A DNA stretch of 64,000 nucleotides from Actinocorallia populi (GTDB lineage Bacteria > Actinomycetota > Actinomycetes > Streptosporangiales > Streptosporangiaceae): positions 310,001-374,000 of the forward strand of contig NZ_PVZV01000002.1 in NCBI RefSeq assembly GCF_002995495.1, written 5' to 3'. Numbering within the stretch: position 1 is the stretch's first letter; each line of letters begins with the position of its first letter. The position numbers and the translations under genes were made by a program. Under the pieces are notes generated by a model. It was not told the DNA's origin, made no database searches, and saw only the letters and a program-made list of their open reading frames with translations. This document shows, in pieces, positions 1-64,000 of this stretch.

Positions 1-34
1 TGGTCGACCTGCCCTTCTACAGGAGAACAGACAA

Positions 35-421
35 GTGAGCGTTCCTGAGCAGCTCCGCTACACCGAGGAGCACGAATGGGTGTCGGGCCTGGACGGTGAG
101 GACGGCGTCGTGACCGTCGGCATCACCGACTACGCCGCCGACGCCCTCGGCGACATCGTGTACGTCTCGCTGCCCGCGGAGGGGGACGCGGTGACCGCGG
201 GCGAGCCCTGCGGCGAGGCCGAGTCCACCAAGTCGGTCTCCGACATCTACTCGCCGCTGTCCGGCGAGGTCGTGGCGGTCAACCAGGCGGTCACCGAGGA
301 CCCCGGCACGATCAACGCCGACCCGTACGGCGAGGGCTGGCTCTACCGGATCCGGATCGGCGACGACAACCCGGACCTGCTCGACGCCGAGGCCTACTCC
401 AAGATCATCGAGGAAGCATGA
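35..421 (+). CDS. gcvH: Glycine cleavage system H protein
   Basis: Lipoyl carrier that shuttles the aminomethyl group between the P, T and L proteins of the cytosolic glycine cleavage complex. The 128-residue length is normal for the family. The lipoylation site is visible as ESTKSVSD with Lys66, followed by the SPLSGEV turn typical of the lipoyl/biotinyl fold. The start is GTG at 35, with AGGAG at 21-25. The stop overlaps the glyA start as ATGA, so the two genes are translationally coupled and make one glycine/one-carbon unit. An upstream partner such as gcvT would lie outside the window. High confidence. Confidence 0.96.
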
Positions 422-1677
422 GCACCCTTTTCCAGCACCTTTCCGAGGTCGACCCCGAAGTCCACGAGGCGGTCCGCGCCGAGCTGGGGCGCCAGCAGCA
501 CACCCTGGAGATGATCGCCTCGGAGAACTTCGCCCCGGTGGCGGTGCTCGAGGCGCAGGGCTCGGTGCTGACCAACAAGTACGCCGAGGGCTACCCGGGC
601 CGGCGCTACTACGGCGGCTGCGAGTACGTGGACGTCACCGAGCAGCTGGCGATCGACCGGGCCAAGGCGCTGTTCGGCGCCGAGCACGCCAACGTCCAGC
701 CGCACTCGGGCGCGCAGGCCAACACCGCGGTGTACTTCGCGCTGCTCGACCACGGCGACACCATCCTCGGCCTCGACCTGGCGCACGGCGGGCACCTGAC
801 CCACGGCATGCGGCTGAACTACTCCGGCAAGTTCCTGAACGTGGTGCCCTACCACGTCCGGGAGTCCGACGGCCGGGTGGACATGGACGAGGTCGCGGCA
901 CTGGCGGCCGAGCACCGGCCCAAGATGATCGTCGCGGGCTGGTCGGCCTACCCGCGGCAGCTGGACTTCGCGCGGTTCCGCGAGATCGCCGACTCGGTGG
1001 GCGCGCTGCTCTTCGTGGACATGGCGCACTTCGCGGGCCTGGTGGCCGCCGGGCTGCACCCGTCGCCGGTGCCCTACGCCGACATCGTCACGACCACCAC
1101 GCACAAGACGCTGGGCGGGCCGCGCGGCGGCCTGATCCTGGCCCGCGAGGAGCTCGGCAAGAAGATCAACTCCGCGGTCTTCCCCGGCATGCAGGGCGGC
1201 CCGCTGGAGCACGTGATCGCGGCCAAGGCCGTGGCGCTCAAGGTGGCGGCGTCCGAGGAGTTCAAGGACCGCCAGCGGCGCACCCTGCAGGGCGCGCGGG
1301 CCATCGCCGCCCGCCTGCTCCAGGACGACGCCGCCAAGGCCGGCGTGAAGGTGCTGACCGGCGGCACGGACGTGCACCTGGTCCTGGTCGACCTGGTGGA
1401 CTCCGACCTGACCGGCCGGGACGCCGAGGACCGCCTGCACGAGATCGGCATCACGGTCAACCGCAACGCCGTCCCCAACGACCCCCGCCCGCCGATGGTC
1501 ACCTCCGGCCTGCGCATCGGCACCCCGGCCCTGGCCACCCGCGGGTTCGCCGAGGAGGACTTCGAGGAGGTGGCCGACATCATCGCCCTCGCCCTCCAGC
1601 CCTCCTTCGACGCCCCGGCCCTGTCCGCCCGCGTCAAGGCGCTGGCCGACAGGCACCCGCTCTACCCGGACCTGTGA
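418..1677 (+). CDS. glyA: Serine hydroxymethyltransferase
   Basis: PLP enzyme interconverting serine plus tetrahydrofolate with glycine plus 5,10-methylene-THF; cytosolic and central to C1 supply. The 419 residues match the bacterial family length. Visible marks are the N-terminal EMIASENF segment, the tyrosine-rich [10 protein letters not shown] segment (61-70) and the PLP-binding TTTTHK (Lys230) followed by TLGGPRGG. It overlaps gcvH by 4 bp and is followed by a strong hairpin terminator, so gcvH-glyA is the 3' end of a transcription unit. SHMT supplies or uses the glycine handled by the cleavage system. Confidence 0.97.
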
Positions 1678-1717
1678 CGGCCCTCCGGACCCCGGACCCG
1701 GCACCCTGATCCGCCCG

Positions 1718-1752
1718 CGAGGCCCCGCCCGACTTCTCCGGGCGGGGCCTCG
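1718..1752 (+). terminator. Rho-independent-type terminator of gcvH-glyA
   Basis: Perfect 14-bp inverted repeat (arms 1718-1731 and 1739-1752, CGAGGCCCCGCCCG and its complement) around a 7-nt loop, 40 bp after the glyA stop. There is no T-tract, as is common for actinobacterial hairpin terminators. Confidence 0.85.
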
Positions 1753-1790
1753 TGCCGTCCCGGCGCACCGCCGCCGCCCGCGGCGTGCGG

Positions 1791-2028
1791 TGGGGGCTGT
1801 TTCGGTGTGCTGCTGTTTGTTCTCTTCGGTTCTGGTGGGTCGCCGGTTCGGAGTTAGCCGGTCGTGCTGCGGGGGCTGTTTCAGTGCGCTGCCGTCTGTT
1901 CTCTTCGGCTGCGGCGGGTTGCCGGGCTCGGGGTTGGCTGGTCGTGCTGTGGGGGCTGTTTCGGCGTGCTGCCGCCCGTTCTCTCGGGCTCCGGCGGATG
2001 CGGCTGCGGGCGGGGTTTCACGCTGCTT
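1791..2028. repeat. Three imperfect tandem copies of a 79-80 bp unit
   Basis: Copies begin at 1791, 1870 and 1950, each opening with GGGGGCTGTTT followed by a C(A/G)G-rich stretch and TGCTGC. No protein of recognisable composition is supported here: all overlapping open frames are short and rich in Cys/Gly/Arg. The array fills the gap between the glyA terminator and the next gene. Its core GGGGCTGTT-CGGT resembles the 30-bp repeats near 6.3-6.8 kb. Function unknown. Confidence 0.75.
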
Positions 2029-2166
2029 CGGTGTGCGGTCTCTGTGCGGCGGGAGCCGTTCCGTCCGGTCCGGCGGGGGTCACGGGCCGGGGGTTTCTTG
2101 ACCGGGGAGGCCGGTGGGGAAACACTGTATCCGCTGAGGGAACGTGATGGCGGGTGCGGAGGCGCG

Positions 2167-3579
2167 ATGGTGAAGCTGATCGTGGTGGGGGCGGGGCCCG
2201 GAGGGCTGGCGTGCGCGATCGCCGCGGCGGGGGCGGGAGCGGACGTGCTGCTGCTGGAGAAGGCCGGGCGGATCGGCGGGGCGCTGCCCTACTCCGGCGG
2301 GCACCTGTCGGCCGCGGGGTTCTCGGCGCAGCGGGAGAAGGGCATCGAGGACGACGTCGCCGCGCACTGGGCCGACATCCGGCGCATCAGCCGGGGCACC
2401 GGGCGGGAGGACCTCACCCTGCTGTCGCTGGCCGAACAGCCCGCGGTGCTGGAGTGGCTGCTGGACGCCGGGTACGCCATCGACCCGGCCACCCCGCGGA
2501 TCGTGCACGGACACGAGCAGTACGGCACGCCCCGCACGGTGCACGCGCCCGAACCGCCGGGCGGGCCGGAGATCCTGCGGGTGCTGGAACTGCTGCTGGA
2601 ACCGCACGTGAAGTCCGGGAAAGTGGACGTCCGCTGCGGGGTCAAGGTCGCGGAACTGCTCGTCGAGACGGTCGGAGGCGAGCAGGCCGTCGTCGGTGTG
2701 GCGGCCGAGGACGGGCGGGTCTTCCGGGCGCCCTCGGTGGTGCTGGCGACCGGCGGGTTCGGGTACAACCCCGAGCTGTTCGCCGAACTGGACGGGGCGC
2801 CGCTGACGACGTCCGCCGCGCCGACGTCCACCGGCGACGGCATCGAGATGGGGCGGCGGATCGGCGCGGGCGTCCAGGGGCGCGGCAAGTACATCCCCAC
2901 CTTCGGCGGGCTGCCGCCCCAGGGCGACGACCTGCGCGTGGACTGGCGGCACCGGCCGCACCTGGTGGCACCGGAACGGCCGCCGTGGGAGATCTACGTC
3001 GACCGGAACGGGCGGCGCTGGGTCGCCGAGGACGACCCGAGCATCGACCTGAAGGAGCGGATGCTCACCGCCGTCGACCGGATGACCTTCTGGATGGTCT
3101 TCGACGCCCGCGCGCTGCGCGAGTCCCGGCCGATGGTGCACGGCTGGACCCCCGAGGAGCTCGACGCCCGGTGCGGAGCGCGCCGCGGCCTCCACAAGGC
3201 CGCGACCCTCGCGGAGCTCGCCGCGAAGGCGGGCATCTCCTCTGACGGCCTGGTCGGGACCGTGGCGCGCTACAACGCGGCGGTGGCCGCCGGCCGCGAC
3301 GACGACTTCGCCCGCGAGCACCTGCCCGCCCCGATCGTCGAGGCCCCCTTCTACGCCATCGAGAACCACCCCGTCACCCTGATCACCTTTGCGGGGCTCG
3401 ACGTGGACGCCGAGCTCCGCGTCCGCCGGGGGGACGGCACCGTCATCCCCGGCCTGTACGCCGTCGGCGAGGTCATCGGCTCCGCAGCCGTGAACGGCAA
3501 CTCGTTCTGCTCCGGCATGTGCCTCACCCCCGCCATGGCCTTCGGCCGCATCGTCGGCCGCGCCCTGTCCGGCGCCTGA
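2167..3579 (+). CDS. FAD-dependent oxidoreductase, fumarate-reductase/ketosteroid-dehydrogenase-like
   Basis: Flavoprotein of 470 residues. An N-terminal Rossmann FAD site (VVGAGPGGLACAIAAAG, then LLLEK) is followed by the GGALPYSGGHL region, a central substrate-binding insertion, and the C-terminal FAD motif GLYAVGEVIGSAAVNGNSF. This architecture fits the flavocytochrome-c/succinate dehydrogenase flavoprotein superfamily, which includes 3-ketosteroid delta-1-dehydrogenases and tricarballylate dehydrogenase. Substrate cannot be assigned. The ATG at 2167 is chosen because GGAGG at 2158-2162 precedes it and the GxGxxG motif starts nine residues later; longer in-frame upstream sequence is the repeat region. 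It converges with the next gene. Confidence 0.88.
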   Translation: MVKLIVVGAGPGGLACAIAAAGAGADVLLLEKAGRIGGALPYSGGHLSAAGFSAQREKGIEDDVAAHWADIRRISRGTGREDLTLLSLAEQPAVLEWLLDAGYAIDPATPRIVHGHEQYGTPRTVHAPEPPGGPEILRVLELLLEPHVKSGKVDVRCGVKVAELLVETVGGEQAVVGVAAEDGRVFRAPSVVLATGGFGYNPELFAELDGAPLTTSAAPTSTGDGIEMGRRIGAGVQGRGKYIPTFGGLPPQGDDLRVDWRHRPHLVAPERPPWEIYVDRNGRRWVAEDDPSIDLKERMLTAVDRMTFWMVFDARALRESRPMVHGWTPEELDARCGARRGLHKAATLAELAAKAGISSDGLVGTVARYNAAVAAGRDDDFAREHLPAPIVEAPFYAIENHPVTLITFAGLDVDAELRVRRGDGTVIPGLYAVGEVIGSAAVNGNSFCSGMCLTPAMAFGRIVGRALSGA

Positions 3580-3609
3580 GCACCGCCGGGGCGCCGGACT
3601 CGGCGGTGC
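3580..3609. terminator. Bidirectional terminator between convergent genes
   Basis: 9-bp perfect stem (GCACCGCCG at 3580-3588, CGGCGGTGC at 3601-3609) with a 12-nt loop, exactly filling the gap between the two converging stop codons. Confidence 0.7.
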
Positions 3610-4428
3610 TCAGTGGGCGAAGGAGAAGCCGGCGGCGCGGAGCCTGGCCGAGGAGACCGGCATGACGGGCGTCTTGATCTCGCCGCGGAAGGTCAGCGGG
3701 GGCAGGCCCTCGGCGGCGCAGATCTCGCCGAACAGCTCGGCGTTGGTCGGCGGGACGGTCCCGTCGGGGATGGCGTTGTAGACGCCGGTGAGCTCCCGGC
3801 CGACGACGAAGTCCAGCGCGGCCGCGGCGTCGCGGTAGTCGATGCGGTACAGCAGCGCCTCGGCCGAGAACGGGACGCTGCCGCCCAGCATCTCGTGCGC
3901 CATCCGCACCCGGGCCGGGTAGTCGATGTCGCGGGGATGCCCGTGCACGTCCGGGATGCGCACGACGGCACCGCGCGGCGTGGCCAGCACGGCCGCCTCT
4001 CCCGAGGCGAAGTTCCGGGGCGAGGCGTCCCCGTCGTCGGTCGGCGGCGTCGCCTCGTCCACCAGCTCGCCCCGCCCCGCCCCGTAGACGGAGATCGAAC
4101 TGGTGAACACCACCCGCGGGTGCACCGCGGCCGCCGTGACCGCGCTGGCCGTGAGCGTGTCGGCGTACTCGGCGATCCGCGACTCGGCGTCGAACGACCG
4201 CGAGAGCCGCGGACTCACCGTCAACACGACCGCGTCCGCCCCCTCCGTCGCCTTCTCGACGGCACCCCGGTCGCTGCCCCGCAGCACCACGGCATCGGAG
4301 CAGACCTCCAGAAGCTCCGCCACCCGCCCCTCGGTCGTGGTCGTCCCGGTCACCCGATGCCCCGCCTCCGTCCAGCGCCGGGCCAGCTCCATCCCGACAT
4401 TGCCGCAACCGATGATCACATAATGCAC
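3610..4428 (-). CDS. NAD(P)-binding epimerase/dehydratase-like protein (atypical SDR)
   Basis: 272 residues with an N-terminal Rossmann motif VIIGCGNVGMELARRW and an extended-SDR core including VVFTSSISVYG. The catalytic YxxxK expected after that motif is not visible: the equivalent stretch reads NFASGEAAVL. It therefore probably binds NAD(P) but may be a non-classical reductase, isomerase or regulatory protein. The start is GTG at 4428, preceded by AGAGGT; no in-frame ATG lies at the N-terminus. A perfect dyad lies 17 bp upstream of the start. Family call firm, reaction unknown. Confidence 0.8.
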   Translation of the reverse strand: MHYVIIGCGNVGMELARRWTEAGHRVTGTTTTEGRVAELLEVCSDAVVLRGSDRGAVEKATEGADAVVLTVSPRLSRSFDAESRIAEYADTLTASAVTAAAVHPRVVFTSSISVYGAGRGELVDEATPPTDDGDASPRNFASGEAAVLATPRGAVVRIPDVHGHPRDIDYPARVRMAHEMLGGSVPFSAEALLYRIDYRDAAAALDFVVGRELTGVYNAIPDGTVPPTNAELFGEICAAEGLPPLTFRGEIKTPVMPVSSARLRAAGFSFAH

Positions 4429-4444
4429 GCCGAAGACCTCTCTT

Positions 4445-4461
4445 TGGAAACACCGTTTCCA
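4445..4461. promoter_or_regulatory. Perfect operator-like dyad TGGAAAC-N3-GTTTCCA
   Basis: 7-bp perfect arms separated by ACC, located 17-33 bp upstream of the GTG of the minus-strand SDR gene, where it could overlap its -10 region (CAGTAT on the minus strand ends just upstream). Dyads of this shape are typical of TetR-class repressors; the cognate regulator is not obvious here. Confidence 0.55.
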
Positions 4462-4835
4462 TACTGTCCCATCCCCCACCCCCTGCCAAGACCACTCGCA
4501 CCCCCACCCGCCCCGCCCCTCCGCGAACGGACGGACACGCCCCCCGCCTAGGCGGCACGAACCTCCGCCCGACGGGCACCGCGAGCCCCCGCAGCCCCGC
4601 CGTCCCAACGAGGCGGCGAGAGAGGCGGCACCGCCCACGGCCCCGGTCGGCGGCCGAGACCGCGCCGTCCGCTGCTCCCGGAGCGCGAGTTCCTTACGGT
4701 TCGTCGGCCCGGCCGGGCGACGGGAACGACGTCGTCCGCGGTCGGTCGGGCAGCGGTTGAAGCGAGCGGTTCGCAGGCTCGGCGGGGTGGTGGGGAGCGG
4801 CGTGGTTCGTCGGCGTGGCGGGAGGCGGGTGGGGG
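4462..4835. other. Intergenic stretch with no supported gene
   Basis: About 370 bp between the AraC-type gene and the SDR gene, both on the minus strand. Open frames crossing it are extremely Arg/Pro/Gly-rich and look like random high-GC translation. No tRNA, strong hairpin or repeat was recognised. Confidence 0.5.
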
Positions 4836-5618
4836 TCAGGGGCGGGTGTAGCGGGTGGGGGAGTGGCCTACGGAGGCGGTGAAGTCGCGGATGAGGTGGG
4901 ACTGGTCGGCGTAGCCGAGTTCGGTGGCGAGGGCGGGCCAGTCGATGGGCTCGGCGGCGTCGGCGCGGGCGGCGACCTCGTGGAGGCGGGCCCGGCGGAG
5001 GACCCACTTGGGAGAGGCGCCGACGTATTCGGAGAAGAGGCGCTGGAGGGCGCGGACGGACAGGCCGGCGGAGGCGGCGGCGTCGGAGACGCGGAAGAGG
5101 GACGGCTCGGTGGTGAAGCGGGCGACGAGGCCGGCGGCGCGCAGGGCGTCCGGGTCGGGGCGCGCGGGGACGCGGGGGAGGAGGAAGGCCTCGGCGAGGG
5201 CCGCCGCCTCGGCGGGGTCGGCGGTGGCCTGGACCGTGCGGCCCAGGGCGTCGGCCTCGGGGCCGAAGTACCCGGCGGCGGGGACGCGGTGGTCGGCGAG
5301 CGCGGAGACGGGGGCGCCGCAGAAGGCGCGGAACGCCCCGACGCGGAACTTCACGCCCAAGGTGTGGTCGCGGCCCTCCAGCCTGCGGGTGAACAGGCCG
5401 CGGTGGACGCCGTAGACGAACACGCCCTCGGGCTCCATGCCCAGGTGCACGTTCGGGTGGCTGAGGACCTTGGTCTCGAAGACCCCGTCGACCGCCCAGC
5501 GGACGTGCCAGTAGTGCTCGACGTACGGCTCGAGGGGAGCGCTGGGCGCGTGGTGCGTCAGCTCGACGTAACGGGACTGTTCGACGGGGTACAGCACGCC
5601 CCGGGCCTTCACCGCCAT
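4836..5618 (-). CDS. AraC-family transcriptional regulator with N-terminal DUF6597-type sensor domain
   Basis: 260 residues. The N-terminal half (RYVELTHHAPSAPLEPYVEHYW, a VKFRVGAFRAF stretch and the FGPEADALG segment) matches the DUF6597 ligand-sensing region found in many actinobacterial AraC proteins. The C-terminal HTH_18 domain is visible as ALQRLFSEYVGASPKWVLRR and LATELGYADQSHLIRDFTASVG. The ATG at 5618 is chosen because the longer frame would run into the divergent gene. It is divergent from the 5683 gene across 64 bp, a classic regulator-target arrangement. Effector unknown. Confidence 0.88.
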   Translation of the reverse strand: MAVKARGVLYPVEQSRYVELTHHAPSAPLEPYVEHYWHVRWAVDGVFETKVLSHPNVHLGMEPEGVFVYGVHRGLFTRRLEGRDHTLGVKFRVGAFRAFCGAPVSALADHRVPAAGYFGPEADALGRTVQATADPAEAAALAEAFLLPRVPARPDPDALRAAGLVARFTTEPSLFRVSDAAASAGLSVRALQRLFSEYVGASPKWVLRRARLHEVAARADAAEPIDWPALATELGYADQSHLIRDFTASVGHSPTRYTRP

Positions 5619-5682
5619 CCCCGCATCGTAGCCGTCGCGTTTCTTCAAGACCCCGCCCGCGCGGGAGACTACCTTCGAAAGT

Positions 5683-6264
5683 ATGAACGAAACGTACAAG
5701 GCCATGACCGAGTGCGCCGCCGAGGCGGTGCGCGTCGCGGGGAAGGTGCGCGGAGAGCTGCTCGACGGCCCGACGACCTGCGCGGAGTTCGATCTGCGGG
5801 CCCTGGTGAACCACTGGGTGCTGTACACCTCCTACGGGCTGGAGCGCCGGGCGCTGAAGCAGCCGCTCCCCGAGGAACTCGTCGCCCGCGACTTCACCGC
5901 CGAGGACGGCTGGGCCGCCGCCTACGCCGCCCAGCTCGACCGGGCCCTGCAGGCCTGGGCCGACCCCGCCGCCTGGGAGGGCGAGATCCCCCTCGGCGAC
6001 GGCCGCACCGGCGCCGCCCCCCAGATCGCCGCACTGATCGTCAAGGAGATGGCCGTGCACGGCTGGGACGTCGCCCGCTCCATCGGCGAGGACTTCGCCA
6101 TCAGCGACGACTCCGCCGCCGTCGTCCTGCACGTCGTCGAGGAGAACGCCGAGCTCTACCGCCAGTACCAGGGCTTCGCCGCCCCCGTCGAAGTCCCCGC
6201 CTCCGCCCCCCTCTTCACCCGCGCCCTGGCCCTCTCCGGCCGCGACCCCCACCAGACCGTCTGA
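5683..6264 (+). CDS. TIGR03086-type metal-binding protein (mycothiol maleylpyruvate isomerase N-terminal/DinB-like fold)
   Basis: 193 residues with the family layout: an N-terminal helix, a TCAEFDLRALVNHW segment carrying the first metal-ligand His, and KEMAVHGWDVARSIG with the second metal-site His near residue 127. Proteins of this class form four-helix bundles with a three-ligand metal site and are often mycothiol-dependent transferases or isomerases; this one's substrate is unknown. It is divergent from the AraC regulator, which probably controls it. A long tandem-repeat array follows the stop. Confidence 0.82.
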   Translation: MNETYKAMTECAAEAVRVAGKVRGELLDGPTTCAEFDLRALVNHWVLYTSYGLERRALKQPLPEELVARDFTAEDGWAAAYAAQLDRALQAWADPAAWEGEIPLGDGRTGAAPQIAALIVKEMAVHGWDVARSIGEDFAISDDSAAVVLHVVEENAELYRQYQGFAAPVEVPASAPLFTRALALSGRDPHQTV

Positions 6265-6270
6265 CCCCCG

Positions 6271-6830
6271 GCCCCCCACCGGGCACCTCGGTCCCCGGTC
6301 CGCCCCCCATCAGGCCGCCCGGTCCCCGGTCCGCCCGCATCAGACCGTTCGGTCCCGGTCCGCTCTCATCGGCCGTTCGGTCTTCGACCGGCACCCACTG
6401 GGCCGTCTGGTCCTCGGTCCGTTCTCACCAAACCGTTCGGTGCTCGGTCTGATCTCACGGGGCTGTTCGGTTCTCGGCTCGTCCCCATCGGGCCGTCTGG
6501 TCCTCGGTCTGTTCTCACCAGGCCATTTGGTACTCGGTCCGCCCCCATCGGGCCGTTCGGTCTTCGACCGACACCCGCCGGGCCGTTCGGTCCTCGGATC
6601 GTTTTACCGGGTGGTCTGGTGCTTGGCCTGCTCTCACCGGACCGTCTGACCCCGGCCCACCCCCATCGGGCTGTTCGTGCTCGGCCTGATCTCACGGGGC
6701 TATTCGGTTCTCGGCTCGCCCCCATCGGGCCGCTCGGTCCTCGGCCTGATCTCATCGGGCTGTTCGGTCCTGGCCTGCCGGGCCGTTTGCATCCGGGTCT
6801 GTCTTCATCAGGTCGTCTGGCCCTCGGTGG
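6271..6830. repeat. Degenerate 30-bp tandem repeat array (about 19 units)
   Basis: Between two convergent genes lies an array with a strict 30-bp period, best seen from 6371 to 6610. Each unit reads roughly GGCCGTTCGGTCCTCGG followed by a more variable GATCTCATCGG-type half. Because 30 is a multiple of three and stops are rare, decapeptide-periodic open frames appear on both strands (FGPRPDLIGL on plus; RGPDGPMGTS on minus), so coding cannot be inferred. Units are 60-90% identical. No spacer/repeat alternation is seen, so it is not a CRISPR. Function unknown; possibly a minisatellite, transcription-end or nucleoid-protein binding array. Confidence 0.85.
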
Positions 6831-6841
6831 GGGTGGGAGGG

Positions 6842-11467
<4,626 letters not shown>

Positions 11468-11585
11468 GCCATACCGCCTTCACGTCGGGGAGCTTGCCTG
11501 CCGAAAGTTACTGTCAGTGACACCATGATCACAACAAGTATTTTGCTGTCCCTTGAGTAACACCCTTCACACGCTCAGGCCACCC

Positions 11586-12488
11586 TCACCGCGGCCGGAA
11601 GATCGCGCCGCAGGCCGCGGACACCACCACCGACACCACGGCCGCCGCCAGCACCCCGCCGAAGACGTTCCGCTCCTCGTGCAGCGGCCGGAACCGCCGC
11701 ACGGCGGGCCGCGCGACCGCCTCCTGCCCGGCGGGCCGCACCGAGCGGCGGGGGGTCGGCGAGGGCCGGGCGGACGGCGGGCCCGCCTCCGGCGCGGCCG
11801 ACCGCGGCCGCGGAGTCGCCCCCGTCGCGGACGGCATCGCCGGAACGGCGACGGGCGGCACCACCGCGGGCGGCGCGGCCACCGGAGGCCCGGCCTCGGG
11901 GGGCACGGCCGCAGGAGGTTCCGCCACGGGAGGCACCGGCGCCGGAGGCGGCGCGGGCGGCGCGGGCTCCGGCTGCGCCGGGGCCGGCGGTGCGGGCTCG
12001 GGAGGGACCGGGACGGGTTCCGGCGGCACGGGCACGGGTTCGGGTTCGGGCGCCGGAGGCTCGGGTTCGGGAAGGACCGGGACGGGTTCCGGCGCCGGGG
12101 GCACGGGCGCGGGCTCGGGGGCGGGAGGCGCCGGGGGCAAAGGCACGGGCTCGGGTGCCGGAGGCTCGGGTTCGGGCGCCGGGGGTTCGGGTTCGGGTGC
12201 GGGAGGTTCGGGCTCGGGCGCCGGAGGCTCGGGAGCAGGGGGCTCCGGTGCGGGAGGTTCGGGCGCGGGAGGCTCGGGCGCAGGAGGTTCGGGCGCCGGG
12301 GGCTCGGGTGCCGGAGGCGTCGCGCACTGCCCGGCCCCGATGACGATGGTGACGTCCAGCTGGACGAGCACCAGGTCGGCGCCGACGCAGATCACCACTC
12401 CGGGCTCGGGTTCGGCCGAGACGGAGGGCCCCAGGGCCGTCAGCGCGCACAGGACGCCGCCCAGCGCGGCGAAGCGCTTGATCATCAT
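11586..12488 (-). CDS. Exported (PAPEP)n proline-rich repeat protein
   Basis: 300 residues. A signal peptide (MIKRFAALGGVLCALTALG, Ala-rich cleavage region) is followed by a short Cys-containing segment, about 150 residues of PPAPE/PEPE/PVPVP repeats, a basic Ser/Pro/Arg region, and a C-terminal hydrophobic helix (VFGGVLAAAVVSVVVSAACG) before FRPR. This looks like a wall-spanning stalk anchored by a C-terminal membrane segment; no LPXTG is visible. The DNA encoding the repeat (about 11990-12310) is itself a 15-bp-periodic minisatellite. The start at 12488 overlaps the stop of the DUF4239 gene (ATGA), suggesting joint expression. No enzymatic domain recognised. Confidence 0.8.
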   Translation of the reverse strand: MMIKRFAALGGVLCALTALGPSVSAEPEPGVVICVGADLVLVQLDVTIVIGAGQCATPPAPEPPAPEPPAPEPPAPEPPAPEPPAPEPPAPEPEPPAPEPEPPAPEPEPPAPEPVPLPPAPPAPEPAPVPPAPEPVPVLPEPEPPAPEPEPVPVPPEPVPVPPEPAPPAPAQPEPAPPAPPPAPVPPVAEPPAAVPPEAGPPVAAPPAVVPPVAVPAMPSATGATPRPRSAAPEAGPPSARPSPTPRRSVRPAGQEAVARPAVRRFRPLHEERNVFGGVLAAAVVSVVVSAACGAIFRPR

Positions 12489-13210
12489 GGGATCTGGCGG
12501 AATTCCCGCCAGGCGCTCTCGAACGCCGAGGCGTCGACGCCGAGCGGCCCGGTGAAGGTGTGGTTGATGGCGAAGACGAGGTAGACCCCCACCGCCACGC
12601 TCCCGGCCAGCAGCAGGTAGGTGAACCGCACCGGGCCGCGGGGCCGGGCCCCGGCCAGCAGCGGGAAGGCCAGCACCAGCCCGGCCGTCAGGACGGTCAG
12701 CCACAACACCCCGGGCGGCAGGCTGGCCTGGGCGTCCACGGCCCGCTGCCTGCGGGCGGCGTAGACCTGCTCCAGCTGGGCCTCGACCGCGGCCAGCGAG
12801 TCCTTCTCGTCCTTGCTGCGCGGCTCCAGCATGCCGAGGTCGGCGCGCAGGGAGTTCAGCCGCGCCCAGCCCGCCTCGGCGAGCTCGCCCCTGGCCAGCA
12901 GCCGCCACTCGCGTTCGGTGACGAAGCGGGTGTACTCCCGCAGCGCCTCGCGGGTGGCCATGGCGCTGTCGGCGGGCAGGTCGCCGGCGTTCCAGTAGGC
13001 CTCGGTCAGCGCCTGCGCCTCGGCGTAGGTGTTCTGCCGGGCCGAGTCCGCCACCGTCCACGGCACGATGATCGCGATGGCGAACACCAGCAGGAAGAGC
13101 GCCGAGAACATGGCGCCCGCGTGGGAGGACGTCGGCCCGTCGGGTTCGGTGTCGGGGGAGCGGTCGGGACGTTCGGAGCGGTCGGAGCGGCGCTTGGGGC
13201 GCGAGAACAT
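12485..13210 (-). CDS. DUF4239 (bestrophin-like) integral membrane protein
   Basis: 241 residues. A charged, Arg/Asp-rich N-terminus precedes a first TM helix (MFSALFLLVFAIAIIVPWTV), a long helical extracytoplasmic domain, then two more TM segments (VLWLTVLTAGLVLAFPLLAG and FTYLLLAGSVAVGVYLVFAI) and a short tail. The layout and the ADSARQNTYAEAQALTEAYW segment fit the DUF4239 family, distantly related to bestrophin-like channels. It overlaps the downstream proline-rich surface-protein gene by 4 bp. Function unknown. Confidence 0.78.
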   Translation of the reverse strand: MFSRPKRRSDRSERPDRSPDTEPDGPTSSHAGAMFSALFLLVFAIAIIVPWTVADSARQNTYAEAQALTEAYWNAGDLPADSAMATREALREYTRFVTEREWRLLARGELAEAGWARLNSLRADLGMLEPRSKDEKDSLAAVEAQLEQVYAARRQRAVDAQASLPPGVLWLTVLTAGLVLAFPLLAGARPRGPVRFTYLLLAGSVAVGVYLVFAINHTFTGPLGVDASAFESAWREFRQIP

Positions 13211-13296
13211 CGGGCCTCCGGGGGGCGGCTACGTTATGTAGCCACCCTAGACCTCAGTGTCCTGCACGGGCGCTGAAAGTAACCGGATCGTCTCTC

Positions 13297-14619
13297 TCAG
13301 GTCAACCTGACAGGGTTGAAGATGTCCGCATAAACCAGCAGCGCGCCCATGACCAGAAGGACGAGGCTCATCGCGTAGGTGAGCGGCAGCAGCTTGGCCA
13401 CGTCCACGTAGCCGGGGTCGGGCCGGCGCAGCAGCCGCGCGACGCCCCGCTTGACGCCCTCCCACAGGGCGCCCGCGATGTGGCCGCCGTCCAGCGGCAG
13501 CAGCGGGATGAGGTTGAACATGCCGACCGCGAAGTTGATGGAGGCCAGCAGCGCCAGGAACCAGGAGAGCTTCTCGACCCCGGGGTTCTCCGAGGCCAGG
13601 ATCTCGCCGCCCAGGCGGCTGGCGCCGACCACGCCGATCGGCCCCTCGGGGTCGCGCTCCTCGCCGCTGAAGGCCGCGTGCCAGACGCCGACCATCTTCT
13701 GCGGCAGCTGGACGAACGCCTCCAGGGTGCGGGTGGTCATGTCGCCCATCTGCGTGGCCACGTCCGCGGGGCCGCCCTGCACCCGGTCGATCAGCGGGCT
13801 GATCCCCAGGAACCCGACGGTGACCACCTTGTCGGAGTCCTTCAGGTCCTGCATCTGGTTGGCGGTGATCTGCAGGCTGACCGGGACCTCCTTGCCGTCC
13901 CGCCGCACCACGGCAGGGACGGTCCTGTTCGCCGAGTCCCGGATCAACCCCTGGAGCTGGGAGTAGTCCTCGATCCGCTGCCCGCCGAAGGACACGAAGG
14001 TGTCACCGGGCCGCAGCCCGGCCTTGGCGGCGGGGGTGGAGCGCGCGGTCTCCTCGGGCGTGCACTCGCGCGGGCTGCCGTCGGGCAGGTAGGCCTGCTC
14101 GGCGGGGATGACGCACTTGGAGACGCTGGAGATCGTCGGGGTGGACTGCAGGGTGCCCAGGCCCATGATCAGCACGGCGAAGAACACCACGGCCAGCAGC
14201 AGGTTGGCGGCGGGCCCGGCGAACATGATGAGGAGCTTCTGCCACCACTTCTTGCTGTAGAAGACGCGGTCGGCGTCGCCCGGGCCGACCTCCTCCAGCG
14301 CGCCCTCGCGCGCGGAGTCGATGAGCATCTGGAAGCGGCCGGTGGAGGAGGCGCGGACCATGCCCTCCGGGTCGCCCTTGCGGGGCGGCAGCATGCCGAT
14401 CATCCGGATGTAGCCGCCGAGCGGGATCCACTTGATCCCGTACTCGGTCTCCCCGCGCCGCCACGACTTCAGCGTGGGGCCGAAGCCCACCATGTACTGG
14501 GGGGTGCGGACGCCGAACCGCTTGGCGAACGACAGGTGCCCCAGTTCGTGAAAGGCGATCGAGGCCATCAGCAGCACGAAGAACAGCAACGCGCCGCCGA
14601 GCACGATCAGTGTTTCCAT
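13297..14619 (-). CDS. Site-2 metalloprotease (Rip1/RseP family), copy 1
   Basis: 440-residue intramembrane zinc protease that cleaves membrane-bound anti-sigma factors or other TM substrates. The zinc motif HELGH (24-28) sits in the first TM helix. A PDZ domain (about 195-260, GLRPGDTFVSFGG) follows, and the C-terminal NLIPLLPLDGGH (369-380) provides the third ligand. A short Cys-containing insert (KCVIPAEQ to RECTPEE, 168-190) precedes the PDZ domain and is shared with the paralog at 15942. It is divergent from the cysteine desulfhydrase-like gene. No dxr/ispG neighbours, which accompany Rip1 in mycobacteria, are seen. Confidence 0.92.
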   Translation of the reverse strand: METLIVLGGALLFFVLLMASIAFHELGHLSFAKRFGVRTPQYMVGFGPTLKSWRRGETEYGIKWIPLGGYIRMIGMLPPRKGDPEGMVRASSTGRFQMLIDSAREGALEEVGPGDADRVFYSKKWWQKLLIMFAGPAANLLLAVVFFAVLIMGLGTLQSTPTISSVSKCVIPAEQAYLPDGSPRECTPEETARSTPAAKAGLRPGDTFVSFGGQRIEDYSQLQGLIRDSANRTVPAVVRRDGKEVPVSLQITANQMQDLKDSDKVVTVGFLGISPLIDRVQGGPADVATQMGDMTTRTLEAFVQLPQKMVGVWHAAFSGEERDPEGPIGVVGASRLGGEILASENPGVEKLSWFLALLASINFAVGMFNLIPLLPLDGGHIAGALWEGVKRGVARLLRRPDPGYVDVAKLLPLTYAMSLVLLVMGALLVYADIFNPVRLT

Positions 14620-14685
14620 GTGTCAACGACCCCAGTCCGCCCTCCGTGGAGGGCTGTTTCCGCCCGTTACCCCGTGCCAGGGTAA

Positions 14686-14703
14686 GCGATTCCGGCGATT
14701 CCG
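14686..14703. promoter_or_regulatory. Tandem 9-bp direct repeat in the divergent promoter region
   Basis: GCGATTCCG occurs twice head-to-tail in the 167-bp gap between the divergent protease gene (start 14619) and the desulfhydrase-like gene (start 14787). It could bind a regulator or sigma factor; a TAGCCT -10-like element lies at about 14755. Weak evidence. Confidence 0.3.
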
Positions 14704-14786
14704 GCTCGCCTTCCCCGCCCGAACGACGGGCTCTACGGTCATTCGCCAGGGCGTAGCCTGAAGCGGAATTCCAAGGGGGGAGCGGC

Positions 14787-15860
14787 ATGGACAGTACAGA
14801 CCGGTGTGAACCGGCCGGCCGCGCCTGGATCGCCGAGGCGATCCGCAGGGTCGAGGCCGACAACAACCGGAGCGCGGACACCCACCTCCACGTCTTCCCC
14901 CTGCCCCCCGAGTGGGGCATCGACCTCTACCTGAAGGACGAGTCGGTGCACCCCACCGGCTCGCTCAAGCACCGGCTGGCCCGCTCCCTGTTCCTCTATG
15001 CGCTCTCCAGCGGCTGGATCACCGAGGGCACCACGGTCATCGAGGCCTCCAGCGGCTCGACCGCGGTGAGCGAGGCCTACTTCGCCCGGCTGCTGGGGCT
15101 GCCGTTCGTCGCGGTGATGCCCAGGAGCACCAGCCCGGAGAAGATCGCGCTGATCGAGTTCCAGGGCGGCCGCTGCCATTTCGTCGACGACCCGGCGTCG
15201 ATCTACGCCGAGGCGGGGCGGCTGGCCGAGCGCACCGGCGGCCACTACCTGGACCAGTTCACCTACGCCGAGCGCGCCACCGACTGGCGGGCCAACAACA
15301 ACATCGCCGCCTCGATCTTCGAGCAGCTCGCGCTGGAGCCGCACCCCGAGCCGGCCTGGATCGTGGTCAGCGCCGGCACCGGGGGCACCGCGGCGACCAT
15401 CGGCCGGTACGTGCGCTACCGCAGGCACCAGACGCGCCTGGCGGTCGTGGACCCGGAGGGCTCGGCGTTCTACGACTCCTGGGTGAGCGGCGACACGGCG
15501 CTGACCGCCCCCGGCTCCCGGATCGAGGGCATCGGGCGCCCCCGCGTGGAGCCGTCGTTCCTGCCGTCGGTCATCGACCGCATGTACCGGGTGCCCGACG
15601 CCGCCTCGATCGCCTGCATGCGCTGGACGTCGGAGGTCACCGGCCGCAGTGTCGGCGGCTCCACCGGCACCAACGTCTGGGGCGCCCTGCAGGTCATCGG
15701 GGAGATGCGCGAGCGCGGCGAGCAGGGCAGCGTCGTCACCCTGATCTGCGACGGCGGCGAGCGCTACACCCACACCTACCTGTCCGACGCCTGGCTCGCC
15801 GGGCAGGGACTGGACCTCGCCCCCTACTTGGCGGAACTGCGCGCCCTCCTGAACCCCTGA
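14787..15860 (+). CDS. PLP-dependent cysteine synthase-family protein, Cds1-like L-cysteine desulfhydrase
   Basis: 357 residues of fold-type II PLP enzyme. The PLP Lys is K61 in [10 protein letters not shown]; the [10 protein letters not shown] loop binds substrate/phosphate, and TGGTAATIG forms the PLP-phosphate glycine loop. Length and the [15 protein letters not shown]-terminus match the actinobacterial Cds1 family (Mycobacterium Rv3684 type), which degrades cysteine to pyruvate, H2S and ammonia rather than making it. It is preceded by AAGGGGGGAG and sits between two paralogous site-2 protease genes. Family assignment firm; the desulfhydrase reaction is from family knowledge. Confidence 0.88.
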
Positions 15861-15941
15861 CCCCCGCCAACGCCCGGCCCCGGAACGTTCAAGATCCGCC
15901 CGGGGCGGCTTGGCGCCCCGCCGCCCGGGTAGGAGAGCGGC

Positions 15942-17231
15942 GTGCTGGCACTGGGTGTGGTGCTGTTCTTCCTGCTGCTCATGGCGTCGATCGCGCTGCA
16001 CGAGCTGGGGCACCTGCTGGTGGCCAAGCGGTTCGGAGTGCGCTGCCCCCAGTACATGGTGGGCTTCGGGCCGACGGTCAGGTCGTGGCGGCGCGGGGAG
16101 ACCGAGTACGGGTTCAAGTGGGTCCCCTTCGGGGGGTACGTGCGGATGATCGGCATGCTGCCGCCGCGCGCGGGGGATCCCGAGGGGAGGCTGCGGCGCT
16201 CCTCGACCGGCCGGTTCGGGCAGCTGATCGACTCGGCGCGCAAGGAGTCGCTGGAGGAGGTCGGCCCGGACGACGCCGACCGCGTCTTCTACGCCAAGAA
16301 GTGGTGGCAGAAGGCGCTGATCTCCTTCGCCGGGCCGCTGATGAACTTCTTCCTGGCGTTCGTGCTGCTGGGGATCGCCCTCGTGGGCTTCGGGATCAAG
16401 GAACCGACCATGGGGGTCGCGACGGTCGCGAAGTGCGTCGTCCCCGCCGCCCAGGCCGCCCGCGGATGCGGGCCGGATGATCCGCCGACGCCCGCCGCGC
16501 GGTCCGGGCTGCGGCCGGGGGACGAGATCGTCTCCTTCGACGGCGTGCCGGTCACCCGCTACCGGCAGTTCCAGCAGTTGGTGCGCGACTCCGCCGGACG
16601 GCAGGTGCGGCTGGAGGTCCGCCGCGACGGCCGGGAACTCGTGCTCACCCCCACCCTGATCGCCAACCGGGTCGCCGCGCTGGACGGGCGCTCCGGGACG
16701 GTCACCGCGGGCTTCCTCGGCATCACGCCCGTCCAGGAGTACGTACGGCAGGACCCGCTGGACGTGCTGGCGCTCATGGGGGACATGGCCGGCCGCACCC
16801 TGGAGGCGTTTGCGGTCCTGCCGCAGAAGATGGCAGGGGTCTGGGACGCCTCCTTCCGCGGTGCGGAGCGCGAGTCCGACAGCCCCGTGGGCGTCGTGGG
16901 GGCGAGCCGGATCGGCGGCGAGGTCCTGGCCGCCGACACCCGTGCCGCCGACAAGATCGTCCTGTTCCTGCTGGTGCTCGGCTCGCTGAACTTCGGCCTC
17001 GCCGCCTTCAACCTCATCCCGCTGCTGCCGCTGGACGGCGGCAACATCGCGGGCTCCCTGTGGGAGGGCCTCAAGCGGGCCTTCGCGAGGGTGGCGGGCA
17101 GGCCGGCGCCCGGCCCGGTGGACGTCGCCAAGGCACTCCCTTTGACCTACGTGGTGGGCGCGCTGCTGCTGGCCATGGGCCTGCTCATCGCCTACGCCGA
17201 CCTGGTCAACCCCATCCGGCTGCGCGGCTGA
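15942..17231 (+). CDS. Site-2 metalloprotease (Rip1/RseP family), copy 2
   Basis: 429 residues, closely paralogous to the protease at 13297 along the whole length (shared RFGVR-PQYMVGFGPT, WRRGETEYG and MIGMLPPR segments). Zinc motif HELGH at 20-24. The PDZ domain has GLRPGDEIVSFDG. The C-terminal third-ligand motif is LDGGN rather than LDGGH. The GTG start at 15942 follows AGGAG at 15931-15935 with 6-nt spacing. Same orientation as the desulfhydrase-like gene and 81 bp downstream of it. The two copies probably arose by local inverted duplication and may have different substrates. Confidence 0.91.
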   Translation: MLALGVVLFFLLLMASIALHELGHLLVAKRFGVRCPQYMVGFGPTVRSWRRGETEYGFKWVPFGGYVRMIGMLPPRAGDPEGRLRRSSTGRFGQLIDSARKESLEEVGPDDADRVFYAKKWWQKALISFAGPLMNFFLAFVLLGIALVGFGIKEPTMGVATVAKCVVPAAQAARGCGPDDPPTPAARSGLRPGDEIVSFDGVPVTRYRQFQQLVRDSAGRQVRLEVRRDGRELVLTPTLIANRVAALDGRSGTVTAGFLGITPVQEYVRQDPLDVLALMGDMAGRTLEAFAVLPQKMAGVWDASFRGAERESDSPVGVVGASRIGGEVLAADTRAADKIVLFLLVLGSLNFGLAAFNLIPLLPLDGGNIAGSLWEGLKRAFARVAGRPAPGPVDVAKALPLTYVVGALLLAMGLLIAYADLVNPIRLRG

Positions 17232-17238
17232 GACCGGA

Positions 17239-18747
17239 TCAGGGCTCGAATCCCGCCAGCGCCCGCACGGTGTCGATGGTGTCGGCCTCCTCGGCGGTCT
17301 TGTCGGAGCGGTAGCGCAGCACCCTGGCGAACCGCAGGGCCAGGCCGCCCGGGTAGCGGGGGCTGCGCTGCAGCCCGTCGAAGGCGATCTCCACGACCTG
17401 GACCGGCCGGACGGTCACCGTCCAGCCGTCGTCGGCGGTCTTCAGGCCGGTGAACCGCTCGGTCTGCCATGCCAGCATGCGGTCGGTCAGGCCCTTGAAC
17501 GTCTTGCCGAGCATGACGAATCCGCCGGTGCGCGGGTCGCGGGCGCCCAGGTGGAGATTGGACAGCGTGCCCCGGCGGCGTCCGCTGCCCCGTTCGACGG
17601 CCAGGACCACCAGGTCGAGGGTGTGGCGGGGCTTCACCTTGATCCAGCCGGCGCCCCTGCGGCCCGCCGTGTAGGGGGTGCCCAGCGACTTCAGCAGCAC
17701 GCCCTCGTGGCCGCGGGCGAGCGCGCCGGCGAGGAACGCCTCGGCCTCCGGCAGTTCGGCGGTGACCGTCCTGGGCATGCGCAGGGGTTCGGGCAGCGCC
17801 CGCACGAGCGCCTCGCCGCGGACGGAGCCCGGCTCGTCCAGGAGATCCACGCCGTCGAGGTGCAGGACGTCGAAGGCGAACAGCGACAGGCCGCCGATCC
17901 CGCCGGAGCGGGTGGCCGCGCGGGCGGAGGTGACCTGGAAGGGGTGGGGCCTCCCGTCCTCGCGCAACGCGATCAGCTCGCCGTCCAGGATCGCCGACCG
18001 GAGGCCCAGGGCGCGCACCCTTTCGACGACCTCGGGGACCCGGGAGGTGATCTCCTCCAGGGTGCGGGTGAAGACCCGGACCTGCTCGCCCTCCACGTGC
18101 AACTGGGCGCGGATCCCGTCCATCTTCCACTCGAGGGCCATCTCGCCCTTGAGCGCCTCCTCCAGGGAGGGCGCGGAGGAGGCGAGCATCGGCCGGACGG
18201 GCCGCCCCACGCGCAGCGTGAACGCCGAGAGCGCCTCCGCCCCGCCCGACAGCGCGGCGACGGCGACGGCGGAGAGCGAGCCGCGCAGCATGACGGCCCG
18301 CCGGACGGCCGCCGCGGGAATTCCGGCCGCCTTGGCGATCGCCTCGGTCATGACTCCTTCGAGCGCGCCCTGGCGGAGGTCTCCGGCGAGCAGCCGGACG
18401 AGGAACTCCTGTTCCGGACCGGTCGCCTCGGCCAGCAGGGCACGCAGCAGGCGTCGTTTTCCGGCCACGGAGCCGGGGCCGGAGGCGGCCTTGATCTCGC
18501 TGAAGACCGCGTCGACCCGGCTGACGGACAGGCCCGGCGAGGGAGAGGCGGTCGGACGGTCGCCGAGGGCGGAGGGGCCGATGCCGATCTGGCGTTGCGG
18601 CAGCTCACCGGCGAGGTAGTGCACCACCAGGGGTGCCTCCTCGGGTCCGGCGTCGCGCAGGCAGGCGGCGATGAGCGCGGTCTTCTCCCGGCGCGCGGAG
18701 GTCTCGGACACGGCCCGCCAGGCGGCGGCCAACTCGGCGAGCAACAT
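17239..18747 (-). CDS. ligB: ATP-dependent DNA ligase (LigB type)
   Basis: 502 residues. An N-terminal ligase domain (about 1-185) precedes the nucleotidyltransferase core, with adenylated Lys208 in EWKMDG (motif I), LDGELIAL (motif III), EGVLLKS (motif IV) and WIKVKP (motif V), then an OB-fold ending VEIAFDGLQRSPRYPGG. Domain order matches mycobacterial LigB rather than the multidomain LigD: no polymerase or phosphoesterase domain is fused. It joins 3'-OH/5'-phosphate nicks using ATP, as an accessory to the NAD-dependent LigA. It converges tightly with the protease gene (7 bp between stops). Confidence 0.93.
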   Translation of the reverse strand: MLLAELAAAWRAVSETSARREKTALIAACLRDAGPEEAPLVVHYLAGELPQRQIGIGPSALGDRPTASPSPGLSVSRVDAVFSEIKAASGPGSVAGKRRLLRALLAEATGPEQEFLVRLLAGDLRQGALEGVMTEAIAKAAGIPAAAVRRAVMLRGSLSAVAVAALSGGAEALSAFTLRVGRPVRPMLASSAPSLEEALKGEMALEWKMDGIRAQLHVEGEQVRVFTRTLEEITSRVPEVVERVRALGLRSAILDGELIALREDGRPHPFQVTSARAATRSGGIGGLSLFAFDVLHLDGVDLLDEPGSVRGEALVRALPEPLRMPRTVTAELPEAEAFLAGALARGHEGVLLKSLGTPYTAGRRGAGWIKVKPRHTLDLVVLAVERGSGRRRGTLSNLHLGARDPRTGGFVMLGKTFKGLTDRMLAWQTERFTGLKTADDGWTVTVRPVQVVEIAFDGLQRSPRYPGGLALRFARVLRYRSDKTAEEADTIDTVRALAGFEP

Positions 18748-18769
18748 GGATCCATCCTCTCCGGAGGTA

Positions 18770-18798
18770 ATGACAAAGCCCTTACGGGTCCGTACTTT
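18770..18798 (+). promoter_or_regulatory. Sigma-70-type promoter driving a leaderless transcript
   Basis: -35 ATGACA (18770-18775, 5/6 match) and -10 TACTTT (18793-18798) are separated by exactly 17 bp. The GTG at 18806 lies 7 nt after the -10, where transcription should start, so the mRNA is predicted to begin at the start codon. Confidence 0.6.
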
Positions 18799-18805
18799 CG
18801 AGAGC

Positions 18806-19603
18806 GTGCGCGCTGATTTCGACCGGGTCTATTCGCCTCCCGAACCGCCCGAGCCGAGCCACTGGCGGCCCCGGGGCTGGCAGGTGGCGTTCATCTCCTT
18901 CCTCCTGGCGGCGGGAGGGGTGTTCTTCGCGGTCCCGCTGCTCCTGGACGATTCCCCGGAAGACGGCGCCATGCCCACTTTGACCGCCGAGCACGAGAAC
19001 GCCACGGAGCCACCTCCGGACTCCCCGCCGGAATCCGCGGCTCCGGAGCCGGAGCCGAGCCGGCCGGCCGAGCCTTCGCCCGCCCCCTCCGCCCCGGCGG
19101 GCGAGGGCCCGCTGACGGAGTTGCCGAAGAAGGTCTGCGACAGCGTCTCGGAGGCCACCTTCCTCAAATTGGTGCCGAAAGGAGAACCGGAGGAATACGG
19201 GGGCTCCCGCGCGGGATCATGCGGATACACCAGTGACGGCGCGGACGATTTCCGTTATCTGCGGCTGGAGACGAGGCTGGCGGACGTGACCGGCGACATG
19301 GATCCGATCACCTCGGCCAAATGGTCGTTCGGTCAGGACTACAAGATGCAGGAAGAAGACAAGATCACCGACACGCTGCTTCTGGAAAAGGTGCCGGGCC
19401 TCGGTGAGGAGGCCTTTAGGCGGGTGTACACCGAGGACGGTGTGGCGAACGTGACGACTGCTCGCATAGCGGTGCGGGTGCAGAATCTGATCGTCACCGG
19501 GACTTACAGCCGGGCCTTCGAAAAGAAGCCGCAGGAACAGCAGGACGCGTGTCTCGAAGGCGCTCTCGAAGTGGTGAAGGAAGCGCTGCGTTCTTACACC
19601 TGA
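18806..19603 (+). CDS. Membrane-anchored DUF3558-like protein
   Basis: 265 residues. A short cytoplasmic N-terminus (MRADFDRVYSPPEPPEP) is followed by one TM helix (about 25-47), a Pro/Glu/Ser-rich linker, and an extracytoplasmic domain with conserved-looking Cys pairs (KKVCDSVS, GSCGYT and a late DACLEG), resembling DUF3558 of actinobacterial lipoproteins. No enzymatic motif is visible. The GTG at 18806 is preferred to the in-frame ATG at 18770 because a good promoter occupies the intervening sequence and implies leaderless initiation. It is divergent from the DNA ligase gene. Confidence 0.68.
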   Translation: MRADFDRVYSPPEPPEPSHWRPRGWQVAFISFLLAAGGVFFAVPLLLDDSPEDGAMPTLTAEHENATEPPPDSPPESAAPEPEPSRPAEPSPAPSAPAGEGPLTELPKKVCDSVSEATFLKLVPKGEPEEYGGSRAGSCGYTSDGADDFRYLRLETRLADVTGDMDPITSAKWSFGQDYKMQEEDKITDTLLLEKVPGLGEEAFRRVYTEDGVANVTTARIAVRVQNLIVTGTYSRAFEKKPQEQQDACLEGALEVVKEALRSYT

Positions 19604-19804
19604 CGCTCGGTTGACCAGTGTTACTTATTGGTAGGGAAGCAACCGGCCCGGTTGGTCGGTTTTGCGGGTAGTATCGGACCTCCGCCCGTCCCGTATTGCC
19701 TGGTAATCGCGGTGTTATAGGTGTCGGCCACGCAATGCATGGGTTTGGTTACGCAAGATGCTGGTTAGTAGGTCATGACCAGTAAGTAAGAGGAGGCGAA
19801 GGAC
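19604..19804 (+). other. AT-richer leader/promoter region upstream of a micro-ORF
   Basis: About 200 bp of visibly lower GC than its surroundings, holding a small hairpin (CAACCG-GCC-CGGTTG, about 19640), several AT-rich hexamers resembling -10 boxes, and a 10-bp palindrome GGTCATGACC (about 19771). It leads into a consensus ribosome-binding site and an 11-codon ORF. It does not match any riboswitch, tmRNA or SRP RNA pattern I can recognise. It may be a 5' leader or small RNA. Confidence 0.4.
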
Positions 19805-19840
19805 ATGGCCGTCAATGAGGCCGGAGTGTCCTGGGCTTAG
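19805..19840 (+). CDS. Micro-ORF, 11-residue peptide (MAVNEAGVSWA)
   Basis: ATG GCC ... GCT TAG preceded by consensus AGGAGG (19791-19796) at an ideal 8-nt spacing and followed 22 nt later by a very strong terminator hairpin. No other plus-strand gene follows, so it is not an attenuator of a downstream gene. The ribosome-binding site is far better than for most genes here, which suggests real translation. Function unknown: small signalling peptide, dual-function sRNA, or a fortuitous RBS in a non-coding RNA. Confidence 0.4.
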   Translation: MAVNEAGVSWA

Positions 19841-19862
19841 GCGCAGGGGTCGGAACTGAATT

Positions 19863-19898
19863 CGGCGGCGGCCGGTGAGAAATCACCGGCCGCCGCCG
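19863..19898. terminator. Strong GAAA-capped terminator hairpin
   Basis: 16-bp perfect stem (19863-19878 with 19883-19898) closed by a GAAA tetraloop, followed by GTTTCGTC on the plus strand. It can end the micro-ORF transcript and, read from the other side, the minus-strand sugar-dehydrogenase gene whose stop is at 19916. Confidence 0.85.
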
Positions 19899-19915
19899 TT
19901 TCGTCACCCGATGCC

Positions 19916-21094
19916 TCAAGCCGGGTCGATCCGGTGGATCTGGCCGTTCAGGCTGAGCACGTAGAGCTCGCCCGAGGCGTCCTGGCCGAAGGCCGAGACG
20001 TTGCTGAGGTTCTCCAGGGACGTGTGGTGCCCCCGCGCCTTTCCGTCCACCAGCTCGAAGGACTTCACCCAGCCCGCGCAGAAGTCGGCGTAGAGATAGC
20101 GGCCCGCCATCCCCGGCAGCCGCTCGCCCCGGTAGACGTGGCCGCCGATGACCGAGCACTCGCCGTTCTCGTGCAGCTTGTACTCGTGGACGGGCACCAC
20201 GCCCGCCCGCTCCCCTGACCTGAACTCATGGCTGCCCTCGCGCAGCGGCCACCCGTAGTTCTCCCCGCCCTTGGACGAGGCGGGCTGGAAGTCGACCTCC
20301 TCCCAGTCGTCCTGCCCCACGTCGCCGATCCACAGGTCCCCGGTCTCGGAGTCGAAGGAGAACCGCCACGGGTTGCGCAGCCCGTACGCCCAGATCTCGG
20401 GCTTGGCGCCCTCCTTGTCGACGAACGGGTTGTCGCCGGGCACCTTGTACGGCTCGCCGCCGCGCGGGTCGATCCGCAGGATCTTGCCGAGCAGGCTGCC
20501 CAGGTTCTGGGCGTTGTCGTCGGGGTCGCCCGCCCCGCCGCCGTCACCGAGGCTGATGTAGAGGTAGCCGTCCTTGCCGAAGGCGAGCTGGCCGCCGTTG
20601 TGGTTGGTGCGCGGATGCGGCTGCTCCAGCACGACCCTGCGGTCCGCCGGACGCACCGAGCCGTCGTCCCGCACGGGGTACTCGACGACGGTGATGGTGC
20701 CGTCCTTGGCGGTGTGGTCGAGGTAGAGGTGCTCGCCGTCGGGGGAGAAGGCGATGCCCAGCAGCCCCCGCTCACCGCCGCTCCCGACGACGGAGGTGAG
20801 GTCCAGCACGGGTTCGGCGACCAGTTTCCCGTCGCGGATCGCGCGGACCCGGCCGGGCTGCTCGATGACGTAGAGGGCCGGGTCCCCCTTGCGGACGGCC
20901 ATGCCGGTGGGCTGCTCCACCTCGGCGATCTCGGTGAGCGCGACCTTCCCGGGCACGGCGCCGGCCTGCGGGCCTGTGCTCTTGCTCGTGGAGGCGGCGG
21001 ACGAAGGGCTCTCGGTCACGCGCTCGTCCCCGGCGCAGCCGGCGAGCAGGACGCCCGCCGCCGCCACCGCGACGAACCAGAAGGATCTGTGCAT
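19916..21094 (-). CDS. PQQ-dependent sugar dehydrogenase-like lipoprotein (GSDH/sorbosone dehydrogenase fold)
   Basis: 392 residues. A lipoprotein signal (LLAGC, Cys20) and Ser/Thr-rich spacer are followed by a six-bladed propeller with family motifs GERGLLGIAFSPDG (107-120), RTNHNGGQLAFG (162-173), GLRNPWRFSFD (238-248) and ENYGWP (278-283). It should sit outside the membrane and oxidise a sugar or polyol with PQQ, or be a catalytically silent adhesion-type relative. It follows the FG-GAP gene with a 17-bp gap and is probably the third gene of that minus-strand unit. The ATG at 21094 has GGAG very close to it. Confidence 0.85.
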   Translation of the reverse strand: MHRSFWFVAVAAAGVLLAGCAGDERVTESPSSAASTSKSTGPQAGAVPGKVALTEIAEVEQPTGMAVRKGDPALYVIEQPGRVRAIRDGKLVAEPVLDLTSVVGSGGERGLLGIAFSPDGEHLYLDHTAKDGTITVVEYPVRDDGSVRPADRRVVLEQPHPRTNHNGGQLAFGKDGYLYISLGDGGGAGDPDDNAQNLGSLLGKILRIDPRGGEPYKVPGDNPFVDKEGAKPEIWAYGLRNPWRFSFDSETGDLWIGDVGQDDWEEVDFQPASSKGGENYGWPLREGSHEFRSGERAGVVPVHEYKLHENGECSVIGGHVYRGERLPGMAGRYLYADFCAGWVKSFELVDGKARGHHTSLENLSNVSAFGQDASGELYVLSLNGQIHRIDPA

Positions 21095-21111
21095 ACTCCG
21101 ATCATCGGTGT

Positions 21112-22569
21112 TCAGCCGGGTGCTCCGCCCAGGGTCCCGCCGAAATCGGTCTCGTCGTACTCGGAGTCCGGGACGAGCTGGACGGGGTCCTCGTCCCCGA
21201 GCGGGCGGACGATCAGCGAGCCGCCGGGCCGGGACCGGTCGTCGGGGACGCCGATCAGCAGCGCTCCGGTGGTGAACGCCACGGACCGGCCGAAGTGCTC
21301 GTAGGCACCCGGATCGCCGGGGACGTCGGAGTTGAGCGCGTCGATGAGCAGCGCCCTGTCCCGCTGGGCGAGCGGCACCAGGTGCACCCAGCCGCTCTCG
21401 GGGGTGCTCCCCGTGCCGGGGCCGTCGTGGGGGACGCCGACCGCCAGCTGGACGCCGTCGCCCGTCACGCCGTCCCCGGCCAGCGCGAGCGACCGGCCGT
21501 AGCGGTCGCCGGCCTCGATGTAGGGCGCCTTGTCGCGGTTCTGCTCGATGACCTGAGGCGAGCCCAGCCCCGCGCCGGTGGAGGTGAGCAGGGCGACCCG
21601 GCCCGCGCGCTCCTTGCCGTCGACGGTCTGGCCGGGGGCGCCGACGGCCACGTAGGAGGTGCCGCCCTCCTCGAGGTGGGCCAGGCTCCAGCCGATGTTC
21701 CCGCCCGGGGTGGGGTCGCCGATCTCCAGGTTGCCGTAGTGCCAGTGCTCGCCCTCGGACACCCGGCCCGTGGTGATGTCCTCGGCGACGCTGAAGGACC
21801 CCGCGTCCTCGCCCTGCCCTTCGACGTCCTCGCCGGGCTCGCTGACGATCAGGTCGAGCCGTTCGGCCTCGCCCCGGATCTTGCCGAGCGCCACCGCCCA
21901 GCCGAACAGGTCGCCCGCCTCCGAGACGCCCGTGAGCCGGTCGTCGTCCTGGTCGACGGCGGCGGCCCGCCCGGCGACCGCGCCCTGGTCGTCGAGGGAG
22001 AACAGGTACACCGCGCCCGCGGACGGCCTGCCCGCGACCTCCTCGTAGGGCGCGCCGACCACGACGGCCGCCCGGTCGGCGCCGGTCTTCGCCGCGGTGG
22101 CCACCGACCAGCCGAAGGTCCGGGTGGTGCGCGGGGGCTCGAGCACCGCACCGGACCTGAGGCCCTGGGGAGAGCCGAGGAAGATCCTGGCCCTGCCCGC
22201 ACCCTCTTCCGCCCAGGGGGAGCCGACGACCAGATCGAGGCACTTGTCGCCGTTGAGGTGCCCGGTCGCGACCGCGTGGCCGAAACCCGCCCCGGCCTGG
22301 GGCTCGTCGTCCCGCAGGGGGACGAGCCTGCCACGGCCCGGCCGGTCCCCGCCGTAGTGGACGGTCACCTGCCCGGCGGAGACGGCGTCCCCGAAGGTGG
22401 CCTTGGCGTCGCCGACGACGAAGTCGTCCTTGCCGTCCCCGTCGAAGTCGGCCCGCGAGGCCTGGTCGCAGGAGGCGGCTCCGGCCTGCTGCGGCGGCAT
22501 CAGGAACGCGCCGCCCAGCAGCGCGCAGCCCCCCAGGACACCGGCCCAGGTCAGCCTTCGTCTCTTCAC
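21112..22569 (-). CDS. Exported FG-GAP/VCBS-repeat (integrin alpha-like) protein
   Basis: 485 residues. A signal peptide (RRRLTWAGVLGGCALLGGAF) is followed by seven-bladed propeller repeats of FG-GAP type: an ADFDGDGKDDFVVG calcium-binding-like loop, then FGHAVATGHLNGD, FGWSVATA, FGWAVALG, IGWSLAHL, YGRSLALAG and FGRSVAFT. These domains mediate extracellular or surface interactions. The ATG overlaps the stop of the upstream Ser/Thr kinase gene by 4 bp (ATGA), tying it to signalling. No catalytic domain is visible. Confidence 0.85.
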   Translation of the reverse strand: MKRRRLTWAGVLGGCALLGGAFLMPPQQAGAASCDQASRADFDGDGKDDFVVGDAKATFGDAVSAGQVTVHYGGDRPGRGRLVPLRDDEPQAGAGFGHAVATGHLNGDKCLDLVVGSPWAEEGAGRARIFLGSPQGLRSGAVLEPPRTTRTFGWSVATAAKTGADRAAVVVGAPYEEVAGRPSAGAVYLFSLDDQGAVAGRAAAVDQDDDRLTGVSEAGDLFGWAVALGKIRGEAERLDLIVSEPGEDVEGQGEDAGSFSVAEDITTGRVSEGEHWHYGNLEIGDPTPGGNIGWSLAHLEEGGTSYVAVGAPGQTVDGKERAGRVALLTSTGAGLGSPQVIEQNRDKAPYIEAGDRYGRSLALAGDGVTGDGVQLAVGVPHDGPGTGSTPESGWVHLVPLAQRDRALLIDALNSDVPGDPGAYEHFGRSVAFTTGALLIGVPDDRSRPGGSLIVRPLGDEDPVQLVPDSEYDETDFGGTLGGAPG

Positions 22570-24125
22570 GACTTCACCTCGACGCCCTGGGAGCCGTCGG
22601 CCCCGTACAGCTTCACGGAGAGCAGTTCGGCCCCCTTGGCGACGGTGAACAGCAGTTCCCCGGCGATGCGGCCGCCCGGCGGCACCGAGGGGGCGTTGTT
22701 GAGGAAGCCGTCGGTGAACTCCGTCGTGGCGACCGTTCCCTCGTCGGTGACCAGCATCTGCCGGTTGCGGAAGACCCGCCGGGTGTCCTCCAGGGCCGAG
22801 GGGTTGGCGATGGTCAGCGGCACCAGGCAGAGCTCGGTGTCGTCCGCGGCGGTCACGCCCTTGTACGTCTCGCCGCCGCAGCGGGGCTGCCCGACGGTGA
22901 ACTCCGCGCCCGCGTCGACGACGGGACGGCCCACGTCGGTGGCGTCGTCCAGGTCGACCTCCTTGAAACCGGCCTCCTCCAGCGGGTTGGTGACCCGCGG
23001 GCCGGCTTCCCGGGATCCCGGCTCGTCATCGCGGTCGAAGACGAAGACCAGCACGGTCGCGACCAGCAGTGCGCTCAGCACCCCCGACAGCGCGACGACC
23101 GTACGGCGGCCCTTCCGCTCCTCGGCCAGGGTGGGCGGCAGCGTCGGCGCGGCCTCGGGCGGACCGGGCGGAGCGGGCTCCGGGAGCCCGGGACGGCCGG
23201 ACGGGCGGGTCCGCGGGTCGGGGCCGGGCGGGGGAGCCTGCCAGTTCTGCTCCACCACCCGGGTCGCCTGGTCGTCGAGGCTCTGCGGGGAGCCGTCGCC
23301 GGTCAGCGCCATCAGCAGCTGCTGAGCGGTCGGCCGCTGCAGCGGGTCCCTGTTCAGGGCGGCGCGGACCAGGTCGAGCAGCGGCTCGGGCACCCCGTCG
23401 AGCTCCGGTTCGCCGTGCAGCATCCGCGAGGCCATCGCGATCGGCTCGCCTGCGCCGAACGGGTGCCGCCCGCGGGCCGCGAACGCCACCAGGCAGCCCC
23501 AGGTGTAGATGTCCACGGCGGTGGTGGCGCGGTCGGCCAGCAGCTGCTCCGGCGCGATCCAGCCGGGGGTGCCGATGAGCTGCCCGGTGCGGGTGACGCC
23601 GGTGGTGGAGTCCTGGGCGCGGGCGATGCCGAAGTCGATGACCCGCGGCCCGGAGACCGACAGGATCACGTTGGACGGCTTGAGGTCGCGGTGCACCAGC
23701 CCCGTCCCGTGGATGGCGTTCAACGCCATGGCGACGCCGACCGCGAAGCCCTGCAGGGTGCCGGCCGACAGCGGCCCGCGCTCCAGCACCTGGGCGAGCA
23801 GCGTCGGCCCCTCGATGTACTCGGTGACGAGGTAGGGGTGCCCTTCGTGCAGGCCGTGGTCGAGCACCGCCGCGGTGCAGAACGAGGCGACCCGCTTGGC
23901 GGAGGCGACCTCCCGCTCGAAGCGGGCGCGGAAACCGGGGTCCACGCCCAGCTCGTCGCGGATCATCTTGACCGCGACGGGCGTCCTCTCGGGGGCGAGG
24001 CCCAGGTAGACGGCGCCCATCCCGCCCGCGCCGAGCCTGCCGACGATGGTGTATTCCCCCACTGCGCGCGGGTCCGAGGCCGTCAGCGGCTCGGTCTTTC
24101 CCGGCGGGGGGAGGTCGTTGTGCAA
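22566..24125 (-). CDS. Membrane Ser/Thr protein kinase (PknB family) with extracytoplasmic domain
   Basis: 519 residues. Kinase domain (24-275): glycine loop GRLGAGGMGAVY, Lys53, HRDLKPSN (145-152), DFG (164-166), APEQ. A Pro-rich juxtamembrane linker and one TM helix (342-363) lead to an external domain of about 150 residues resembling DUF4352-type beta-sandwiches. The start is TTG at 24125, preceded by GGGAG. It overlaps the FG-GAP gene downstream, so sensor kinase and propeller protein are co-expressed. It is divergent from the phosphopantetheinyl transferase gene. Ligand unknown. Confidence 0.92.
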   Translation of the reverse strand: MHNDLPPPGKTEPLTASDPRAVGEYTIVGRLGAGGMGAVYLGLAPERTPVAVKMIRDELGVDPGFRARFEREVASAKRVASFCTAAVLDHGLHEGHPYLVTEYIEGPTLLAQVLERGPLSAGTLQGFAVGVAMALNAIHGTGLVHRDLKPSNVILSVSGPRVIDFGIARAQDSTTGVTRTGQLIGTPGWIAPEQLLADRATTAVDIYTWGCLVAFAARGRHPFGAGEPIAMASRMLHGEPELDGVPEPLLDLVRAALNRDPLQRPTAQQLLMALTGDGSPQSLDDQATRVVEQNWQAPPPGPDPRTRPSGRPGLPEPAPPGPPEAAPTLPPTLAEERKGRRTVVALSGVLSALLVATVLVFVFDRDDEPGSREAGPRVTNPLEEAGFKEVDLDDATDVGRPVVDAGAEFTVGQPRCGGETYKGVTAADDTELCLVPLTIANPSALEDTRRVFRNRQMLVTDEGTVATTEFTDGFLNNAPSVPPGGRIAGELLFTVAKGAELLSVKLYGADGSQGVEVKS

Positions 24126-24188
24126 CTTGAGCTCCCAGCGTCAGTCCCCGATGCGCCGACCTTCGGCATCACGCTATCCCGTATTTTG

Positions 24189-24824
24189 ATGGCCATGCCT
24201 GATTCCGGGTTCGGAACCGATGTCCGATGGGGGCGCACCTCCTCCGCGGAGGCCGCGGCGCTGGAGCTGCTGGACGCCACGGAGCTGGCCCGGCGCGAAC
24301 GCTACCTGCGGGACGCCGACCGCAGGCGGTTCACGCTGGGGGTCAACCTCACCAAGCGGGAGGTGGCCCGGCGGACGGGCCTGCCGCCCGAACGCGTCGT
24401 GCTGGACCGCACCTGCCCGGACTGCGGGGCCCCGCACGGGCGCCCCCTCCACCCCGGCCTGCATTTGTCGGTCAGCCACTCGGGGGACCTGGTCGGGGTG
24501 GCCGTCTCGGAGGTCCCGGTGGGGCTGGACGTGGAGGAGCGGGCGCGCCCGATGGGCGAGCTGGACGCCCACGTGCGCTCGGCCGGGGAGCCGCCGGGCG
24601 ACTTGCACGTCTACTGGACGCGCAAGGAGGCCCTGCTCAAGGCGACCGGGGACGGTCTGAAGGTGGCGATGACCGACCTGACGGTCTCGCCCGCGGACCG
24701 GCCCGCCGCGCTGCTGGACTGGCGCGGCAGGCCCGGCCTGCCGGCCCGGATCCGGCTCCGCGACCTGGAGGCGCCCGACCCGGCCTACGCTGCGGCGCTC
24801 GCCCTGATCCTGCCCGAGGCCTGA
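24189..24824 (+). CDS. 4'-phosphopantetheinyl transferase (Sfp type)
   Basis: About 211 residues. The enzyme transfers phosphopantetheine from CoA to carrier proteins of fatty-acid, polyketide or peptide synthases. The Mg/CoA motifs are visible as VGLDVEE (109-115, counted from the ATG at 24195) and WTRKEALLKATGDGL (141-155), with LSVSHSGD (91-98) upstream. Two ATGs (24189, 24195) are possible starts. No carrier protein or synthase gene is nearby, so it is probably a stand-alone housekeeping or broad-specificity PPTase. It is divergent from the kinase gene. Confidence 0.88.
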   Translation: MAMPDSGFGTDVRWGRTSSAEAAALELLDATELARRERYLRDADRRRFTLGVNLTKREVARRTGLPPERVVLDRTCPDCGAPHGRPLHPGLHLSVSHSGDLVGVAVSEVPVGLDVEERARPMGELDAHVRSAGEPPGDLHVYWTRKEALLKATGDGLKVAMTDLTVSPADRPAALLDWRGRPGLPARIRLRDLEAPDPAYAAALALILPEA

Positions 24825-24959
24825 ACCGGGACCGGACCCGTCAGGGCGGGGAGGCGGGCGGCGACCCGTCCCCGCGACGGCTACGCCCGGGACACCGGAC
24901 GGGACGGGCGGCCCTGGCCGCGGCGCCGGTGACCACCGCCGTCCCGCCCCGGAGGCCCT

Positions 24960-26066
24960 TCACGTTTCGGCCTCTTCGATGACGGCCCGCACTTCCGCCC
25001 TGCGGGCTTCCTCCTCGGCGGCGAACCGCTCGGCGTCGAGGGCGTCGGCCGCCTCCTCGTCCCGGCGCATCAGCGCGTCGAGGTCCTGGCGGGAGAGGTC
25101 GAGCACGCCCATCCGGTCGTAGGCGTCGCGCACCCGGTCGCTCCACAGGCCGATGTCCTTCACGCACGGAACGATCCGGGTGAACAGGAAGCTCTGGTAC
25201 ATGTTGAAGTACTGGGCGCCCTCCAGGATCCGGGTCATGGTCTTGACCGGGAACCCGAAGTTCTCCCACACCTCGTACTGGCGGATGCGGTCGCGCATCA
25301 GCAGGCAGCCCTCGATGACGAAGTCCTCGCGCTCGCGCAGCTCGGCCGCCGACAGCTGCCGGTAGTGGTCGCGCAGGGCCATGCGCCCGAAGGCCACGTG
25401 GCGCGCCTCGTCCTGCATCACGTACGTGAGGATCTGCTTGGGCAGCGGCTTGCGGGTGATGTCGCGGGCGACGCCGAACGCAGCGAGCGCCAGGCCCTCG
25501 ATGAGCACCTGCATGCCCAGGTAGGGCATGTCCCAGCGGCTGTCGCTCAGCGTGTCCCGCAGCAGGGACTGCAGCTGGTCGTTGATCGGGTAGACGAGCC
25601 CGAGCTTGGTGTGCAGGAACCGGGAGAACGTCTCGACGTGCCGCGCCTCGTCCATGGTCTGGGTGGCCGAGTAGAACTTGGCGTCGAGGTCGGGGGCGCA
25701 CTCCACGATCCGCGCAGCGCAGATCATCGCGCCCTGCTCGCCGTGGAGGAACTGGGAGAACTGCCAGGAGGCCTGGTGCATCCGCAGCTCCCGGCGGCCG
25801 CTCTCACCCAGCTTGTCCCAGTACTCGGTGCCGTACAGGGGGCTGGCCTGGTCGGGGACGCCGAAGGCGTCGCAGGGGTCGACCTCGATCGACCAGTCGA
25901 TGCGCCCGGCGGCGTCCCACTGCTTGTCCTTGCCCTTCTGGTACAGGTCCAGCAGCCGGGCGCGGCCCTCGTCGTACTCCCAGGTGAACCGGGCGTTCCC
26001 GGCCATGGGGATCTCCCAGCGCCGGCCGGTGTCCACCGGTCGGCTGTAAAGGTCGCGGGTCGACAC
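24960..26066 (-). CDS. Ferritin-like diiron oxidase/oxygenase-type protein
   Basis: 368 residues with a complete carboxylate-bridged diiron set: E110 (FLHGEQGAM), E140/H143 (MDEARHVETF), E190 (VLIEGLAL) and E220/H223 (QDEARHVAFG). The helical-bundle spacing resembles R2-like and N-oxygenase/desaturase-type proteins more than storage ferritins. Substrate unknown. GTG start at 26066 after AGGAGG. It lies downstream of a TetR gene that is divergent from a Baeyer-Villiger-type monooxygenase gene, so the oxidase, monooxygenase and hydrolase may act on one lipophilic substrate under that regulator. Confidence 0.82.
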   Translation of the reverse strand: MSTRDLYSRPVDTGRRWEIPMAGNARFTWEYDEGRARLLDLYQKGKDKQWDAAGRIDWSIEVDPCDAFGVPDQASPLYGTEYWDKLGESGRRELRMHQASWQFSQFLHGEQGAMICAARIVECAPDLDAKFYSATQTMDEARHVETFSRFLHTKLGLVYPINDQLQSLLRDTLSDSRWDMPYLGMQVLIEGLALAAFGVARDITRKPLPKQILTYVMQDEARHVAFGRMALRDHYRQLSAAELREREDFVIEGCLLMRDRIRQYEVWENFGFPVKTMTRILEGAQYFNMYQSFLFTRIVPCVKDIGLWSDRVRDAYDRMGVLDLSRQDLDALMRRDEEAADALDAERFAAEEEARRAEVRAVIEEAET

Positions 26067-26091
26067 CGGTCCTCCTCGCGGGTCGGTCGGA

Positions 26092-26748
26092 TCAGCGGCC
26101 GGGGGCGTCGCCCGGCGGCTGGAGCGTCCCGCTCAGGCCCGCCCAGCAGAAGTCCAGGGTGTACTGGGCGGCCTGGGCGGGGCTGATGTCGGGACGGCGC
26201 GTGCACCACAGGGAGATGCGCTCGCACGCGCCGATGATGATCTCGGTGTACGCCTCGACCGCGGTGGGCGGCAGGCCGGGGCCCCAGAGGGCCAGGACCG
26301 GGGCGATGAGGTCGTGCTGCTGGCGGCGCACGCCCTCGACGGCCTCGATGGTGGCGTCGGGCAGGGCCATGGGCTCGTGCATGAGCAGGGCGAACGACCG
26401 GCTGTGCTCGCTGGTGAAGGTGTAGTAGGCGACCAGGCCGCGGCGCAGGACGTCCAGCGGGTCGGAGCCCTGGGCCATGGCCTCGCTGGTGACCCGGTAC
26501 AGCTCGGCGCGGGCCTTGGCCAGGCAGGCCAGCAGCAGCCCGTCCTTGGAGCCGAAGTACTCGTACAGCATCGGCTTGGACACCCCGCAGCGCTCGGCGA
26601 TCTCCTCCATGGAGGCGGCGCGGTAGCCCAGGTCGGCGAAGACCTCCTCGGCCACGGCGAGCATCTGCGCCTCCCGCTCGGCGCGGGACATGCGCTTGCG
26701 TCCGGTTCTGGATCGCGTGGTCGGCGTCACACTGCCATACTCTACCAT
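26092..26748 (-). CDS. TetR-family transcriptional regulator
   Basis: 218 residues. N-terminal HTH (MLAVAEEVFADLGYRAASMEEIAERCGV-type helix set, then SKPMLYEYFGSK) and a ligand-binding C-terminal domain with LMHEPMALPDATIE and EIIIGACERISLW. It is divergent from the monooxygenase gene and lies immediately upstream of the diiron-protein gene. Two GTAACTTACC elements just upstream of its start are the likely operators, implying autorepression and control of both flanking transcripts. The ATG at 26748 is the longest start; a leaderless GTG six codons later is possible. Confidence 0.9.
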   Translation of the reverse strand: MVEYGSVTPTTRSRTGRKRMSRAEREAQMLAVAEEVFADLGYRAASMEEIAERCGVSKPMLYEYFGSKDGLLLACLAKARAELYRVTSEAMAQGSDPLDVLRRGLVAYYTFTSEHSRSFALLMHEPMALPDATIEAVEGVRRQQHDLIAPVLALWGPGLPPTAVEAYTEIIIGACERISLWCTRRPDISPAQAAQYTLDFCWAGLSGTLQPPGDAPGR

Positions 26749-26749
26749 T

Positions 26750-26774
26750 GGTAACTTACCGGGAGTAACTTACC
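26750..26774. promoter_or_regulatory. Putative TetR operators: two GTAACTTACC half-palindromes
   Basis: GTAACTTACC occurs at 26751-26760 and 26765-26774 with a 14-bp period. The first copy extends to the perfect palindrome GGTAA-C-TTACC (26750-26760). The site lies between the divergent TetR and monooxygenase genes. Confidence 0.65.
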
Positions 26775-26814
26775 CTCAGTAGTAGACGGCGGAGCCAATA
26801 AGGAGAACCGGTTC

Positions 26815-28248
26815 ATGAGCGAGATCGTCATCGTCGGGGCGGGCTTCGCCGGCCTGTGCATGGGCATTCGGCTCCGCAAGGCCGGTTACGACGACTTCGT
26901 CATCCTGGAGAAGGCCCAGGACCTCGGCGGCACCTGGTGGGAGAACACCTACCCGGGCTGCGCCTGCGACGTGCCGTCCCCGATGTACTCCTACTCCTTC
27001 GAGCTGAACAAGGACTGGTCGCGCTTCTTCGCCCCGCAGCCGGAGATCCAGCGCTACCTCGCGCGCTGCGCCGAGAAGTACGGCATCACGAAGCACATCC
27101 GCTTCGGCGTGGAGGTCGACACCCTCGAGTACGACGAGGACGCCCTGCGCTGGACCGTCACCACCGTCGAGGGCGAGGAGCTGCGGCCCCGCGCGGTCGT
27201 CTCCGGCGTGGGCGCGCTGCACGTGCCGAGCCTCCCCGAGATCCCCGGCATGGAGTCCTTCGAGGGCAGGGCCTTCCACTCCGCGCAGTGGGACCACTCC
27301 TACGACCTGCGCGGCAAGCGCGTCGCGGTCATCGGCACCGGCGCCTCGGCGATCCAGTTCGTGCCCGAGGTCGCCAAGGAGGCCGCGCGGCTGACGGTCT
27401 TCCAGCGCACCCCGAACTGGATCCAGTCCAAGCCCGACATCGAGATGCCCGCGGCCTTCCGGCTGCCCGGCATGCCGCGCGCCGTCCGCAACGCCGTCTA
27501 CTGGGTGCTGGAGGCCAGGGCCGTCGGCTTCGCCGTCGACCCCCGGCTGTCCGGGCTGCAGAAGTGGATGGCCATGCGCCAGATCAAGAAGCAGGTCCCG
27601 GACCCGGAGCTGCGCGCCAAGGTCACGCCCGACTACACCATCGGCTGCAAGCGCATCCTGCTGTCCAACGACTGGTACCCGGCGCTGAACCGCGACAACG
27701 TCGACCTGCGCACCGAGGGCGTCGCCGAGATCCGGGCGAACAGCGTCGTCACCGAGGCGGGCGAGGAGATCGAGGTCGACGCGATCATCTACGGCACCGG
27801 CTTCAAGGTCGTGGACGCCATGGACCACTGGAAGATCACCGGCCGCGGCGGGCAGAAGATCCAGGAGACCTGGTCGGACGGCATCGTGGCCCACCACGGG
27901 ACCACCCTGCCGGGCTTCCCCAACCTCTTCCTGCTGCTGGGGCCCAACACGGGGCTGGGCCACAACTCCGTCGTGTTCATGATCGAGGTGCAGGTCGCCC
28001 ACATCCTCAGCTGCCTGCGGATGCTGTCCGACCACAAGGCCACCACCATCGAGCCGCGGCCCGAGGCGATGCACGCCTACAACGAGCGCCTGCAGAAGCG
28101 GCTGCGCAAGGCCGTGTGGAACGAGGGCGGCTGCAACTCCTGGTACCTGGACGACCAGGGCGTCAACCGCACCCTGTGGCCCGGATTCACCTTCGAGTAC
28201 TGGGCGGCCACCCGCAAGGCGCGTCCGGAGGAGTACATTCTGGGCTGA
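26815..28248 (+). CDS. Baeyer-Villiger-type flavin monooxygenase
   Basis: 477 residues. FAD Rossmann motif GAGFAG (8-13), GGTWWENTYPGC (38-49) typical of class B flavoprotein monooxygenases, the BVMO fingerprint FEGRAFHSAQWD (149-160), and the NADPH motif GTGASA (174-179). It inserts oxygen next to a ketone or oxidises a heteroatom using NADPH and O2. Substrate unknown; its partners (diiron protein, metallo-hydrolase, nearby sterol-carrier and mce genes) suggest a lipid or terpenoid. AGGAG precedes the ATG. Confidence 0.92.
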   Translation: MSEIVIVGAGFAGLCMGIRLRKAGYDDFVILEKAQDLGGTWWENTYPGCACDVPSPMYSYSFELNKDWSRFFAPQPEIQRYLARCAEKYGITKHIRFGVEVDTLEYDEDALRWTVTTVEGEELRPRAVVSGVGALHVPSLPEIPGMESFEGRAFHSAQWDHSYDLRGKRVAVIGTGASAIQFVPEVAKEAARLTVFQRTPNWIQSKPDIEMPAAFRLPGMPRAVRNAVYWVLEARAVGFAVDPRLSGLQKWMAMRQIKKQVPDPELRAKVTPDYTIGCKRILLSNDWYPALNRDNVDLRTEGVAEIRANSVVTEAGEEIEVDAIIYGTGFKVVDAMDHWKITGRGGQKIQETWSDGIVAHHGTTLPGFPNLFLLLGPNTGLGHNSVVFMIEVQVAHILSCLRMLSDHKATTIEPRPEAMHAYNERLQKRLRKAVWNEGGCNSWYLDDQGVNRTLWPGFTFEYWAATRKARPEEYILG

Positions 28249-28277
28249 CCACCGGCAGCCCCGTCCCGGGAGGCGTC

Positions 28278-29201
28278 ATGCTGAACCCGCTGGCCCCGGC
28301 CCGGCACCTGGCCCGGACCCTGGGGTACTACACCGACCGGCGCGCCCGGGACCACGCCGACCACGAGACCGCCGAGCGCCTGCGCTGGCAGGGGGAGGGG
28401 CTGCCGCCCGGCTTGTCGGTCTCGTGGCTGGGCACGGCGGGGTTCGCGCTGTCCTACCAGGGCCACGACCTGCTCATCGATCCCTACGTCACCCGCATGC
28501 CGCTGCGGGAGATGCTCTCCCGGCAGGTGGTGCGGCCCTCCGAGGCGGCCCTGGACGCCTGGATCGGCCGGGCGGACACGGTCCTGGTCGGGCACACCCA
28601 CTTCGACCACGCGCTGGACGTGCCCGAGATCGCCCGCCGGACGGGCGCGACGGTCTACGGCTCGTCCTCGATGCGCCACCTCATGGGGCTGCACGGGCTC
28701 GCGGACCGGGCGGTCGACGCCGAGCCGTACCGGGTCTACGAGTCGGGCCCGTTCCGGTTCTCCCTGGTCCCCAGCCTGCACTCCAAGATCACGCTGGGCG
28801 TGAAGGTGCCGATGGGCGGGGAGCTCACCTGCGACCGGCTGGACGGCCTCTTCCCGCGCGCCTACCGGTGCGGGCGGACGTGGGCGTTCCACATCGAGGT
28901 CGCCGGGATCACGCTCTACCACCAGGGCTCGGCCGAGATGATCGACGAGGCGGTGCGCCACCGCGACGTCGACGTGTTCCTGTGCGGCATCGCGGGGCGG
29001 CAGTTCTCCGACCGGTACACCGCGCGGGCGCTGACCGCGCTGTCCCCCAAGTGGGTCGTCCCCGCCCACTACGACGACTTCTTCCGCCCGCTGGAGGCCC
29101 CGCAGGGCTTCGCCCCGGACGTCGACCTCACCGGGTTCGTCACCGAGGTGGCCCGGGTCTCGCGGGAGTTCCAGGTGCGGACGCCCCGGCTGGGCGGCTG
29201 A
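28278..29201 (+). CDS. Metallo-beta-lactamase-fold hydrolase (UlaG-like)
   Basis: 307 residues. The binuclear metal motif is HTHFDH (106-111), with the fold-specific SWLGTAGFAL (49-58), LLIDPYVTR and a late PAHYDDFF. The family contains lactonases such as UlaG, so hydrolysis of a lactone or ester made by the upstream Baeyer-Villiger-type enzyme is plausible (inference). The ATG at 28278 follows GGGAGG, 29 bp after the monooxygenase stop, same strand, so probably co-transcribed. Confidence 0.87.
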   Translation: MLNPLAPARHLARTLGYYTDRRARDHADHETAERLRWQGEGLPPGLSVSWLGTAGFALSYQGHDLLIDPYVTRMPLREMLSRQVVRPSEAALDAWIGRADTVLVGHTHFDHALDVPEIARRTGATVYGSSSMRHLMGLHGLADRAVDAEPYRVYESGPFRFSLVPSLHSKITLGVKVPMGGELTCDRLDGLFPRAYRCGRTWAFHIEVAGITLYHQGSAEMIDEAVRHRDVDVFLCGIAGRQFSDRYTARALTALSPKWVVPAHYDDFFRPLEAPQGFAPDVDLTGFVTEVARVSREFQVRTPRLGG

Positions 29202-29204
29202 GGC

Positions 29205-29804
29205 TCAGCGGGCGAGGCGGGCCAGGATGGCGGCGACCTCGTCGACGAGCGCGGCGGCCTCGGCGTCGGACTCGGCGACGGCGACCTCCCGGCCGGCCTC
29301 GCCCATGACCGTGGTGAGGATCAGCGCGAGCATGCCGGACTCCTGCTCGCCCAGCAGCTTGGTGTTCTGCTGGATCCACAGGCGGACCCGGCGGCGGCGC
29401 ATCAGCCCGAACCCGGCCGGGCCCTCGCCGCCGGCGAAAAGCCTGCTGGTGTGCCGCTGCTCCCAGCAGACCTCGAGGAACGCGCGGGCGCCCAGGATGA
29501 ACAGGGCGATCGGGTCCTTGACCCCGTCGGCCCTGGCCCGTTTGACCGCCCGGGTGGCGCGGCGCTCCTGCTCGGCGGTGTGGTCCTCCCACAACGCCAG
29601 GTAGAGCCCGGCCTTGCCGCCGTAGTGGTGGTAGAGGCTGCCGACGCTGATCCCCGACCGCTCGACGATCTCGGCGATGCCGGCGGCCTCGTAGCCGCGC
29701 TCGGCGAACACCTCGCGGGCCGCCGTCAGCAGGGCCTGGCGCGTGGCGTCGGCCCTGGCCCACTGCGCGCCGGACCGGGGGCGGGGCGCCGGTGGTTCGG
29801 TCAT
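29205..29804 (-). CDS. TetR-family transcriptional regulator
   Basis: 199 residues: an N-terminal HTH (LLTAAREVFAERGYEAAG, then GISVGSLYHHYGGKAGLY) and a C-terminal effector domain ending ALVDEVAAILARLAR. It converges with the hydrolase gene (3-bp gap) and is divergent from a second TetR gene. A perfect TTCTAGA-N7-TCTAGAA dyad lies 8-28 bp upstream of its start and is the likely operator. Confidence 0.9.
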   Translation of the reverse strand: MTEPPAPRPRSGAQWARADATRQALLTAAREVFAERGYEAAGIAEIVERSGISVGSLYHHYGGKAGLYLALWEDHTAEQERRATRAVKRARADGVKDPIALFILGARAFLEVCWEQRHTSRLFAGGEGPAGFGLMRRRRVRLWIQQNTKLLGEQESGMLALILTTVMGEAGREVAVAESDAEAAALVDEVAAILARLAR

Positions 29805-29811
29805 GCCGCGA

Positions 29812-29832
29812 TTCTAGAGCACGATTCTAGAA
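29812..29832. promoter_or_regulatory. Operator dyad TTCTAGA-N7-TCTAGAA between divergent TetR genes
   Basis: Perfect 7-bp arms (29812-29818, 29826-29832). The same bases also read as a 13-bp-period direct repeat of CGATTCTAGA. Placement just upstream of the 29804 start fits autorepression. Confidence 0.7.
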
Positions 29833-29879
29833 CCGCGTCCGGTACCCGTGGCCCGGCCGCCCACTAGGATGACGGCCAA

Positions 29880-30554
29880 ATGCCTACGTCAACCTGGTTC
29901 CGGCTCAACCCGGTCAAACGCGAGCGGATCCTGGAAGCCGCGCAGCGCGAGTTCGGCACGCACGGGTACTCGACCGGCAGCCTCAACACCATCGCGCGTG
30001 ACGCCGACATCGCCAAGGGCTCCCTGTTCCAGTACTTCGAGGACAAGCTGGAGTTCTTCGCCTACGTGGCGGAGGAGACCGCGCGCCGGATCCACGCCGA
30101 GATGGAGCGCCGGATCGCGGCGAGCGACTTCGAGCAGCCCTTCACCCACTGGCTCGGCGACGTGTGCTGCATGTGGGCGGACTACTTCGCCGAGCACCCC
30201 CTGGAGCGGGGGGTGACCGCCGCGGTCAACCTGGAGATCGACAACGCGGTGCGCGCGCTGGTGCGCGGGCCGTCCAACCACTACTACATGCGCACGATCC
30301 CGTCGTTCAGCGCGCTCTGGCGCGAACGCGGCGACGTGCGCCCCGACCTCGACGACGACGCGGCCACCGCGCTGCTCATGCTGGTGCTGCCGCACCTGGC
30401 GCTCGCGCCCTACTACGACGGGCTCGACCCGGTCCTGGGGCTGCGCGGCAAGACGCCCGAGGAGCAGTACCCCGTCATCCGCGCCTTCGTCGCCAACCTC
30501 GCGCCGCTGTTCGAGCCGGGCTCGAACGACCGCAGCGAGGCGAGGGTCGGCTGA
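29880..30554 (+). CDS. TetR-family transcriptional regulator
   Basis: 224 residues. HTH: ILEAAQREFGTHGYSTGSL, then DIAKGSLFQYFEDKLEFFAYV. The C-terminal domain carries a Cys pair (DVCCMWADYF) and a conserved-looking LMLVLPHLALAPYYDGLD segment. No clear Shine-Dalgarno precedes the ATG; a TAGGAT -10-like box ends 9 nt before it, so the transcript may be nearly leaderless. It is divergent from the TetR gene at 29205 and convergent with the AhpD-like genes. Target unknown. Confidence 0.88.
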   Translation: MPTSTWFRLNPVKRERILEAAQREFGTHGYSTGSLNTIARDADIAKGSLFQYFEDKLEFFAYVAEETARRIHAEMERRIAASDFEQPFTHWLGDVCCMWADYFAEHPLERGVTAAVNLEIDNAVRALVRGPSNHYYMRTIPSFSALWRERGDVRPDLDDDAATALLMLVLPHLALAPYYDGLDPVLGLRGKTPEEQYPVIRAFVANLAPLFEPGSNDRSEARVG

Positions 30555-30569
30555 GCGCTTCCGGCGGGT

Positions 30570-30586
30570 CCGGGGGCCGCCCCCGG
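30570..30586. terminator. GC-rich dyad between convergent genes
   Basis: CCGGGGGC-C-GCCCCCGG, 8-bp arms, located between the stops of the TetR gene (30554) and the minus-strand AhpD-like gene (30602). Confidence 0.55.
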
Positions 30587-30601
30587 GCCGGTGGGCGGCC
30601 C

Positions 30602-30961
30602 TCAGCGGTCGAAGGTGTTGGAGACCATCGACAGGATCGCCCGGTTGCCCACGATGAAGCACAGGACGGACAGCTGCCGGTCGCTGTAGAAGTCCGAGAG
30701 GGCGCGCCAGGTGTCGTCGGAGATCATCCGGTCGGCGCACAGCTCGTCCACGGCGGCCAGCAGGAGCCGCTGGCGCTCGTCCAGGTCCGCGGGCTCCTCC
30801 TCCTGCCGGTCGTGCAGGTCGGTGTGGCGGGCGGTGCGCCGCAGGACGAGCGAGACGTCCTCCTGGCAGAGGCCGCCGCGCCGGTAGGTGGGCACCCAGA
30901 AGAGCAGCCACGGCCACAGCAGCCGGGGGTGGCGGCCGATGACCTCGACGGCGTGCGGCAT
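30602..30961 (-). CDS. Short carboxymuconolactone-decarboxylase/AhpD-like protein
   Basis: 119 residues. The C-terminal half (LLLAAVDELCADRMISDDTW, then LSVLCFIVGNRAILSMVSN) matches the second half of the AhpD/CMD family and resembles the same region of the upstream fusion gene. The central helix pair that normally carries the E-(x)n-H-H active-site segment is replaced by the short acidic stretch RQEEEPADLD, so this looks internally deleted. The start shares a base with the upstream stop (TGATG), so the two are coupled. It may pair with the upstream protein as a heteromeric subunit, or be a decaying duplicate. Confidence 0.62.
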   Translation of the reverse strand: MPHAVEVIGRHPRLLWPWLLFWVPTYRRGGLCQEDVSLVLRRTARHTDLHDRQEEEPADLDERQRLLLAAVDELCADRMISDDTWRALSDFYSDRQLSVLCFIVGNRAILSMVSNTFDR

Positions 30962-31968
30962 CAGGACTCCTCGATCTCGGCGACGAGCACCTTCGTCAGG
31001 CCCAGCATCCGGCGTGCGTACCGCGGCACGGCCTCGCCCGCGGTGGGGACGTCGGTGACGCGGACGCGGGAGAGGCGGTGCAGCCTGCCGAGCCGCTCCA
31101 CCCCGCCCCTGCCCTCGGCGAGCAGGTTGCGCACCCAGTCGGTCCGGTCGCCGTACGGCAGGGCGACGAAGAGGAGGCGGCCCGAGCGCACCGCCGCGAC
31201 GGGCGTGCGGTACTCCCGCCCGGAGTTCCGCCCCCGGTGGACGATCACCGCGTACGGCGGGAGGTAGGGCGCCCACACGCCCTGGACGCGGTTGGTGAGG
31301 CGCTTGTTGACCGCCGGCAGCCACGGCGGGGCGAGCCGGTCGGAGTCGTCGGGGGAGCGCAGCCAGGAGAGCGGGCCGCGCTCCCAGGCGCCCGGCTCGG
31401 GCACCGCGCCGGCCGTCTTGAGGTACATGGCGAGCATCTCGTAGTGGCCGACCAGCAGGCACAGCTCCACCAGCCGCGACTGGTCGAGGAACCCGCGCAG
31501 CTCGGCGAGGGTCGGCTCGCTGACCGCCCGCCGGGCGTGCAGCTCGTCGGCGGCCCGCAGCAGGGCCGCCTGGCGCGGGTTCCAGCCGGGGGACTGCGGC
31601 CCCTCGGCGACCCGCTCCACCGAGTCGACCGACAGGCCGCTCAGCCGGGAGAGGTGGAGGTGGTGGAAGAACTCGTACCAGGCGCCGACGTTCCAGGCCG
31701 TCCGCAGCGTGACGAGCTCGACGTCGGCGCGCTCCAGCCGGCCCAGGAGCACGACCGAGGAGGCGAAGCGCAGGTACCGGCGCATCAGCCGGGGGTCGCG
31801 TCCCGGCAGGTCGAACAGGCGGGCCCCGTCCGTGCCCGCGACCAGCGACATCGCCCTGGACATCAGCCAGGTGCGGGGACCGAGCTCGGCGGGACCGCCG
31901 GGAGCGATCCGCGGCGGGACGGCCTGCCGCCAGCGGGGGGAGGCCGCCAGCCGTTCTCCAGCGTTCAA
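30961..31968 (-). CDS. Fusion of AhpD/CMD-like domain and F420-type Ddn/nitroreductase domain
   Basis: 335 residues. Residues about 50-185 form an AhpD/CMD-like helical domain (VTLRTAWNVGAWYEFFHHLHL, ALLRAADELHARRAVSEPTL). Residues about 218-333 form a split-barrel deazaflavin-dependent reductase domain of the Ddn/DUF385 family (HRGRNSGREYRTPV at 244-257, YGDRTDWVRNLLAEG at 272-286). Both domains are usually separate proteins. The TTG at 31968 is chosen because AGGAG precedes it at 6 nt and upstream residues are uninformative. It is divergent from a TetR gene with a shared operator. Substrate unknown; an F420H2-linked reduction is plausible. Confidence 0.8.
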   Translation of the reverse strand: MNAGERLAASPRWRQAVPPRIAPGGPAELGPRTWLMSRAMSLVAGTDGARLFDLPGRDPRLMRRYLRFASSVVLLGRLERADVELVTLRTAWNVGAWYEFFHHLHLSRLSGLSVDSVERVAEGPQSPGWNPRQAALLRAADELHARRAVSEPTLAELRGFLDQSRLVELCLLVGHYEMLAMYLKTAGAVPEPGAWERGPLSWLRSPDDSDRLAPPWLPAVNKRLTNRVQGVWAPYLPPYAVIVHRGRNSGREYRTPVAAVRSGRLLFVALPYGDRTDWVRNLLAEGRGGVERLGRLHRLSRVRVTDVPTAGEAVPRYARRMLGLTKVLVAEIEES

Positions 31969-32059
31969 TCGGTGCTCCTGCAGTCGCGGGCCGCTCGCGG
32001 GGCCCGAGGATCGCGACAGATCACACACAGCTCTCGTCCACCGTACAACCCGGCAGAGC

Positions 32060-32083
32060 GCAACAAAGCTGTAGCATTGTCGC
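32060..32083. promoter_or_regulatory. Operator-like element GCAACA-N11-TTGTCGC (copy 1)
   Basis: 24-bp imperfect dyad (11-bp arms, 9 of 11 complementary) in the divergent gap between the AhpD-Ddn fusion gene and the TetR gene at 32111. An element with the same invariant ends and identical length lies at 34654-34677. Confidence 0.65.
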
Positions 32084-32110
32084 AGCTGAAGGGGAGGAAC
32101 CGAAGGACCG

Positions 32111-32704
32111 GTGAGGGACATGGTGAAGGCGGACCGCGTCACGGGACTCCCGCCCCGGCCGGCCCCGGCGCTCGACCCGTACCTGGACGCCGCCGCCCGC
32201 TGCTTCAGCCGCTACGGGGTCGCCCGCACGTCGGTGCAGGACATCGCGCGCGAGCTGGGCGTCAACCGCACCACGGTCTACCGCCAGGTCGGCAACGTCG
32301 AGCAGGCCACACGCCTGCTGGTCTCCCGCGAGCTGCACCGCATCCTTGCCGGGCTGCCCGCCAGGGTGGCCGGTCTGAGCGGGCCGGAAGCGGCCATCGA
32401 GCTGCTGGTCGCGGTGGTGGAGGAGGCGCTGGCCCACCCGGTGGTGCACAAGATGCTCACCGACGAGCGCGAGCTGCTCGGCGCGCTGCTGGCCGACGGC
32501 ATCCCCCAGCTCTTCCGGGAGATCGCCGACCGCGTCGCCCCGCTCATCGGGCTGAGCGTCCGGGCGGGGATCATCGCGCAGCGCGACCCGGAGATCCTCG
32601 CCGACTGGCTGGCCCGCATCGCCGTCACGGTGATGGTCTCGCCGCCGCGCACCCCGCTGCGGCGCTTCCTGGCGGAGCTGCTCGTCCCGGCCCTCACCCC
32701 CTAG
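32111..32704 (+). CDS. TetR-family transcriptional regulator
   Basis: 197 residues. HTH: AAARCFSRYGVARTSVQDIA, then ELGVNRTTVYRQVGNVEQAT. The C-terminal domain is rich in Leu/Ala helices and ends RFLAELLVPALTP. GTG start at 32111; an ATG three codons later is an alternative. It is divergent from the AhpD-Ddn fusion gene with an operator-like element in between. Because the same element lies between the two ABC1-kinase genes at 34.65 kb, this regulator is the best candidate controller for both promoters (inference). Confidence 0.9.
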   Translation: MRDMVKADRVTGLPPRPAPALDPYLDAAARCFSRYGVARTSVQDIARELGVNRTTVYRQVGNVEQATRLLVSRELHRILAGLPARVAGLSGPEAAIELLVAVVEEALAHPVVHKMLTDERELLGALLADGIPQLFREIADRVAPLIGLSVRAGIIAQRDPEILADWLARIAVTVMVSPPRTPLRRFLAELLVPALTP

Positions 32705-32708
32705 CGGG

Positions 32709-32732
32709 GGCCCGGGGGCGCGCCCCCGGGCC
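32709..32732. terminator. Bidirectional terminator palindrome
   Basis: 24-bp perfect palindrome (12-bp arms centred on GCGC at 32720/32721) between the stops of the convergent TetR and SCP2 genes. Confidence 0.7.
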
Positions 32733-32741
32733 GGGCGGGGT

Positions 32742-33134
32742 TCAGGCGGTGACCGCCTGGACCTTCTTCTGGAAGGCCACCTGCTCGGGGGTGGGGTCGC
32801 CCTGAATGTTGATCATCGACATGACCTGCGCGGAGTCGCCCTCGATGGTCAGCTCGCCGGACATGATCGAGCTCATCACCAGCGAGGGGTCGTTCTGGAT
32901 GTACAGGCGCTCGGCCACCGCGTAGGGCACCGTCACGGTGGTGGCGGCGTCGGCGTGCAGGCCGCGCTCGACGCGGCCGGAGTCGGCGTGCACCTGCACG
33001 TCGCCGTCGGGGCCGCCGGTGATGATCAGGTTGATCAGGAGTCCCTTGACCTCGGCCGGGGGCTCGGGCCACTCGGGGCGCAGGGCCTCGACGGCGTCGA
33101 GCCATCCGTTGGACAGGAACACGTGCTTGGCCAC
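32742..33134 (-). CDS. SCP2 sterol-binding domain protein
   Basis: 130 residues. A single SCP2-fold domain with the characteristic DGDVQVHADSG, TTVTVPYAVAERLY, MSGELTIEGDSAQVM and final FQKKVQAV segments. These proteins bind sterols or other lipids in a hydrophobic tunnel. GTG start at 33134 after GAGGAG. It lies 19 bp downstream of the ABC1-like pseudokinase gene on the same strand, so probably one operon; the combination suggests handling of a polyprenyl or sterol lipid. Confidence 0.85.
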   Translation of the reverse strand: MAKHVFLSNGWLDAVEALRPEWPEPPAEVKGLLINLIITGGPDGDVQVHADSGRVERGLHADAATTVTVPYAVAERLYIQNDPSLVMSSIMSGELTIEGDSAQVMSMINIQGDPTPEQVAFQKKVQAVTA

Positions 33135-33153
33135 TGGGTCTCCTCGAGGGGGG

Positions 33154-34620
33154 TCAGACGACGGTGTCTTGGCGAAGACGCCTGTTGATCTCGGCCAGGC
33201 GGGGCAGCAGCGGCAGCAGCGCCTGGACGAAGGGCATGTCTGGGACAAGATGCCGAGTCAGTGCCCGGTAGGTCAAGAGGGCGCGCATCCACTGCAGCAG
33301 TTGCGACGGCAGCCGGAGCCCGTGCCGCACCGCGATCTCCCGCAGGACCGGCCCGGCCTCCTCGCCGTGCCGCATCAACCGCAGCGGGGCGAGCTCGGGG
33401 GCGGAGCGCAGGTCCTCCTCCAGCGCGGCGAGGGCGGCCGGGTCCGGCGCGCCCGGCACCGCGCCCAGGCGCGCCAGGGCGTCCGCCTGACCGGCGAAGT
33501 CGCCGCCGAAAAGAGCGGTGATGTAGTCGAGGAAGGCCAGCCGCAGCCGCCTGTCCAGCCGTCCGACGGCGCTGCAGCCGGCCAGGGCGAGCGACCCGTC
33601 GGGCAGCACCAGCAGGTGTTCGGGCCGCAGGTCGGCGTGGAAGACCCCGTCGGCCAGCGCGCCCTCGACCACGAGCGTCAGCAGGCCGGGGACGGCGGCC
33701 TTGGCCGCCGCACGGCCGAGTCCTTCGGCGAGCGGGACCGCGCCTTCGGGGAACTCGAACGCGACGGCCTGCTTGGCGGCGAACTCCGGGACCGGGCGGA
33801 GGATCGTGAGCCCGCCGGCCGGGCGCTCCTCCAGGAGCAGGCCGAGCTCGACGGAGTTGAGCGCGTCGTTGCGCAGGTCGGTGTGCTCGATGGCCTGGCG
33901 GGCGGTGGAGCGCAGCACCGACAGCGGCTGGACCGCGCGCAGCCGGGGGACCAGCTCGGCCGGGCCCAGCAGCGTGGCGGCCAGCCGGAGGTCGCGCATG
34001 AGGTCGCCGCGCACGCCGGGCCGGGCGACGCGGAAGAGCACCCGACGCCCGTCGGAGAGGGTCGCCGGATGGAGCTGGCTGAGCAGCGAGACGGTGAACG
34101 GCTCGTCGGCCACCTCCAGCACCTGCCCGGGGAAGGCGCGGTCCAGCAGCCGCCACACCTCCGCGGCGGGGATCGGCGGCGGCACGAGCGGCTCCTTGCG
34201 CAGCCGGTCGACCAGGAAGCCGGGGGCGATGCCCTCGCTCTGCTCCACCAGCCGGGCGATCTCCGCGCCGGAGGGGCCGAGCGCCTCGAAGTGGTCGCGC
34301 AGCCAGCCCGCGGTGACCGTCCGGAGCAGCTCCTCGGGCGGGTCCCGGTACAGCAGCCCGTCCAGCATCGCGCCGGGCAGCCTGCGCACCGCCCAGCGCA
34401 CCTGGCCCGCCGGGACGGCGAGCGCGTGCCGGGCGAGCCGGGACAACGACGGGGGGCCGGGGCTGGCCCAGGCGCGGGCGCGCTCGTCGAGCGCGGCGTC
34501 GCGGAACCTCCGGGCGCGGGCCCAGCGCTCGACCTCGGAGGCGAGACCGGGCTGCCCGCTCACCCAGGCGGAGTTCCGGGCGGAGGCCACCAGGGCGGAG
34601 GCGGGAGTCTCGGCTGCCAT
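33154..34620 (-). CDS. ABC1/AarF-family protein, probable pseudokinase
   Basis: About 488 residues aligned with the UbiB/ADCK atypical kinase fold but with key motifs changed. The KxGQ motif is absent (SGAEIARL region). The ATP-site Lys is Arg in LFRVARPGV. The Ala-rich ASIGQVH becomes SLLSQLH. The catalytic loop reads HADLRPEH (Asp kept, metal-binding Asn lost). DFG becomes AGC in LALAGCSAVG. It may act as a regulatory partner of the intact paralog encoded divergently. ATG at 34620 is preferred: TAGGGT ends 7 nt upstream (leaderless), with TTGCAT as -35 next to the operator. An ATG at 34653 would overlap the promoter. Confidence 0.78.
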   Translation of the reverse strand: MAAETPASALVASARNSAWVSGQPGLASEVERWARARRFRDAALDERARAWASPGPPSLSRLARHALAVPAGQVRWAVRRLPGAMLDGLLYRDPPEELLRTVTAGWLRDHFEALGPSGAEIARLVEQSEGIAPGFLVDRLRKEPLVPPPIPAAEVWRLLDRAFPGQVLEVADEPFTVSLLSQLHPATLSDGRRVLFRVARPGVRGDLMRDLRLAATLLGPAELVPRLRAVQPLSVLRSTARQAIEHTDLRNDALNSVELGLLLEERPAGGLTILRPVPEFAAKQAVAFEFPEGAVPLAEGLGRAAAKAAVPGLLTLVVEGALADGVFHADLRPEHLLVLPDGSLALAGCSAVGRLDRRLRLAFLDYITALFGGDFAGQADALARLGAVPGAPDPAALAALEEDLRSAPELAPLRLMRHGEEAGPVLREIAVRHGLRLPSQLLQWMRALLTYRALTRHLVPDMPFVQALLPLLPRLAEINRRLRQDTVV

Positions 34621-34653
34621 GCTCCGGACCCTAGCCAACGCTTCGAGTGACAT

Positions 34654-34677
34654 GCAACATATCGCCGATTTTGTCGC
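34654..34677. promoter_or_regulatory. Operator-like element GCAACA-N11-TTGTCGC (copy 2)
   Basis: 24-bp element with the same ends and length as 32060-32083, in the gap between the two divergent ABC1-like genes. It abuts the predicted -35 (TTGCAT) of the minus-strand pseudokinase promoter, a position suited to repression. Confidence 0.65.
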
Positions 34678-34725
34678 AATGAGCTAGTTTCCCAGTGACT
34701 TCTCTTACCCCCCGTGGAGGCATAC

Positions 34726-36126
34726 ATGGCGTTTCGTGGCCCGTACGCAGACGGACCTTCCGCGGCGGACCTGAAGGTCGACTCGCCTCCCTTGAGAACG
34801 CTCACCTGGCGGGATCCCGGCCGCCTGGCGGCGGTGCTGGCGGTACTGGCCTCCCAGGTGCTCCTGCAGCTGGCGAAGTGGCTGGTGCGGCGGGGCGAGA
34901 AGAACTGGAAGGCCGCGGCCTCGCGGGGGGTCATCGACGCCTTCGAGATCCTCGGCCCCACCTTCGTGAAGCTCGGCCAGGTCATCGCGTCCTCACCGGG
35001 ACTCTTCCCCAAGCCGCTGGCGGACGCCGCCCTGCGCTGCCTGGACGAGGTCAAGCCGATCGACGTCGAGCAGGTGCGCCGCGTCATCACCGACAACCTC
35101 GGCGCGCCGCCCGAGCAGGTCTTCAAGAGTTTCGAGCCCCGGCCCCTGTCGGCAGCCTCCATCGGCCAGGTGCACGCCTGCGTGCTGCCCGACGGCCGGG
35201 ACGCGGTGATCAAGGTGCAGCGCCCGGACATCAGCCGCACCATGGCGACCGACCTGCGGGTGGCCTACGCCGTCACCCGGCTGGTGGAGAAGGTCTCCAA
35301 GAACGCCCTGGCGATGAAGCCCTCCGCCGCCGTCGCCGACCTGCACGCGGTCACCTTCCAGGAGCTCAACAGCGCGCTGGAGGCGCAGCGCCAGCACGAG
35401 TTCCGCGAGCACCTGCACGACTTCGACGACAACTACGACGTGGCCGTACCGGAGATCTACTGGGACTACTGCGGTCCCCAGGTCATCTGCATGGAGCGCA
35501 TGTACGGCATCCCGCTGGACGAGTTCGAGGAGATCCGCGCCCGCGGCGTGGACGGCGCGGAGATGTTGCGGCGGGGCGTCAAGGTCTGGGTGGAGTCGGC
35601 GCTGCTGCGCGGGGTCTTCCACGGCGACCTGCACGCCGGCAACCTCTGGGTGCTGGACGACGGCCGCATGTGCTACCTGGACTTCGGCATCATGGGCGAG
35701 GTGGACGGCCCCTGGCGGGAGCTGCTGAAGGACATGTTCTACACCGGCATGTTCGACGCCGACTTCAACCGGCTGGTCCCGCACTACCGCGCGCTCGGCA
35801 TGATCCCCGAGGGCATCGGCACGGACGCCGAGATCGCCATGCGGCTGGAGATGATCTTCGGTCCCATCCTGAAGTCCGGCATGGCCGGCATCAGCCTCGG
35901 CAAGACCATCGGCCTGATCATGGACATGGCCAAGCAGTACCAGGTCGACTCGCCCCAGGAGCTCGTCCTGGTCAGCAAGCAGTTCCTGTACTTCGAGCGG
36001 TACTCCAAGGAGCTGGCCCCCGACTGGATGATCTTCGGGGACATCGCGCTGGCCGAGAACGTCTTCCCCGAGCGGTACCAGGCGGCCAAGGCCGAGCTGG
36101 AGGCGGCCGGGCCGGCCTCCTCCTGA
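34726..36126 (+). CDS. ABC1/AarF (UbiB-like) atypical kinase
   Basis: 466 residues with intact family motifs: VKLGQVIAS (KxGQ at 82-85), AASIGQVH (143-150), Lys163 in VIKVQRPD, HGDLHAGN (299-306) and LDFG (318-321). Members bind membranes and support quinone or other polyprenyl-lipid biosynthesis via ATPase activity. ATG at 34726 is chosen because GGAGG lies 5 nt upstream; a GTG four codons earlier lacks one. It is divergent from a degenerate paralog that is linked to an SCP2 gene. Its specific lipid partner is unknown. Confidence 0.9.
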   Translation: MAFRGPYADGPSAADLKVDSPPLRTLTWRDPGRLAAVLAVLASQVLLQLAKWLVRRGEKNWKAAASRGVIDAFEILGPTFVKLGQVIASSPGLFPKPLADAALRCLDEVKPIDVEQVRRVITDNLGAPPEQVFKSFEPRPLSAASIGQVHACVLPDGRDAVIKVQRPDISRTMATDLRVAYAVTRLVEKVSKNALAMKPSAAVADLHAVTFQELNSALEAQRQHEFREHLHDFDDNYDVAVPEIYWDYCGPQVICMERMYGIPLDEFEEIRARGVDGAEMLRRGVKVWVESALLRGVFHGDLHAGNLWVLDDGRMCYLDFGIMGEVDGPWRELLKDMFYTGMFDADFNRLVPHYRALGMIPEGIGTDAEIAMRLEMIFGPILKSGMAGISLGKTIGLIMDMAKQYQVDSPQELVLVSKQFLYFERYSKELAPDWMIFGDIALAENVFPERYQAAKAELEAAGPASS

Positions 36127-36130
36127 GCGG

Positions 36131-36790
36131 TCAGTACCAGTTGTTCCGCTGCCAGAAGGACCAGGCGCCGCACGGGTCCTTGTAACGCGCCTGGATGTAG
36201 GACAGCCCCCACAGGATCTGGGTGGTGGCGTTGGTCTCCCAGTTCGGGCCCGCCGAGGACATCTTGGAGCCGGGAAGCGCCTGCGGGATGCCGTAGGCGT
36301 CGCTCCAGGGGTTGTCGGCGCGCTCGTTCCAGTTGCTCTCCTTGGTCCACAGGGTCTCCAGGGCGGGCCAGCACGCGTCCCAGCCGCGGGCGGCGTTGAG
36401 CTTGCGCCCGGCGTCCTTGTTCTGCTCGGACGACGGGTTGGGCATCTTGGCCAGCTTCTCCGCGGCGAGCTTGGCGTCGATCTCCTTCTTGTGCTTCTTG
36501 TACCAGGCGGCCTTGCGCCGGGCCTTCTCCTTGGCCGCCTTCTCCTTCAGGAACGCGCGGTGCTTGGCCTTGGCGATGGCGTCGACGACCAGCGGCTCCA
36601 GCGGCTTCATGTCGGACTGCTGCACCATCTGGAGCGCTTCGGCCGCCGAGAGCTCGCCGTTCTTCTCGGAGATGGCCGGCGGGTCGGCCTCGCCGACGTC
36701 GACGTACAGCACGGCGGCGCCGAGTCCGAACATCACGACGAGGACGATCGTCAGGCTGCCGAGGGCGCGTCGGAACGGGGAGTCCTGCAT
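36131..36790 (-). CDS. Membrane-anchored lytic transglycosylase-like protein
   Basis: About 219 residues. An N-terminal TM helix (ALGSLTIVLVVMFGLGAAVL) leads to an exported Lys/Ala-rich helical region (AFLKEKAAKEKARRKAAWYK) and a C-terminal SLT-type domain with LWTKESNWNERADNP and DAYGIPQALPGSKM, ending with PCGAWSFWQRNNWY. The Glu of KESNW is the likely catalytic acid for cleaving peptidoglycan glycan strands. An upstream GTG at 36823 would add 11 residues; neither start has a clear RBS. It converges with the AarF gene (4-bp gap). Confidence 0.82.
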   Translation of the reverse strand: MQDSPFRRALGSLTIVLVVMFGLGAAVLYVDVGEADPPAISEKNGELSAAEALQMVQQSDMKPLEPLVVDAIAKAKHRAFLKEKAAKEKARRKAAWYKKHKKEIDAKLAAEKLAKMPNPSSEQNKDAGRKLNAARGWDACWPALETLWTKESNWNERADNPWSDAYGIPQALPGSKMSSAGPNWETNATTQILWGLSYIQARYKDPCGAWSFWQRNNWY

Positions 36791-36844
36791 GGACAAGAAG
36801 AATGCCCCCTGTGGCCGCTTCACGGAAACCGCCGGAGCGGAAAA

Positions 36845-38038
36845 TCACCCGCGGGCGAGCCTGCGCAGGGCGAGCTCGGCGTACAGGGCGCTGCCCTCGG
36901 CCAGCACGGAGTCGTCGAATTCGGCCTCCGCGGAGTGGTTGCCGGGAGCGGTCATCGGATCGCGGTCCGGCGGGCACGCGCCGAGCAGGGCCATCGCGCC
37001 CGGCACGTCGGCCAGGACGAAGGAGAAGTCCTCCGACGCCGACACCGGCCGCGGCGAGTCCAGGTAGCGGTCCTCGCCGAGCAGTTCGCCGACGGCGGCG
37101 CCGAGCAGCGCGGCCTCGCCGTGGTCGTTGACGGTCACGGGGTAGTCGACGCGGTAGTCGACCTCCACCGACACGCCGTGGGCGGCCGCGACGCCCTCGA
37201 CGACCCGGGGCAGGCCCGACTGCACCTTCCGCTGCGACTCGGCGGAGAAGGAGCGGACGGTCGCGGTGAACACCGCGTCGTGCGGGATGACGTTCGGGGC
37301 GTCCCCGGCGTGGAAGCTGCCGACCGTCACGACGACCGGGTCGAAGACGTCGAAGGAGCGCGTGACGAACGTCTGGAGCGCGGTGACCATCTCGCACGCG
37401 GCGGGGATCGGGTCGCGGGTGGTGTGGGGCATGGACGAGTGCCCGCCCTTGCCGTGGACCGTCACCGTGACGGTGTCGGCGGCGGCCATGATGGGCCCGC
37501 CCTTGCACAGGACGAACCCGGACGGCAGCAGGGAGGACGACACGTGCAGGGCGTAGGCGGCCACCGGTTTCTGCCAGGTCGCCTCCAGCACGCCCTCGTC
37601 GATCATCATCCGGGCCCCGGCGTAGCCCTCCTCGCCCGGCTGGAACATGAAGACGACGCTGCCGGGCAGGTCGTCGCGCCGGGAGAGCAGCCGGGCCGCG
37701 CCGACCAGCATCGCGGTGTGCAGGTCGTGCCCGCAGGCGTGCATGGCCCCGGGGAGGCGGGAACGGAACTCCGCGCCGGTGTGCTCGTCGAGCGGCAGCG
37801 CGTCCATGTCGGCGCGCAGCAGCACGGTGGGGCCGGGCGCGCCGCCGTGCAGCACGGCGGTCACCGAGGACAGGGCGCGGCCGGTGGTGATCTCCAGGGG
37901 GAGGCCGGCCAGGGAGTGCAGCACCTTGTCCTGGGTCGCGGGCAGGTGCAGGCCCAGTTCGGGCTCGGCGTGGATGGCGCGGCGGAGGTCCCGGAGATCG
38001 TCCTGGAGGGCTTCGGCCGCGGCGAGGGTGGGGTTCAC
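36845..38038 (-). CDS. M20-family amidohydrolase (peptidase M20D)
   Basis: About 397 residues. Metal-site motifs: HACGHDLHTAML (His/Asp), QPGEEGYAGA (catalytic and metal Glu), YALHVSSSL and the late NHSAEAEFDD His. The dimerisation lid lies in between (TVHGKGGHSSMPH). The family hydrolyses N-acyl amino acids, indole-acetyl conjugates or related amides; substrate unknown. GTG at 38038 chosen (MNPTLAAAEAL); a TTG four codons upstream is possible. It is divergent from the mce operon. Confidence 0.9.
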   Translation of the reverse strand: MNPTLAAAEALQDDLRDLRRAIHAEPELGLHLPATQDKVLHSLAGLPLEITTGRALSSVTAVLHGGAPGPTVLLRADMDALPLDEHTGAEFRSRLPGAMHACGHDLHTAMLVGAARLLSRRDDLPGSVVFMFQPGEEGYAGARMMIDEGVLEATWQKPVAAYALHVSSSLLPSGFVLCKGGPIMAAADTVTVTVHGKGGHSSMPHTTRDPIPAACEMVTALQTFVTRSFDVFDPVVVTVGSFHAGDAPNVIPHDAVFTATVRSFSAESQRKVQSGLPRVVEGVAAAHGVSVEVDYRVDYPVTVNDHGEAALLGAAVGELLGEDRYLDSPRPVSASEDFSFVLADVPGAMALLGACPPDRDPMTAPGNHSAEAEFDDSVLAEGSALYAELALRRLARG

Positions 38039-38164
38039 GTCACGATCCAACCCCGATCCCCCGGGAGGGGCAATTCATGAAGGGATTTCATTTCGGCACG
38101 AATCTGGAAACGGGTATTCCCTCTTTGGACGTGATGCCAGTAGAGTCCCCCTGATCTGCGGAAT

Positions 38165-38197
38165 GTGACACGCGACGCATGCCGTGTCATGTGTCAC
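38165..38197. promoter_or_regulatory. Composite operator upstream of the mce operon
   Basis: Three TGACAC/GTGTCA half-sites: TGACACG (38166-38172) pairs with CGTGTCA (38183-38189), and GTGACAC (38165-38171) pairs with GTGTCAC (38191-38197). This is 25-57 bp before the yrbE start, a plausible lipid-responsive repressor site; the regulator is unknown. Confidence 0.55.
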
Positions 38198-38221
38198 TCT
38201 GGCTAATGAAGGGGTCGGGCG

Positions 38222-39025
38222 ATGGCTCTGCTGTTCCCGCGGGCGCCGGGACCGGTGCTCCGGCAGGCCGGCAAACTCCTCGACGAGACCGGCGAGCTGT
38301 TCGTCACCCTCCTGGAGGGCCTGCGCCGCACCTGGGACGTCAGGACCTGGTGGGGCGAGTTCATCGAGCAGTGCTGGTTCATGATCAGGGTCACCACCGT
38401 GCCCCTGCTGCTCATCGCCATCCCGCTCGGAGCGACGATCTCGCTCCAGGTCGGCGACATCGCCCGCCAGATCGGCGCCGAGTCCAGCACCGGCGCGCTG
38501 GTCGTGGCGGGCATGGTGCGCCAGGTCGCGCCGCTGGCCGCGGCCCTGCTCATCGCCGGCTCCGGCGGCAGCGCCATGACCTCCGACATGGGCGCGCGGC
38601 GGATCCGCGACGAGCTGTCGGCGCTGGAGGTCATGGGCATCAACCCCACGCACCGGCTGGTCACCCCGCGGTTGTGGGCGGCCAGCATCGTCAGCGTGCT
38701 GCTGTGCTCCATGGTGATCCTGTCGGGCACCGCCGGCGGCTTCTACTTCAACGTCATCCAGCAGGGCGTCACCCCCGGCGCCTACTTCGACGGGGCGGCC
38801 GCGCTGCTGCAGCTGTCCGACCTGCTCATCACCCTGTTCAAGGCGTGGATGTTCGGCCTCACCGCCGCGGCCGTCGCCTGCATGATGGGCATGAACTGCG
38901 ACTACGGACCGGCCGGCGTGGGCCGTGCCGTCACCCGGGCGACCGTCGCGACCTCCCTGCTGGTCTTCGCCCTGAACTACACCCTCGAGACGCTCTACAC
39001 CGTCCTCGTCCCCCCCAAGTTCTGA
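38222..39025 (+). CDS. Mce-locus ABC permease YrbE-A (MlaE family)
   Basis: 267 residues, five to six TM helices. The MlaE/YrbE ATPase-coupling loop is visible as RRIRDELSALEVMGINPTHRLVTPR. With YrbE-B it forms the inner-membrane permease through which Mce proteins feed lipids or sterols. It is first of a nine-gene plus-strand operon and follows a composite operator. AAGGGG lies upstream of the ATG. No ATPase (MceG/Mkl) gene is in the window, so the pump must use one encoded elsewhere. Confidence 0.93.
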   Translation: MALLFPRAPGPVLRQAGKLLDETGELFVTLLEGLRRTWDVRTWWGEFIEQCWFMIRVTTVPLLLIAIPLGATISLQVGDIARQIGAESSTGALVVAGMVRQVAPLAAALLIAGSGGSAMTSDMGARRIRDELSALEVMGINPTHRLVTPRLWAASIVSVLLCSMVILSGTAGGFYFNVIQQGVTPGAYFDGAAALLQLSDLLITLFKAWMFGLTAAAVACMMGMNCDYGPAGVGRAVTRATVATSLLVFALNYTLETLYTVLVPPKF

Positions 39026-39042
39026 AACTGCGAGGAACCCCC

Positions 39043-39897
39043 TTGGCTGCCATCCTCCCCGGGCGCAAACTGGGCGTCGCCGTCCAGAATCGGGTCAGGC
39101 GGCTGCCGGAAGCGGTGAACCTGCCCATCTTCCTGGGCCGGGTCGTGTACCACCTGGTGGCCGACCTGATCATCCGCCGCAAGTACGGCAAGGCCGTCGT
39201 GCGCCACATGAGCGACATGACCATCGGTGTCAACGCCCTCTTCATCGGCGGCGGCATGGTGTTCGTCATCTTCGCGATGTCGTTCCTCACCGGAGCCCTC
39301 GTCGGCGTCCAGGGCTACCCGTCCCTGCAGCGCATCGGCGTCGAGTCCTTCACCGGGCTGGTCTCCAGCTTCTCCACCATCCGGGAGATGGGGCCGGTCA
39401 TCACCGGCATCGCGCTCGTCTCCCAGGTGGGCAGCGCCTGCACCGCCGAGATCGGCGCGATGCGCATCAGCGAGGAGATCGACGCGCTGGAGGTGATGGG
39501 CATCAACTCCATCGCCTACCTGGTCTGCACCCGCATCGCCGCGACCGTCGTCGCTCTGGTGCCCCTCTATCTGCTGGCGCTGTTCTCCAGCTTCTTCGCG
39601 ACGAAGTTCGTCTCGGTGCAGTTCTTCGGGATGTCCGAGGGCGTCTACGACTACTACTTCCATATCTACCTGCCACCACAGGACGTCTTCTACAGCGTGC
39701 TTAAGGTCGCCGTCTTCGCGTTCATCGTCATGTTCATCCACTGCTACCGCGGCTACTACGCCAGCGGCGGGCCGGTCGGAGTGGGCGTCGCCGCGGGCAA
39801 CGCGATCCGCGAGTCCGGAGTGGCGATCGTGCTGGTCAACCTGCTGATGTCCTACATCTTCTGGGGTACCGGAGGGACGGTGAGCATCACCGGATGA
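39043..39897 (+). CDS. Mce-locus ABC permease YrbE-B (MlaE family)
   Basis: 284 residues with the same fold as the upstream gene. Signature loop MRISEEIDALEVMGINSIAYLVCTR; C-terminal TM pair (VAIVLVNLLMSYIFWG). The start is a TTG at 39043 with GAGGA about 8 nt upstream, 17 bp after the YrbE-A stop. Its stop overlaps the first mce start as ATGA. Second permease subunit of the importer. Confidence 0.91.
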   Translation: MAAILPGRKLGVAVQNRVRRLPEAVNLPIFLGRVVYHLVADLIIRRKYGKAVVRHMSDMTIGVNALFIGGGMVFVIFAMSFLTGALVGVQGYPSLQRIGVESFTGLVSSFSTIREMGPVITGIALVSQVGSACTAEIGAMRISEEIDALEVMGINSIAYLVCTRIAATVVALVPLYLLALFSSFFATKFVSVQFFGMSEGVYDYYFHIYLPPQDVFYSVLKVAVFAFIVMFIHCYRGYYASGGPVGVGVAAGNAIRESGVAIVLVNLLMSYIFWGTGGTVSITG

Positions 39898-40976
39898 GCG
39901 GATCGGACATCTCCCTCTCCAAGGCGGCCAGGACGAGGTTCGCCCTCCTGGGCGGCGGGATCCTCGCGGCGGCCACCGCCGTCGCGGCGGTGGCCGCGGC
40001 CCCGGCCTCCCCGCCCTCGCGCTACTTCACCGCCACCTTCGAACGGGCGGGCCAGGGCCTGGACGACCGCTCGCGGGTGAAGGTCCGCGGCATGTCCGTC
40101 GGCTCGGTCGTCTCGGTGGGCCTGGACGAACGGGGCAGGGCCCGGGTGCGGTTGCGGGTCGACGAGGAGGTCCGGGTGCCCGCCACGGTCTCGGCCGCGG
40201 TCGAGCCCGTCTCGGTGTTCGGGCCCAAGGACATCGCCCTGGACCTCGGCCAGGGGGAGGGCGTCGGCCCCTTCCTGGAGTCGGGGGCCGTCATCACCCG
40301 GACCACCGGCCCGGCCGAGCTCTCCGAGACCGGGGAGCCGCTGGCCGAACTCGCCGCCGCGATCGACCCCGACGACGTCTCCACGGTCGTCCACACCCTC
40401 GCCGAGGCGCTGCGCGGCAACGGGGAGAAGCTGCGCCGGACCACCGACAACGGGCAGAAGGTGCTCGACGTCCTCCACGGCAACCGCAAGGACACCAGGC
40501 AGGCGCTGAAGGACGCGGCGGCGCTGGCCGAGGTGTTCGGAAGCCGGACCGAGACCATCGACGGGCTGCTGGGCGACGCCGCGGCCCTCAACGAGACCCT
40601 CACCGAGGACCCGGAGGGCTTCGAGCGGACCCTGGAGAACGCCGGGGTCCTGGCCGACGCCCTGTCGGGCACGCTGAAGGACAACGGCGACGACCTCGCC
40701 CTGCTCATCGACAAGGGCTCGCTGTTCAGCGACAGCCTCCACTCCCGCCAGGGTGAACTGCTCGAACTGATCAACGGGCTCGACGGCTTCTTCGGCGGGC
40801 TGGCCTCGATCATGCAGCTGCCGGGGCCGGAGGGCACCCTGCTGGGCAACACCAACCTCTACGTCTCGCTCAACCTGTGCGACGAGCTGCCCGACCTGTG
40901 CCCGCCGCAGTGGACCTACACCGACAAGGACGACCCGCAGCAGCGCAGGCACGAGAAGCGGAAGGGGAACGGCTGA
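39894..40976 (+). CDS. MCE-family protein, MceA position
   Basis: 360 residues. One N-terminal TM/signal-anchor (FALLGGGILAAATAVAAVAA) is followed by the MCE beta-barrel domain (SRYFTATFERAGQGLDDRSRVKVRGMSVGSVVSV, about 40-130), a long alpha-helical tail (about 150-320) that builds the periplasm-spanning needle, and a Cys pair near the end (LCDELPDLCPPQW). It binds or channels lipids between the outer envelope and the YrbE permease. It overlaps its neighbours on both sides (ATGA and TGATG). Confidence 0.92.
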   Translation: MSGSDISLSKAARTRFALLGGGILAAATAVAAVAAAPASPPSRYFTATFERAGQGLDDRSRVKVRGMSVGSVVSVGLDERGRARVRLRVDEEVRVPATVSAAVEPVSVFGPKDIALDLGQGEGVGPFLESGAVITRTTGPAELSETGEPLAELAAAIDPDDVSTVVHTLAEALRGNGEKLRRTTDNGQKVLDVLHGNRKDTRQALKDAAALAEVFGSRTETIDGLLGDAAALNETLTEDPEGFERTLENAGVLADALSGTLKDNGDDLALLIDKGSLFSDSLHSRQGELLELINGLDGFFGGLASIMQLPGPEGTLLGNTNLYVSLNLCDELPDLCPPQWTYTDKDDPQQRRHEKRKGNG

Positions 40977-42073
40977 TGGCGCGCGGCACCATCGGGCGGT
41001 ACGGCCCGACCCCCGCGGCCCTGGTGAAGGTGGCCGTGTTCATGGTGGTCAGCTCGCTGCTGACCTTCTTCATCGGCTCGATGATCGTCGGTTCGAGCTT
41101 CAACGACCGGTACGAGCTGCGGGCCGCCTTCGACGACGTCGGCGGCCTCGTCGCCAACGACCTCGTGAAGGTCGCCGGCGCGCCCGTCGGCAAGGTCACC
41201 GGGGTCGAGGTGGTGCGCGGCAGGGCCGAGGTCACCATGCTGGTCGACCGCGGGGTGAGGCTGCCCGCCGACAGCACCGCCGAGGTGCGCTGGCGCAACC
41301 TCATGGGCCAGCGGATGATCTACCTGGTCCCCGGGAACACGCGGAGCGGCCGCTGGCTGGAGCACCGTTCGCGGATCGTTTCCACCAAGGCGGTCGTCGA
41401 CCTCGGCGAGATCGTCAACACCCTGGGACCCCTCACCGGCAACCTCGACCCCGAGCAGCTCAACAAGATCCTCCAGGCCGTCGCGGAGATGCTGGAGGGC
41501 AACACCGAGAACATGAACCTGATGACGGTGAACCTGCAGCACGTCGTGCAGACGTTCGCCGACCGCAAGGACCAGCTCACCTCGATCCTGGACAGCTACT
41601 CCAGCCTGACGAGCGTCGCGGTCCGGCGGGACGCCCAGATCGAGCAGGTCATCGACGACCTGGTGGCCATCAGCGAGGCGTTCGCCGGCAACACCGACCT
41701 GCTCGGTTCGGCGAGCGGCGAGCTGGCCCAGGTCAGCCGCACCCTCGACAAGGTGATCAGCGGCAACCAGCGGGAGCTGGACCGCGCCATCACCAACCTC
41801 GACCGCCTCGCCCAGGGCACGGCCGACAACGCCGACCGGCTCGCGCAGGTCGTCCAGGGCCTGCCGCCCGCGCTGCGCTCCCTGTTCACCGTCGTCAACG
41901 GCGGCCACTACCTGCGGGTCAACGCCATGTGCCTGAACGTCGTGCAGGGCTCCTGCCCGACCGAGATGCGGCTGCCCGGACCGCAGAACAGGACGACCGA
42001 CCAGGAGCGGCGCGACGGCGCGGCCGCCCTTCGGAACCTGCTCGGACGGCTCTCCGGACAGGGAGGCGAGTGA
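40976..42073 (+). CDS. MCE-family protein, MceB position
   Basis: 365 residues. N-terminal TM (VFMVVSSLLTFFIGSMIVG), MCE domain (YELRAAFDDVGGLVANDLVKVAGAPVGKVTGV, about 40-130), helical needle segment with repeated Asn/Leu-rich heptads, and a C-terminal Cys pair (MCLNVVQGSCP). The start at 40976 shares a base with the previous stop (TGATG). Component of the hexameric lipid-transport needle. Confidence 0.92.
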   Translation: MARGTIGRYGPTPAALVKVAVFMVVSSLLTFFIGSMIVGSSFNDRYELRAAFDDVGGLVANDLVKVAGAPVGKVTGVEVVRGRAEVTMLVDRGVRLPADSTAEVRWRNLMGQRMIYLVPGNTRSGRWLEHRSRIVSTKAVVDLGEIVNTLGPLTGNLDPEQLNKILQAVAEMLEGNTENMNLMTVNLQHVVQTFADRKDQLTSILDSYSSLTSVAVRRDAQIEQVIDDLVAISEAFAGNTDLLGSASGELAQVSRTLDKVISGNQRELDRAITNLDRLAQGTADNADRLAQVVQGLPPALRSLFTVVNGGHYLRVNAMCLNVVQGSCPTEMRLPGPQNRTTDQERRDGAAALRNLLGRLSGQGGE

Positions 42074-43131
42074 TGAAGAAGACCCTTTCCCGCCTGGCGG
42101 ACGTGCGCGGCGGCCGTCCGAGGCTCGGCTCGCTGCGCGACGCCGACCGGCGGATCGTGGCGCTCGCCTCGCTGGCGGTCATCGGCGCGATGCTCGCCTT
42201 CGCCTTCCTGTACGGGCAGCTCGGCCTGTTCCGCGGCGGATACCGCGTGACCGCGGTGTTCGCCGAGACCGGCGGCATCCGGGACGGGGACGACGTCCGC
42301 CTCGCCGGGGTGAAGGTCGGGTCGGTCACCGCCATCGAGCCGGACTTCCACCGGGGCCACGTGCTCCTCACGTTCCAGGTCGACGAGGGCATCGAGCTCG
42401 GACCGCGGACCCGCGCGGACGTGCAGCTGTCCAACCTGCTCGGCGGCCGCTACCTCAAGCTCACCGGACCGGTGCAGAAGCCCTACCTGGACGGCCTGCC
42501 CGAGGAGAAGCGGCGCATCCCCGCGGAGCGCACCGGCACCCCCTACACGGTCGTGGACGCCCTCAACAAGTCCACGGGCGACCTCGGCACGCTCGACATG
42601 GACGCGCTCACCAAGATCCTGAACGAGACCGAGAAGCTGACCCTCCCCTCCCAGAAGAATCTCAACAAGCTGCTCACCAACATCAGCACGCTGAACGCGG
42701 CGCTGAACGACAAGAGCCCCCAGTTCCAGCGGCTCGTCTCCGACGCCGACCGGTTGACCGGGACGCTGGCCCGCAAGAACGCCGACCTCACCCGGCTGAT
42801 CGAGGCCTCGCGCACCCTGCTGGGCACCCTCTCGGAGCACCGCGACGAACTGTCCGGCGCGCTGGGCAGCGGAAGCCGCACCGCCACGGTGCTGGCGGAC
42901 GTGGTGGACAGGCGGGGCGAGGAGCTCGACGACCTGCTGGCCAACCTGCACACCATCACCGAACGGCTGGGCCCGGACATGGGCGACCTGAACACCACCC
43001 TGGCACTGCTCGGACCCACCTTCGAGGGCCTGGCCCAGGCCGGGGACACCGGGCGGCTCGCCGCCGTCGCGACGGGCCTGGGCGTGCTCCAGAACACCAA
43101 GACGATCCTTCCCCCGGAGGCGCGGCCGTGA
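42073..43131 (+). CDS. MCE-family protein, MceC position
   Basis: 352 residues. A cytoplasmic basic N-terminus and TM (IVALASLAVIGAMLAFAFLYG) precede the MCE domain (YRVTAVFAETGGIRDGDDVRLAGVKVGSVTAI) and a long helical tail with SDADRLTGTLARKNADL-type repeats. The ATG at 42073 shares its A with the previous stop. No lipobox. Structural subunit of the importer. Confidence 0.92.
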   Translation: MKKTLSRLADVRGGRPRLGSLRDADRRIVALASLAVIGAMLAFAFLYGQLGLFRGGYRVTAVFAETGGIRDGDDVRLAGVKVGSVTAIEPDFHRGHVLLTFQVDEGIELGPRTRADVQLSNLLGGRYLKLTGPVQKPYLDGLPEEKRRIPAERTGTPYTVVDALNKSTGDLGTLDMDALTKILNETEKLTLPSQKNLNKLLTNISTLNAALNDKSPQFQRLVSDADRLTGTLARKNADLTRLIEASRTLLGTLSEHRDELSGALGSGSRTATVLADVVDRRGEELDDLLANLHTITERLGPDMGDLNTTLALLGPTFEGLAQAGDTGRLAAVATGLGVLQNTKTILPPEARP

Positions 43132-44147
43132 CCACCCGAACGAGGCTCGCCGCCCTCGGCCTGGCGGCGGCACTGCTCCCGGCGGCCGGCTGCGCGCTCC
43201 CCGGCGGGGACGAAGGCACCCGGCTGACCGTCTACTTCGACCGGGCCACCAGCTTCTACGAGGGCTCGCACGTCAAGGTGATGGGCATCGACGTCGGCAC
43301 CGTGGAGAAGGTCGAGATCCTGGCCGACCGGGTGAGGGTCCAGGCGACGGTGGACGCCGACGTCCCGCTGCCCGCCGAGGTCAAGGCGTCGATCGTGCCG
43401 CTGAACCTCGTCGGCGAACGCAACCTGGTGCTCTACCCGGCCTACAGCGGCGGGCCCAAGGCGAGGTCCGGGCACGTCATCGAACGCGAGGACACCACCC
43501 TGCCGATCGAGACCGACGAGGCGCTGGCGGCCTTCAGCGAGGTGCTCGACGCCATCGACCCCACCCGGGCGCGGAAGGCGACCAGGAAGGCCGCGGAGTC
43601 GTTCGAGGGCAACGGGGAGGTCTTCAACCAGGTGCTGCAGGAGAGCGGCCGGCTCACCGAGACCCTCGGCGGGCAGGCCGACTCCCTGGCCGGGCTCGCC
43701 GAGAACCTCTCGGTCCTGTCGGACGTGGTGAAGGGCAGGGAGGACGTGCTCGGCGACATGATCGAGCAGCTCTCCACCGCGACCTCGGCGTTCGCCCGGG
43801 AGCGAGCGGAGATCGAGAAGCTGGTGAAGGCGCTGGTGCGGCTGGTGCGCAGCGGCGACGTCCTGCTGGCCAAGTACGAGGGCACCCTCGTGGACGACAT
43901 CCACGTGCTGACCCAGGCCACGCTGGTGCTGAAGGGCAACAGCGGGCGGCTGGAGCAATTGGTCGGCTCGCTGCCCGAGGTCGCCGAGGCGTTCTTGAAC
44001 ACCTGGGACCCCAAGAGCAACACCGCCACGCTGAAGCTCGTGCTGGACCCGGCGCTGCGCAACCTGGTGCGCCAGCTCGGCGTCTCGGACGGGGACGAGT
44101 GCATCCTGCCCCAGCCCGCGTTCGCCAACTGCAAGTGGGAGGACTAG
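43128..44147 (+). CDS. MCE-family lipoprotein, MceD position
   Basis: 339 residues. A lipoprotein signal (LGLAAALLPAAGC, lipid-modified Cys22) is followed by an MCE domain (TRLTVYFDRATSFYEGSHVKVMGIDVGTVEKVEI) and a helical tail. The GTG start lies within the upstream stop (GTGA). In mycobacterial mce operons the lipoprotein is usually only the E subunit, so a lipobox at the D position is notable, although family order may differ here. Confidence 0.9.
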   Translation: MTTRTRLAALGLAAALLPAAGCALPGGDEGTRLTVYFDRATSFYEGSHVKVMGIDVGTVEKVEILADRVRVQATVDADVPLPAEVKASIVPLNLVGERNLVLYPAYSGGPKARSGHVIEREDTTLPIETDEALAAFSEVLDAIDPTRARKATRKAAESFEGNGEVFNQVLQESGRLTETLGGQADSLAGLAENLSVLSDVVKGREDVLGDMIEQLSTATSAFARERAEIEKLVKALVRLVRSGDVLLAKYEGTLVDDIHVLTQATLVLKGNSGRLEQLVGSLPEVAEAFLNTWDPKSNTATLKLVLDPALRNLVRQLGVSDGDECILPQPAFANCKWED

Positions 44148-45158
44148 ATGAGACGGCTTCTCCCGCCCCTGGTGCTGGCGGCCGCCGCGGTGGCCGCCAC
44201 CGCCTGCTCCCCCTCCACGCTCGGGGCGCCCACCGGGGAGCTGACGCTGGTCGCCCGGTTCGGCGACTCGCAGAACCTCGTCGCCGGGCACAGCGTGCAG
44301 ATGAGCGACATCCGGATCGGCAGCGTCACCCGGGTGCGGCTGGTCGGCTACGAGTCCGAGGTGACCCTCTCGGTCGAGGACGGCTACCGGATCCCGGCGG
44401 GCACGTCGGCGGAGGTGGCGCAGACCTCGCTGCTGGGCGAGAACTACATCGAGCTGACCCTGCCCGAGGGCGGCGCACTGACCCGCGGCCCCTACCTCGA
44501 GGACGGCGCGCGGATCCAGCACACCAGCGTCGCGCCGCAGTTCGAGCAGGTCGCCGGCGACGCGGGCCAGATCCTGCGGATGATCAGCGGCGAGGACGTC
44601 GCGACCCTGCTCGACGAGGGCGCGGCGGCGCTGGACGGCCAGGGCGCCAAGCTCAACGACATGGTCGCCGAGTCCGGCGACCTGCTGGCGCTCGTCGCCG
44701 ACCAGCGCCAGGGCCTCGGCGACGCCATCGACCGGCTCGCCGAACTCGGGAGGATGCTGGAGAAGCACGAGGGCACGTTCGAGTCCGGTGACGTCGAGCA
44801 GACCATCAGCCTGATCAACGACAACAAAGAAGAGATCATCGACACCGTCGACAAGCTGACGGGCACCGCGAAGGAGCTCAACGACCGGGTCTTCGCCGGC
44901 AGGGCCGAGAAGATGCGGACGCTGATCGAGCGGCTCGACCCCACGCTGGAGACGCTCGGCTCCAGCACCGGGCAGATGAACAAGCTGGTCGCCAGCCTCG
45001 TGGAGTTCCAGGAGGTCGTCCCGAAGGTCGTCTACGACGGGCAGCTGCTGCTGTTCGGCGCGGTCCGCGGCGGCTTCCACAACGACGCGTCCAAGGACGA
45101 CCCGTCCAGCACCGTCTTCCCGTTCGTCGACCAGCTCATCCAGGGAGGCGGGCGGTGA
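44148..45158 (+). CDS. MCE-family lipoprotein, MceE position
   Basis: 336 residues. Lipobox VAATAC (Cys20) after a short basic/hydrophobic signal; MCE domain (GELTLVARFGDSQNLVAGHSVQMSDIRIGSVTRV); helical tail with EKHEGTFESGDVEQTISLI. It starts immediately after the previous TAG with no gap and overlaps the next gene by 4 bp. Corresponds to the LprK/MceE-type lipoprotein. Confidence 0.91.
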   Translation: MRRLLPPLVLAAAAVAATACSPSTLGAPTGELTLVARFGDSQNLVAGHSVQMSDIRIGSVTRVRLVGYESEVTLSVEDGYRIPAGTSAEVAQTSLLGENYIELTLPEGGALTRGPYLEDGARIQHTSVAPQFEQVAGDAGQILRMISGEDVATLLDEGAAALDGQGAKLNDMVAESGDLLALVADQRQGLGDAIDRLAELGRMLEKHEGTFESGDVEQTISLINDNKEEIIDTVDKLTGTAKELNDRVFAGRAEKMRTLIERLDPTLETLGSSTGQMNKLVASLVEFQEVVPKVVYDGQLLLFGAVRGGFHNDASKDDPSSTVFPFVDQLIQGGGR

Positions 45159-46477
45159 ACGGCAGGCGCATCCTCGTCAACGTCACGGTGTTCGCCGTCC
45201 TGTCGGTCGTGATGACCGTCTGGGCGCTGCAGAACGTGGTGCGGCTGGAGGTCGTGGACCGGCCGTACACGATCCGGGTGGAGTTCGCTTCCTCGCCCGG
45301 CCTGCACGAGGACTTCGAGGTCGCCTACCTCGGTGTCGGCGTCGGCGAGATCCGGTCGATCCGGCTGGACGACGCGGGGCACAAGGTGGTGACCGAACTC
45401 GCCATCGACCGCGGGGTGCGGCTGCCGGCCGCGCTCAGGGCCTCGGCCGGGCGCAAGTCCGCGGTCGGCGAGCCGTACGTGGACCTGTCGCCGATGCCGG
45501 GAGCCGACCTTTCGGAGCCGATGCGGCCTGGCGGGGTGATCCCCCAGGAGAACACCTCCGTCCCGGTCTCCTACGGCGACCTGTTCACCAAGGTCATCAC
45601 GGGTCTCGACGCGGTCGACCCGGAGGCGACCCGGCTGCTGTGGAGCGAGCTGGCCAAGGGCCTGGAGGGCCGCGAGGACTCGCTGCGCCAGATCATCGAC
45701 GGCGGCGACGCGCTCACCTCCACCTTCGCCGAGCGGACCGAGCTGATCGACGGGCTCACCGCGGACCTGTCGCGGCTGACCCGCTCCCTGGCCGGGCGCA
45801 AGGACGCGCTCGGCGACGCCGTCGACGGCTCCGCGGCGATCCTGGGGCCGCTGGCCGACCTGCGCGCCGAGATCCGGGAGCTGAACCGGCGGGCGCCCGG
45901 GTTCAGCGCCCGCCTCGCCGACCTCGTCGAGCGCACCGGGGACGTCGCGGGCTGCGGTCTCGACGCCTTCGCCTCCGGGACGCTGGCCCCGCTGGGCACC
46001 CGGGCCAACCTGCGGGACCTGGAGCGCACCCTGGGCGTGGCGGGCGAGCTGGTCGTCGCGCTCGACGACCTCATCCAGCCGACCGGCGTCGGCGACCAGC
46101 AGGCGATCAACCTGGCGGCGACCATCTCGACCCGGGGCGAGGCGCCCCGGGACCACCGGTCGCCGCTGCCGCAGCCGTCCGTGGGGGACATCCCGGCCTG
46201 CGCCAACGGCGCCGACCCGTTCCGCGCGGCGCCCGCCGCCGAGCGCGGGGACGAGCGGGACCGGGCCGGGCAGGCGCCCGAGCGCCGCGCGGCCACGGTC
46301 GCGGCCCCCGCGTCGTCCCCGGCGGCCACGGTCGCGGCCCGCCCCGCCGCCGTCCGGGAGGAGGCCGGCGGGCCGCCCGCCTGGCTGGTCTACCTTCCGC
46401 CGCTTCTGGCACTGTCGGTGCTGGTGCGTGTCGCGGTACGTTCCGTTCCCGCCCTGGTCCGGCGCCGTCGCCGGTGA
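45155..46477 (+). CDS. MCE-family protein, MceF position, with C-terminal TM helix
   Basis: 440 residues. N-terminal TM (VNVTVFAVLSVVMTVWAL), MCE domain (YTIRVEFASSPGLHEDFEVAYLGVGVGEIRSI), helical region, then a long Ala/Arg/Pro-rich low-complexity segment and a second TM near the C-terminus (WLVYLPPLLALSVLVRVAV) ending in an Arg-rich tail. A C-terminal membrane anchor is not usual for canonical MceF. GTG start overlapping the upstream stop (GTGA). Confidence 0.89.
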   Translation: MNGRRILVNVTVFAVLSVVMTVWALQNVVRLEVVDRPYTIRVEFASSPGLHEDFEVAYLGVGVGEIRSIRLDDAGHKVVTELAIDRGVRLPAALRASAGRKSAVGEPYVDLSPMPGADLSEPMRPGGVIPQENTSVPVSYGDLFTKVITGLDAVDPEATRLLWSELAKGLEGREDSLRQIIDGGDALTSTFAERTELIDGLTADLSRLTRSLAGRKDALGDAVDGSAAILGPLADLRAEIRELNRRAPGFSARLADLVERTGDVAGCGLDAFASGTLAPLGTRANLRDLERTLGVAGELVVALDDLIQPTGVGDQQAINLAATISTRGEAPRDHRSPLPQPSVGDIPACANGADPFRAAPAAERGDERDRAGQAPERRAATVAAPASSPAATVAARPAAVREEAGGPPAWLVYLPPLLALSVLVRVAVRSVPALVRRRRR

Positions 46478-46497
46478 ACACCCCCGAGGAGAACTGA

Positions 46498-47472
46498 GTG
46501 AGCACCACCACCGGTCCGGGCAGGAAGCCCGTCCGCCGCGTCCGGGTGATCGAGATCCTCGACGACGAGGAGCTCGACGAGGCGACCATCGACGCCGTCC
46601 TGGCCGCGGCCGACGCCGAGGAAGCCGAGGAAGCCGAGGAGGCCGCGGAGCCGAAGGCGGCGGAGCCCGGAGAGCCTGGAGAGTCCGCGGAGTCCGGAGA
46701 GTCCGCGGAAGACGAGAAAACGGGAGAAGCCGAGGGGGACGGGAAGAAGGGCACGCCCGCGGTCGTCCTCCGCAAAGCCGATTCCGCTGATACCGACGCC
46801 GCCGACACCGGTGATGAAGCCGCGGCGGGCGACGCGGGCGGGCCCGGCGGGGACGGCGAGCCGGAGAAGAGGACCGTCTCGAAGGAGAAGGCTGCGGGCG
46901 GCAGGACCACCGTCCTGCTGACGGCCGGGGTCGTCGTCCTGGCGCTGCTGGCCGGTTTCGCCCTCTTCCAGTGGCGTGCGGCGGCCTCCGCCGCCGCGGA
47001 GCGCGAGGAGATCGTCGCCCGCGTCACCGCCTTCGGCGACGTGATGGCCACCTACTCCTTCGACGACATCGAGAGCGCCAACGAGAAGGCGATGACCTAC
47101 CTCACCGGCGACGCCCTCGAAGAACGCGAGAAGGTGGACCTGAAGGCCCTGCGCGAGCAGCTGGAGTCGCAGAAGACCGAGCTGAAGTCCTCCACCTACG
47201 CCGTCTACGTCGGCTCCGTCGACGGGAGCCTGGCCAGCGCCGTCCTGGTCTTCGACCTCCGCGGCGAGTCCGCCGCTCTGGCGGCGCCGCAGACGATCGC
47301 CAAGAGCCACCTGACCCTGGGGCTGATCAAGCGCGACGGCAAGTGGATGATCAGCTCCATGGTCCCGGCCGGCTCCGAGAGCGCCTCCTCGGCGGGCACG
47401 TCCGTCACCCCCGTCCCGAGCGGCGGCCCGACCCCGGCGCGGGAGGACGGGGAGAAGGACGAGGGGAACTGA
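46498..47472 (+). CDS. Mce-associated membrane protein
   Basis: 324 residues. A long acidic, Ala/Glu-rich cytoplasmic region (about 20-130) precedes one TM helix (TTVLLTAGVVVLALLAGFALF) and a C-terminal NTF2/DUF-like domain (about 160-290) ending ILKRDGKW-type (LIKRDGKWMISSMVPAG). The layout is that of Mas/Mam proteins encoded after mceF, which stabilise or connect the importer. GTG at 46498 after GAGGAG, 20 bp after mceF. It is the last gene of the operon. Confidence 0.85.
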   Translation: MSTTTGPGRKPVRRVRVIEILDDEELDEATIDAVLAAADAEEAEEAEEAAEPKAAEPGEPGESAESGESAEDEKTGEAEGDGKKGTPAVVLRKADSADTDAADTGDEAAAGDAGGPGGDGEPEKRTVSKEKAAGGRTTVLLTAGVVVLALLAGFALFQWRAAASAAAEREEIVARVTAFGDVMATYSFDDIESANEKAMTYLTGDALEEREKVDLKALREQLESQKTELKSSTYAVYVGSVDGSLASAVLVFDLRGESAALAAPQTIAKSHLTLGLIKRDGKWMISSMVPAGSESASSAGTSVTPVPSGGPTPAREDGEKDEGN

Positions 47473-47567
47473 CGGTTTTCGGCTCCGCTCTCCCGGACCC
47501 CCGGGATACCTTCGTGTCCTGGGGCCCCCGCGGGACGGGCCCCGGCCGGACAGAAAGTGGGACCGCG

Positions 47568-48038
47568 GTGAACGCCGACGCGGAGGGCATTCCGGACGAT
47601 GAGCTGATCCGGGAGTTCGGGTTGCTGCTGAGCGCGACGACCCGGCTGGAACGCATCGCGGGGCGGGCGCTGGAGCGGCGCGCCGGCATCACCCACGTGA
47701 TGTTCGAGGTGATGCTGCGGCTGAGGGACGGGTGCCGGTCGATGAGCCATCTGGCGCAGGAGATGATCCTGACCAGCGGCGGCATGACGCGCCTGGTCGA
47801 CCGGATGGAGAAGGCGGGCCTGGTCGTGCGCGCCACCTCGCCGACCGACCGCAGGGTCCAGCACGCCTCCCTCACCGAGCAGGGGCGCGAGGCGCTGGAC
47901 AGGGCGATGCTGGTGCACGGCGAGGTGCTGCGGGAGTTCCTCGCCGGCCCGCTCACCGCCGAGCAGCGGGCCGTCCTGCGGGAGTCGCTGACCCGTCTGG
48001 AGGCCCGGGGGCGCAAGGAGCTGCCCTCCCTGGGCTGA
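47568..48038 (+). CDS. MarR-family transcriptional regulator
   Basis: 156 residues. Winged helix: HVMFEVMLRLRDG, HLAQEMILTSGGMTRLVDRMEKAGLV, wing TSPTDRRVQHASLTEQG, then dimerisation helices. The GTG at 47568 is preferred because the residues upstream are unrelated Arg/Pro-rich sequence. It lies 95 bp downstream of the mce operon on the same strand, so it could be co-transcribed and act on it, but its own promoter is equally possible. It converges with the WD40 kinase gene. Confidence 0.87.
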   Translation: MNADAEGIPDDELIREFGLLLSATTRLERIAGRALERRAGITHVMFEVMLRLRDGCRSMSHLAQEMILTSGGMTRLVDRMEKAGLVVRATSPTDRRVQHASLTEQGREALDRAMLVHGEVLREFLAGPLTAEQRAVLRESLTRLEARGRKELPSLG

Positions 48039-48044
48039 GCCCGC

Positions 48045-49868
48045 TCAGTCCATGCGCCACAGCAGCAGCTCCTGGTCGCTGCCGCCGGTGGCCAGCAGCC
48101 GCCCGTCGGGGCTGAACGCCAGCGCCTCGACCGAGCCGGAGTCGGTGGTCAGGGGGTCCCCGACCGCGACGTGGGCGGCGGTGTCCCACAACCGGACGGT
48201 GCCGTCCTCGCCGCCGCCGGCCAGCAGGCGCCCGTCGGGGCTGAACGCCAGGGACAGCACCCAGCCCTCGTGCTCGCGCAGGGGGGAGCCGACGGGGGCG
48301 AGGGTGGCGGCGTCCCAGAGCCGCACCGTCCGGTCGCTGCCGCAGCCGGCCAGCAGCCGCCCGTCCGGGCTGAACGCCACGCAGGCGACCGAGCCCCGGT
48401 GGTCCTGGATCGGCGGGCCGAAGGGGGCGTGGGCGGACATGTCCCACAACCGGATGGAGCCCTCGCTGCTGCTGCCGGCCAGCAGCCGCCCGTCGGGGCT
48501 GAACGCCACCGACAGGACCCAGCCCGAGTGCTCGAACACCGAGACGGGGGCGGGGCTGTTGAGGTCCCACACGCGGACGGTCCCGTCGGTGCCGCCGCTG
48601 GCCAGCAGCAGGCCGTCCGGGCTGAACGCCACGGAGCGGACCGCGTGGGTGTGGCCCCGCAACGGCTCGCCCGCGGGGGTGAGGGTCTCGGTGTCCCACA
48701 GGCGCACCGCGTGGTCGCCGCTGCTGGCCAGCAGGCGCCCGTCGGGGCTGAAGGCGACCGCGTCGACCATGGTGGCGTGGCCCGAGACGGGCGGCGCGGC
48801 CGGTGCGCGGCGCTCCAGGTCCCACAACCACATGGTGCCGTCGCTGTCGCCGCTGGCCAGCAGCCGCCCGTCGGGGCTGAACGCCACCGCGCGGATCACG
48901 CCGGCGTGGCCCTCCAGCGGAGGGCCGCAGGGCTCGGGCAGGAGGATGCAGTGGACGGTGGGGGAGGTGGTGGGCTCGAGCGGGGACGTCGACAGGGCGG
49001 TGGCCTGCCGGAGCGCGGAGGAGGTCCGGGGCGCCGGGACGGCAGGGCCCTGCGGGGCGGCGTCCCGCAGCAGGGCGGCGGCCTCCGCCGCGCTGGGCCG
49101 GGCGGCCGGGACGGGGTTCATCAGGGCCCGCAGGACGGGGGCCAGCCGGTCGGCGTTGCGGGGCGGCTCGTGCTCGGCGCGGCTGATGGCGAAGAGCAGC
49201 GCGGCGGTGTTGGGCGCCTGGAAGGGCGCGCGGCCCTCCACGGCGGTGTAGAGGGTGGCGCCCAGCGACCACAGGTCGGAGGCGGGGGTGGCGCTCTCGC
49301 CCCTGATCTGCTCGGGCGCCAGGTAGGCGGGGGTGCCCACGATGGTGCCGGTGGCGGTCAGCGCGGTGGAGGCGTCGTCGAGGGAGGCGATGCCGAAGTC
49401 GGTGAGGATCGACCGGCCCTCCTCCAGGAGGATGTTGCCGGGCTTGATGTCGCGGTGGACCACGCCCTGGGCGTGCGCGGCGGCCAGGGCCTCGGCCACG
49501 TGGGCGCCGATCCGGCCCGCCTCCTCGGGGGAGACGGGCCCGGCGGACTCCAGCAGCCCGGCCAGCGAGGGGCCGGGCACCAGGTCCATCACGATCCAGG
49601 GGAGGTCGTCCTCGTCACGGAACTGGTCGTAGACCGTGATGATGTTGGGGTGGCGGAGCCGCCCGGCGGCGCGGGCCTCGCGCTCCATCCGGGCGACCAG
49701 CACCTCGCGCTGGTGCGTTCCGGTGGCGGGCAGGCGGAGCTGCTTCAGCGCCACGTCGCGGCGCATGTGCTCGTCATGGGCGCGCCAGGCGACGCCCATG
49801 CTGCCCTCGCCCAGGGGGGTCAGAAGCCGGTAGCGTCCCGCCACCCTCTGGTCTTTTTCATACTGCAC
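48045..49868 (-). CDS. Ser/Thr protein kinase with C-terminal seven-repeat WD40 propeller
   Basis: 607 residues. Kinase domain (about 12-275): GEGSMGVAW loop, Lys42, HRDIKPGN (138-145), DFG (157-159), APEQIRG. A short linker with no TM helix precedes seven WD40 repeats (about 318-607), each with the near-identical block VAFSPDGRLLA and ending in LWD. The kinase is thus cytosolic, with the propeller as a docking or scaffold module. GTG at 49868 is preferred because TATGTG ends 6 nt upstream (leaderless); ATG at 49901 is an alternative. Partner unknown. Confidence 0.9.
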   Translation of the reverse strand: MQYEKDQRVAGRYRLLTPLGEGSMGVAWRAHDEHMRRDVALKQLRLPATGTHQREVLVARMEREARAAGRLRHPNIITVYDQFRDEDDLPWIVMDLVPGPSLAGLLESAGPVSPEEAGRIGAHVAEALAAAHAQGVVHRDIKPGNILLEEGRSILTDFGIASLDDASTALTATGTIVGTPAYLAPEQIRGESATPASDLWSLGATLYTAVEGRAPFQAPNTAALLFAISRAEHEPPRNADRLAPVLRALMNPVPAARPSAAEAAALLRDAAPQGPAVPAPRTSSALRQATALSTSPLEPTTSPTVHCILLPEPCGPPLEGHAGVIRAVAFSPDGRLLASGDSDGTMWLWDLERRAPAAPPVSGHATMVDAVAFSPDGRLLASSGDHAVRLWDTETLTPAGEPLRGHTHAVRSVAFSPDGLLLASGGTDGTVRVWDLNSPAPVSVFEHSGWVLSVAFSPDGRLLAGSSSEGSIRLWDMSAHAPFGPPIQDHRGSVACVAFSPDGRLLAGCGSDRTVRLWDAATLAPVGSPLREHEGWVLSLAFSPDGRLLAGGGEDGTVRLWDTAAHVAVGDPLTTDSGSVEALAFSPDGRLLATGGSDQELLLWRMD

Positions 49869-49930
49869 GGTAATCACATAAGCATATGAACGTGCGGTCA
49901 TGAATCGGCCATGCGGCGAGCGGTCGGCGG

Positions 49931-50539
49931 TCAGCGGCTGTAGAACTCCACGACCTGCTGCTCGTCGCAGATGATCGGGATCTCCCGGCGCTCGGGGAGC
50001 CGCTCCAGCCGGGCGAGCAGGTTCCCGGCGCGCACGTCCAGGTAGGGGGCCGGGACGGCGGGCGCGTAGCCGCCCTGCGCGGCGGTCTGGAAGGGGACCA
50101 TCGCGCGGCTCTTCTCGGCGACGGAGATGAAGTCGCCCGGACGCAGCCGGTAGGACGGGCGGTCGACGCGCCTGCCGTTCACCAGGATGTGGCGGTGCAC
50201 GACGAACTGGCGGGCCTGGTAGATGGTGCGGGCGAAGCCGGCGCGCAGCACCAGGGCGTCCAGCCGCCGCTCCAGGTCGATGATCAGCGCCTCGCCGGTC
50301 TTGCCCTCCACCTTGCGCGCCCGGTCGAAGGCGAGCCGCAGCTGCGCCTCGCGGATGTTGTACTGCGCGCGCAGCCGCTGCTTCTCCAGCAGCTGTGCCT
50401 TGTAGGGGGAGTCCTTCTTGCGGCCCCGGCCGTGCACGCCCGGCGGGTAGGGGCGGGCCTCGAAGTACTTCACGCACTTGGGCGTGAGCGGGATGCCCAG
50501 GGCGCGGGAGAGCTTCGCCTTCGGCCGGGGGTTGTTCAT
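49931..50539 (-). CDS. rpsD: 30S ribosomal protein S4
   Basis: 202 residues. It nucleates 16S rRNA 5'-domain assembly. Typical actinobacterial S4: [64 protein letters not shown] (S4 RNA-binding domain) and a final [15 protein letters not shown]. The four-Cys zinc cluster of some S4 proteins is absent. It stands alone rather than in the rpsM-rpsK-rpoA operon. Two overlapping iron-box-like sequences lie just upstream, shared with the divergent DUF2470 gene. Whether a second rpsD exists elsewhere cannot be seen. Confidence 0.94.
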
Positions 50540-50554
50540 GGTGCTCCTTCGTGA

Positions 50555-50588
50555 TTAGGTATGCCTAAGTAAGGCTAGCCTAACCTAA
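50555..50588. promoter_or_regulatory. Two overlapping iron boxes (DtxR/IdeR/DmdR type)
   Basis: On the minus strand, the complement of 50570-50588 matches the actinobacterial iron-box consensus TTAGGTTAGGCTAACCTAA at 17 of 19 positions. A second, weaker box (13 of 19 in its best register, about 50555-50573) overlaps it. They lie between divergent rpsD (start 50539) and the DUF2470 gene (start 50630), suggesting Fe-dependent repression of one or both. Confidence 0.78.
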
Positions 50589-50629
50589 AACGGCGGCCGC
50601 CTTCCGCCCCCGTCACAGGAGGACCACCG

Positions 50630-51403
50630 GTGATCTGCAGACCTGGACCCGCCGAGCGGGCACGCACCCTCGCCTACGGCGTCGCCGGCGGTTCGCTGAC
50701 CGCGCTGGAGCTCCCCGAGGAGCTCGTCACCGCGCACGTGGCCGGCCCCGACGGCGCGCCGCTGCTGCTCATGCCCGTCTCGTCCCCGGTGGTGCAGAAC
50801 CTGGAGCACGCCGCGGACCTGCCCGTCACGTTCCAGATCACCGACCTGGCGCCGGTGCCGCTGGCCGACCGGGTGCGCGGCACGGCCTGGCTGCACGGCT
50901 GGGTGACCGAGGTGCCGCTGGAGACCCGGCGCGAGGCCGCCGTCCGGCTCTCGCGGCTGCACCCCCGCCCCGACCTGCTCGACGTCGGGGTGCGCATCCC
51001 GCTCTCCGGCGAGGAGCCGGAGTGGACGATCCTGTCCCTGGAGGTCGCCGAGGTGCACCTGCAGGACACGTGGGGCGACTCCGTCATCGAGCCCGAGGAC
51101 TACGCGGCCGCCGTCCCCGACCCGTTCGTCGCGGTGGAGCCCTCCCTCGTCTCCCACCTGGACGCCCACCACCGCGAGGAGCTGGAGGCGCTGTTCCGCC
51201 ACCGCTTCGGCGACGTCTCCCCGACCCCGTCGGTACGGGCCGTCGGCCTGGACCGCTTCGGCCTCCGCGTCCGCTGCTCGGTCCCCGGCGGCCCCGCCCC
51301 CTTCGACCTTCGCTTCTCCTTCCCCGAACCCGCCGCGGACATGGACGCGCTCCGCCGCGCCTACCGCCACCTCTTCCGCAACGCCCGCCACACCGCGGCC
51401 TGA
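50630..51403 (+). CDS. DUF2470 / haem-iron-utilisation (HugZ-like) protein
   Basis: 257 residues. The N-terminal part resembles the PNP-oxidase-like split barrel of haem-utilisation proteins. The C-terminal part (HLDAHHREELEALFRHRFG and RAVGLDRFGLRVRCS) is the DUF2470 domain that often accompanies HugZ-type haem-degrading or haem-binding proteins. GTG at 50630 with AGGAGG 7 nt upstream. The iron boxes 42 bp upstream support a role in iron or haem acquisition. Enzymatic activity not assignable. Confidence 0.78.
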   Translation: MICRPGPAERARTLAYGVAGGSLTALELPEELVTAHVAGPDGAPLLLMPVSSPVVQNLEHAADLPVTFQITDLAPVPLADRVRGTAWLHGWVTEVPLETRREAAVRLSRLHPRPDLLDVGVRIPLSGEEPEWTILSLEVAEVHLQDTWGDSVIEPEDYAAAVPDPFVAVEPSLVSHLDAHHREELEALFRHRFGDVSPTPSVRAVGLDRFGLRVRCSVPGGPAPFDLRFSFPEPAADMDALRRAYRHLFRNARHTAA

Positions 51404-51422
51404 CCCGCCGCACGGCGGTCAG
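51400..51422. terminator. Compact dyad between convergent genes
   Basis: CTGACcCGCCG-CA-CGGCGgTCAG-type hairpin overlapping the stop codons of the DUF2470 gene and the minus-strand ThDP enzyme gene. Confidence 0.45.
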
Positions 51423-53125
51423 TCGTGGAGGCGGGACTCGAGGGTCTCGGTGAGGCCGGCTATGAGGCCCTTGGGGGAAGGGCTGTAGTGGGGGGCGGGG
51501 GAGCGGGAGATGCGGGCGTCGATGAGGGTGGGACGGGATGAGGCCAGGGCGGTGCCGAAGGCGTCCTTGAAGTCCGCGAGGGTCTCGGCGGTGTGGGCCT
51601 CGGCGCCGCAGGCGCGGGCGTAGGCGGCGAAATCGGGGTTCTGGAACTCCACCAGGGCCGTCTCCTGGTGTTCGAAGAGCTGGGCGAGTTTGACGAGCTT
51701 GTACTCGTGGTCGTTGAAGACGACCCACACGACGGGGATCTCGTGCTCGACGGCGGTCATCAGCTCGAAGCCGCCCATCGTGTAGCAGCCGTCGCCGCAG
51801 CCGACGACGACCGTGCGGTCGGGGTGGGCGAGCTTGACGCCGATGGCCCCGTTGACGTGCGCGGACATCGCGCCGAACGCGTCGGCCTTGCGGAAGCGCT
51901 GGTCGTCGCGCAGCTCCGCGTGGTAGCCCAGCCAGGACGCGTGGGCGCCGGAGTCGGCGAGCAGGACGGCGCGGGGCGGCAGCATCCGGCCGATCTCCCG
52001 GGCGAGCTCACCCGGATGGATCTTGTCGGTGACGTGGACGATGGGCCAGGCGTCCCAGTCGCGGCCGCGCACCCGGGCGCGCGGCACCTCGCCGACCCTG
52101 CGCTCCAGCGCCTCGGTGATGGCGGCCACCGCCGGGCGCGCGTCCGACAGGAGCGTGCGGTCGGGCTTGTAGGCCTTGTGGAACTCGGCCTCCGCGATGT
52201 TGACGTACAGGAGCACCTTGCCGTCGAAGAGGTCCTCGCGGTAGTCGAACGTGGCGTGCTGGCCGAGGGAGCTGCCGACGCACAGCACCACGTCGGCCTC
52301 CCGGAACGCCTTCCAGGCCGAGGAGTGGCCGCTGTCGGCGAAGACGCCCGCCGCCAGCGGGTGCCGCTCCGGGACGATGCCCTTGCCGTCGAGCGTGGTC
52401 AGCAGCGGGAACTGGAACCGCTCGACCAGCCGCCCGATCTCCGGCCCCGCCCCGCTGCGGACCGCGCCGAACCCCGCGAGCACCACCACGCGCCTCCGCT
52501 CGGCGACGGCGTCCGCCAGCACCCGCGCGATCTCCTCGACCTGCGCCGGATCGGGCAGGACGGGCGCGACGTCGAGCCGCACGGGCCGGGCGCCGCGGAT
52601 CTTCACGCCCCGCTCGTCCAGGTCCCGGGGGACGTGGACGTGCACCGGTCCCGGCCGCCCCGCGAAGGCGAGGTTGACGGCCTCCTCCAGCACGTCGAAC
52701 ACCTGGCCCGGGTCGTCGATGAGGAAGGACGCCTTGGTGGTGGCCGCGAACATCGCCCGGGAGTCCGGCGTCCCGCCCCGTCCCGACGTCTCGTTGAGCG
52801 CGCCCCACCCCTGGAATCTGCGGTCGGCGTACCCCGAGACGGCCAGGACGGGGTAGCACCCGGCCAGCGCGGTCGCCAGCCCGGAGAAGAGGTTGAACGC
52901 GCCCGGCCCGGCCGAGGCGAAGCAGAATCCCGGCTTCCCGCTGTACATCGCGTACCCGCAGGCCATGAAGGAGGCGGCCTGCTCGTTGCGGGTGATGACC
53001 GTCCGGATCCGGGCGGAGTGCTTCAGCGCCAGCATCAGGCCGGAGATGCCCTCTCCCGCCCCGCCGAAGGCGGCGTCCACCCCGACGTCCTCGAGCGCCC
53101 GGACGACGGCCTCGTAGATCCGCAT
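51419..53125 (-). CDS. Thiamine-diphosphate-dependent lyase/decarboxylase-like enzyme (acetolactate-synthase superfamily)
   Basis: 568 residues with three-domain ThDP architecture: an N-terminal Pyr domain with catalytic Glu48 in ITRNEQAASFMA, a central domain, and a C-terminal PP domain with the ThDP/Mg motif GDGCYTMGGFELMTA ending in VFND. The superfamily includes acetolactate synthase, oxalyl-CoA decarboxylase and 2-hydroxyacyl-CoA lyase. Starting 15 bp after the alpha-dioxygenase fusion gene on the same strand, it is a good candidate for processing 2-hydroxy or 2-oxo fatty-acid derivatives, as 2-hydroxyacyl-CoA lyase does in eukaryotic alpha-oxidation. That link is inference. Confidence 0.87.
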   Translation of the reverse strand: MRIYEAVVRALEDVGVDAAFGGAGEGISGLMLALKHSARIRTVITRNEQAASFMACGYAMYSGKPGFCFASAGPGAFNLFSGLATALAGCYPVLAVSGYADRRFQGWGALNETSGRGGTPDSRAMFAATTKASFLIDDPGQVFDVLEEAVNLAFAGRPGPVHVHVPRDLDERGVKIRGARPVRLDVAPVLPDPAQVEEIARVLADAVAERRRVVVLAGFGAVRSGAGPEIGRLVERFQFPLLTTLDGKGIVPERHPLAAGVFADSGHSSAWKAFREADVVLCVGSSLGQHATFDYREDLFDGKVLLYVNIAEAEFHKAYKPDRTLLSDARPAVAAITEALERRVGEVPRARVRGRDWDAWPIVHVTDKIHPGELAREIGRMLPPRAVLLADSGAHASWLGYHAELRDDQRFRKADAFGAMSAHVNGAIGVKLAHPDRTVVVGCGDGCYTMGGFELMTAVEHEIPVVWVVFNDHEYKLVKLAQLFEHQETALVEFQNPDFAAYARACGAEAHTAETLADFKDAFGTALASSRPTLIDARISRSPAPHYSPSPKGLIAGLTETLESRLHD

Positions 53126-53140
53126 GCTCCGCCTCCCGGC

Positions 53141-56071
53141 TCAGGCGAGTCCGAGGACTCCGGGCGGCGGCTCCTCGGGAAGCGCGGCGCGCCACGGCGC
53201 GAAGGCGCTCGCCTCCCTGGGCAGGAAGGCCGCCAGGTCCGGGCAGTGCCGCAGCAGGACGCTGCTCATGCCGTTGCGGGCGATCCAGTCCATGCCGAGC
53301 GGCGTGTAGATCTCGGGCCGGAAGTCCACGGTCAGGAACCTGTCGCTCTGCAGCCGCCGGGTGGCCATGAGGAGGAAGACGCGGAAGGCCGTGTCGCTGA
53401 AGCCGAACCCCTCCGGCGGGGTCTCGGCGAACAGGCCCACCATCGTGTCGACCTCGTCGACCGTCCGGTAGACCTCCTTGAGCCGCGCCGCGGTCTCCGG
53501 GTCGGCGGAGATCTCCTCGAAGCGGCGGACGCGCGGCTTGTGCAGACCCGAGCGGAAGTCGTTGTAGCGCGGGACGCCGCGCCGCCGGTCGCGCACGAGG
53601 TCGACCACCGACAGGTCGATGATCTCGCCCTCCCGCTCCAGCCGCTGGAGCGACGTCGGGTAGTTGTGCAGGGCGATCGCGCCCGGGTGGGCGACGCCGA
53701 ACGAGTAGAGCGCGTTGGCCAGGCCCGTCCGGCGCAGCACGTCCTCGGCCGCGGGACCCAGGAGGCCCTCGAGGCCCAGGGACCCCAGGGAGCGCCCGGT
53801 GCGGTGGTCGGCGAACTCGTAGTCGTCGGGGATCAGCGGGTGCATCCGGTAGACGGTGACGAACTCCTCGGTGAGGGAGTACGGCACGCCGTGGTGGTCG
53901 GGAAGGGTCCCGGGGATACCGGTGAGCGCGTGCGCGTCGGCCAGCCACAGGCCCAGCCGGGTCGGCCGGTCGCTCGGCGGACCCGACCAGTTGGCGTTCA
54001 TGCCGACGTCGAGCGCCTCGGTGGCGAGGATCGCCGGGGTCCACTCCACCGTGTGGATCTTGGCGATGAGCGCGGAGACGACGAGGCGCGCCGTGTGGTA
54101 GACCTGCTCCTCCTGCATGCGCGGGTACTCGGTGCGCAGCGCCTCGCACACCGTGTTGTGCTCGCGGGCGAAGAGCGTGTGCATGAGGCTGAGCCCCAGC
54201 CACCAGTTCTCCCGGAAGCCGGTGATCGGGACGCCGTCGGGGCCGAGCGGCAGGTGCCCGTCCTCCAGGCGCAGCCCCGCGCCGCCGTCGGGGTCGCGCA
54301 GCGACATGGCGACGGTCTCGTCGCCGCCGTAGACCTCCGAGCCGTCCCACCAGTGGGAGGCGGTGTTGGCGAACAGGATCGGCGGCTCGCCGCCGGCGGG
54401 CACCACGCCGTGGTTCTCGGCGAAGCGCATCACCCGTTCGGGCGACCCGCCCGGGAGGTTGGACCAGGTCATGCCGTACGGCAGCGGCACCTCGACGTTC
54501 CTGGTGCCGACGGGGTAGCGCCGGTGGTTGACCCAGTCGTGCACCTGGAACTGGATCCACGAGGCGGCCAGCAGGTTGAGGGTGCGGGCGGGGAGGAAGT
54601 TCCGCCGGTGCAGCAGCGTCCTGCTGACGGTCACCGGGTTGGGCACGTCGAACAGGCTCGGCCGGTAGACGGGCGGCATGTTGCGGCCGAAGGCCGAGCC
54701 GAGGGAGCCCATCATCGGCTCGGAAAGGTCGTTGTAGGAGCCGTCGAAGCTGCGCCGTACGATCAGTTCCTCGTCGATGGAGGGTGGCAGCTGGCGGGGT
54801 TCGGGGGGAGCCTCGCGGACCTCGGTGTCGATGAGGTCGTACCGGCGCAGCCTCTCCCGGAGGGCGATGAGGTTGAGCAGGCCCAGCCGGGTCGGCAGCC
54901 GGTGCCAGGGGACGGTCCGGTTGACGGTGCGGAACCCCCGGTCCAGGATCCGGACGGCGACGGTGTTGCGCCTGGGCACGGGCGTGACGAAGCGGTGGCC
55001 CCTGCGGTGGGCGCCGGCCGCCTCGTAGGCGGCTTTGCGGGCGCGGTTGACGTTGCCGAGAGGGCGGAACTCGTCGGTGGTGTTCCACGGGTCGAAGGCG
55101 AGTCCGTCGATGCGCAGGGCCGCGGCGCGCCCCTCCGCGGAGGCGACGTTCTGGCGCGGGATGGTCAGGGTCGCGACGGGGACGGACGGGGAGTCCTTCC
55201 ACGCGGTCGCGCCGTTCTCGACGGGCGTGCGCTCGGCGTCCCGGTACCGCTGGACGCACAGTTCGAAGACGACGTCGCCCTGGGCGAGCCGCGCGGCCAT
55301 CTCGTGGCTCAGGTAGTCGGGGTCGTTCAGCGCGGGGGAGGGGCCCTGGGGTGCTCCGGCGGCGCGGCGCAGGTGGAAGCGCACCGGCCCGGCCCCGCCC
55401 CACAACATCGCGCCGCGGCTCCAGTACGTCTCCAGCGCGAGGCTGCGCACGGTGCGCCCGGTGCCGGTCTTGATGTTGCGCCGCATCCGCGCGGCGGCAC
55501 GGCGGCCGACCTTCCCGGGAAGCTTGACGTACAGCCCTATGCCCTTGCGCAGGGGGGTGTCGGCGCCCGCCATGGCCTGCGCGAAGGCGACGAACTCGCG
55601 CGCGTTCGCGGCGTGGGAGACCGGATGGTTCGTCATGAGGAGGTCGTGCGCCTCCTCCTGGCCCACCTGGATCCGCAGGGCCACCCCGCGCAGGTCGGGC
55701 GCGGAGTCCGGCTGCCGGAGCCCGCTGGCGTTGGAGAACCGCGCGATGACCGGGTATTCGGCTCCGGGCCTGGCGAAACCGACCCGCAGATCCGCCGGAA
55801 GGTCGGAGTGGAACCGCAGCGAGGCGTTCTCCACCCCGAGCAGCCCCTTGGCGTGGAACGCCCGGTCGACGCTCCGCGCCCCGCTCCGCTTCCTGGTCTT
55901 CAGCTGGACCAGCATGAGATCGCGCGCGAGCTTCTCGAAGAGCCTCCGCTCCAGTTCGGGGTTGCCCCCGGCGTACCGCTCGTACCGCTCGCCGGCCCGG
56001 GGCGCCGCCGCGGGAGCCGCCGCCGTGGTCGTCTCGCGGGCGGAACGCGTCCGCTGCTCGGTCTCGTACAT
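53141..56071 (-). CDS. Fusion of catalase-related haem domain and fatty-acid alpha-dioxygenase
   Basis: 976 residues. Residues about 35-365 form a catalase-related domain: distal His73 in RAFHAKG, Asn148 in LLMTNHPVSH, DLRGVALRI, and the haem-Tyr motif RKAAY (R345-Y349), as in catalase-like allene oxide synthases. Residues about 420-976 match plant-type alpha-dioxygenase and cyclooxygenase-like enzymes: distal His511 (SWIQFQVHDW), catalytic Tyr741 and proximal His744 in VYRMHPLIPD, VPRYNDFR and MATRRLQSDRF. The expected products are 2-hydroperoxy fatty acids, which the first domain could rearrange or reduce. ATG at 56071 follows GGAG. It is operonic with the ThDP enzyme and divergent from another haem peroxidase. 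Confidence 0.9.
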   Translation of the reverse strand: MYETEQRTRSARETTTAAAPAAAPRAGERYERYAGGNPELERRLFEKLARDLMLVQLKTRKRSGARSVDRAFHAKGLLGVENASLRFHSDLPADLRVGFARPGAEYPVIARFSNASGLRQPDSAPDLRGVALRIQVGQEEAHDLLMTNHPVSHAANAREFVAFAQAMAGADTPLRKGIGLYVKLPGKVGRRAAARMRRNIKTGTGRTVRSLALETYWSRGAMLWGGAGPVRFHLRRAAGAPQGPSPALNDPDYLSHEMAARLAQGDVVFELCVQRYRDAERTPVENGATAWKDSPSVPVATLTIPRQNVASAEGRAAALRIDGLAFDPWNTTDEFRPLGNVNRARKAAYEAAGAHRRGHRFVTPVPRRNTVAVRILDRGFRTVNRTVPWHRLPTRLGLLNLIALRERLRRYDLIDTEVREAPPEPRQLPPSIDEELIVRRSFDGSYNDLSEPMMGSLGSAFGRNMPPVYRPSLFDVPNPVTVSRTLLHRRNFLPARTLNLLAASWIQFQVHDWVNHRRYPVGTRNVEVPLPYGMTWSNLPGGSPERVMRFAENHGVVPAGGEPPILFANTASHWWDGSEVYGGDETVAMSLRDPDGGAGLRLEDGHLPLGPDGVPITGFRENWWLGLSLMHTLFAREHNTVCEALRTEYPRMQEEQVYHTARLVVSALIAKIHTVEWTPAILATEALDVGMNANWSGPPSDRPTRLGLWLADAHALTGIPGTLPDHHGVPYSLTEEFVTVYRMHPLIPDDYEFADHRTGRSLGSLGLEGLLGPAAEDVLRRTGLANALYSFGVAHPGAIALHNYPTSLQRLEREGEIIDLSVVDLVRDRRRGVPRYNDFRSGLHKPRVRRFEEISADPETAARLKEVYRTVDEVDTMVGLFAETPPEGFGFSDTAFRVFLLMATRRLQSDRFLTVDFRPEIYTPLGMDWIARNGMSSVLLRHCPDLAAFLPREASAFAPWRAALPEEPPPGVLGLA

Positions 56072-56476
56072 GGACTCTCCTACCGGTGTCGCCCATCCTG
56101 CGGAAATCCGGCGATCGCCGGTTGAACACCCGATAGGAGAGTTCCCGCGCGTTCCTCCAGCACCCTGTACGGAGCACAAAATCTAGGCAGAGACCGGACA
56201 ACCGGTGGCGGTCGCGTATGCTCCGGCCGGTTCACGGGAGGCTGGGGAATCCATTCCATATAAATCTGGCGTAATGGACATAGCGCACAATTATTCGTGC
56301 CGAATCTTTGCATGGGTGTGCACATTCTCGGGAACGATGGAGCAGTGAGAGGGTGCCGGGGAATTGCAGGTCGCCCACATTCTGGCTTATGGGGAAAATC
56401 AGACTTTGCATTTCGTTGTTCCGGCGGAGGCCCGCGGTCCGAACGCAAAGCGGTGCGAACGAGGAGAGGTGCCCTG
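56072..56476. promoter_or_regulatory. AT-richer divergent regulatory region between two haem-peroxidase genes
   Basis: 405 bp of clearly lower GC than the flanking genes. It contains GGAAT-CC-ATTCC (about 56243), CATATAAATCTGG, an 8-bp palindrome TGTGCACA (about 56317) and several AT-rich hexamers. No convincing gene lies here: the plus-strand frame upstream of 56477 is low quality. It is a probable shared promoter/operator for the divergent dioxygenase fusion and peroxidase genes. Confidence 0.5.
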
Positions 56477-57958
56477 ATGGGAGTGTCGGATCGGCCGGAG
56501 CAGAAGGAGACACCCGCGGCCGGCCAGGGAGGGCCTCCCGGACGGAGCCACTCCAGCCTTCCCCGCGGACTCGGAGCACTGCCCGGCTCCCCGCTGCACG
56601 AGGGCAGGTTCGGGCGGATGTTCCGCAGGCTGCCGCCGTTCGTGCCCGGCGAGGACCAGATCGAGGCCCTGGCCCGGACGATGGTGGAGCGGCCCCCCGA
56701 CGCGTCCGGCGGCGACAACGAGGCGATCCCGGCGGGCTACACCTACCTGGGGCAGTTCGTCGACCACGACCTGACGTTCGACCCGCAGTCGAGCCTGGAC
56801 CGGCAGAACGACCCCGACGCGCTGGTCAGCTTCCGCTCTCCCCGGTTCGACCTGGACTGCGTCTACGGCCGGGGCCCCGCCGACCAGCCCTACCTCTACG
56901 ACAGGCGGGGGCCCGGCGCGTTCCTCGTCGGCGGGCGGGGCGGCGAACTGGACCTGCCGCGCAACCCCCGGGAGACCGCGATCATCGGGGACCCGCGCAA
57001 CGACGAGAACGTCTTCGTCAGCCAGCTCCACCTGACGATGATGTTGTTCCACAACAAGGTCCTGGAACGCCTGCCCGAGTTCCCGCAGGCCGCGCCGCGA
57101 GCCGGTGAGAGCCCCTTCGAGGCCGCCCAGCGGACGGTGCGCCACCACTACCAGTGGATCGTCGTGCACGACTTCCTGCGCCGCGTCGTCGGCGACCGGA
57201 CGTTCGGCTCCGTCCTCGCCCGGGAGCCGCAGGCGCCCGGCGGCGAGCCGGTGGAAAAGGCGGACCTGCGCTTCTTCCGGTGGCGCAACGCGCCGTTCGT
57301 CCCCGTCGAGTTCTCCGCCGCCGCCTACCGGTTCGGCCACTCCATGGTGCGCGGCGGATACAAGATCAACACCTCGGTTCCGCCGCTTCCCACTTTCACC
57401 CCCGAGCCGGTGAACGAAAATCCGCTCGGCCATTTCGGAGGTTTCCGCAGGCTTCCCGCGCGTTGGCAGGTGGAATGGCCGCGGTTCTTCGACCTCGGCG
57501 GTGCCCCCGGGGAACTGCAGCCCAGCCGCAGGATCGACACGGGGATCGTCCCGCCGCTCCACGAACTGCCCCCCGAGGTCGCGCCGGGCATGTCCTCGCT
57601 GGTCCGGCGCAACCTCACCCGGGGCGCACGGCTCGGCCTGCCCTCGGGGCAGGCGGTCGCCCGCGCCATGGGCTTCAGCCCGCTGACCGACGACGAGCTG
57701 GCGCTGCCGGAGCCCGGCCCTGCCCCCCTGTGGTACTACGTGCTGCGCGAGGCCGGACACCTCCACCGGGGCCGCCACCTCGGGCCGGTCGGCGGACACA
57801 TCGTCGCCGAGGTCCTCCTCGGCCTCCTCCACGCCGACCCCGCGTCCTACCCGGCCACGGAACCCGGCTGGCGCCCCTTCCTGCCCTCCGAGAACGACGG
57901 CGATTTCACCATGTCCGACCTGATCAGGTTCACCGGCTTCGGCCTCACACCGGTCTGA
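56477..57958 (+). CDS. Animal-type haem peroxidase (peroxinectin/cyclooxygenase superfamily)
   Basis: 493 residues. Distal His97 in GQFVDHDLTFDP, with the calcium-loop-like SPRFDLDCVYG, the RNDENVFVSQLHLTMMLFHN segment (175-193) and proximal His288 in YRFGHSMVRGGYK. No signal peptide or catalase-like domain is visible. It may oxidise halides, phenols or lipids with hydroperoxides; being divergent from the alpha-dioxygenase fusion gene it may use the lipid hydroperoxide made there. ATG at 56477 with GGAGAGG 8 nt upstream; longer starts at 56297 are unlikely. Confidence 0.88.
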   Translation: MGVSDRPEQKETPAAGQGGPPGRSHSSLPRGLGALPGSPLHEGRFGRMFRRLPPFVPGEDQIEALARTMVERPPDASGGDNEAIPAGYTYLGQFVDHDLTFDPQSSLDRQNDPDALVSFRSPRFDLDCVYGRGPADQPYLYDRRGPGAFLVGGRGGELDLPRNPRETAIIGDPRNDENVFVSQLHLTMMLFHNKVLERLPEFPQAAPRAGESPFEAAQRTVRHHYQWIVVHDFLRRVVGDRTFGSVLAREPQAPGGEPVEKADLRFFRWRNAPFVPVEFSAAAYRFGHSMVRGGYKINTSVPPLPTFTPEPVNENPLGHFGGFRRLPARWQVEWPRFFDLGGAPGELQPSRRIDTGIVPPLHELPPEVAPGMSSLVRRNLTRGARLGLPSGQAVARAMGFSPLTDDELALPEPGPAPLWYYVLREAGHLHRGRHLGPVGGHIVAEVLLGLLHADPASYPATEPGWRPFLPSENDGDFTMSDLIRFTGFGLTPV

Positions 57959-57961
57959 GGC

Positions 57962-58144
57962 GCCCCGACCGGCGAGCCGGGCGGAGTGCCAGGTGGCGTC
58001 CTGGCCGGTCGGCCGGGTGGTGCGTCGGGCGGCGTCCCGGCCGGTCGGCCGAATGCCGCACCGGGTGGGGCGCCGGGTGGCGTCTCGGCCGGGACGCCGG
58101 GTGGCGGTCCGGCCGGTGCGTCGGGCGGGGGCGCGGTCGGGGCT
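57962..58144. repeat. G/C-rich repeat with 12-bp-based periodicity
   Basis: GGCCGGTCGGCCG-type blocks recur at 58003, 58039, 58087 and 58111 (spacings 36, 48 and 24, all multiples of 12) amid GGTGG/GTCGGGCGG stretches. It fills the gap between the convergent peroxidase and NmrA genes. The open plus frame reads as collagen-like PGG repeats with no start signal, so it is treated as non-coding. Confidence 0.6.
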
Positions 58145-58966
58145 TCAGGACGGGAGGGTCCAGGCGGCGGAGACGTCGCGGCAGAAGGAGGCGAAGTCGC
58201 GGGGTTCGCGGCCGAGGGCCTCGCGGACGCCGTCGCCGAGCGAGGCGTTGCGCCCGTCGAAGACCTCCCGGCAGAGCTCGGTGAGCAGCTCGGCGTACTC
58301 GGGACCGGCCTGCCGGGAGAGCTCGGCGTGGAACTCGTCGAGGGTGACGGGGACGTAGGCGACCGGCCGGCCCGCGGCCTCCGCGATGCGGGCGGCGGCC
58401 TCGTGGAAGGTCAGGAGCCGCGGGCCGGTGAGCTCGTAGAGGCGGCCCTCGTGCCGGTCGTCGGTGAGCGCCGCGACCGCGACGTCGGCGAGGTCCTCCA
58501 GGTCGATGAACGGCTCGGCGACCTCCCCGGCGGGCATCGCGACGACCCCTTCGAGCACCTGTCCCAGCATGGCCCCCTCGCTGAAGTTCTGCGCGAACCA
58601 GCTGGCGCGCAGCAGCGTGTAGGGCAGTCCGGAGTCGCGGACGATCTCCTCGCAGCGGATCGCGTTGTGCTCGCCGCGGCCGGAGAGCAGCACCAGCCGC
58701 TCCACGCCCGCCTCGGCGGCGGCGGCGACGAACGCCTCGATGTCGGCGGGCGCGCCGGGAGCGGCGAGGTCGGGGGAGTAGGTGACGTAGACGGCGCCCG
58801 CGCCGCGCAGCGCCTCGGGCCAGGTCTCCCGCTTCTCCCAGACGAAGGGGATCTCGGTGTTGCGGGAGACGCCGCGGACGGCGTGGCCGAGCTCGGTGAG
58901 CCGGGCGATGACGCGGCCGCCGGTCTTGCCGGTCGAGCCGATGACGAGGATGGGCTTGGCGGTCAT
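58145..58966 (-). CDS. NmrA-like NAD(P)-binding protein
   Basis: 273 residues. Atypical SDR/NmrA fold: ILVIGSTGKTGGRVIARL (6-23), then LVLLSGRGEHNAI, LPYTLLRASWFAQNF and PFIDLEDLADVAVAAL, typical of NAD(P)H-quinone-reductase (QorB)-like or redox-sensing NmrA proteins. The catalytic YxxxK is not evident. It is divergent from the two-component system. Function: possible quinone reductase or NAD(P) sensor. Confidence 0.85.
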   Translation of the reverse strand: MTAKPILVIGSTGKTGGRVIARLTELGHAVRGVSRNTEIPFVWEKRETWPEALRGAGAVYVTYSPDLAAPGAPADIEAFVAAAAEAGVERLVLLSGRGEHNAIRCEEIVRDSGLPYTLLRASWFAQNFSEGAMLGQVLEGVVAMPAGEVAEPFIDLEDLADVAVAALTDDRHEGRLYELTGPRLLTFHEAAARIAEAAGRPVAYVPVTLDEFHAELSRQAGPEYAELLTELCREVFDGRNASLGDGVREALGREPRDFASFCRDVSAAWTLPS

Positions 58967-59103
58967 GCGGACTCCTTGAGGTCGTTGCGGTGCTGACTCA
59001 AGAATCGGCCGAACCGCCCCCGGACTCCATGTCAGAACGTCCCGCCTCTTTGTCCGTCCGTCTCGGCAGGAGGCGGTGCCGAGTAGGGCATACGCTCCTT
59101 GAC

Positions 59104-59763
59104 GTGTCGATACGGGTACTCATCGCTGATGATCAGGAGATGGTGCGGCGCGGAGTGCGCACCATCCTGGAGAGCCATCCCGACATCGAGGTGGTCGGGG
59201 AGGCGGCCGACGGGATCGAGGCGCTGCGGCTCGCCGGGCGGCTGCGGCCGGACGTGGCGCTGGTGGACGTCCGGATGCCCGGTCTGGACGGGCTGGAGGT
59301 CACCCGGCGGCTCGCCGGGCCGGAGGCGGCCGATCCCGTCAAGGTGGTGATCCTGACGACGTTCGACCTGGACGAGTACGTGTATCCGGCGCTGCGGCAC
59401 GGGGCGTCGGGGTTCGTGCTGAAGCGGTCGGGCCCGGCGCTGCTGGTGGAGGCGGTGCGGGCGGCGATGAGCGGGGACAGCCTCATCAGCCCGTCGATCA
59501 CGGTGCGGCTGCTGCGGCACGTGGCCGAGCCCGCGCCCGCCCTCGAACCGCCGCGCGAACCCCTCACCGAGCGCGAGAGGCAGATCGCCGGGCAGGTCGC
59601 GCTCGGCAAGAGCAACGCCGACATCGCCGCGGAGCTGTTTATCTCGCCCGGCACCGTCAAGACGCATCTGGCGAACATCCAGCGCAAACTCGGCGTGGGG
59701 AACCGGGTGGGGGTCGCCGTGTACGCCTGGGAGCTGGGTTATGCCACGCAGCGGCCGCGCTGA
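59104..59763 (+). CDS. NarL/LuxR-family response regulator
   Basis: 219 residues. Receiver domain with acidic residues IADDQEM, phospho-acceptor Asp55 in LVDVRMPG, Thr in ILTTFD and Lys in FVLKR; C-terminal LuxR HTH (LTERERQIAGQVALGKSNADIAAELFISPGTVKTHLANI). GTG at 59104 is chosen: TACGCT ends 7 nt upstream, suggesting a leaderless transcript. It overlaps the histidine kinase gene by 23 bp. A good candidate to control the ABC exporter downstream. Confidence 0.92.
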   Translation: MSIRVLIADDQEMVRRGVRTILESHPDIEVVGEAADGIEALRLAGRLRPDVALVDVRMPGLDGLEVTRRLAGPEAADPVKVVILTTFDLDEYVYPALRHGASGFVLKRSGPALLVEAVRAAMSGDSLISPSITVRLLRHVAEPAPALEPPREPLTERERQIAGQVALGKSNADIAAELFISPGTVKTHLANIQRKLGVGNRVGVAVYAWELGYATQRPR

Positions 59764-60961
59764 GGACATCGCAACGCGGGCGCAGGAGCCGTCGGCGGAT
59801 TCATGGCGACGCACGCTCATCGTGTGCGCGGTGGCGGCAGCGGTGGCCGCGGCTGGGCTGGCGGTGCTCCCGCACGGGTTGGTGGCCGCGCTTCCGGCCT
59901 GCCTGGCGGCCGCCGCGCTGATGCGGCGGCCGTACCGCGGAGTCACGCTGACGGCGGCGGTGGCGGCGGTCGCCACCGTGTCCCTGGTGGTGTACGCGGC
60001 CTACCGCGGACCGCAGGACCCGCTCGAACTGTGGAGCATGGTGGAGCTCCCGGCGCTGCTGGTGCTCGCCGGGAGGGCGGTCCGGCGGACGCCGCCGCGC
60101 CGCGCGGCCGTGCTGATCGCGGCGATCACGGCGGTGGTGCTCGGCCTGGCGTTGCGGCCTGCCCTTCTGACGTCGGACGAGGAGTGGCTGAAGGCGTCAC
60201 TCGTCGGCTCGGCTCTGTTCGTGTTCCCGCTGGGATGCGCGGCCGTGATCGGGGCCTACCTGCGGGGGCTGGACCAGCGGCGGGTCCGCGCGGTCGCCGA
60301 GGCCCGCCGCGCGCAGCGGCTGGCGCTCGCGCGCGACCTGCACGACTTCGTCGCCCACGAGGTGACCGGCATCGTGCTGGAGGCGCAGGCCGCACAGCTG
60401 CGCGACCTGGACGCCGCAGAGGCGCGGGCGGTGCAGCGGCGGATCGAGGAGGCCGGACTGCGCGCCCTGGACTCGATGGACCAGACCCTGGAGGCGCTGC
60501 GCGACCCGGACGAGCAGCCCCCGGCCGGCCCGCCGCCGACCCGCCTGTACGGTCTGGGCGACCTGCCCGACCTCGTCGGCCGGTTCTCGGCCCCCGGCCT
60601 CCCGCACGCCGGCCTGGACCTCGACCCCGAGGCCGTCGGCCGCCTGCCCCGGGAGGCGGACGGCACCGCCTACCGGGTGGTCCTCGAAGCGCTGACCAAC
60701 GTCCGGCGGCACGCCCGCCGCGCGAACCGGGTGGAGGTGTCGGTCCGCGGCACCGCGTCCGGCGTCGAGATCCGCGTCCACGACGACGGCCCCCGCGGCC
60801 GGTTCGGCACGGCCCTGACCCGGGCGCGCCGCTCGGGCGGCACCGGCCTCGCCGAACTGGAGGCCCGGGTCCGCGGCCAGGGCGGAACCCTGACGGCCGC
60901 CCCCGACGGTTCGGGCGGCTGGTCGGTGGTGTGCACGATGCCCGCCGCCAGGGCCGCGTGA
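59741..60961 (+). CDS. Sensor histidine kinase (HisKA_3/NarX type)
   Basis: 406 residues. About five to six N-terminal TM helices (residues 25-175) with almost no extracytoplasmic loop, then the HisKA_3 dimerisation box ALARDLHDFVAHEVTG (phospho-acceptor His201) and an ATPase domain with EALTNVRRHA (N box) and GGTGLAELEARV (G box). The membrane-embedded sensor suggests detection of envelope or membrane-active compounds. Co-transcribed with the regulator at 59104. Confidence 0.92.
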   Translation: MPRSGRAEDIATRAQEPSADSWRRTLIVCAVAAAVAAAGLAVLPHGLVAALPACLAAAALMRRPYRGVTLTAAVAAVATVSLVVYAAYRGPQDPLELWSMVELPALLVLAGRAVRRTPPRRAAVLIAAITAVVLGLALRPALLTSDEEWLKASLVGSALFVFPLGCAAVIGAYLRGLDQRRVRAVAEARRAQRLALARDLHDFVAHEVTGIVLEAQAAQLRDLDAAEARAVQRRIEEAGLRALDSMDQTLEALRDPDEQPPAGPPPTRLYGLGDLPDLVGRFSAPGLPHAGLDLDPEAVGRLPREADGTAYRVVLEALTNVRRHARRANRVEVSVRGTASGVEIRVHDDGPRGRFGTALTRARRSGGTGLAELEARVRGQGGTLTAAPDGSGGWSVVCTMPAARAA

Positions 60962-61229
60962 CGCGGGGCGGCGGCCTTTTCGCCATGGGTGGGCGTGGGT
61001 CCGGCTCGGGCGCGCCGGTCGGTCGACACCGGTCTCGGCGGGTCCGGGGTGCGGGCGGGGCGGTCCCGGTGTCGGCGGCGTGCAGGGTGTGCGCCGCCCG
61101 GGTGGCGGGGCGGCGGATGTCGCGGGTCGGGGCGGGTGGCGGATATCTGCCGAACGGCAGATGTGGGGGTCCGCGGGGTGCAGGAGTCTGAGGGGGCGCC
61201 GATCGACCTGGCGCTTCAGGAGGATTGCG
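60962..61229 (+). promoter_or_regulatory. Intergenic region with dyad ATCTGCCG-AA-CGGCAGAT
   Basis: 268 bp between the histidine kinase gene and a leader ORF. A perfect 8-bp-arm dyad with a 2-bp centre at 61145-61162 is the main feature. It could be the binding site of the adjacent NarL-type regulator or a small hairpin. The rest is G-rich with no supported gene. Confidence 0.5.
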
Positions 61230-61295
61230 ATGTTTCCCGAGAAGAACAGATTCGTTGCGGCATCGGCCGCCGTCACGCCGACGGCCGGGGGGTGA
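61230..61295 (+). CDS. 21-codon leader/small peptide ORF upstream of ABC exporter
   Basis: ATG at 61230 preceded by consensus AGGAGG (61218-61223) at ideal 6-nt spacing. The peptide starts MFPEKNRFVAASAAV, ends PTAGG, and stops 8 nt before the ATPase start, which itself lacks a good site. Translation of the leader may deliver ribosomes to the ATPase gene, or ribosome stalling here could regulate it. It could also encode a small exported peptide. No homology recognised. Confidence 0.5.
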   Translation: MFPEKNRFVAASAAVTPTAGG

Positions 61296-61303
61296 GCGCG
61301 GCG

Positions 61304-62194
61304 ATGCTGGAGCTGATCGACGTCACCAAGGACTACAAGGGCGGCAAGCGCGCCGTCGACGGCATGACGATGCGCCTCGGGCCGGGGATGCTGGGCCTGC
61401 TGGGGCCCAACGGGGCGGGGAAGTCCTCGCTGATGCGGATCGCCGCCACCATCACCCGGCCCACGTCCGGGAAGGTGCTGTTCGACGGCGTCGACGTCGT
61501 GGCGCGCCCGGACGCGCTGCGCCGCCACCTCGGCTACCTGCCGCAGGACTTCGGCGCCCACCCGAACCTGACGGCCCGGGAGTTCCTGTCCTACCTGGCG
61601 GCGGCCAAGGGCATGTCGGCGCGCTCGTCGAAGGCCCGCATCGCGGAGCTGCTGGAGACGGTGAACCTCACCGAGGCGGCCAGGCGCCCGCTGGGCAGGT
61701 ACTCCGGCGGCATGCTGCGGCGGGTCGGGATCGCCCAGGCGCTGCTCGCCGACCCGCGGGTGATCATCGTGGACGAGCCGACGGCGGGCCTCGACCCGCA
61801 GGAGCGCGTCCGGTTCCGCACCATGCTCGCCGACCTGGCCGCGGACCGGGTCGTCATGCTGTCCACGCACATCGTCTCCGACATCGAGTCGGTGGCGTCC
61901 GACATCGCGGTCGTGGCGGGCGGCAGGCTGCTGCGCCGCGGCACCCCGGGCGAGCTGCTGAACCTGGCGCGCGGCCGCGTCTGGGAGCTGCTGGTGTCCC
62001 CGGCCGAGGCGGACGCCGTGCGGATGGGGCACGTGGTCAGCCGGATGGTGCGCACGGCGGAGGGCGTGCGGATGCGGGTGATCTCGGACGCGCCTCCGAG
62101 CCGGGACGCGGTCCCGGCGGCACCCGACCTGGAGGACGTGTACCTGGGTCTCGTCCACCCGCACCCGTCCCACGCCTCGGGAGGCTTCCGGTGA
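61304..62194 (+). CDS. ABC transporter ATP-binding protein
   Basis: 296 residues. Walker A GPNGAGKSS (39-47), Q-loop LPQDFG, signature YSGGMLRRVGIA, Walker B VIIVDEPTAGLDP, H-loop STHIVSD. The C-terminal extension of about 90 residues is typical of exporter ATPases of the CcmA/BcrA type. ATG at 61304 chosen; a GTG at 61292 is possible. Its stop lies within the start region of the permease gene (GTGATG). Probably controlled by the two-component system just upstream. Confidence 0.92.
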   Translation: MLELIDVTKDYKGGKRAVDGMTMRLGPGMLGLLGPNGAGKSSLMRIAATITRPTSGKVLFDGVDVVARPDALRRHLGYLPQDFGAHPNLTAREFLSYLAAAKGMSARSSKARIAELLETVNLTEAARRPLGRYSGGMLRRVGIAQALLADPRVIIVDEPTAGLDPQERVRFRTMLADLAADRVVMLSTHIVSDIESVASDIAVVAGGRLLRRGTPGELLNLARGRVWELLVSPAEADAVRMGHVVSRMVRTAEGVRMRVISDAPPSRDAVPAAPDLEDVYLGLVHPHPSHASGGFR

Positions 62195-63771
62195 TGCTCC
62201 AGACCATCGGCGGGACGGCCCTGGGCGACTTCCGCGACCGGGTGCGCCGTCCCGTCTACGCGGTGACGCTGCTCGCGGCGGTCGTCCTGGGCTACCTCGC
62301 GGTCCCCGACGCCCAGGCCCGCTTCGTCATCCTGAACATCGGCGGCTACCGGGGCGTCTACGACAGCGCCTACGTCGGGACGGCCACCGCGCTGGCCGCC
62401 GCCCTGTGGCTGACCCTCGGCGGCTTCTACGTCGTGCGCGGCGCCATAGAGCACGACGAACGCACCGGCGTCGGGCGCCTCGTCGCCGCCACACCGCTGC
62501 GCACCCCCGCCTACCTGGCCGCGAAGTTCCTCAGCAACGTCATGGTGCTCGGCTCGATGGTGGGCGTCCTGGCGGCGACGGCGGCGGTGATGCAGTTCAC
62601 CCGCGCCGAGGACCGCGCGATCGACCCGATCGCGCTGCTGACCCCCTTCGTCGTGATCGCCCTGCCGATGGTGGCGGCGACCGCCGCCGCGGCGCTGCTG
62701 TTCGAGACGCTCCCGCTGCTGCGCGGCGGCATCGGCAACGTCGGCTGGTTCTTCGTGTGGCTGACCGTGGCGGTCGGCGGGCTGTCCGCCCGCGCCCCCG
62801 TCGACGTCCTCGGCGCCCAGCACGTCATCCGGGCGTTCCGCGCCACGATGACCGAGCAGGGCATCTGGAAGCGCCACAGCTCCTTCAGCCTCGGCCTGAC
62901 CCAGGAACCCGAACCGCTGAAGTCCTTCCCATGGGGAGGTCTTCCCCTGACCGCCGAATTCCTGGGCGGCCGGGCGCTGCTCGTCGTCGCGGCGCTCCTC
63001 GTGGCACTGCTGCCCGCCCTCTGGTTCACCCGGTTCGACCCCGCACGCGGTGGTTTCCGGCTGACGCCCCGGCAGACGCCGGCGACCGAGCCCGAACTCC
63101 CGCCCGCACCCGCGTACCGCGGCCTGCCCGCCACACCCCCGGCGTACGGGAACACCTTCGGCAGGCTGCTGGCCGGCGAACTGACCATCATCGTCCGGGA
63201 AGCCACCGCATGGTGGTGGCTGGGCGCCGCGATCCTGGCCGCTGTCGGCCTGGCCGTCCCGTCGGGCTCCGTCGCCCCCGTGGCCCTCCCGCTGGCCTGG
63301 GTCTGGCCCGTCCTCCTCTGGTCGAAACTGGGCACCCGCCACCAGAGCGACGGCATGGAAAGCCTGATCGGCGCCTACCCGGCACCCCACCGCCGCCTGC
63401 TCGCCGAATGGACCGCCGGCCTGGCCGTCACGGCCCTCCTGGGCCTGACCCCCCTCGTCCGGATGGCCGCCTCCGGCGACACCCCCGGCATGACCGCCTG
63501 GCTGGGCGGCGCCCTGCTGATCCCGTCCCTCGCCCTGGCCGCGGGCACGCTCACCCGCACCCCCCGCCTGTTCCAGGCGCTCTACCCGGCCCTGTGGTAC
63601 TGCGCCTTCAACGGCCTGGCCCCCCTGGACTTCATGGGCGCCGTCCGCGACGGCGACACCCCGGCCGGCCCCCACCCCCTGGCCGTGACCGCCCTGGCGG
63701 GATCACTCCTGGCCCTCACCCTGCTCACCGCCTCCGCCCGAGGCTCCGCCCTGCTGACCCGACATGCCTGA
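62191..63771 (+). CDS. ABC transporter permease (ABC-2-like, about 12 TM)
   Basis: 526 residues with two sets of about six TM helices separated by a cytoplasmic linker (about 285-325). The first half has VYAVTLLAAVVLGYLAVP and ALWLTLGGFYVVRGAIEHDERTGVGRLVAATPL; the second half has WWWLGAAILAAVGLAVP and ALYPALWYCAFNGLAPLDFMG. Both halves being present explains the single permease gene. GTG at 62191 (or ATG 62194) after GGGAGG. Substrate unknown; a regulator/kinase/exporter set often protects against antibiotics or envelope peptides. Confidence 0.88.
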   Translation: MMLQTIGGTALGDFRDRVRRPVYAVTLLAAVVLGYLAVPDAQARFVILNIGGYRGVYDSAYVGTATALAAALWLTLGGFYVVRGAIEHDERTGVGRLVAATPLRTPAYLAAKFLSNVMVLGSMVGVLAATAAVMQFTRAEDRAIDPIALLTPFVVIALPMVAATAAAALLFETLPLLRGGIGNVGWFFVWLTVAVGGLSARAPVDVLGAQHVIRAFRATMTEQGIWKRHSSFSLGLTQEPEPLKSFPWGGLPLTAEFLGGRALLVVAALLVALLPALWFTRFDPARGGFRLTPRQTPATEPELPPAPAYRGLPATPPAYGNTFGRLLAGELTIIVREATAWWWLGAAILAAVGLAVPSGSVAPVALPLAWVWPVLLWSKLGTRHQSDGMESLIGAYPAPHRRLLAEWTAGLAVTALLGLTPLVRMAASGDTPGMTAWLGGALLIPSLALAAGTLTRTPRLFQALYPALWYCAFNGLAPLDFMGAVRDGDTPAGPHPLAVTALAGSLLALTLLTASARGSALLTRHA

Positions 63772-63799
63772 CGGTCGGGAACGTTCCGGGCAGCACCTT

Positions 63800-64000
63800 T
63801 CAGCGGGCCTTCCCGTAGGTGAAGACGGCACTCGTTCCCAAGGCTTGGCGACCGCCGACGGCCCACAGGGAGGTGGTGCCCGGAACGCGAGCCATGTCCG
63901 AGAAGGCCCCGCCGTTCTTGACGGACCTCCATTTCCCGGAAGGGAGCCGGTGGTACAGGAGGGGTTCGCCGGGCCCGTCCACGCCCTGAAGGAGGCCCCT
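63800..64000 (-). CDS. C-terminal end of a truncated propeller-like exported protein
   Basis: The reading frame is open to the window edge; 66 C-terminal residues are visible. Trp/Gly-rich blades (LYHRLPSGKWRSV, then TTSLWAVGGRQALGTSAVF) resemble the last blades of exported beta-propeller proteins of actinomycetes with SLWAVG repeats. Start and full domain content lie outside. It converges with the ABC permease gene. Confidence 0.5.
   Translation of the reverse strand, partial: RGLLQGVDGPGEPLLYHRLPSGKWRSVKNGGAFSDMARVPGTTSLWAVGGRQALGTSAVFTYGKAR

What the first reader, a model, noticed from the sequence alone, without database searches (positions are those of the whole stretch)
51419..57958. 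Bacterial alpha-dioxygenase fused to a catalase-related domain, with a ThDP enzyme and a second haem peroxidase
Seen: one 976-residue frame carries both a catalase-like active site (His73, Asn148, R345xxxY349) and a full alpha-dioxygenase site (His511, Tyr741, His744). Known: alpha-dioxygenases make 2-hydroperoxy fatty acids; catalase-related allene oxide synthases in corals and cyanobacteria act on lipid hydroperoxides and are fused to lipoxygenases; 2-hydroxyacyl-CoA lyases are ThDP enzymes. Inference: this is an oxylipin or alpha-oxidation module in which the N-domain handles the hydroperoxide in cis and the ThDP enzyme or the divergent peroxidase acts next. I know of no described system with this exact fusion.
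Basis: partly seen in the sequence, partly recalled or inferred. Interest (0 to 1): 0.88.

Follow-up and report, generated by a model that had tools for sequence, protein, structure and literature searches.

The report
Two-haem fatty-acid oxygenase fusion module
A soil bacterium carries one long enzyme that joins a fatty-acid oxygenase like that of plants to a catalase-like domain, next to a thiamine-dependent enzyme; similar sets recur in Streptomyces and legume rhizobia and probably make and then process fatty-acid peroxides in one protein, although the product is unknown.

Summary
Window 53141-56071 (-) encodes 976 residues: 380-970 match plant fatty-acid alpha-dioxygenases (E 5.5e-111), 60-357 a catalase-related protein. 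A ThDP enzyme follows after 15 bp.

The fusion is no accident. The 80 best relatives kept from named genomes all span both domains, in Actinomycetota and Rhizobiales. On a tree, fusions are one side of a branch, apart from single-domain alpha-dioxygenases. Its recurring partners are a nitroreductase-like gene (68 of 88 loci; not found in the window's genome) and a ThDP gene (49 of 88). The 'second haem peroxidase' accompanies 1 of 86 fusions, the window's, so it is not part. Asn148 is kept in 48 of 81; His73 in 79; Arg345, Tyr349, His511, Tyr741 and His744 in 81. The model does not resolve the haem pocket.

Best reading, no activity shown: the alpha-dioxygenase makes a 2-hydroperoxy acid, the catalase-related domain converts it in cis, and the ThDP enzyme takes the product. 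Precedents are the Nostoc 10S-dioxygenase with its catalase-related lyase, and coral AOS-LOX. New variant of a known kind.

The parts
53141..56071 (-). Catalase-related / alpha-dioxygenase fusion, 976 aa, ATG start
   Evidence: translation; homology; all 80 kept relatives span both domains
55001..55894 (-). N-terminal catalase-related domain (residues 60-357); His73 codon 55853-55855, Arg345 55037-55039, Tyr349 55025-55027
   Evidence: 3e4w match E 9e-16; PF00199 in 32 of 37 fusions; Foldseek 3e4y TMt 0.72 on a weak model; conservation
53162..54934 (-). C-terminal alpha-dioxygenase domain (residues 380-970); His511 codon 54539-54541, Tyr741 53849-53851, His744 53840-53842
   Evidence: 4hhr E 5.5e-111, 4kvj 3.3e-106; residues kept in 81 of 81
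51419..53125 (-). ThDP-dependent enzyme, 568 aa, 15 bp downstream of the fusion, acetolactate-synthase-like
   Evidence: TPP_enzyme N/M/C; nearest solved chains BbmA, CsmA, then AHAS; Glu48 and Gly444-Asp445-Gly446 in 43 of 43
56478..57958 (+). Divergent An_peroxidase-family gene: a neighbour only, judged NOT part of the module
   Evidence: E 3.9e-15, partial; beside 1 of 86 fusion loci; start codon choice is my reading

Best explanation
The fusion is a two-haem oxygenase. Its C-domain works as an alpha-dioxygenase: the Tyr741 radical takes a hydrogen from C2 of a free fatty acid and O2 adds there, giving a 2-hydroperoxy acid (inferred from homology). Its N-domain holds a second, Tyr349-ligated haem with distal His73 and receives that hydroperoxide in cis (inferred from the fusion). 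My preferred product is the 2-oxo acid, by net loss of water; a 2-hydroxy acid or the Cn-1 aldehyde are the alternatives. The ThDP enzyme then decarboxylates the 2-oxo acid, or joins its acyl unit to a second carbonyl compound. In most relatives examined a nitroreductase-like protein acts in the same pathway, and lipases encoded nearby may supply the fatty acid. Shown here: architecture, kept catalytic residues, one fusion lineage in the tree, recurring gene set. Inferred: every catalytic step and their order.
For: Homology and residues. One lineage: 28 fusions against 35 single-domain enzymes, one side of a branch, SH-aLRT 100. Gene set: nitroreductase-like in 68 of 88, window-type ThDP in 41, BFD-like ThDP in 8 others, in different gene orders. 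Fusion and nitroreductase-like genes share a strand in 57 of 61 loci measured, at -14 to +170 nt, starts set by my script. In 394 class genomes the close ThDP gene (2 genomes) and the close nitroreductase-like gene (2 genomes) each lie beside a fusion. Distances of the two domains, the nitroreductase-like protein and the ThDP enzyme correlate at r 0.86-0.97, and at 0.75-0.94 within actinobacteria. Genes matching lipases of three Pfam families lie in 29 of 86 fusion loci. For the 2-oxo acid: 9 of 36 single-domain alpha-dioxygenase loci carry an FAD-linked oxidase (function as 2-hydroxyacid oxidase recalled) plus a benzoylformate decarboxylase, and the FAD oxidase matched 0 of 88 fusion loci, as if the catalase-related domain replaced it.
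Against: No activity, haem content or substrate was measured. No ThDP gene of the types sought is in 39 of 88 fusion loci and no nitroreductase-like gene in 20 of 88 (some contigs end close by). In the class sample only 2 of 6 fusion genomes gave the close ThDP gene and 2 of 6 the close nitroreductase-like gene (only a few candidates per genome are scored there). The nine FAD-oxidase loci are one clade, so the replacement argument rests on one lineage. Distance correlations partly reflect species descent. Both structure models are weak (mean pLDDT 51.5 and 42.4), and the fusion model is unreliable exactly at the presumed haem ligands. Asn148 varies. The nitroreductase-like protein matches PF00881 only below cut-off in the three members whose bits were shown. 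The window's own genome lacks that partner at E<=0.001.
Confidence: 0.5

Rival explanations
1. The catalase-related domain is a peroxidase that reduces the 2-hydroperoxide to the 2-hydroxy acid, or sets peroxide tone for the alpha-dioxygenase; 2-hydroxy fatty acids are the end product and the ThDP enzyme serves another step.
For: The only solved match of the N-domain alone is a catalase-related protein; that it is a small peroxidase is recalled. 39 of 88 fusion loci show no ThDP gene of the types sought.
Against: A 2-hydroxy acid product leaves the recurring ThDP partner without an obvious role, and no electron-donor gene is constant apart from the weakly identified nitroreductase-like one.
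Confidence: 0.2
2. The catalase-related domain is a hydroperoxide lyase: it cleaves the 2-hydroperoxide to CO2 and the Cn-1 aldehyde, which the ThDP enzyme joins to a pyruvate-derived unit, giving a long-chain acyloin.
For: Lyase precedent in a catalase-related partner of a haem dioxygenase (Nostoc 10S; passages seen in PMC13049297 and PMC9579011). The ThDP enzyme scores higher with acetolactate synthases, which carboligate (recalled), than with the lyase group.
Against: 2-Hydroperoxides lose CO2 unaided (recalled), so a dedicated lyase is not obviously needed. The ThDP enzyme has Asn111 (43 of 43) where the aligned acetolactate synthase has Gln, and Lys is not among the three commonest residues (40 of 43 rows) at that enzyme's VPKD position.
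Confidence: 0.2
3. The N-domain does other chemistry, for example O2 or superoxide chemistry as in the catalase-fold chanoclavine synthase (its chemistry recalled), or is mainly structural.
For: Foldseek also returns chanoclavine synthase 9jdc, at rmsd 17.9; distal Asn148 is not kept.
Against: R70, H73, R111, R345, Y349 and R356 are kept in 79-81 of 81.
Confidence: 0.07
4. The two genes are neighbours by chance in the window and the fusion is an annotation or assembly accident.
For: None found.
Against: Both domains are spanned in all 80 kept relatives, in two phyla, and a window-type ThDP gene is in 41 of 88 fusion loci.
Confidence: 0.02

Closest known systems
Plant and cyanobacterial fatty-acid alpha-dioxygenases (rice 4kvj, Arabidopsis 4hhr, CalDOX, LepDOX)
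   Same: C-domain over its full length, with catalytic Tyr and both His kept; only the plant ones were compared here
   Different: Here a catalase-related domain is fused in front. PMC8720084 reports actinobacterial alpha-DOX sequences; the words fused, fusion and catalase do not occur in its main text
Nostoc punctiforme 10S-dioxygenase and its catalase-related 10S-hydroperoxide lyase
   Same: Haem dioxygenase related to cyclooxygenase acting with a catalase-related protein on its hydroperoxide
   Different: Position C10 instead of C2 (inferred here) and a separate gene according to PMC13049297; PMC11719350 speaks of a fusion. Original paper not held; not compared by sequence
Coral AOS-LOX / HPL-LOX and cyanobacterial catalase-LOX fusions
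   Same: N-terminal catalase-related domain fused to a C-terminal fatty-acid dioxygenase in the corals (Foldseek 1u5u, 3dy5)
   Different: The dioxygenase there is a lipoxygenase; here it is a haem alpha-dioxygenase
Fungal DOX-P450 fusions
   Same: Haem dioxygenase with a second haem domain that processes the hydroperoxide (PMC13049297, passages)
   Different: The second domain is a cytochrome P450
BbmA / CsmA and acetolactate synthases (for the ThDP enzyme)
   Same: Nearest solved sequences, aligned over nearly the full length
   Different: Asn111 in 43 of 43 at the Gln position of the aligned AHAS. What BbmA and CsmA do was not found

Membership tests
Fatty-acid alpha-dioxygenase | Full-length sequence match with catalytic Tyr, distal and proximal His | tested here: met
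   H511, Y741 and H744 in 81 of 81
Fatty-acid alpha-dioxygenase | Makes 2-hydroperoxy fatty acids | not testable with these tools
   no assay
Catalase superfamily (catalase-related proteins) | Sequence and fold match to the family | tested here: met
   3e4w E 9e-16; PF00199 in 32 of 37 members at E<=0.01, not reported for P0001 alone; fold match on a weak model
Catalase superfamily (catalase-related proteins) | Distal His, proximal Arg-x3-Tyr | tested here: met
   H73 in 79 of 81, R345 and Y349 in 81 of 81
Catalase superfamily (catalase-related proteins) | Distal Asn | tested here: not met
   Asn in the window, but Asn 48, Ser 29, other or gap 4 of 81; typical catalase activity is not claimed
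Catalase superfamily (catalase-related proteins) | Haem pocket in a model | tested here: inconclusive
   residues 67-73 and 331-366 have pLDDT under 50
Catalase-related allene oxide synthase / hydroperoxide lyase | AOS or lyase reaction on a fatty-acid hydroperoxide | not testable with these tools
   only the fold match to 1u5u and 3dy5
Acetolactate synthase (acetohydroxyacid synthase) | Curated NCBIfam cut-off; Gln and Lys of the aligned AHAS (their roles recalled) | tested here: not met
   the 25 models shown of 59 are below cut-off, e.g. TIGR00118 272 of 538 bits; Gln is Asn111 in 43 of 43 and the VPKD Lys is Arg in the window
2-hydroxyacyl-CoA lyase | Nearest to this group among ThDP enzymes | tested here: not met
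   131 bits against 251 for BbmA and 193 for AHAS
Nitroreductase family (partner gene in relatives) | PF00881 above cut-off | tested here: inconclusive
   28 of 36 members match at E<=0.5, best 0.0031; the three whose bits were shown (17.5, 15.6, 13.1) are under 23.5; model pLDDT 42

The most novel reading that the evidence does not exclude
A bacterial pathway, shared by soil actinomycetes and legume-nodulating rhizobia, turns membrane fatty acids into long-chain 2-oxo acids or aldehydes inside one two-haem protein and passes them to a dedicated ThDP carboligase, giving an undescribed class of long-chain acyloin or ketone signals or volatiles, with the nitroreductase-like protein finishing the product.
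Probability: 0.2. Interest if true: 0.8.

Novelty: new variant of a known kind. Interest (0 to 1): 0.6.

Why it matters
It adds an alpha-dioxygenase version to the known pairings of fatty-acid dioxygenases with a second haem enzyme that processes the hydroperoxide. It is carried by many actinomycetes and by rhizobia, some on plasmids of strains from legume nodules. Of the 16 plasmid records that hold most of it, the 11 with an annotation under the match say only 'peroxidase family protein'. The recurring gene set makes it directly testable what bacteria make from alpha-oxidised fatty acids.

Tried and rejected
Rejected: the divergent peroxidase P0003 as a module part (1 of 86). Rejected: 2-hydroxyacyl-CoA lyase as the ThDP family. 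Considered and left open: which of three products the N-domain makes.

Led nowhere: the AlphaFold model of the nitroreductase-like protein (pLDDT 42.4) was too weak to search. The fusion model (51.5) gives some support for the N-domain fold but not for its haem pocket; its dioxygenase part superposes at about 27 A rmsd and is not used. A profile search of the nitroreductase-like family against the PDB gave one match at E 0.72. A promoter and terminator scan of 51200-56700 found none. Paper searches for BbmA and CsmA found no description. Searches bearing on this fusion were. No listed title or abstract start described it, but the listings are capped (10 to 20 papers, of up to 4,577 found) and the library lacks most subscription journals, so this is not proof of absence.

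Rows dropped or doubtful: 3 of 84 fusion frames with an internal stop in my extended reading (L034, L060, L133) were left out of the residue counts. The partial fusion of G054 (L037) is not in the 86 or 88. In L131 and L132 the N-domain match is split between two HSPs and L131 is short in my reading (777 aa); both stay in the counts. L131 was left out of the distance test. The tree used 27 of the 81 trimmed fusions plus the R. phaseoli plasmid one, and 35 of 36 single-domain loci (L039, a fragment, left out). In one search, 42 loci match the window-type ThDP, of which L072 and L078 do so at 27% only and are counted as BFD-like; the count with identity of at least 50% is. The 80 loci are the best of 202 found with a fusion profile, so they favour the fusion; the class sample (6 fusion genomes, own included, among 28 with a match at E<=1e-60, of 394) is the fairer frequency.
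Full report
WHAT IS THERE. The minus strand of the window holds a 976-codon gene at 53141-56071 and, 15 bp further on, a 568-codon gene at 51419-53125. The first encodes two enzyme domains. Residues 380-970 align end to end with the solved plant alpha-dioxygenases (Arabidopsis 4hhr, E 5.5e-111; rice 4kvj, E 3.3e-106). The rice chain 4kvl, titled Y379F, shows Phe where our protein has Tyr741, which fixes Tyr741 as the counterpart of rice Tyr379. Residues 60-356 match one solved protein, 3e4w/3e4y, titled 'catalase-related protein from Mycobacterium avium subsp. paratuberculosis' (E 9e-16; titles). Pfam reports only An_peroxidase for the window protein, but scanning 37 aligned fusions gives Catalase PF00199 for 32 at E<=0.01, best 1.2e-11.

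ACTIVE SITES. Among 81 fusions (3 of 84 dropped for internal stops in my reading), His511, Tyr741 and His744 are kept in 81. In the catalase-related domain His73 is kept in 79, Arg345, Tyr349 and Arg356 in 81, and Arg70 and Arg111 in 80. That these positions are the haem-binding ones of catalases is recalled. [quoted passage not shown] I saw only the title.

FOLD. The AlphaFold model is weak (mean pLDDT 51.5). Blocks of the N-domain between residues 41 and 330 lie mostly at 60-93, but residues 67-73 and 331-366, which hold His73, Arg345 and Tyr349, are under 50, so the model neither shows nor excludes a haem pocket. Foldseek returns 3e4y (TM 0.72 by target length, rmsd 5.0), coral allene oxide synthase 1u5u (0.55), the AOS-LOX fusion 3dy5 and many catalases, with a few hundred aligned columns each, and alpha-dioxygenases at rmsd about 27 A, which I do not count as fold evidence.

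HOW WIDESPREAD. A scan of named genomes with a profile of four fusions found 202 relatives and kept the best 80; all 80 matches run from query residue 1-36 to about 961-975. They come from Streptomyces, Nonomuraea, Actinomadura, Microtetraspora, Mycobacterium, Geodermatophilus and others, and from Mesorhizobium, Rhizobium and Phyllobacterium. Among plasmid records 16 hold at least 80% of the query. In an even draw of 394 genomes of the class, 28 have a match at E<=1e-60 and 6 of these carry the fusion, the window's genome included. On a tree of 28 fusions and 35 single-domain alpha-dioxygenases each group is one side of a branch with SH-aLRT 100 (short search; the program warns of long branches). 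One fusion event followed by spread between phyla fits this.

THE MODULE. Across 88 fusion loci, a protein of about 455 aa with weak resemblance to nitroreductases occurs in 68. A ThDP enzyme of the window's type (at least 50% identical) occurs in 41, and a benzoylformate-decarboxylase-like ThDP enzyme in 8 others; 39 loci have neither, some on contigs that end close by. The order is fusion - nitroreductase-like - ThDP in several Actinomycetota, and ThDP - fusion - nitroreductase-like in the Rhizobiales as well as in L112 (Mycobacterium) and L113 (Geodermatophilus). Where fusion and nitroreductase-like gene share a strand (57 of 61 measured) they lie -14 to +170 nt apart, 30 of them overlapping, with starts set by my script. 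In the class sample, nitroreductase-like genes of 70-72% identity occur in 2 of 394 genomes (6 more at 29-33%), and close ThDP genes (E<=1e-130) in 2 of 394; each of these four lies beside a fusion. Conversely, only 2 of the 6 fusion genomes there gave each partner. Distances of N-domain, C-domain, nitroreductase-like protein and ThDP enzyme correlate at r 0.86-0.97 (60 and 36 loci; no permutation of 2000 as high) and at 0.75-0.94 within actinobacteria; shared descent explains part. No nitroreductase-like gene was found in the window's genome at E<=0.001. Genes matching Tle1-like, class 3 and patatin lipases lie in 4, 13 and 12 of 86 fusion loci, 29 in all, some only about 30% identical and several kb away; patatins also lie near some single-domain enzymes.

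THE REST OF THE WINDOW. The divergent peroxidase (P0003) is beside 1 of 86 fusions. Among 100 relatives 9 have a match at E<=1e-20. G009 and G012 are among those matched and showed no alpha-dioxygenase match, while same-genus G001 has the fusion but no P0003 match. It is a neighbour only.

THE ThDP ENZYME. Nearest solved sequences are BbmA (251 bits), CsmA (212) and acetolactate synthases (193); 2-hydroxyacyl-CoA lyases score 131. None of the 25 NCBIfam models shown of 59 reaches its cut-off. Glu48 and the GDG motif are in 43 of 43. Asn111 replaces the Gln of the aligned acetolactate synthase in 43 of 43. What BbmA and CsmA do I could not find.

HOW IT MOST LIKELY WORKS. By homology the C-domain makes the 2-hydroperoxy acid. 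A catalase-related domain fused to a dioxygenase processes the dioxygenase's hydroperoxide in coral AOS-LOX and HPL-LOX (passages of PMC5617202). In Nostoc a haem 10S-dioxygenase works with a catalase-related lyase of a separate gene (passages of PMC13049297, and PMC9579011). [quoted passage not shown] Among single-domain alpha-dioxygenases, 7 of 36 loci have a match to the catalase-related domain nearby. In four of them (L039, L157, L158, L161) it follows the dioxygenase directly on the same strand; two of the seven (L038, L166) are short matches, and in one (L169) it lies about 4 kb away on the other strand. A different 9 of 36 have an FAD-linked oxidase, a benzoylformate decarboxylase, a P450 and a hydrolase- or ADC-like gene (annotated on a Streptomyces plasmid). 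The FAD oxidase matched 0 of 88 fusion loci and 0 of the 7. Fisher p is 7e-7, but those nine form one clade, so this is one evolutionary contrast. It suggests that single enzymes reach a 2-oxo acid through an FAD oxidase, while the catalase-related domain does so directly. That step is inference.

VERDICT. Real, conserved, and not described in the listings I could search. It is a new combination of known parts: an alpha-dioxygenase version of the dioxygenase plus hydroperoxide-processing haem enzyme theme, with recurring ThDP and nitroreductase-like partners. Papers: I saw passages of PMC8720084 (and its section 13), PMC9305512, PMC4420034, PMC5617202, PMC11719350, PMC9579011 and PMC13049297 and search listings with abstract starts; the Nostoc paper itself was not held.

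Noticed in passing
L053 (G000:C5), 5239-6498 + and about 6477-8078 +: The window's genome also has a cytochrome P450 gene overlapping an An_peroxidase gene whose translation holds YRWH, like the cyclooxygenase motif (recalled); it looks like a two-gene version of the fungal DOX-P450 theme.
   Followed up: partly
L040, L045, L051, L151, L159, L160, L162, L165, L168: Single-domain alpha-dioxygenases sit with benzoylformate decarboxylase, an FAD-linked oxidase, a P450 and a hydrolase- or ADC-like gene, once on a 39-kb Streptomyces plasmid.
   Followed up: partly
L146 11965-18481 (Rhizobium phaseoli pRphaN261c, typed conjugative): Fusion followed by a RoxA-like cytochrome c protein, a 195-aa protein and the nitroreductase-like protein (61% identical to P0004).
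   Followed up: partly
L035, L054, L112, L114: Two ThDP paralogues of the window's type near one fusion.
   Followed up: no
L065 13715-14530, L067 12163-13002: An additional match to the catalase-related domain, 29-30% identical, lies downstream of the fusion.
   Followed up: no
window 58145-58966 -: NmrA-type gene with a below-cut-off match to TIGR03649 ergot_EASG (111 of 256 bits); curious beside the Foldseek hit to chanoclavine synthase, probably coincidence.
   Followed up: no
window 49931-50539 -: Ribosomal protein S4-type gene; possibly an extra copy, not checked.
   Followed up: no
window 50630-51403 +: DUF2470-containing protein convergent with the ThDP gene.
   Followed up: no
L147 7165-8873 and 12120-13236: In Phyllobacterium sp. 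A18/5-2 the ThDP gene is annotated as two overlapping pieces, and the place of the nitroreductase-like gene as two overlapping hypothetical proteins, while the fusion is one gene.
   Followed up: no
L136-L139: Distant relatives (31-33%) of the nitroreductase-like protein exist in other actinobacteria; genes called around them in L140-L143 gave no best match to the fusion.
   Followed up: partly
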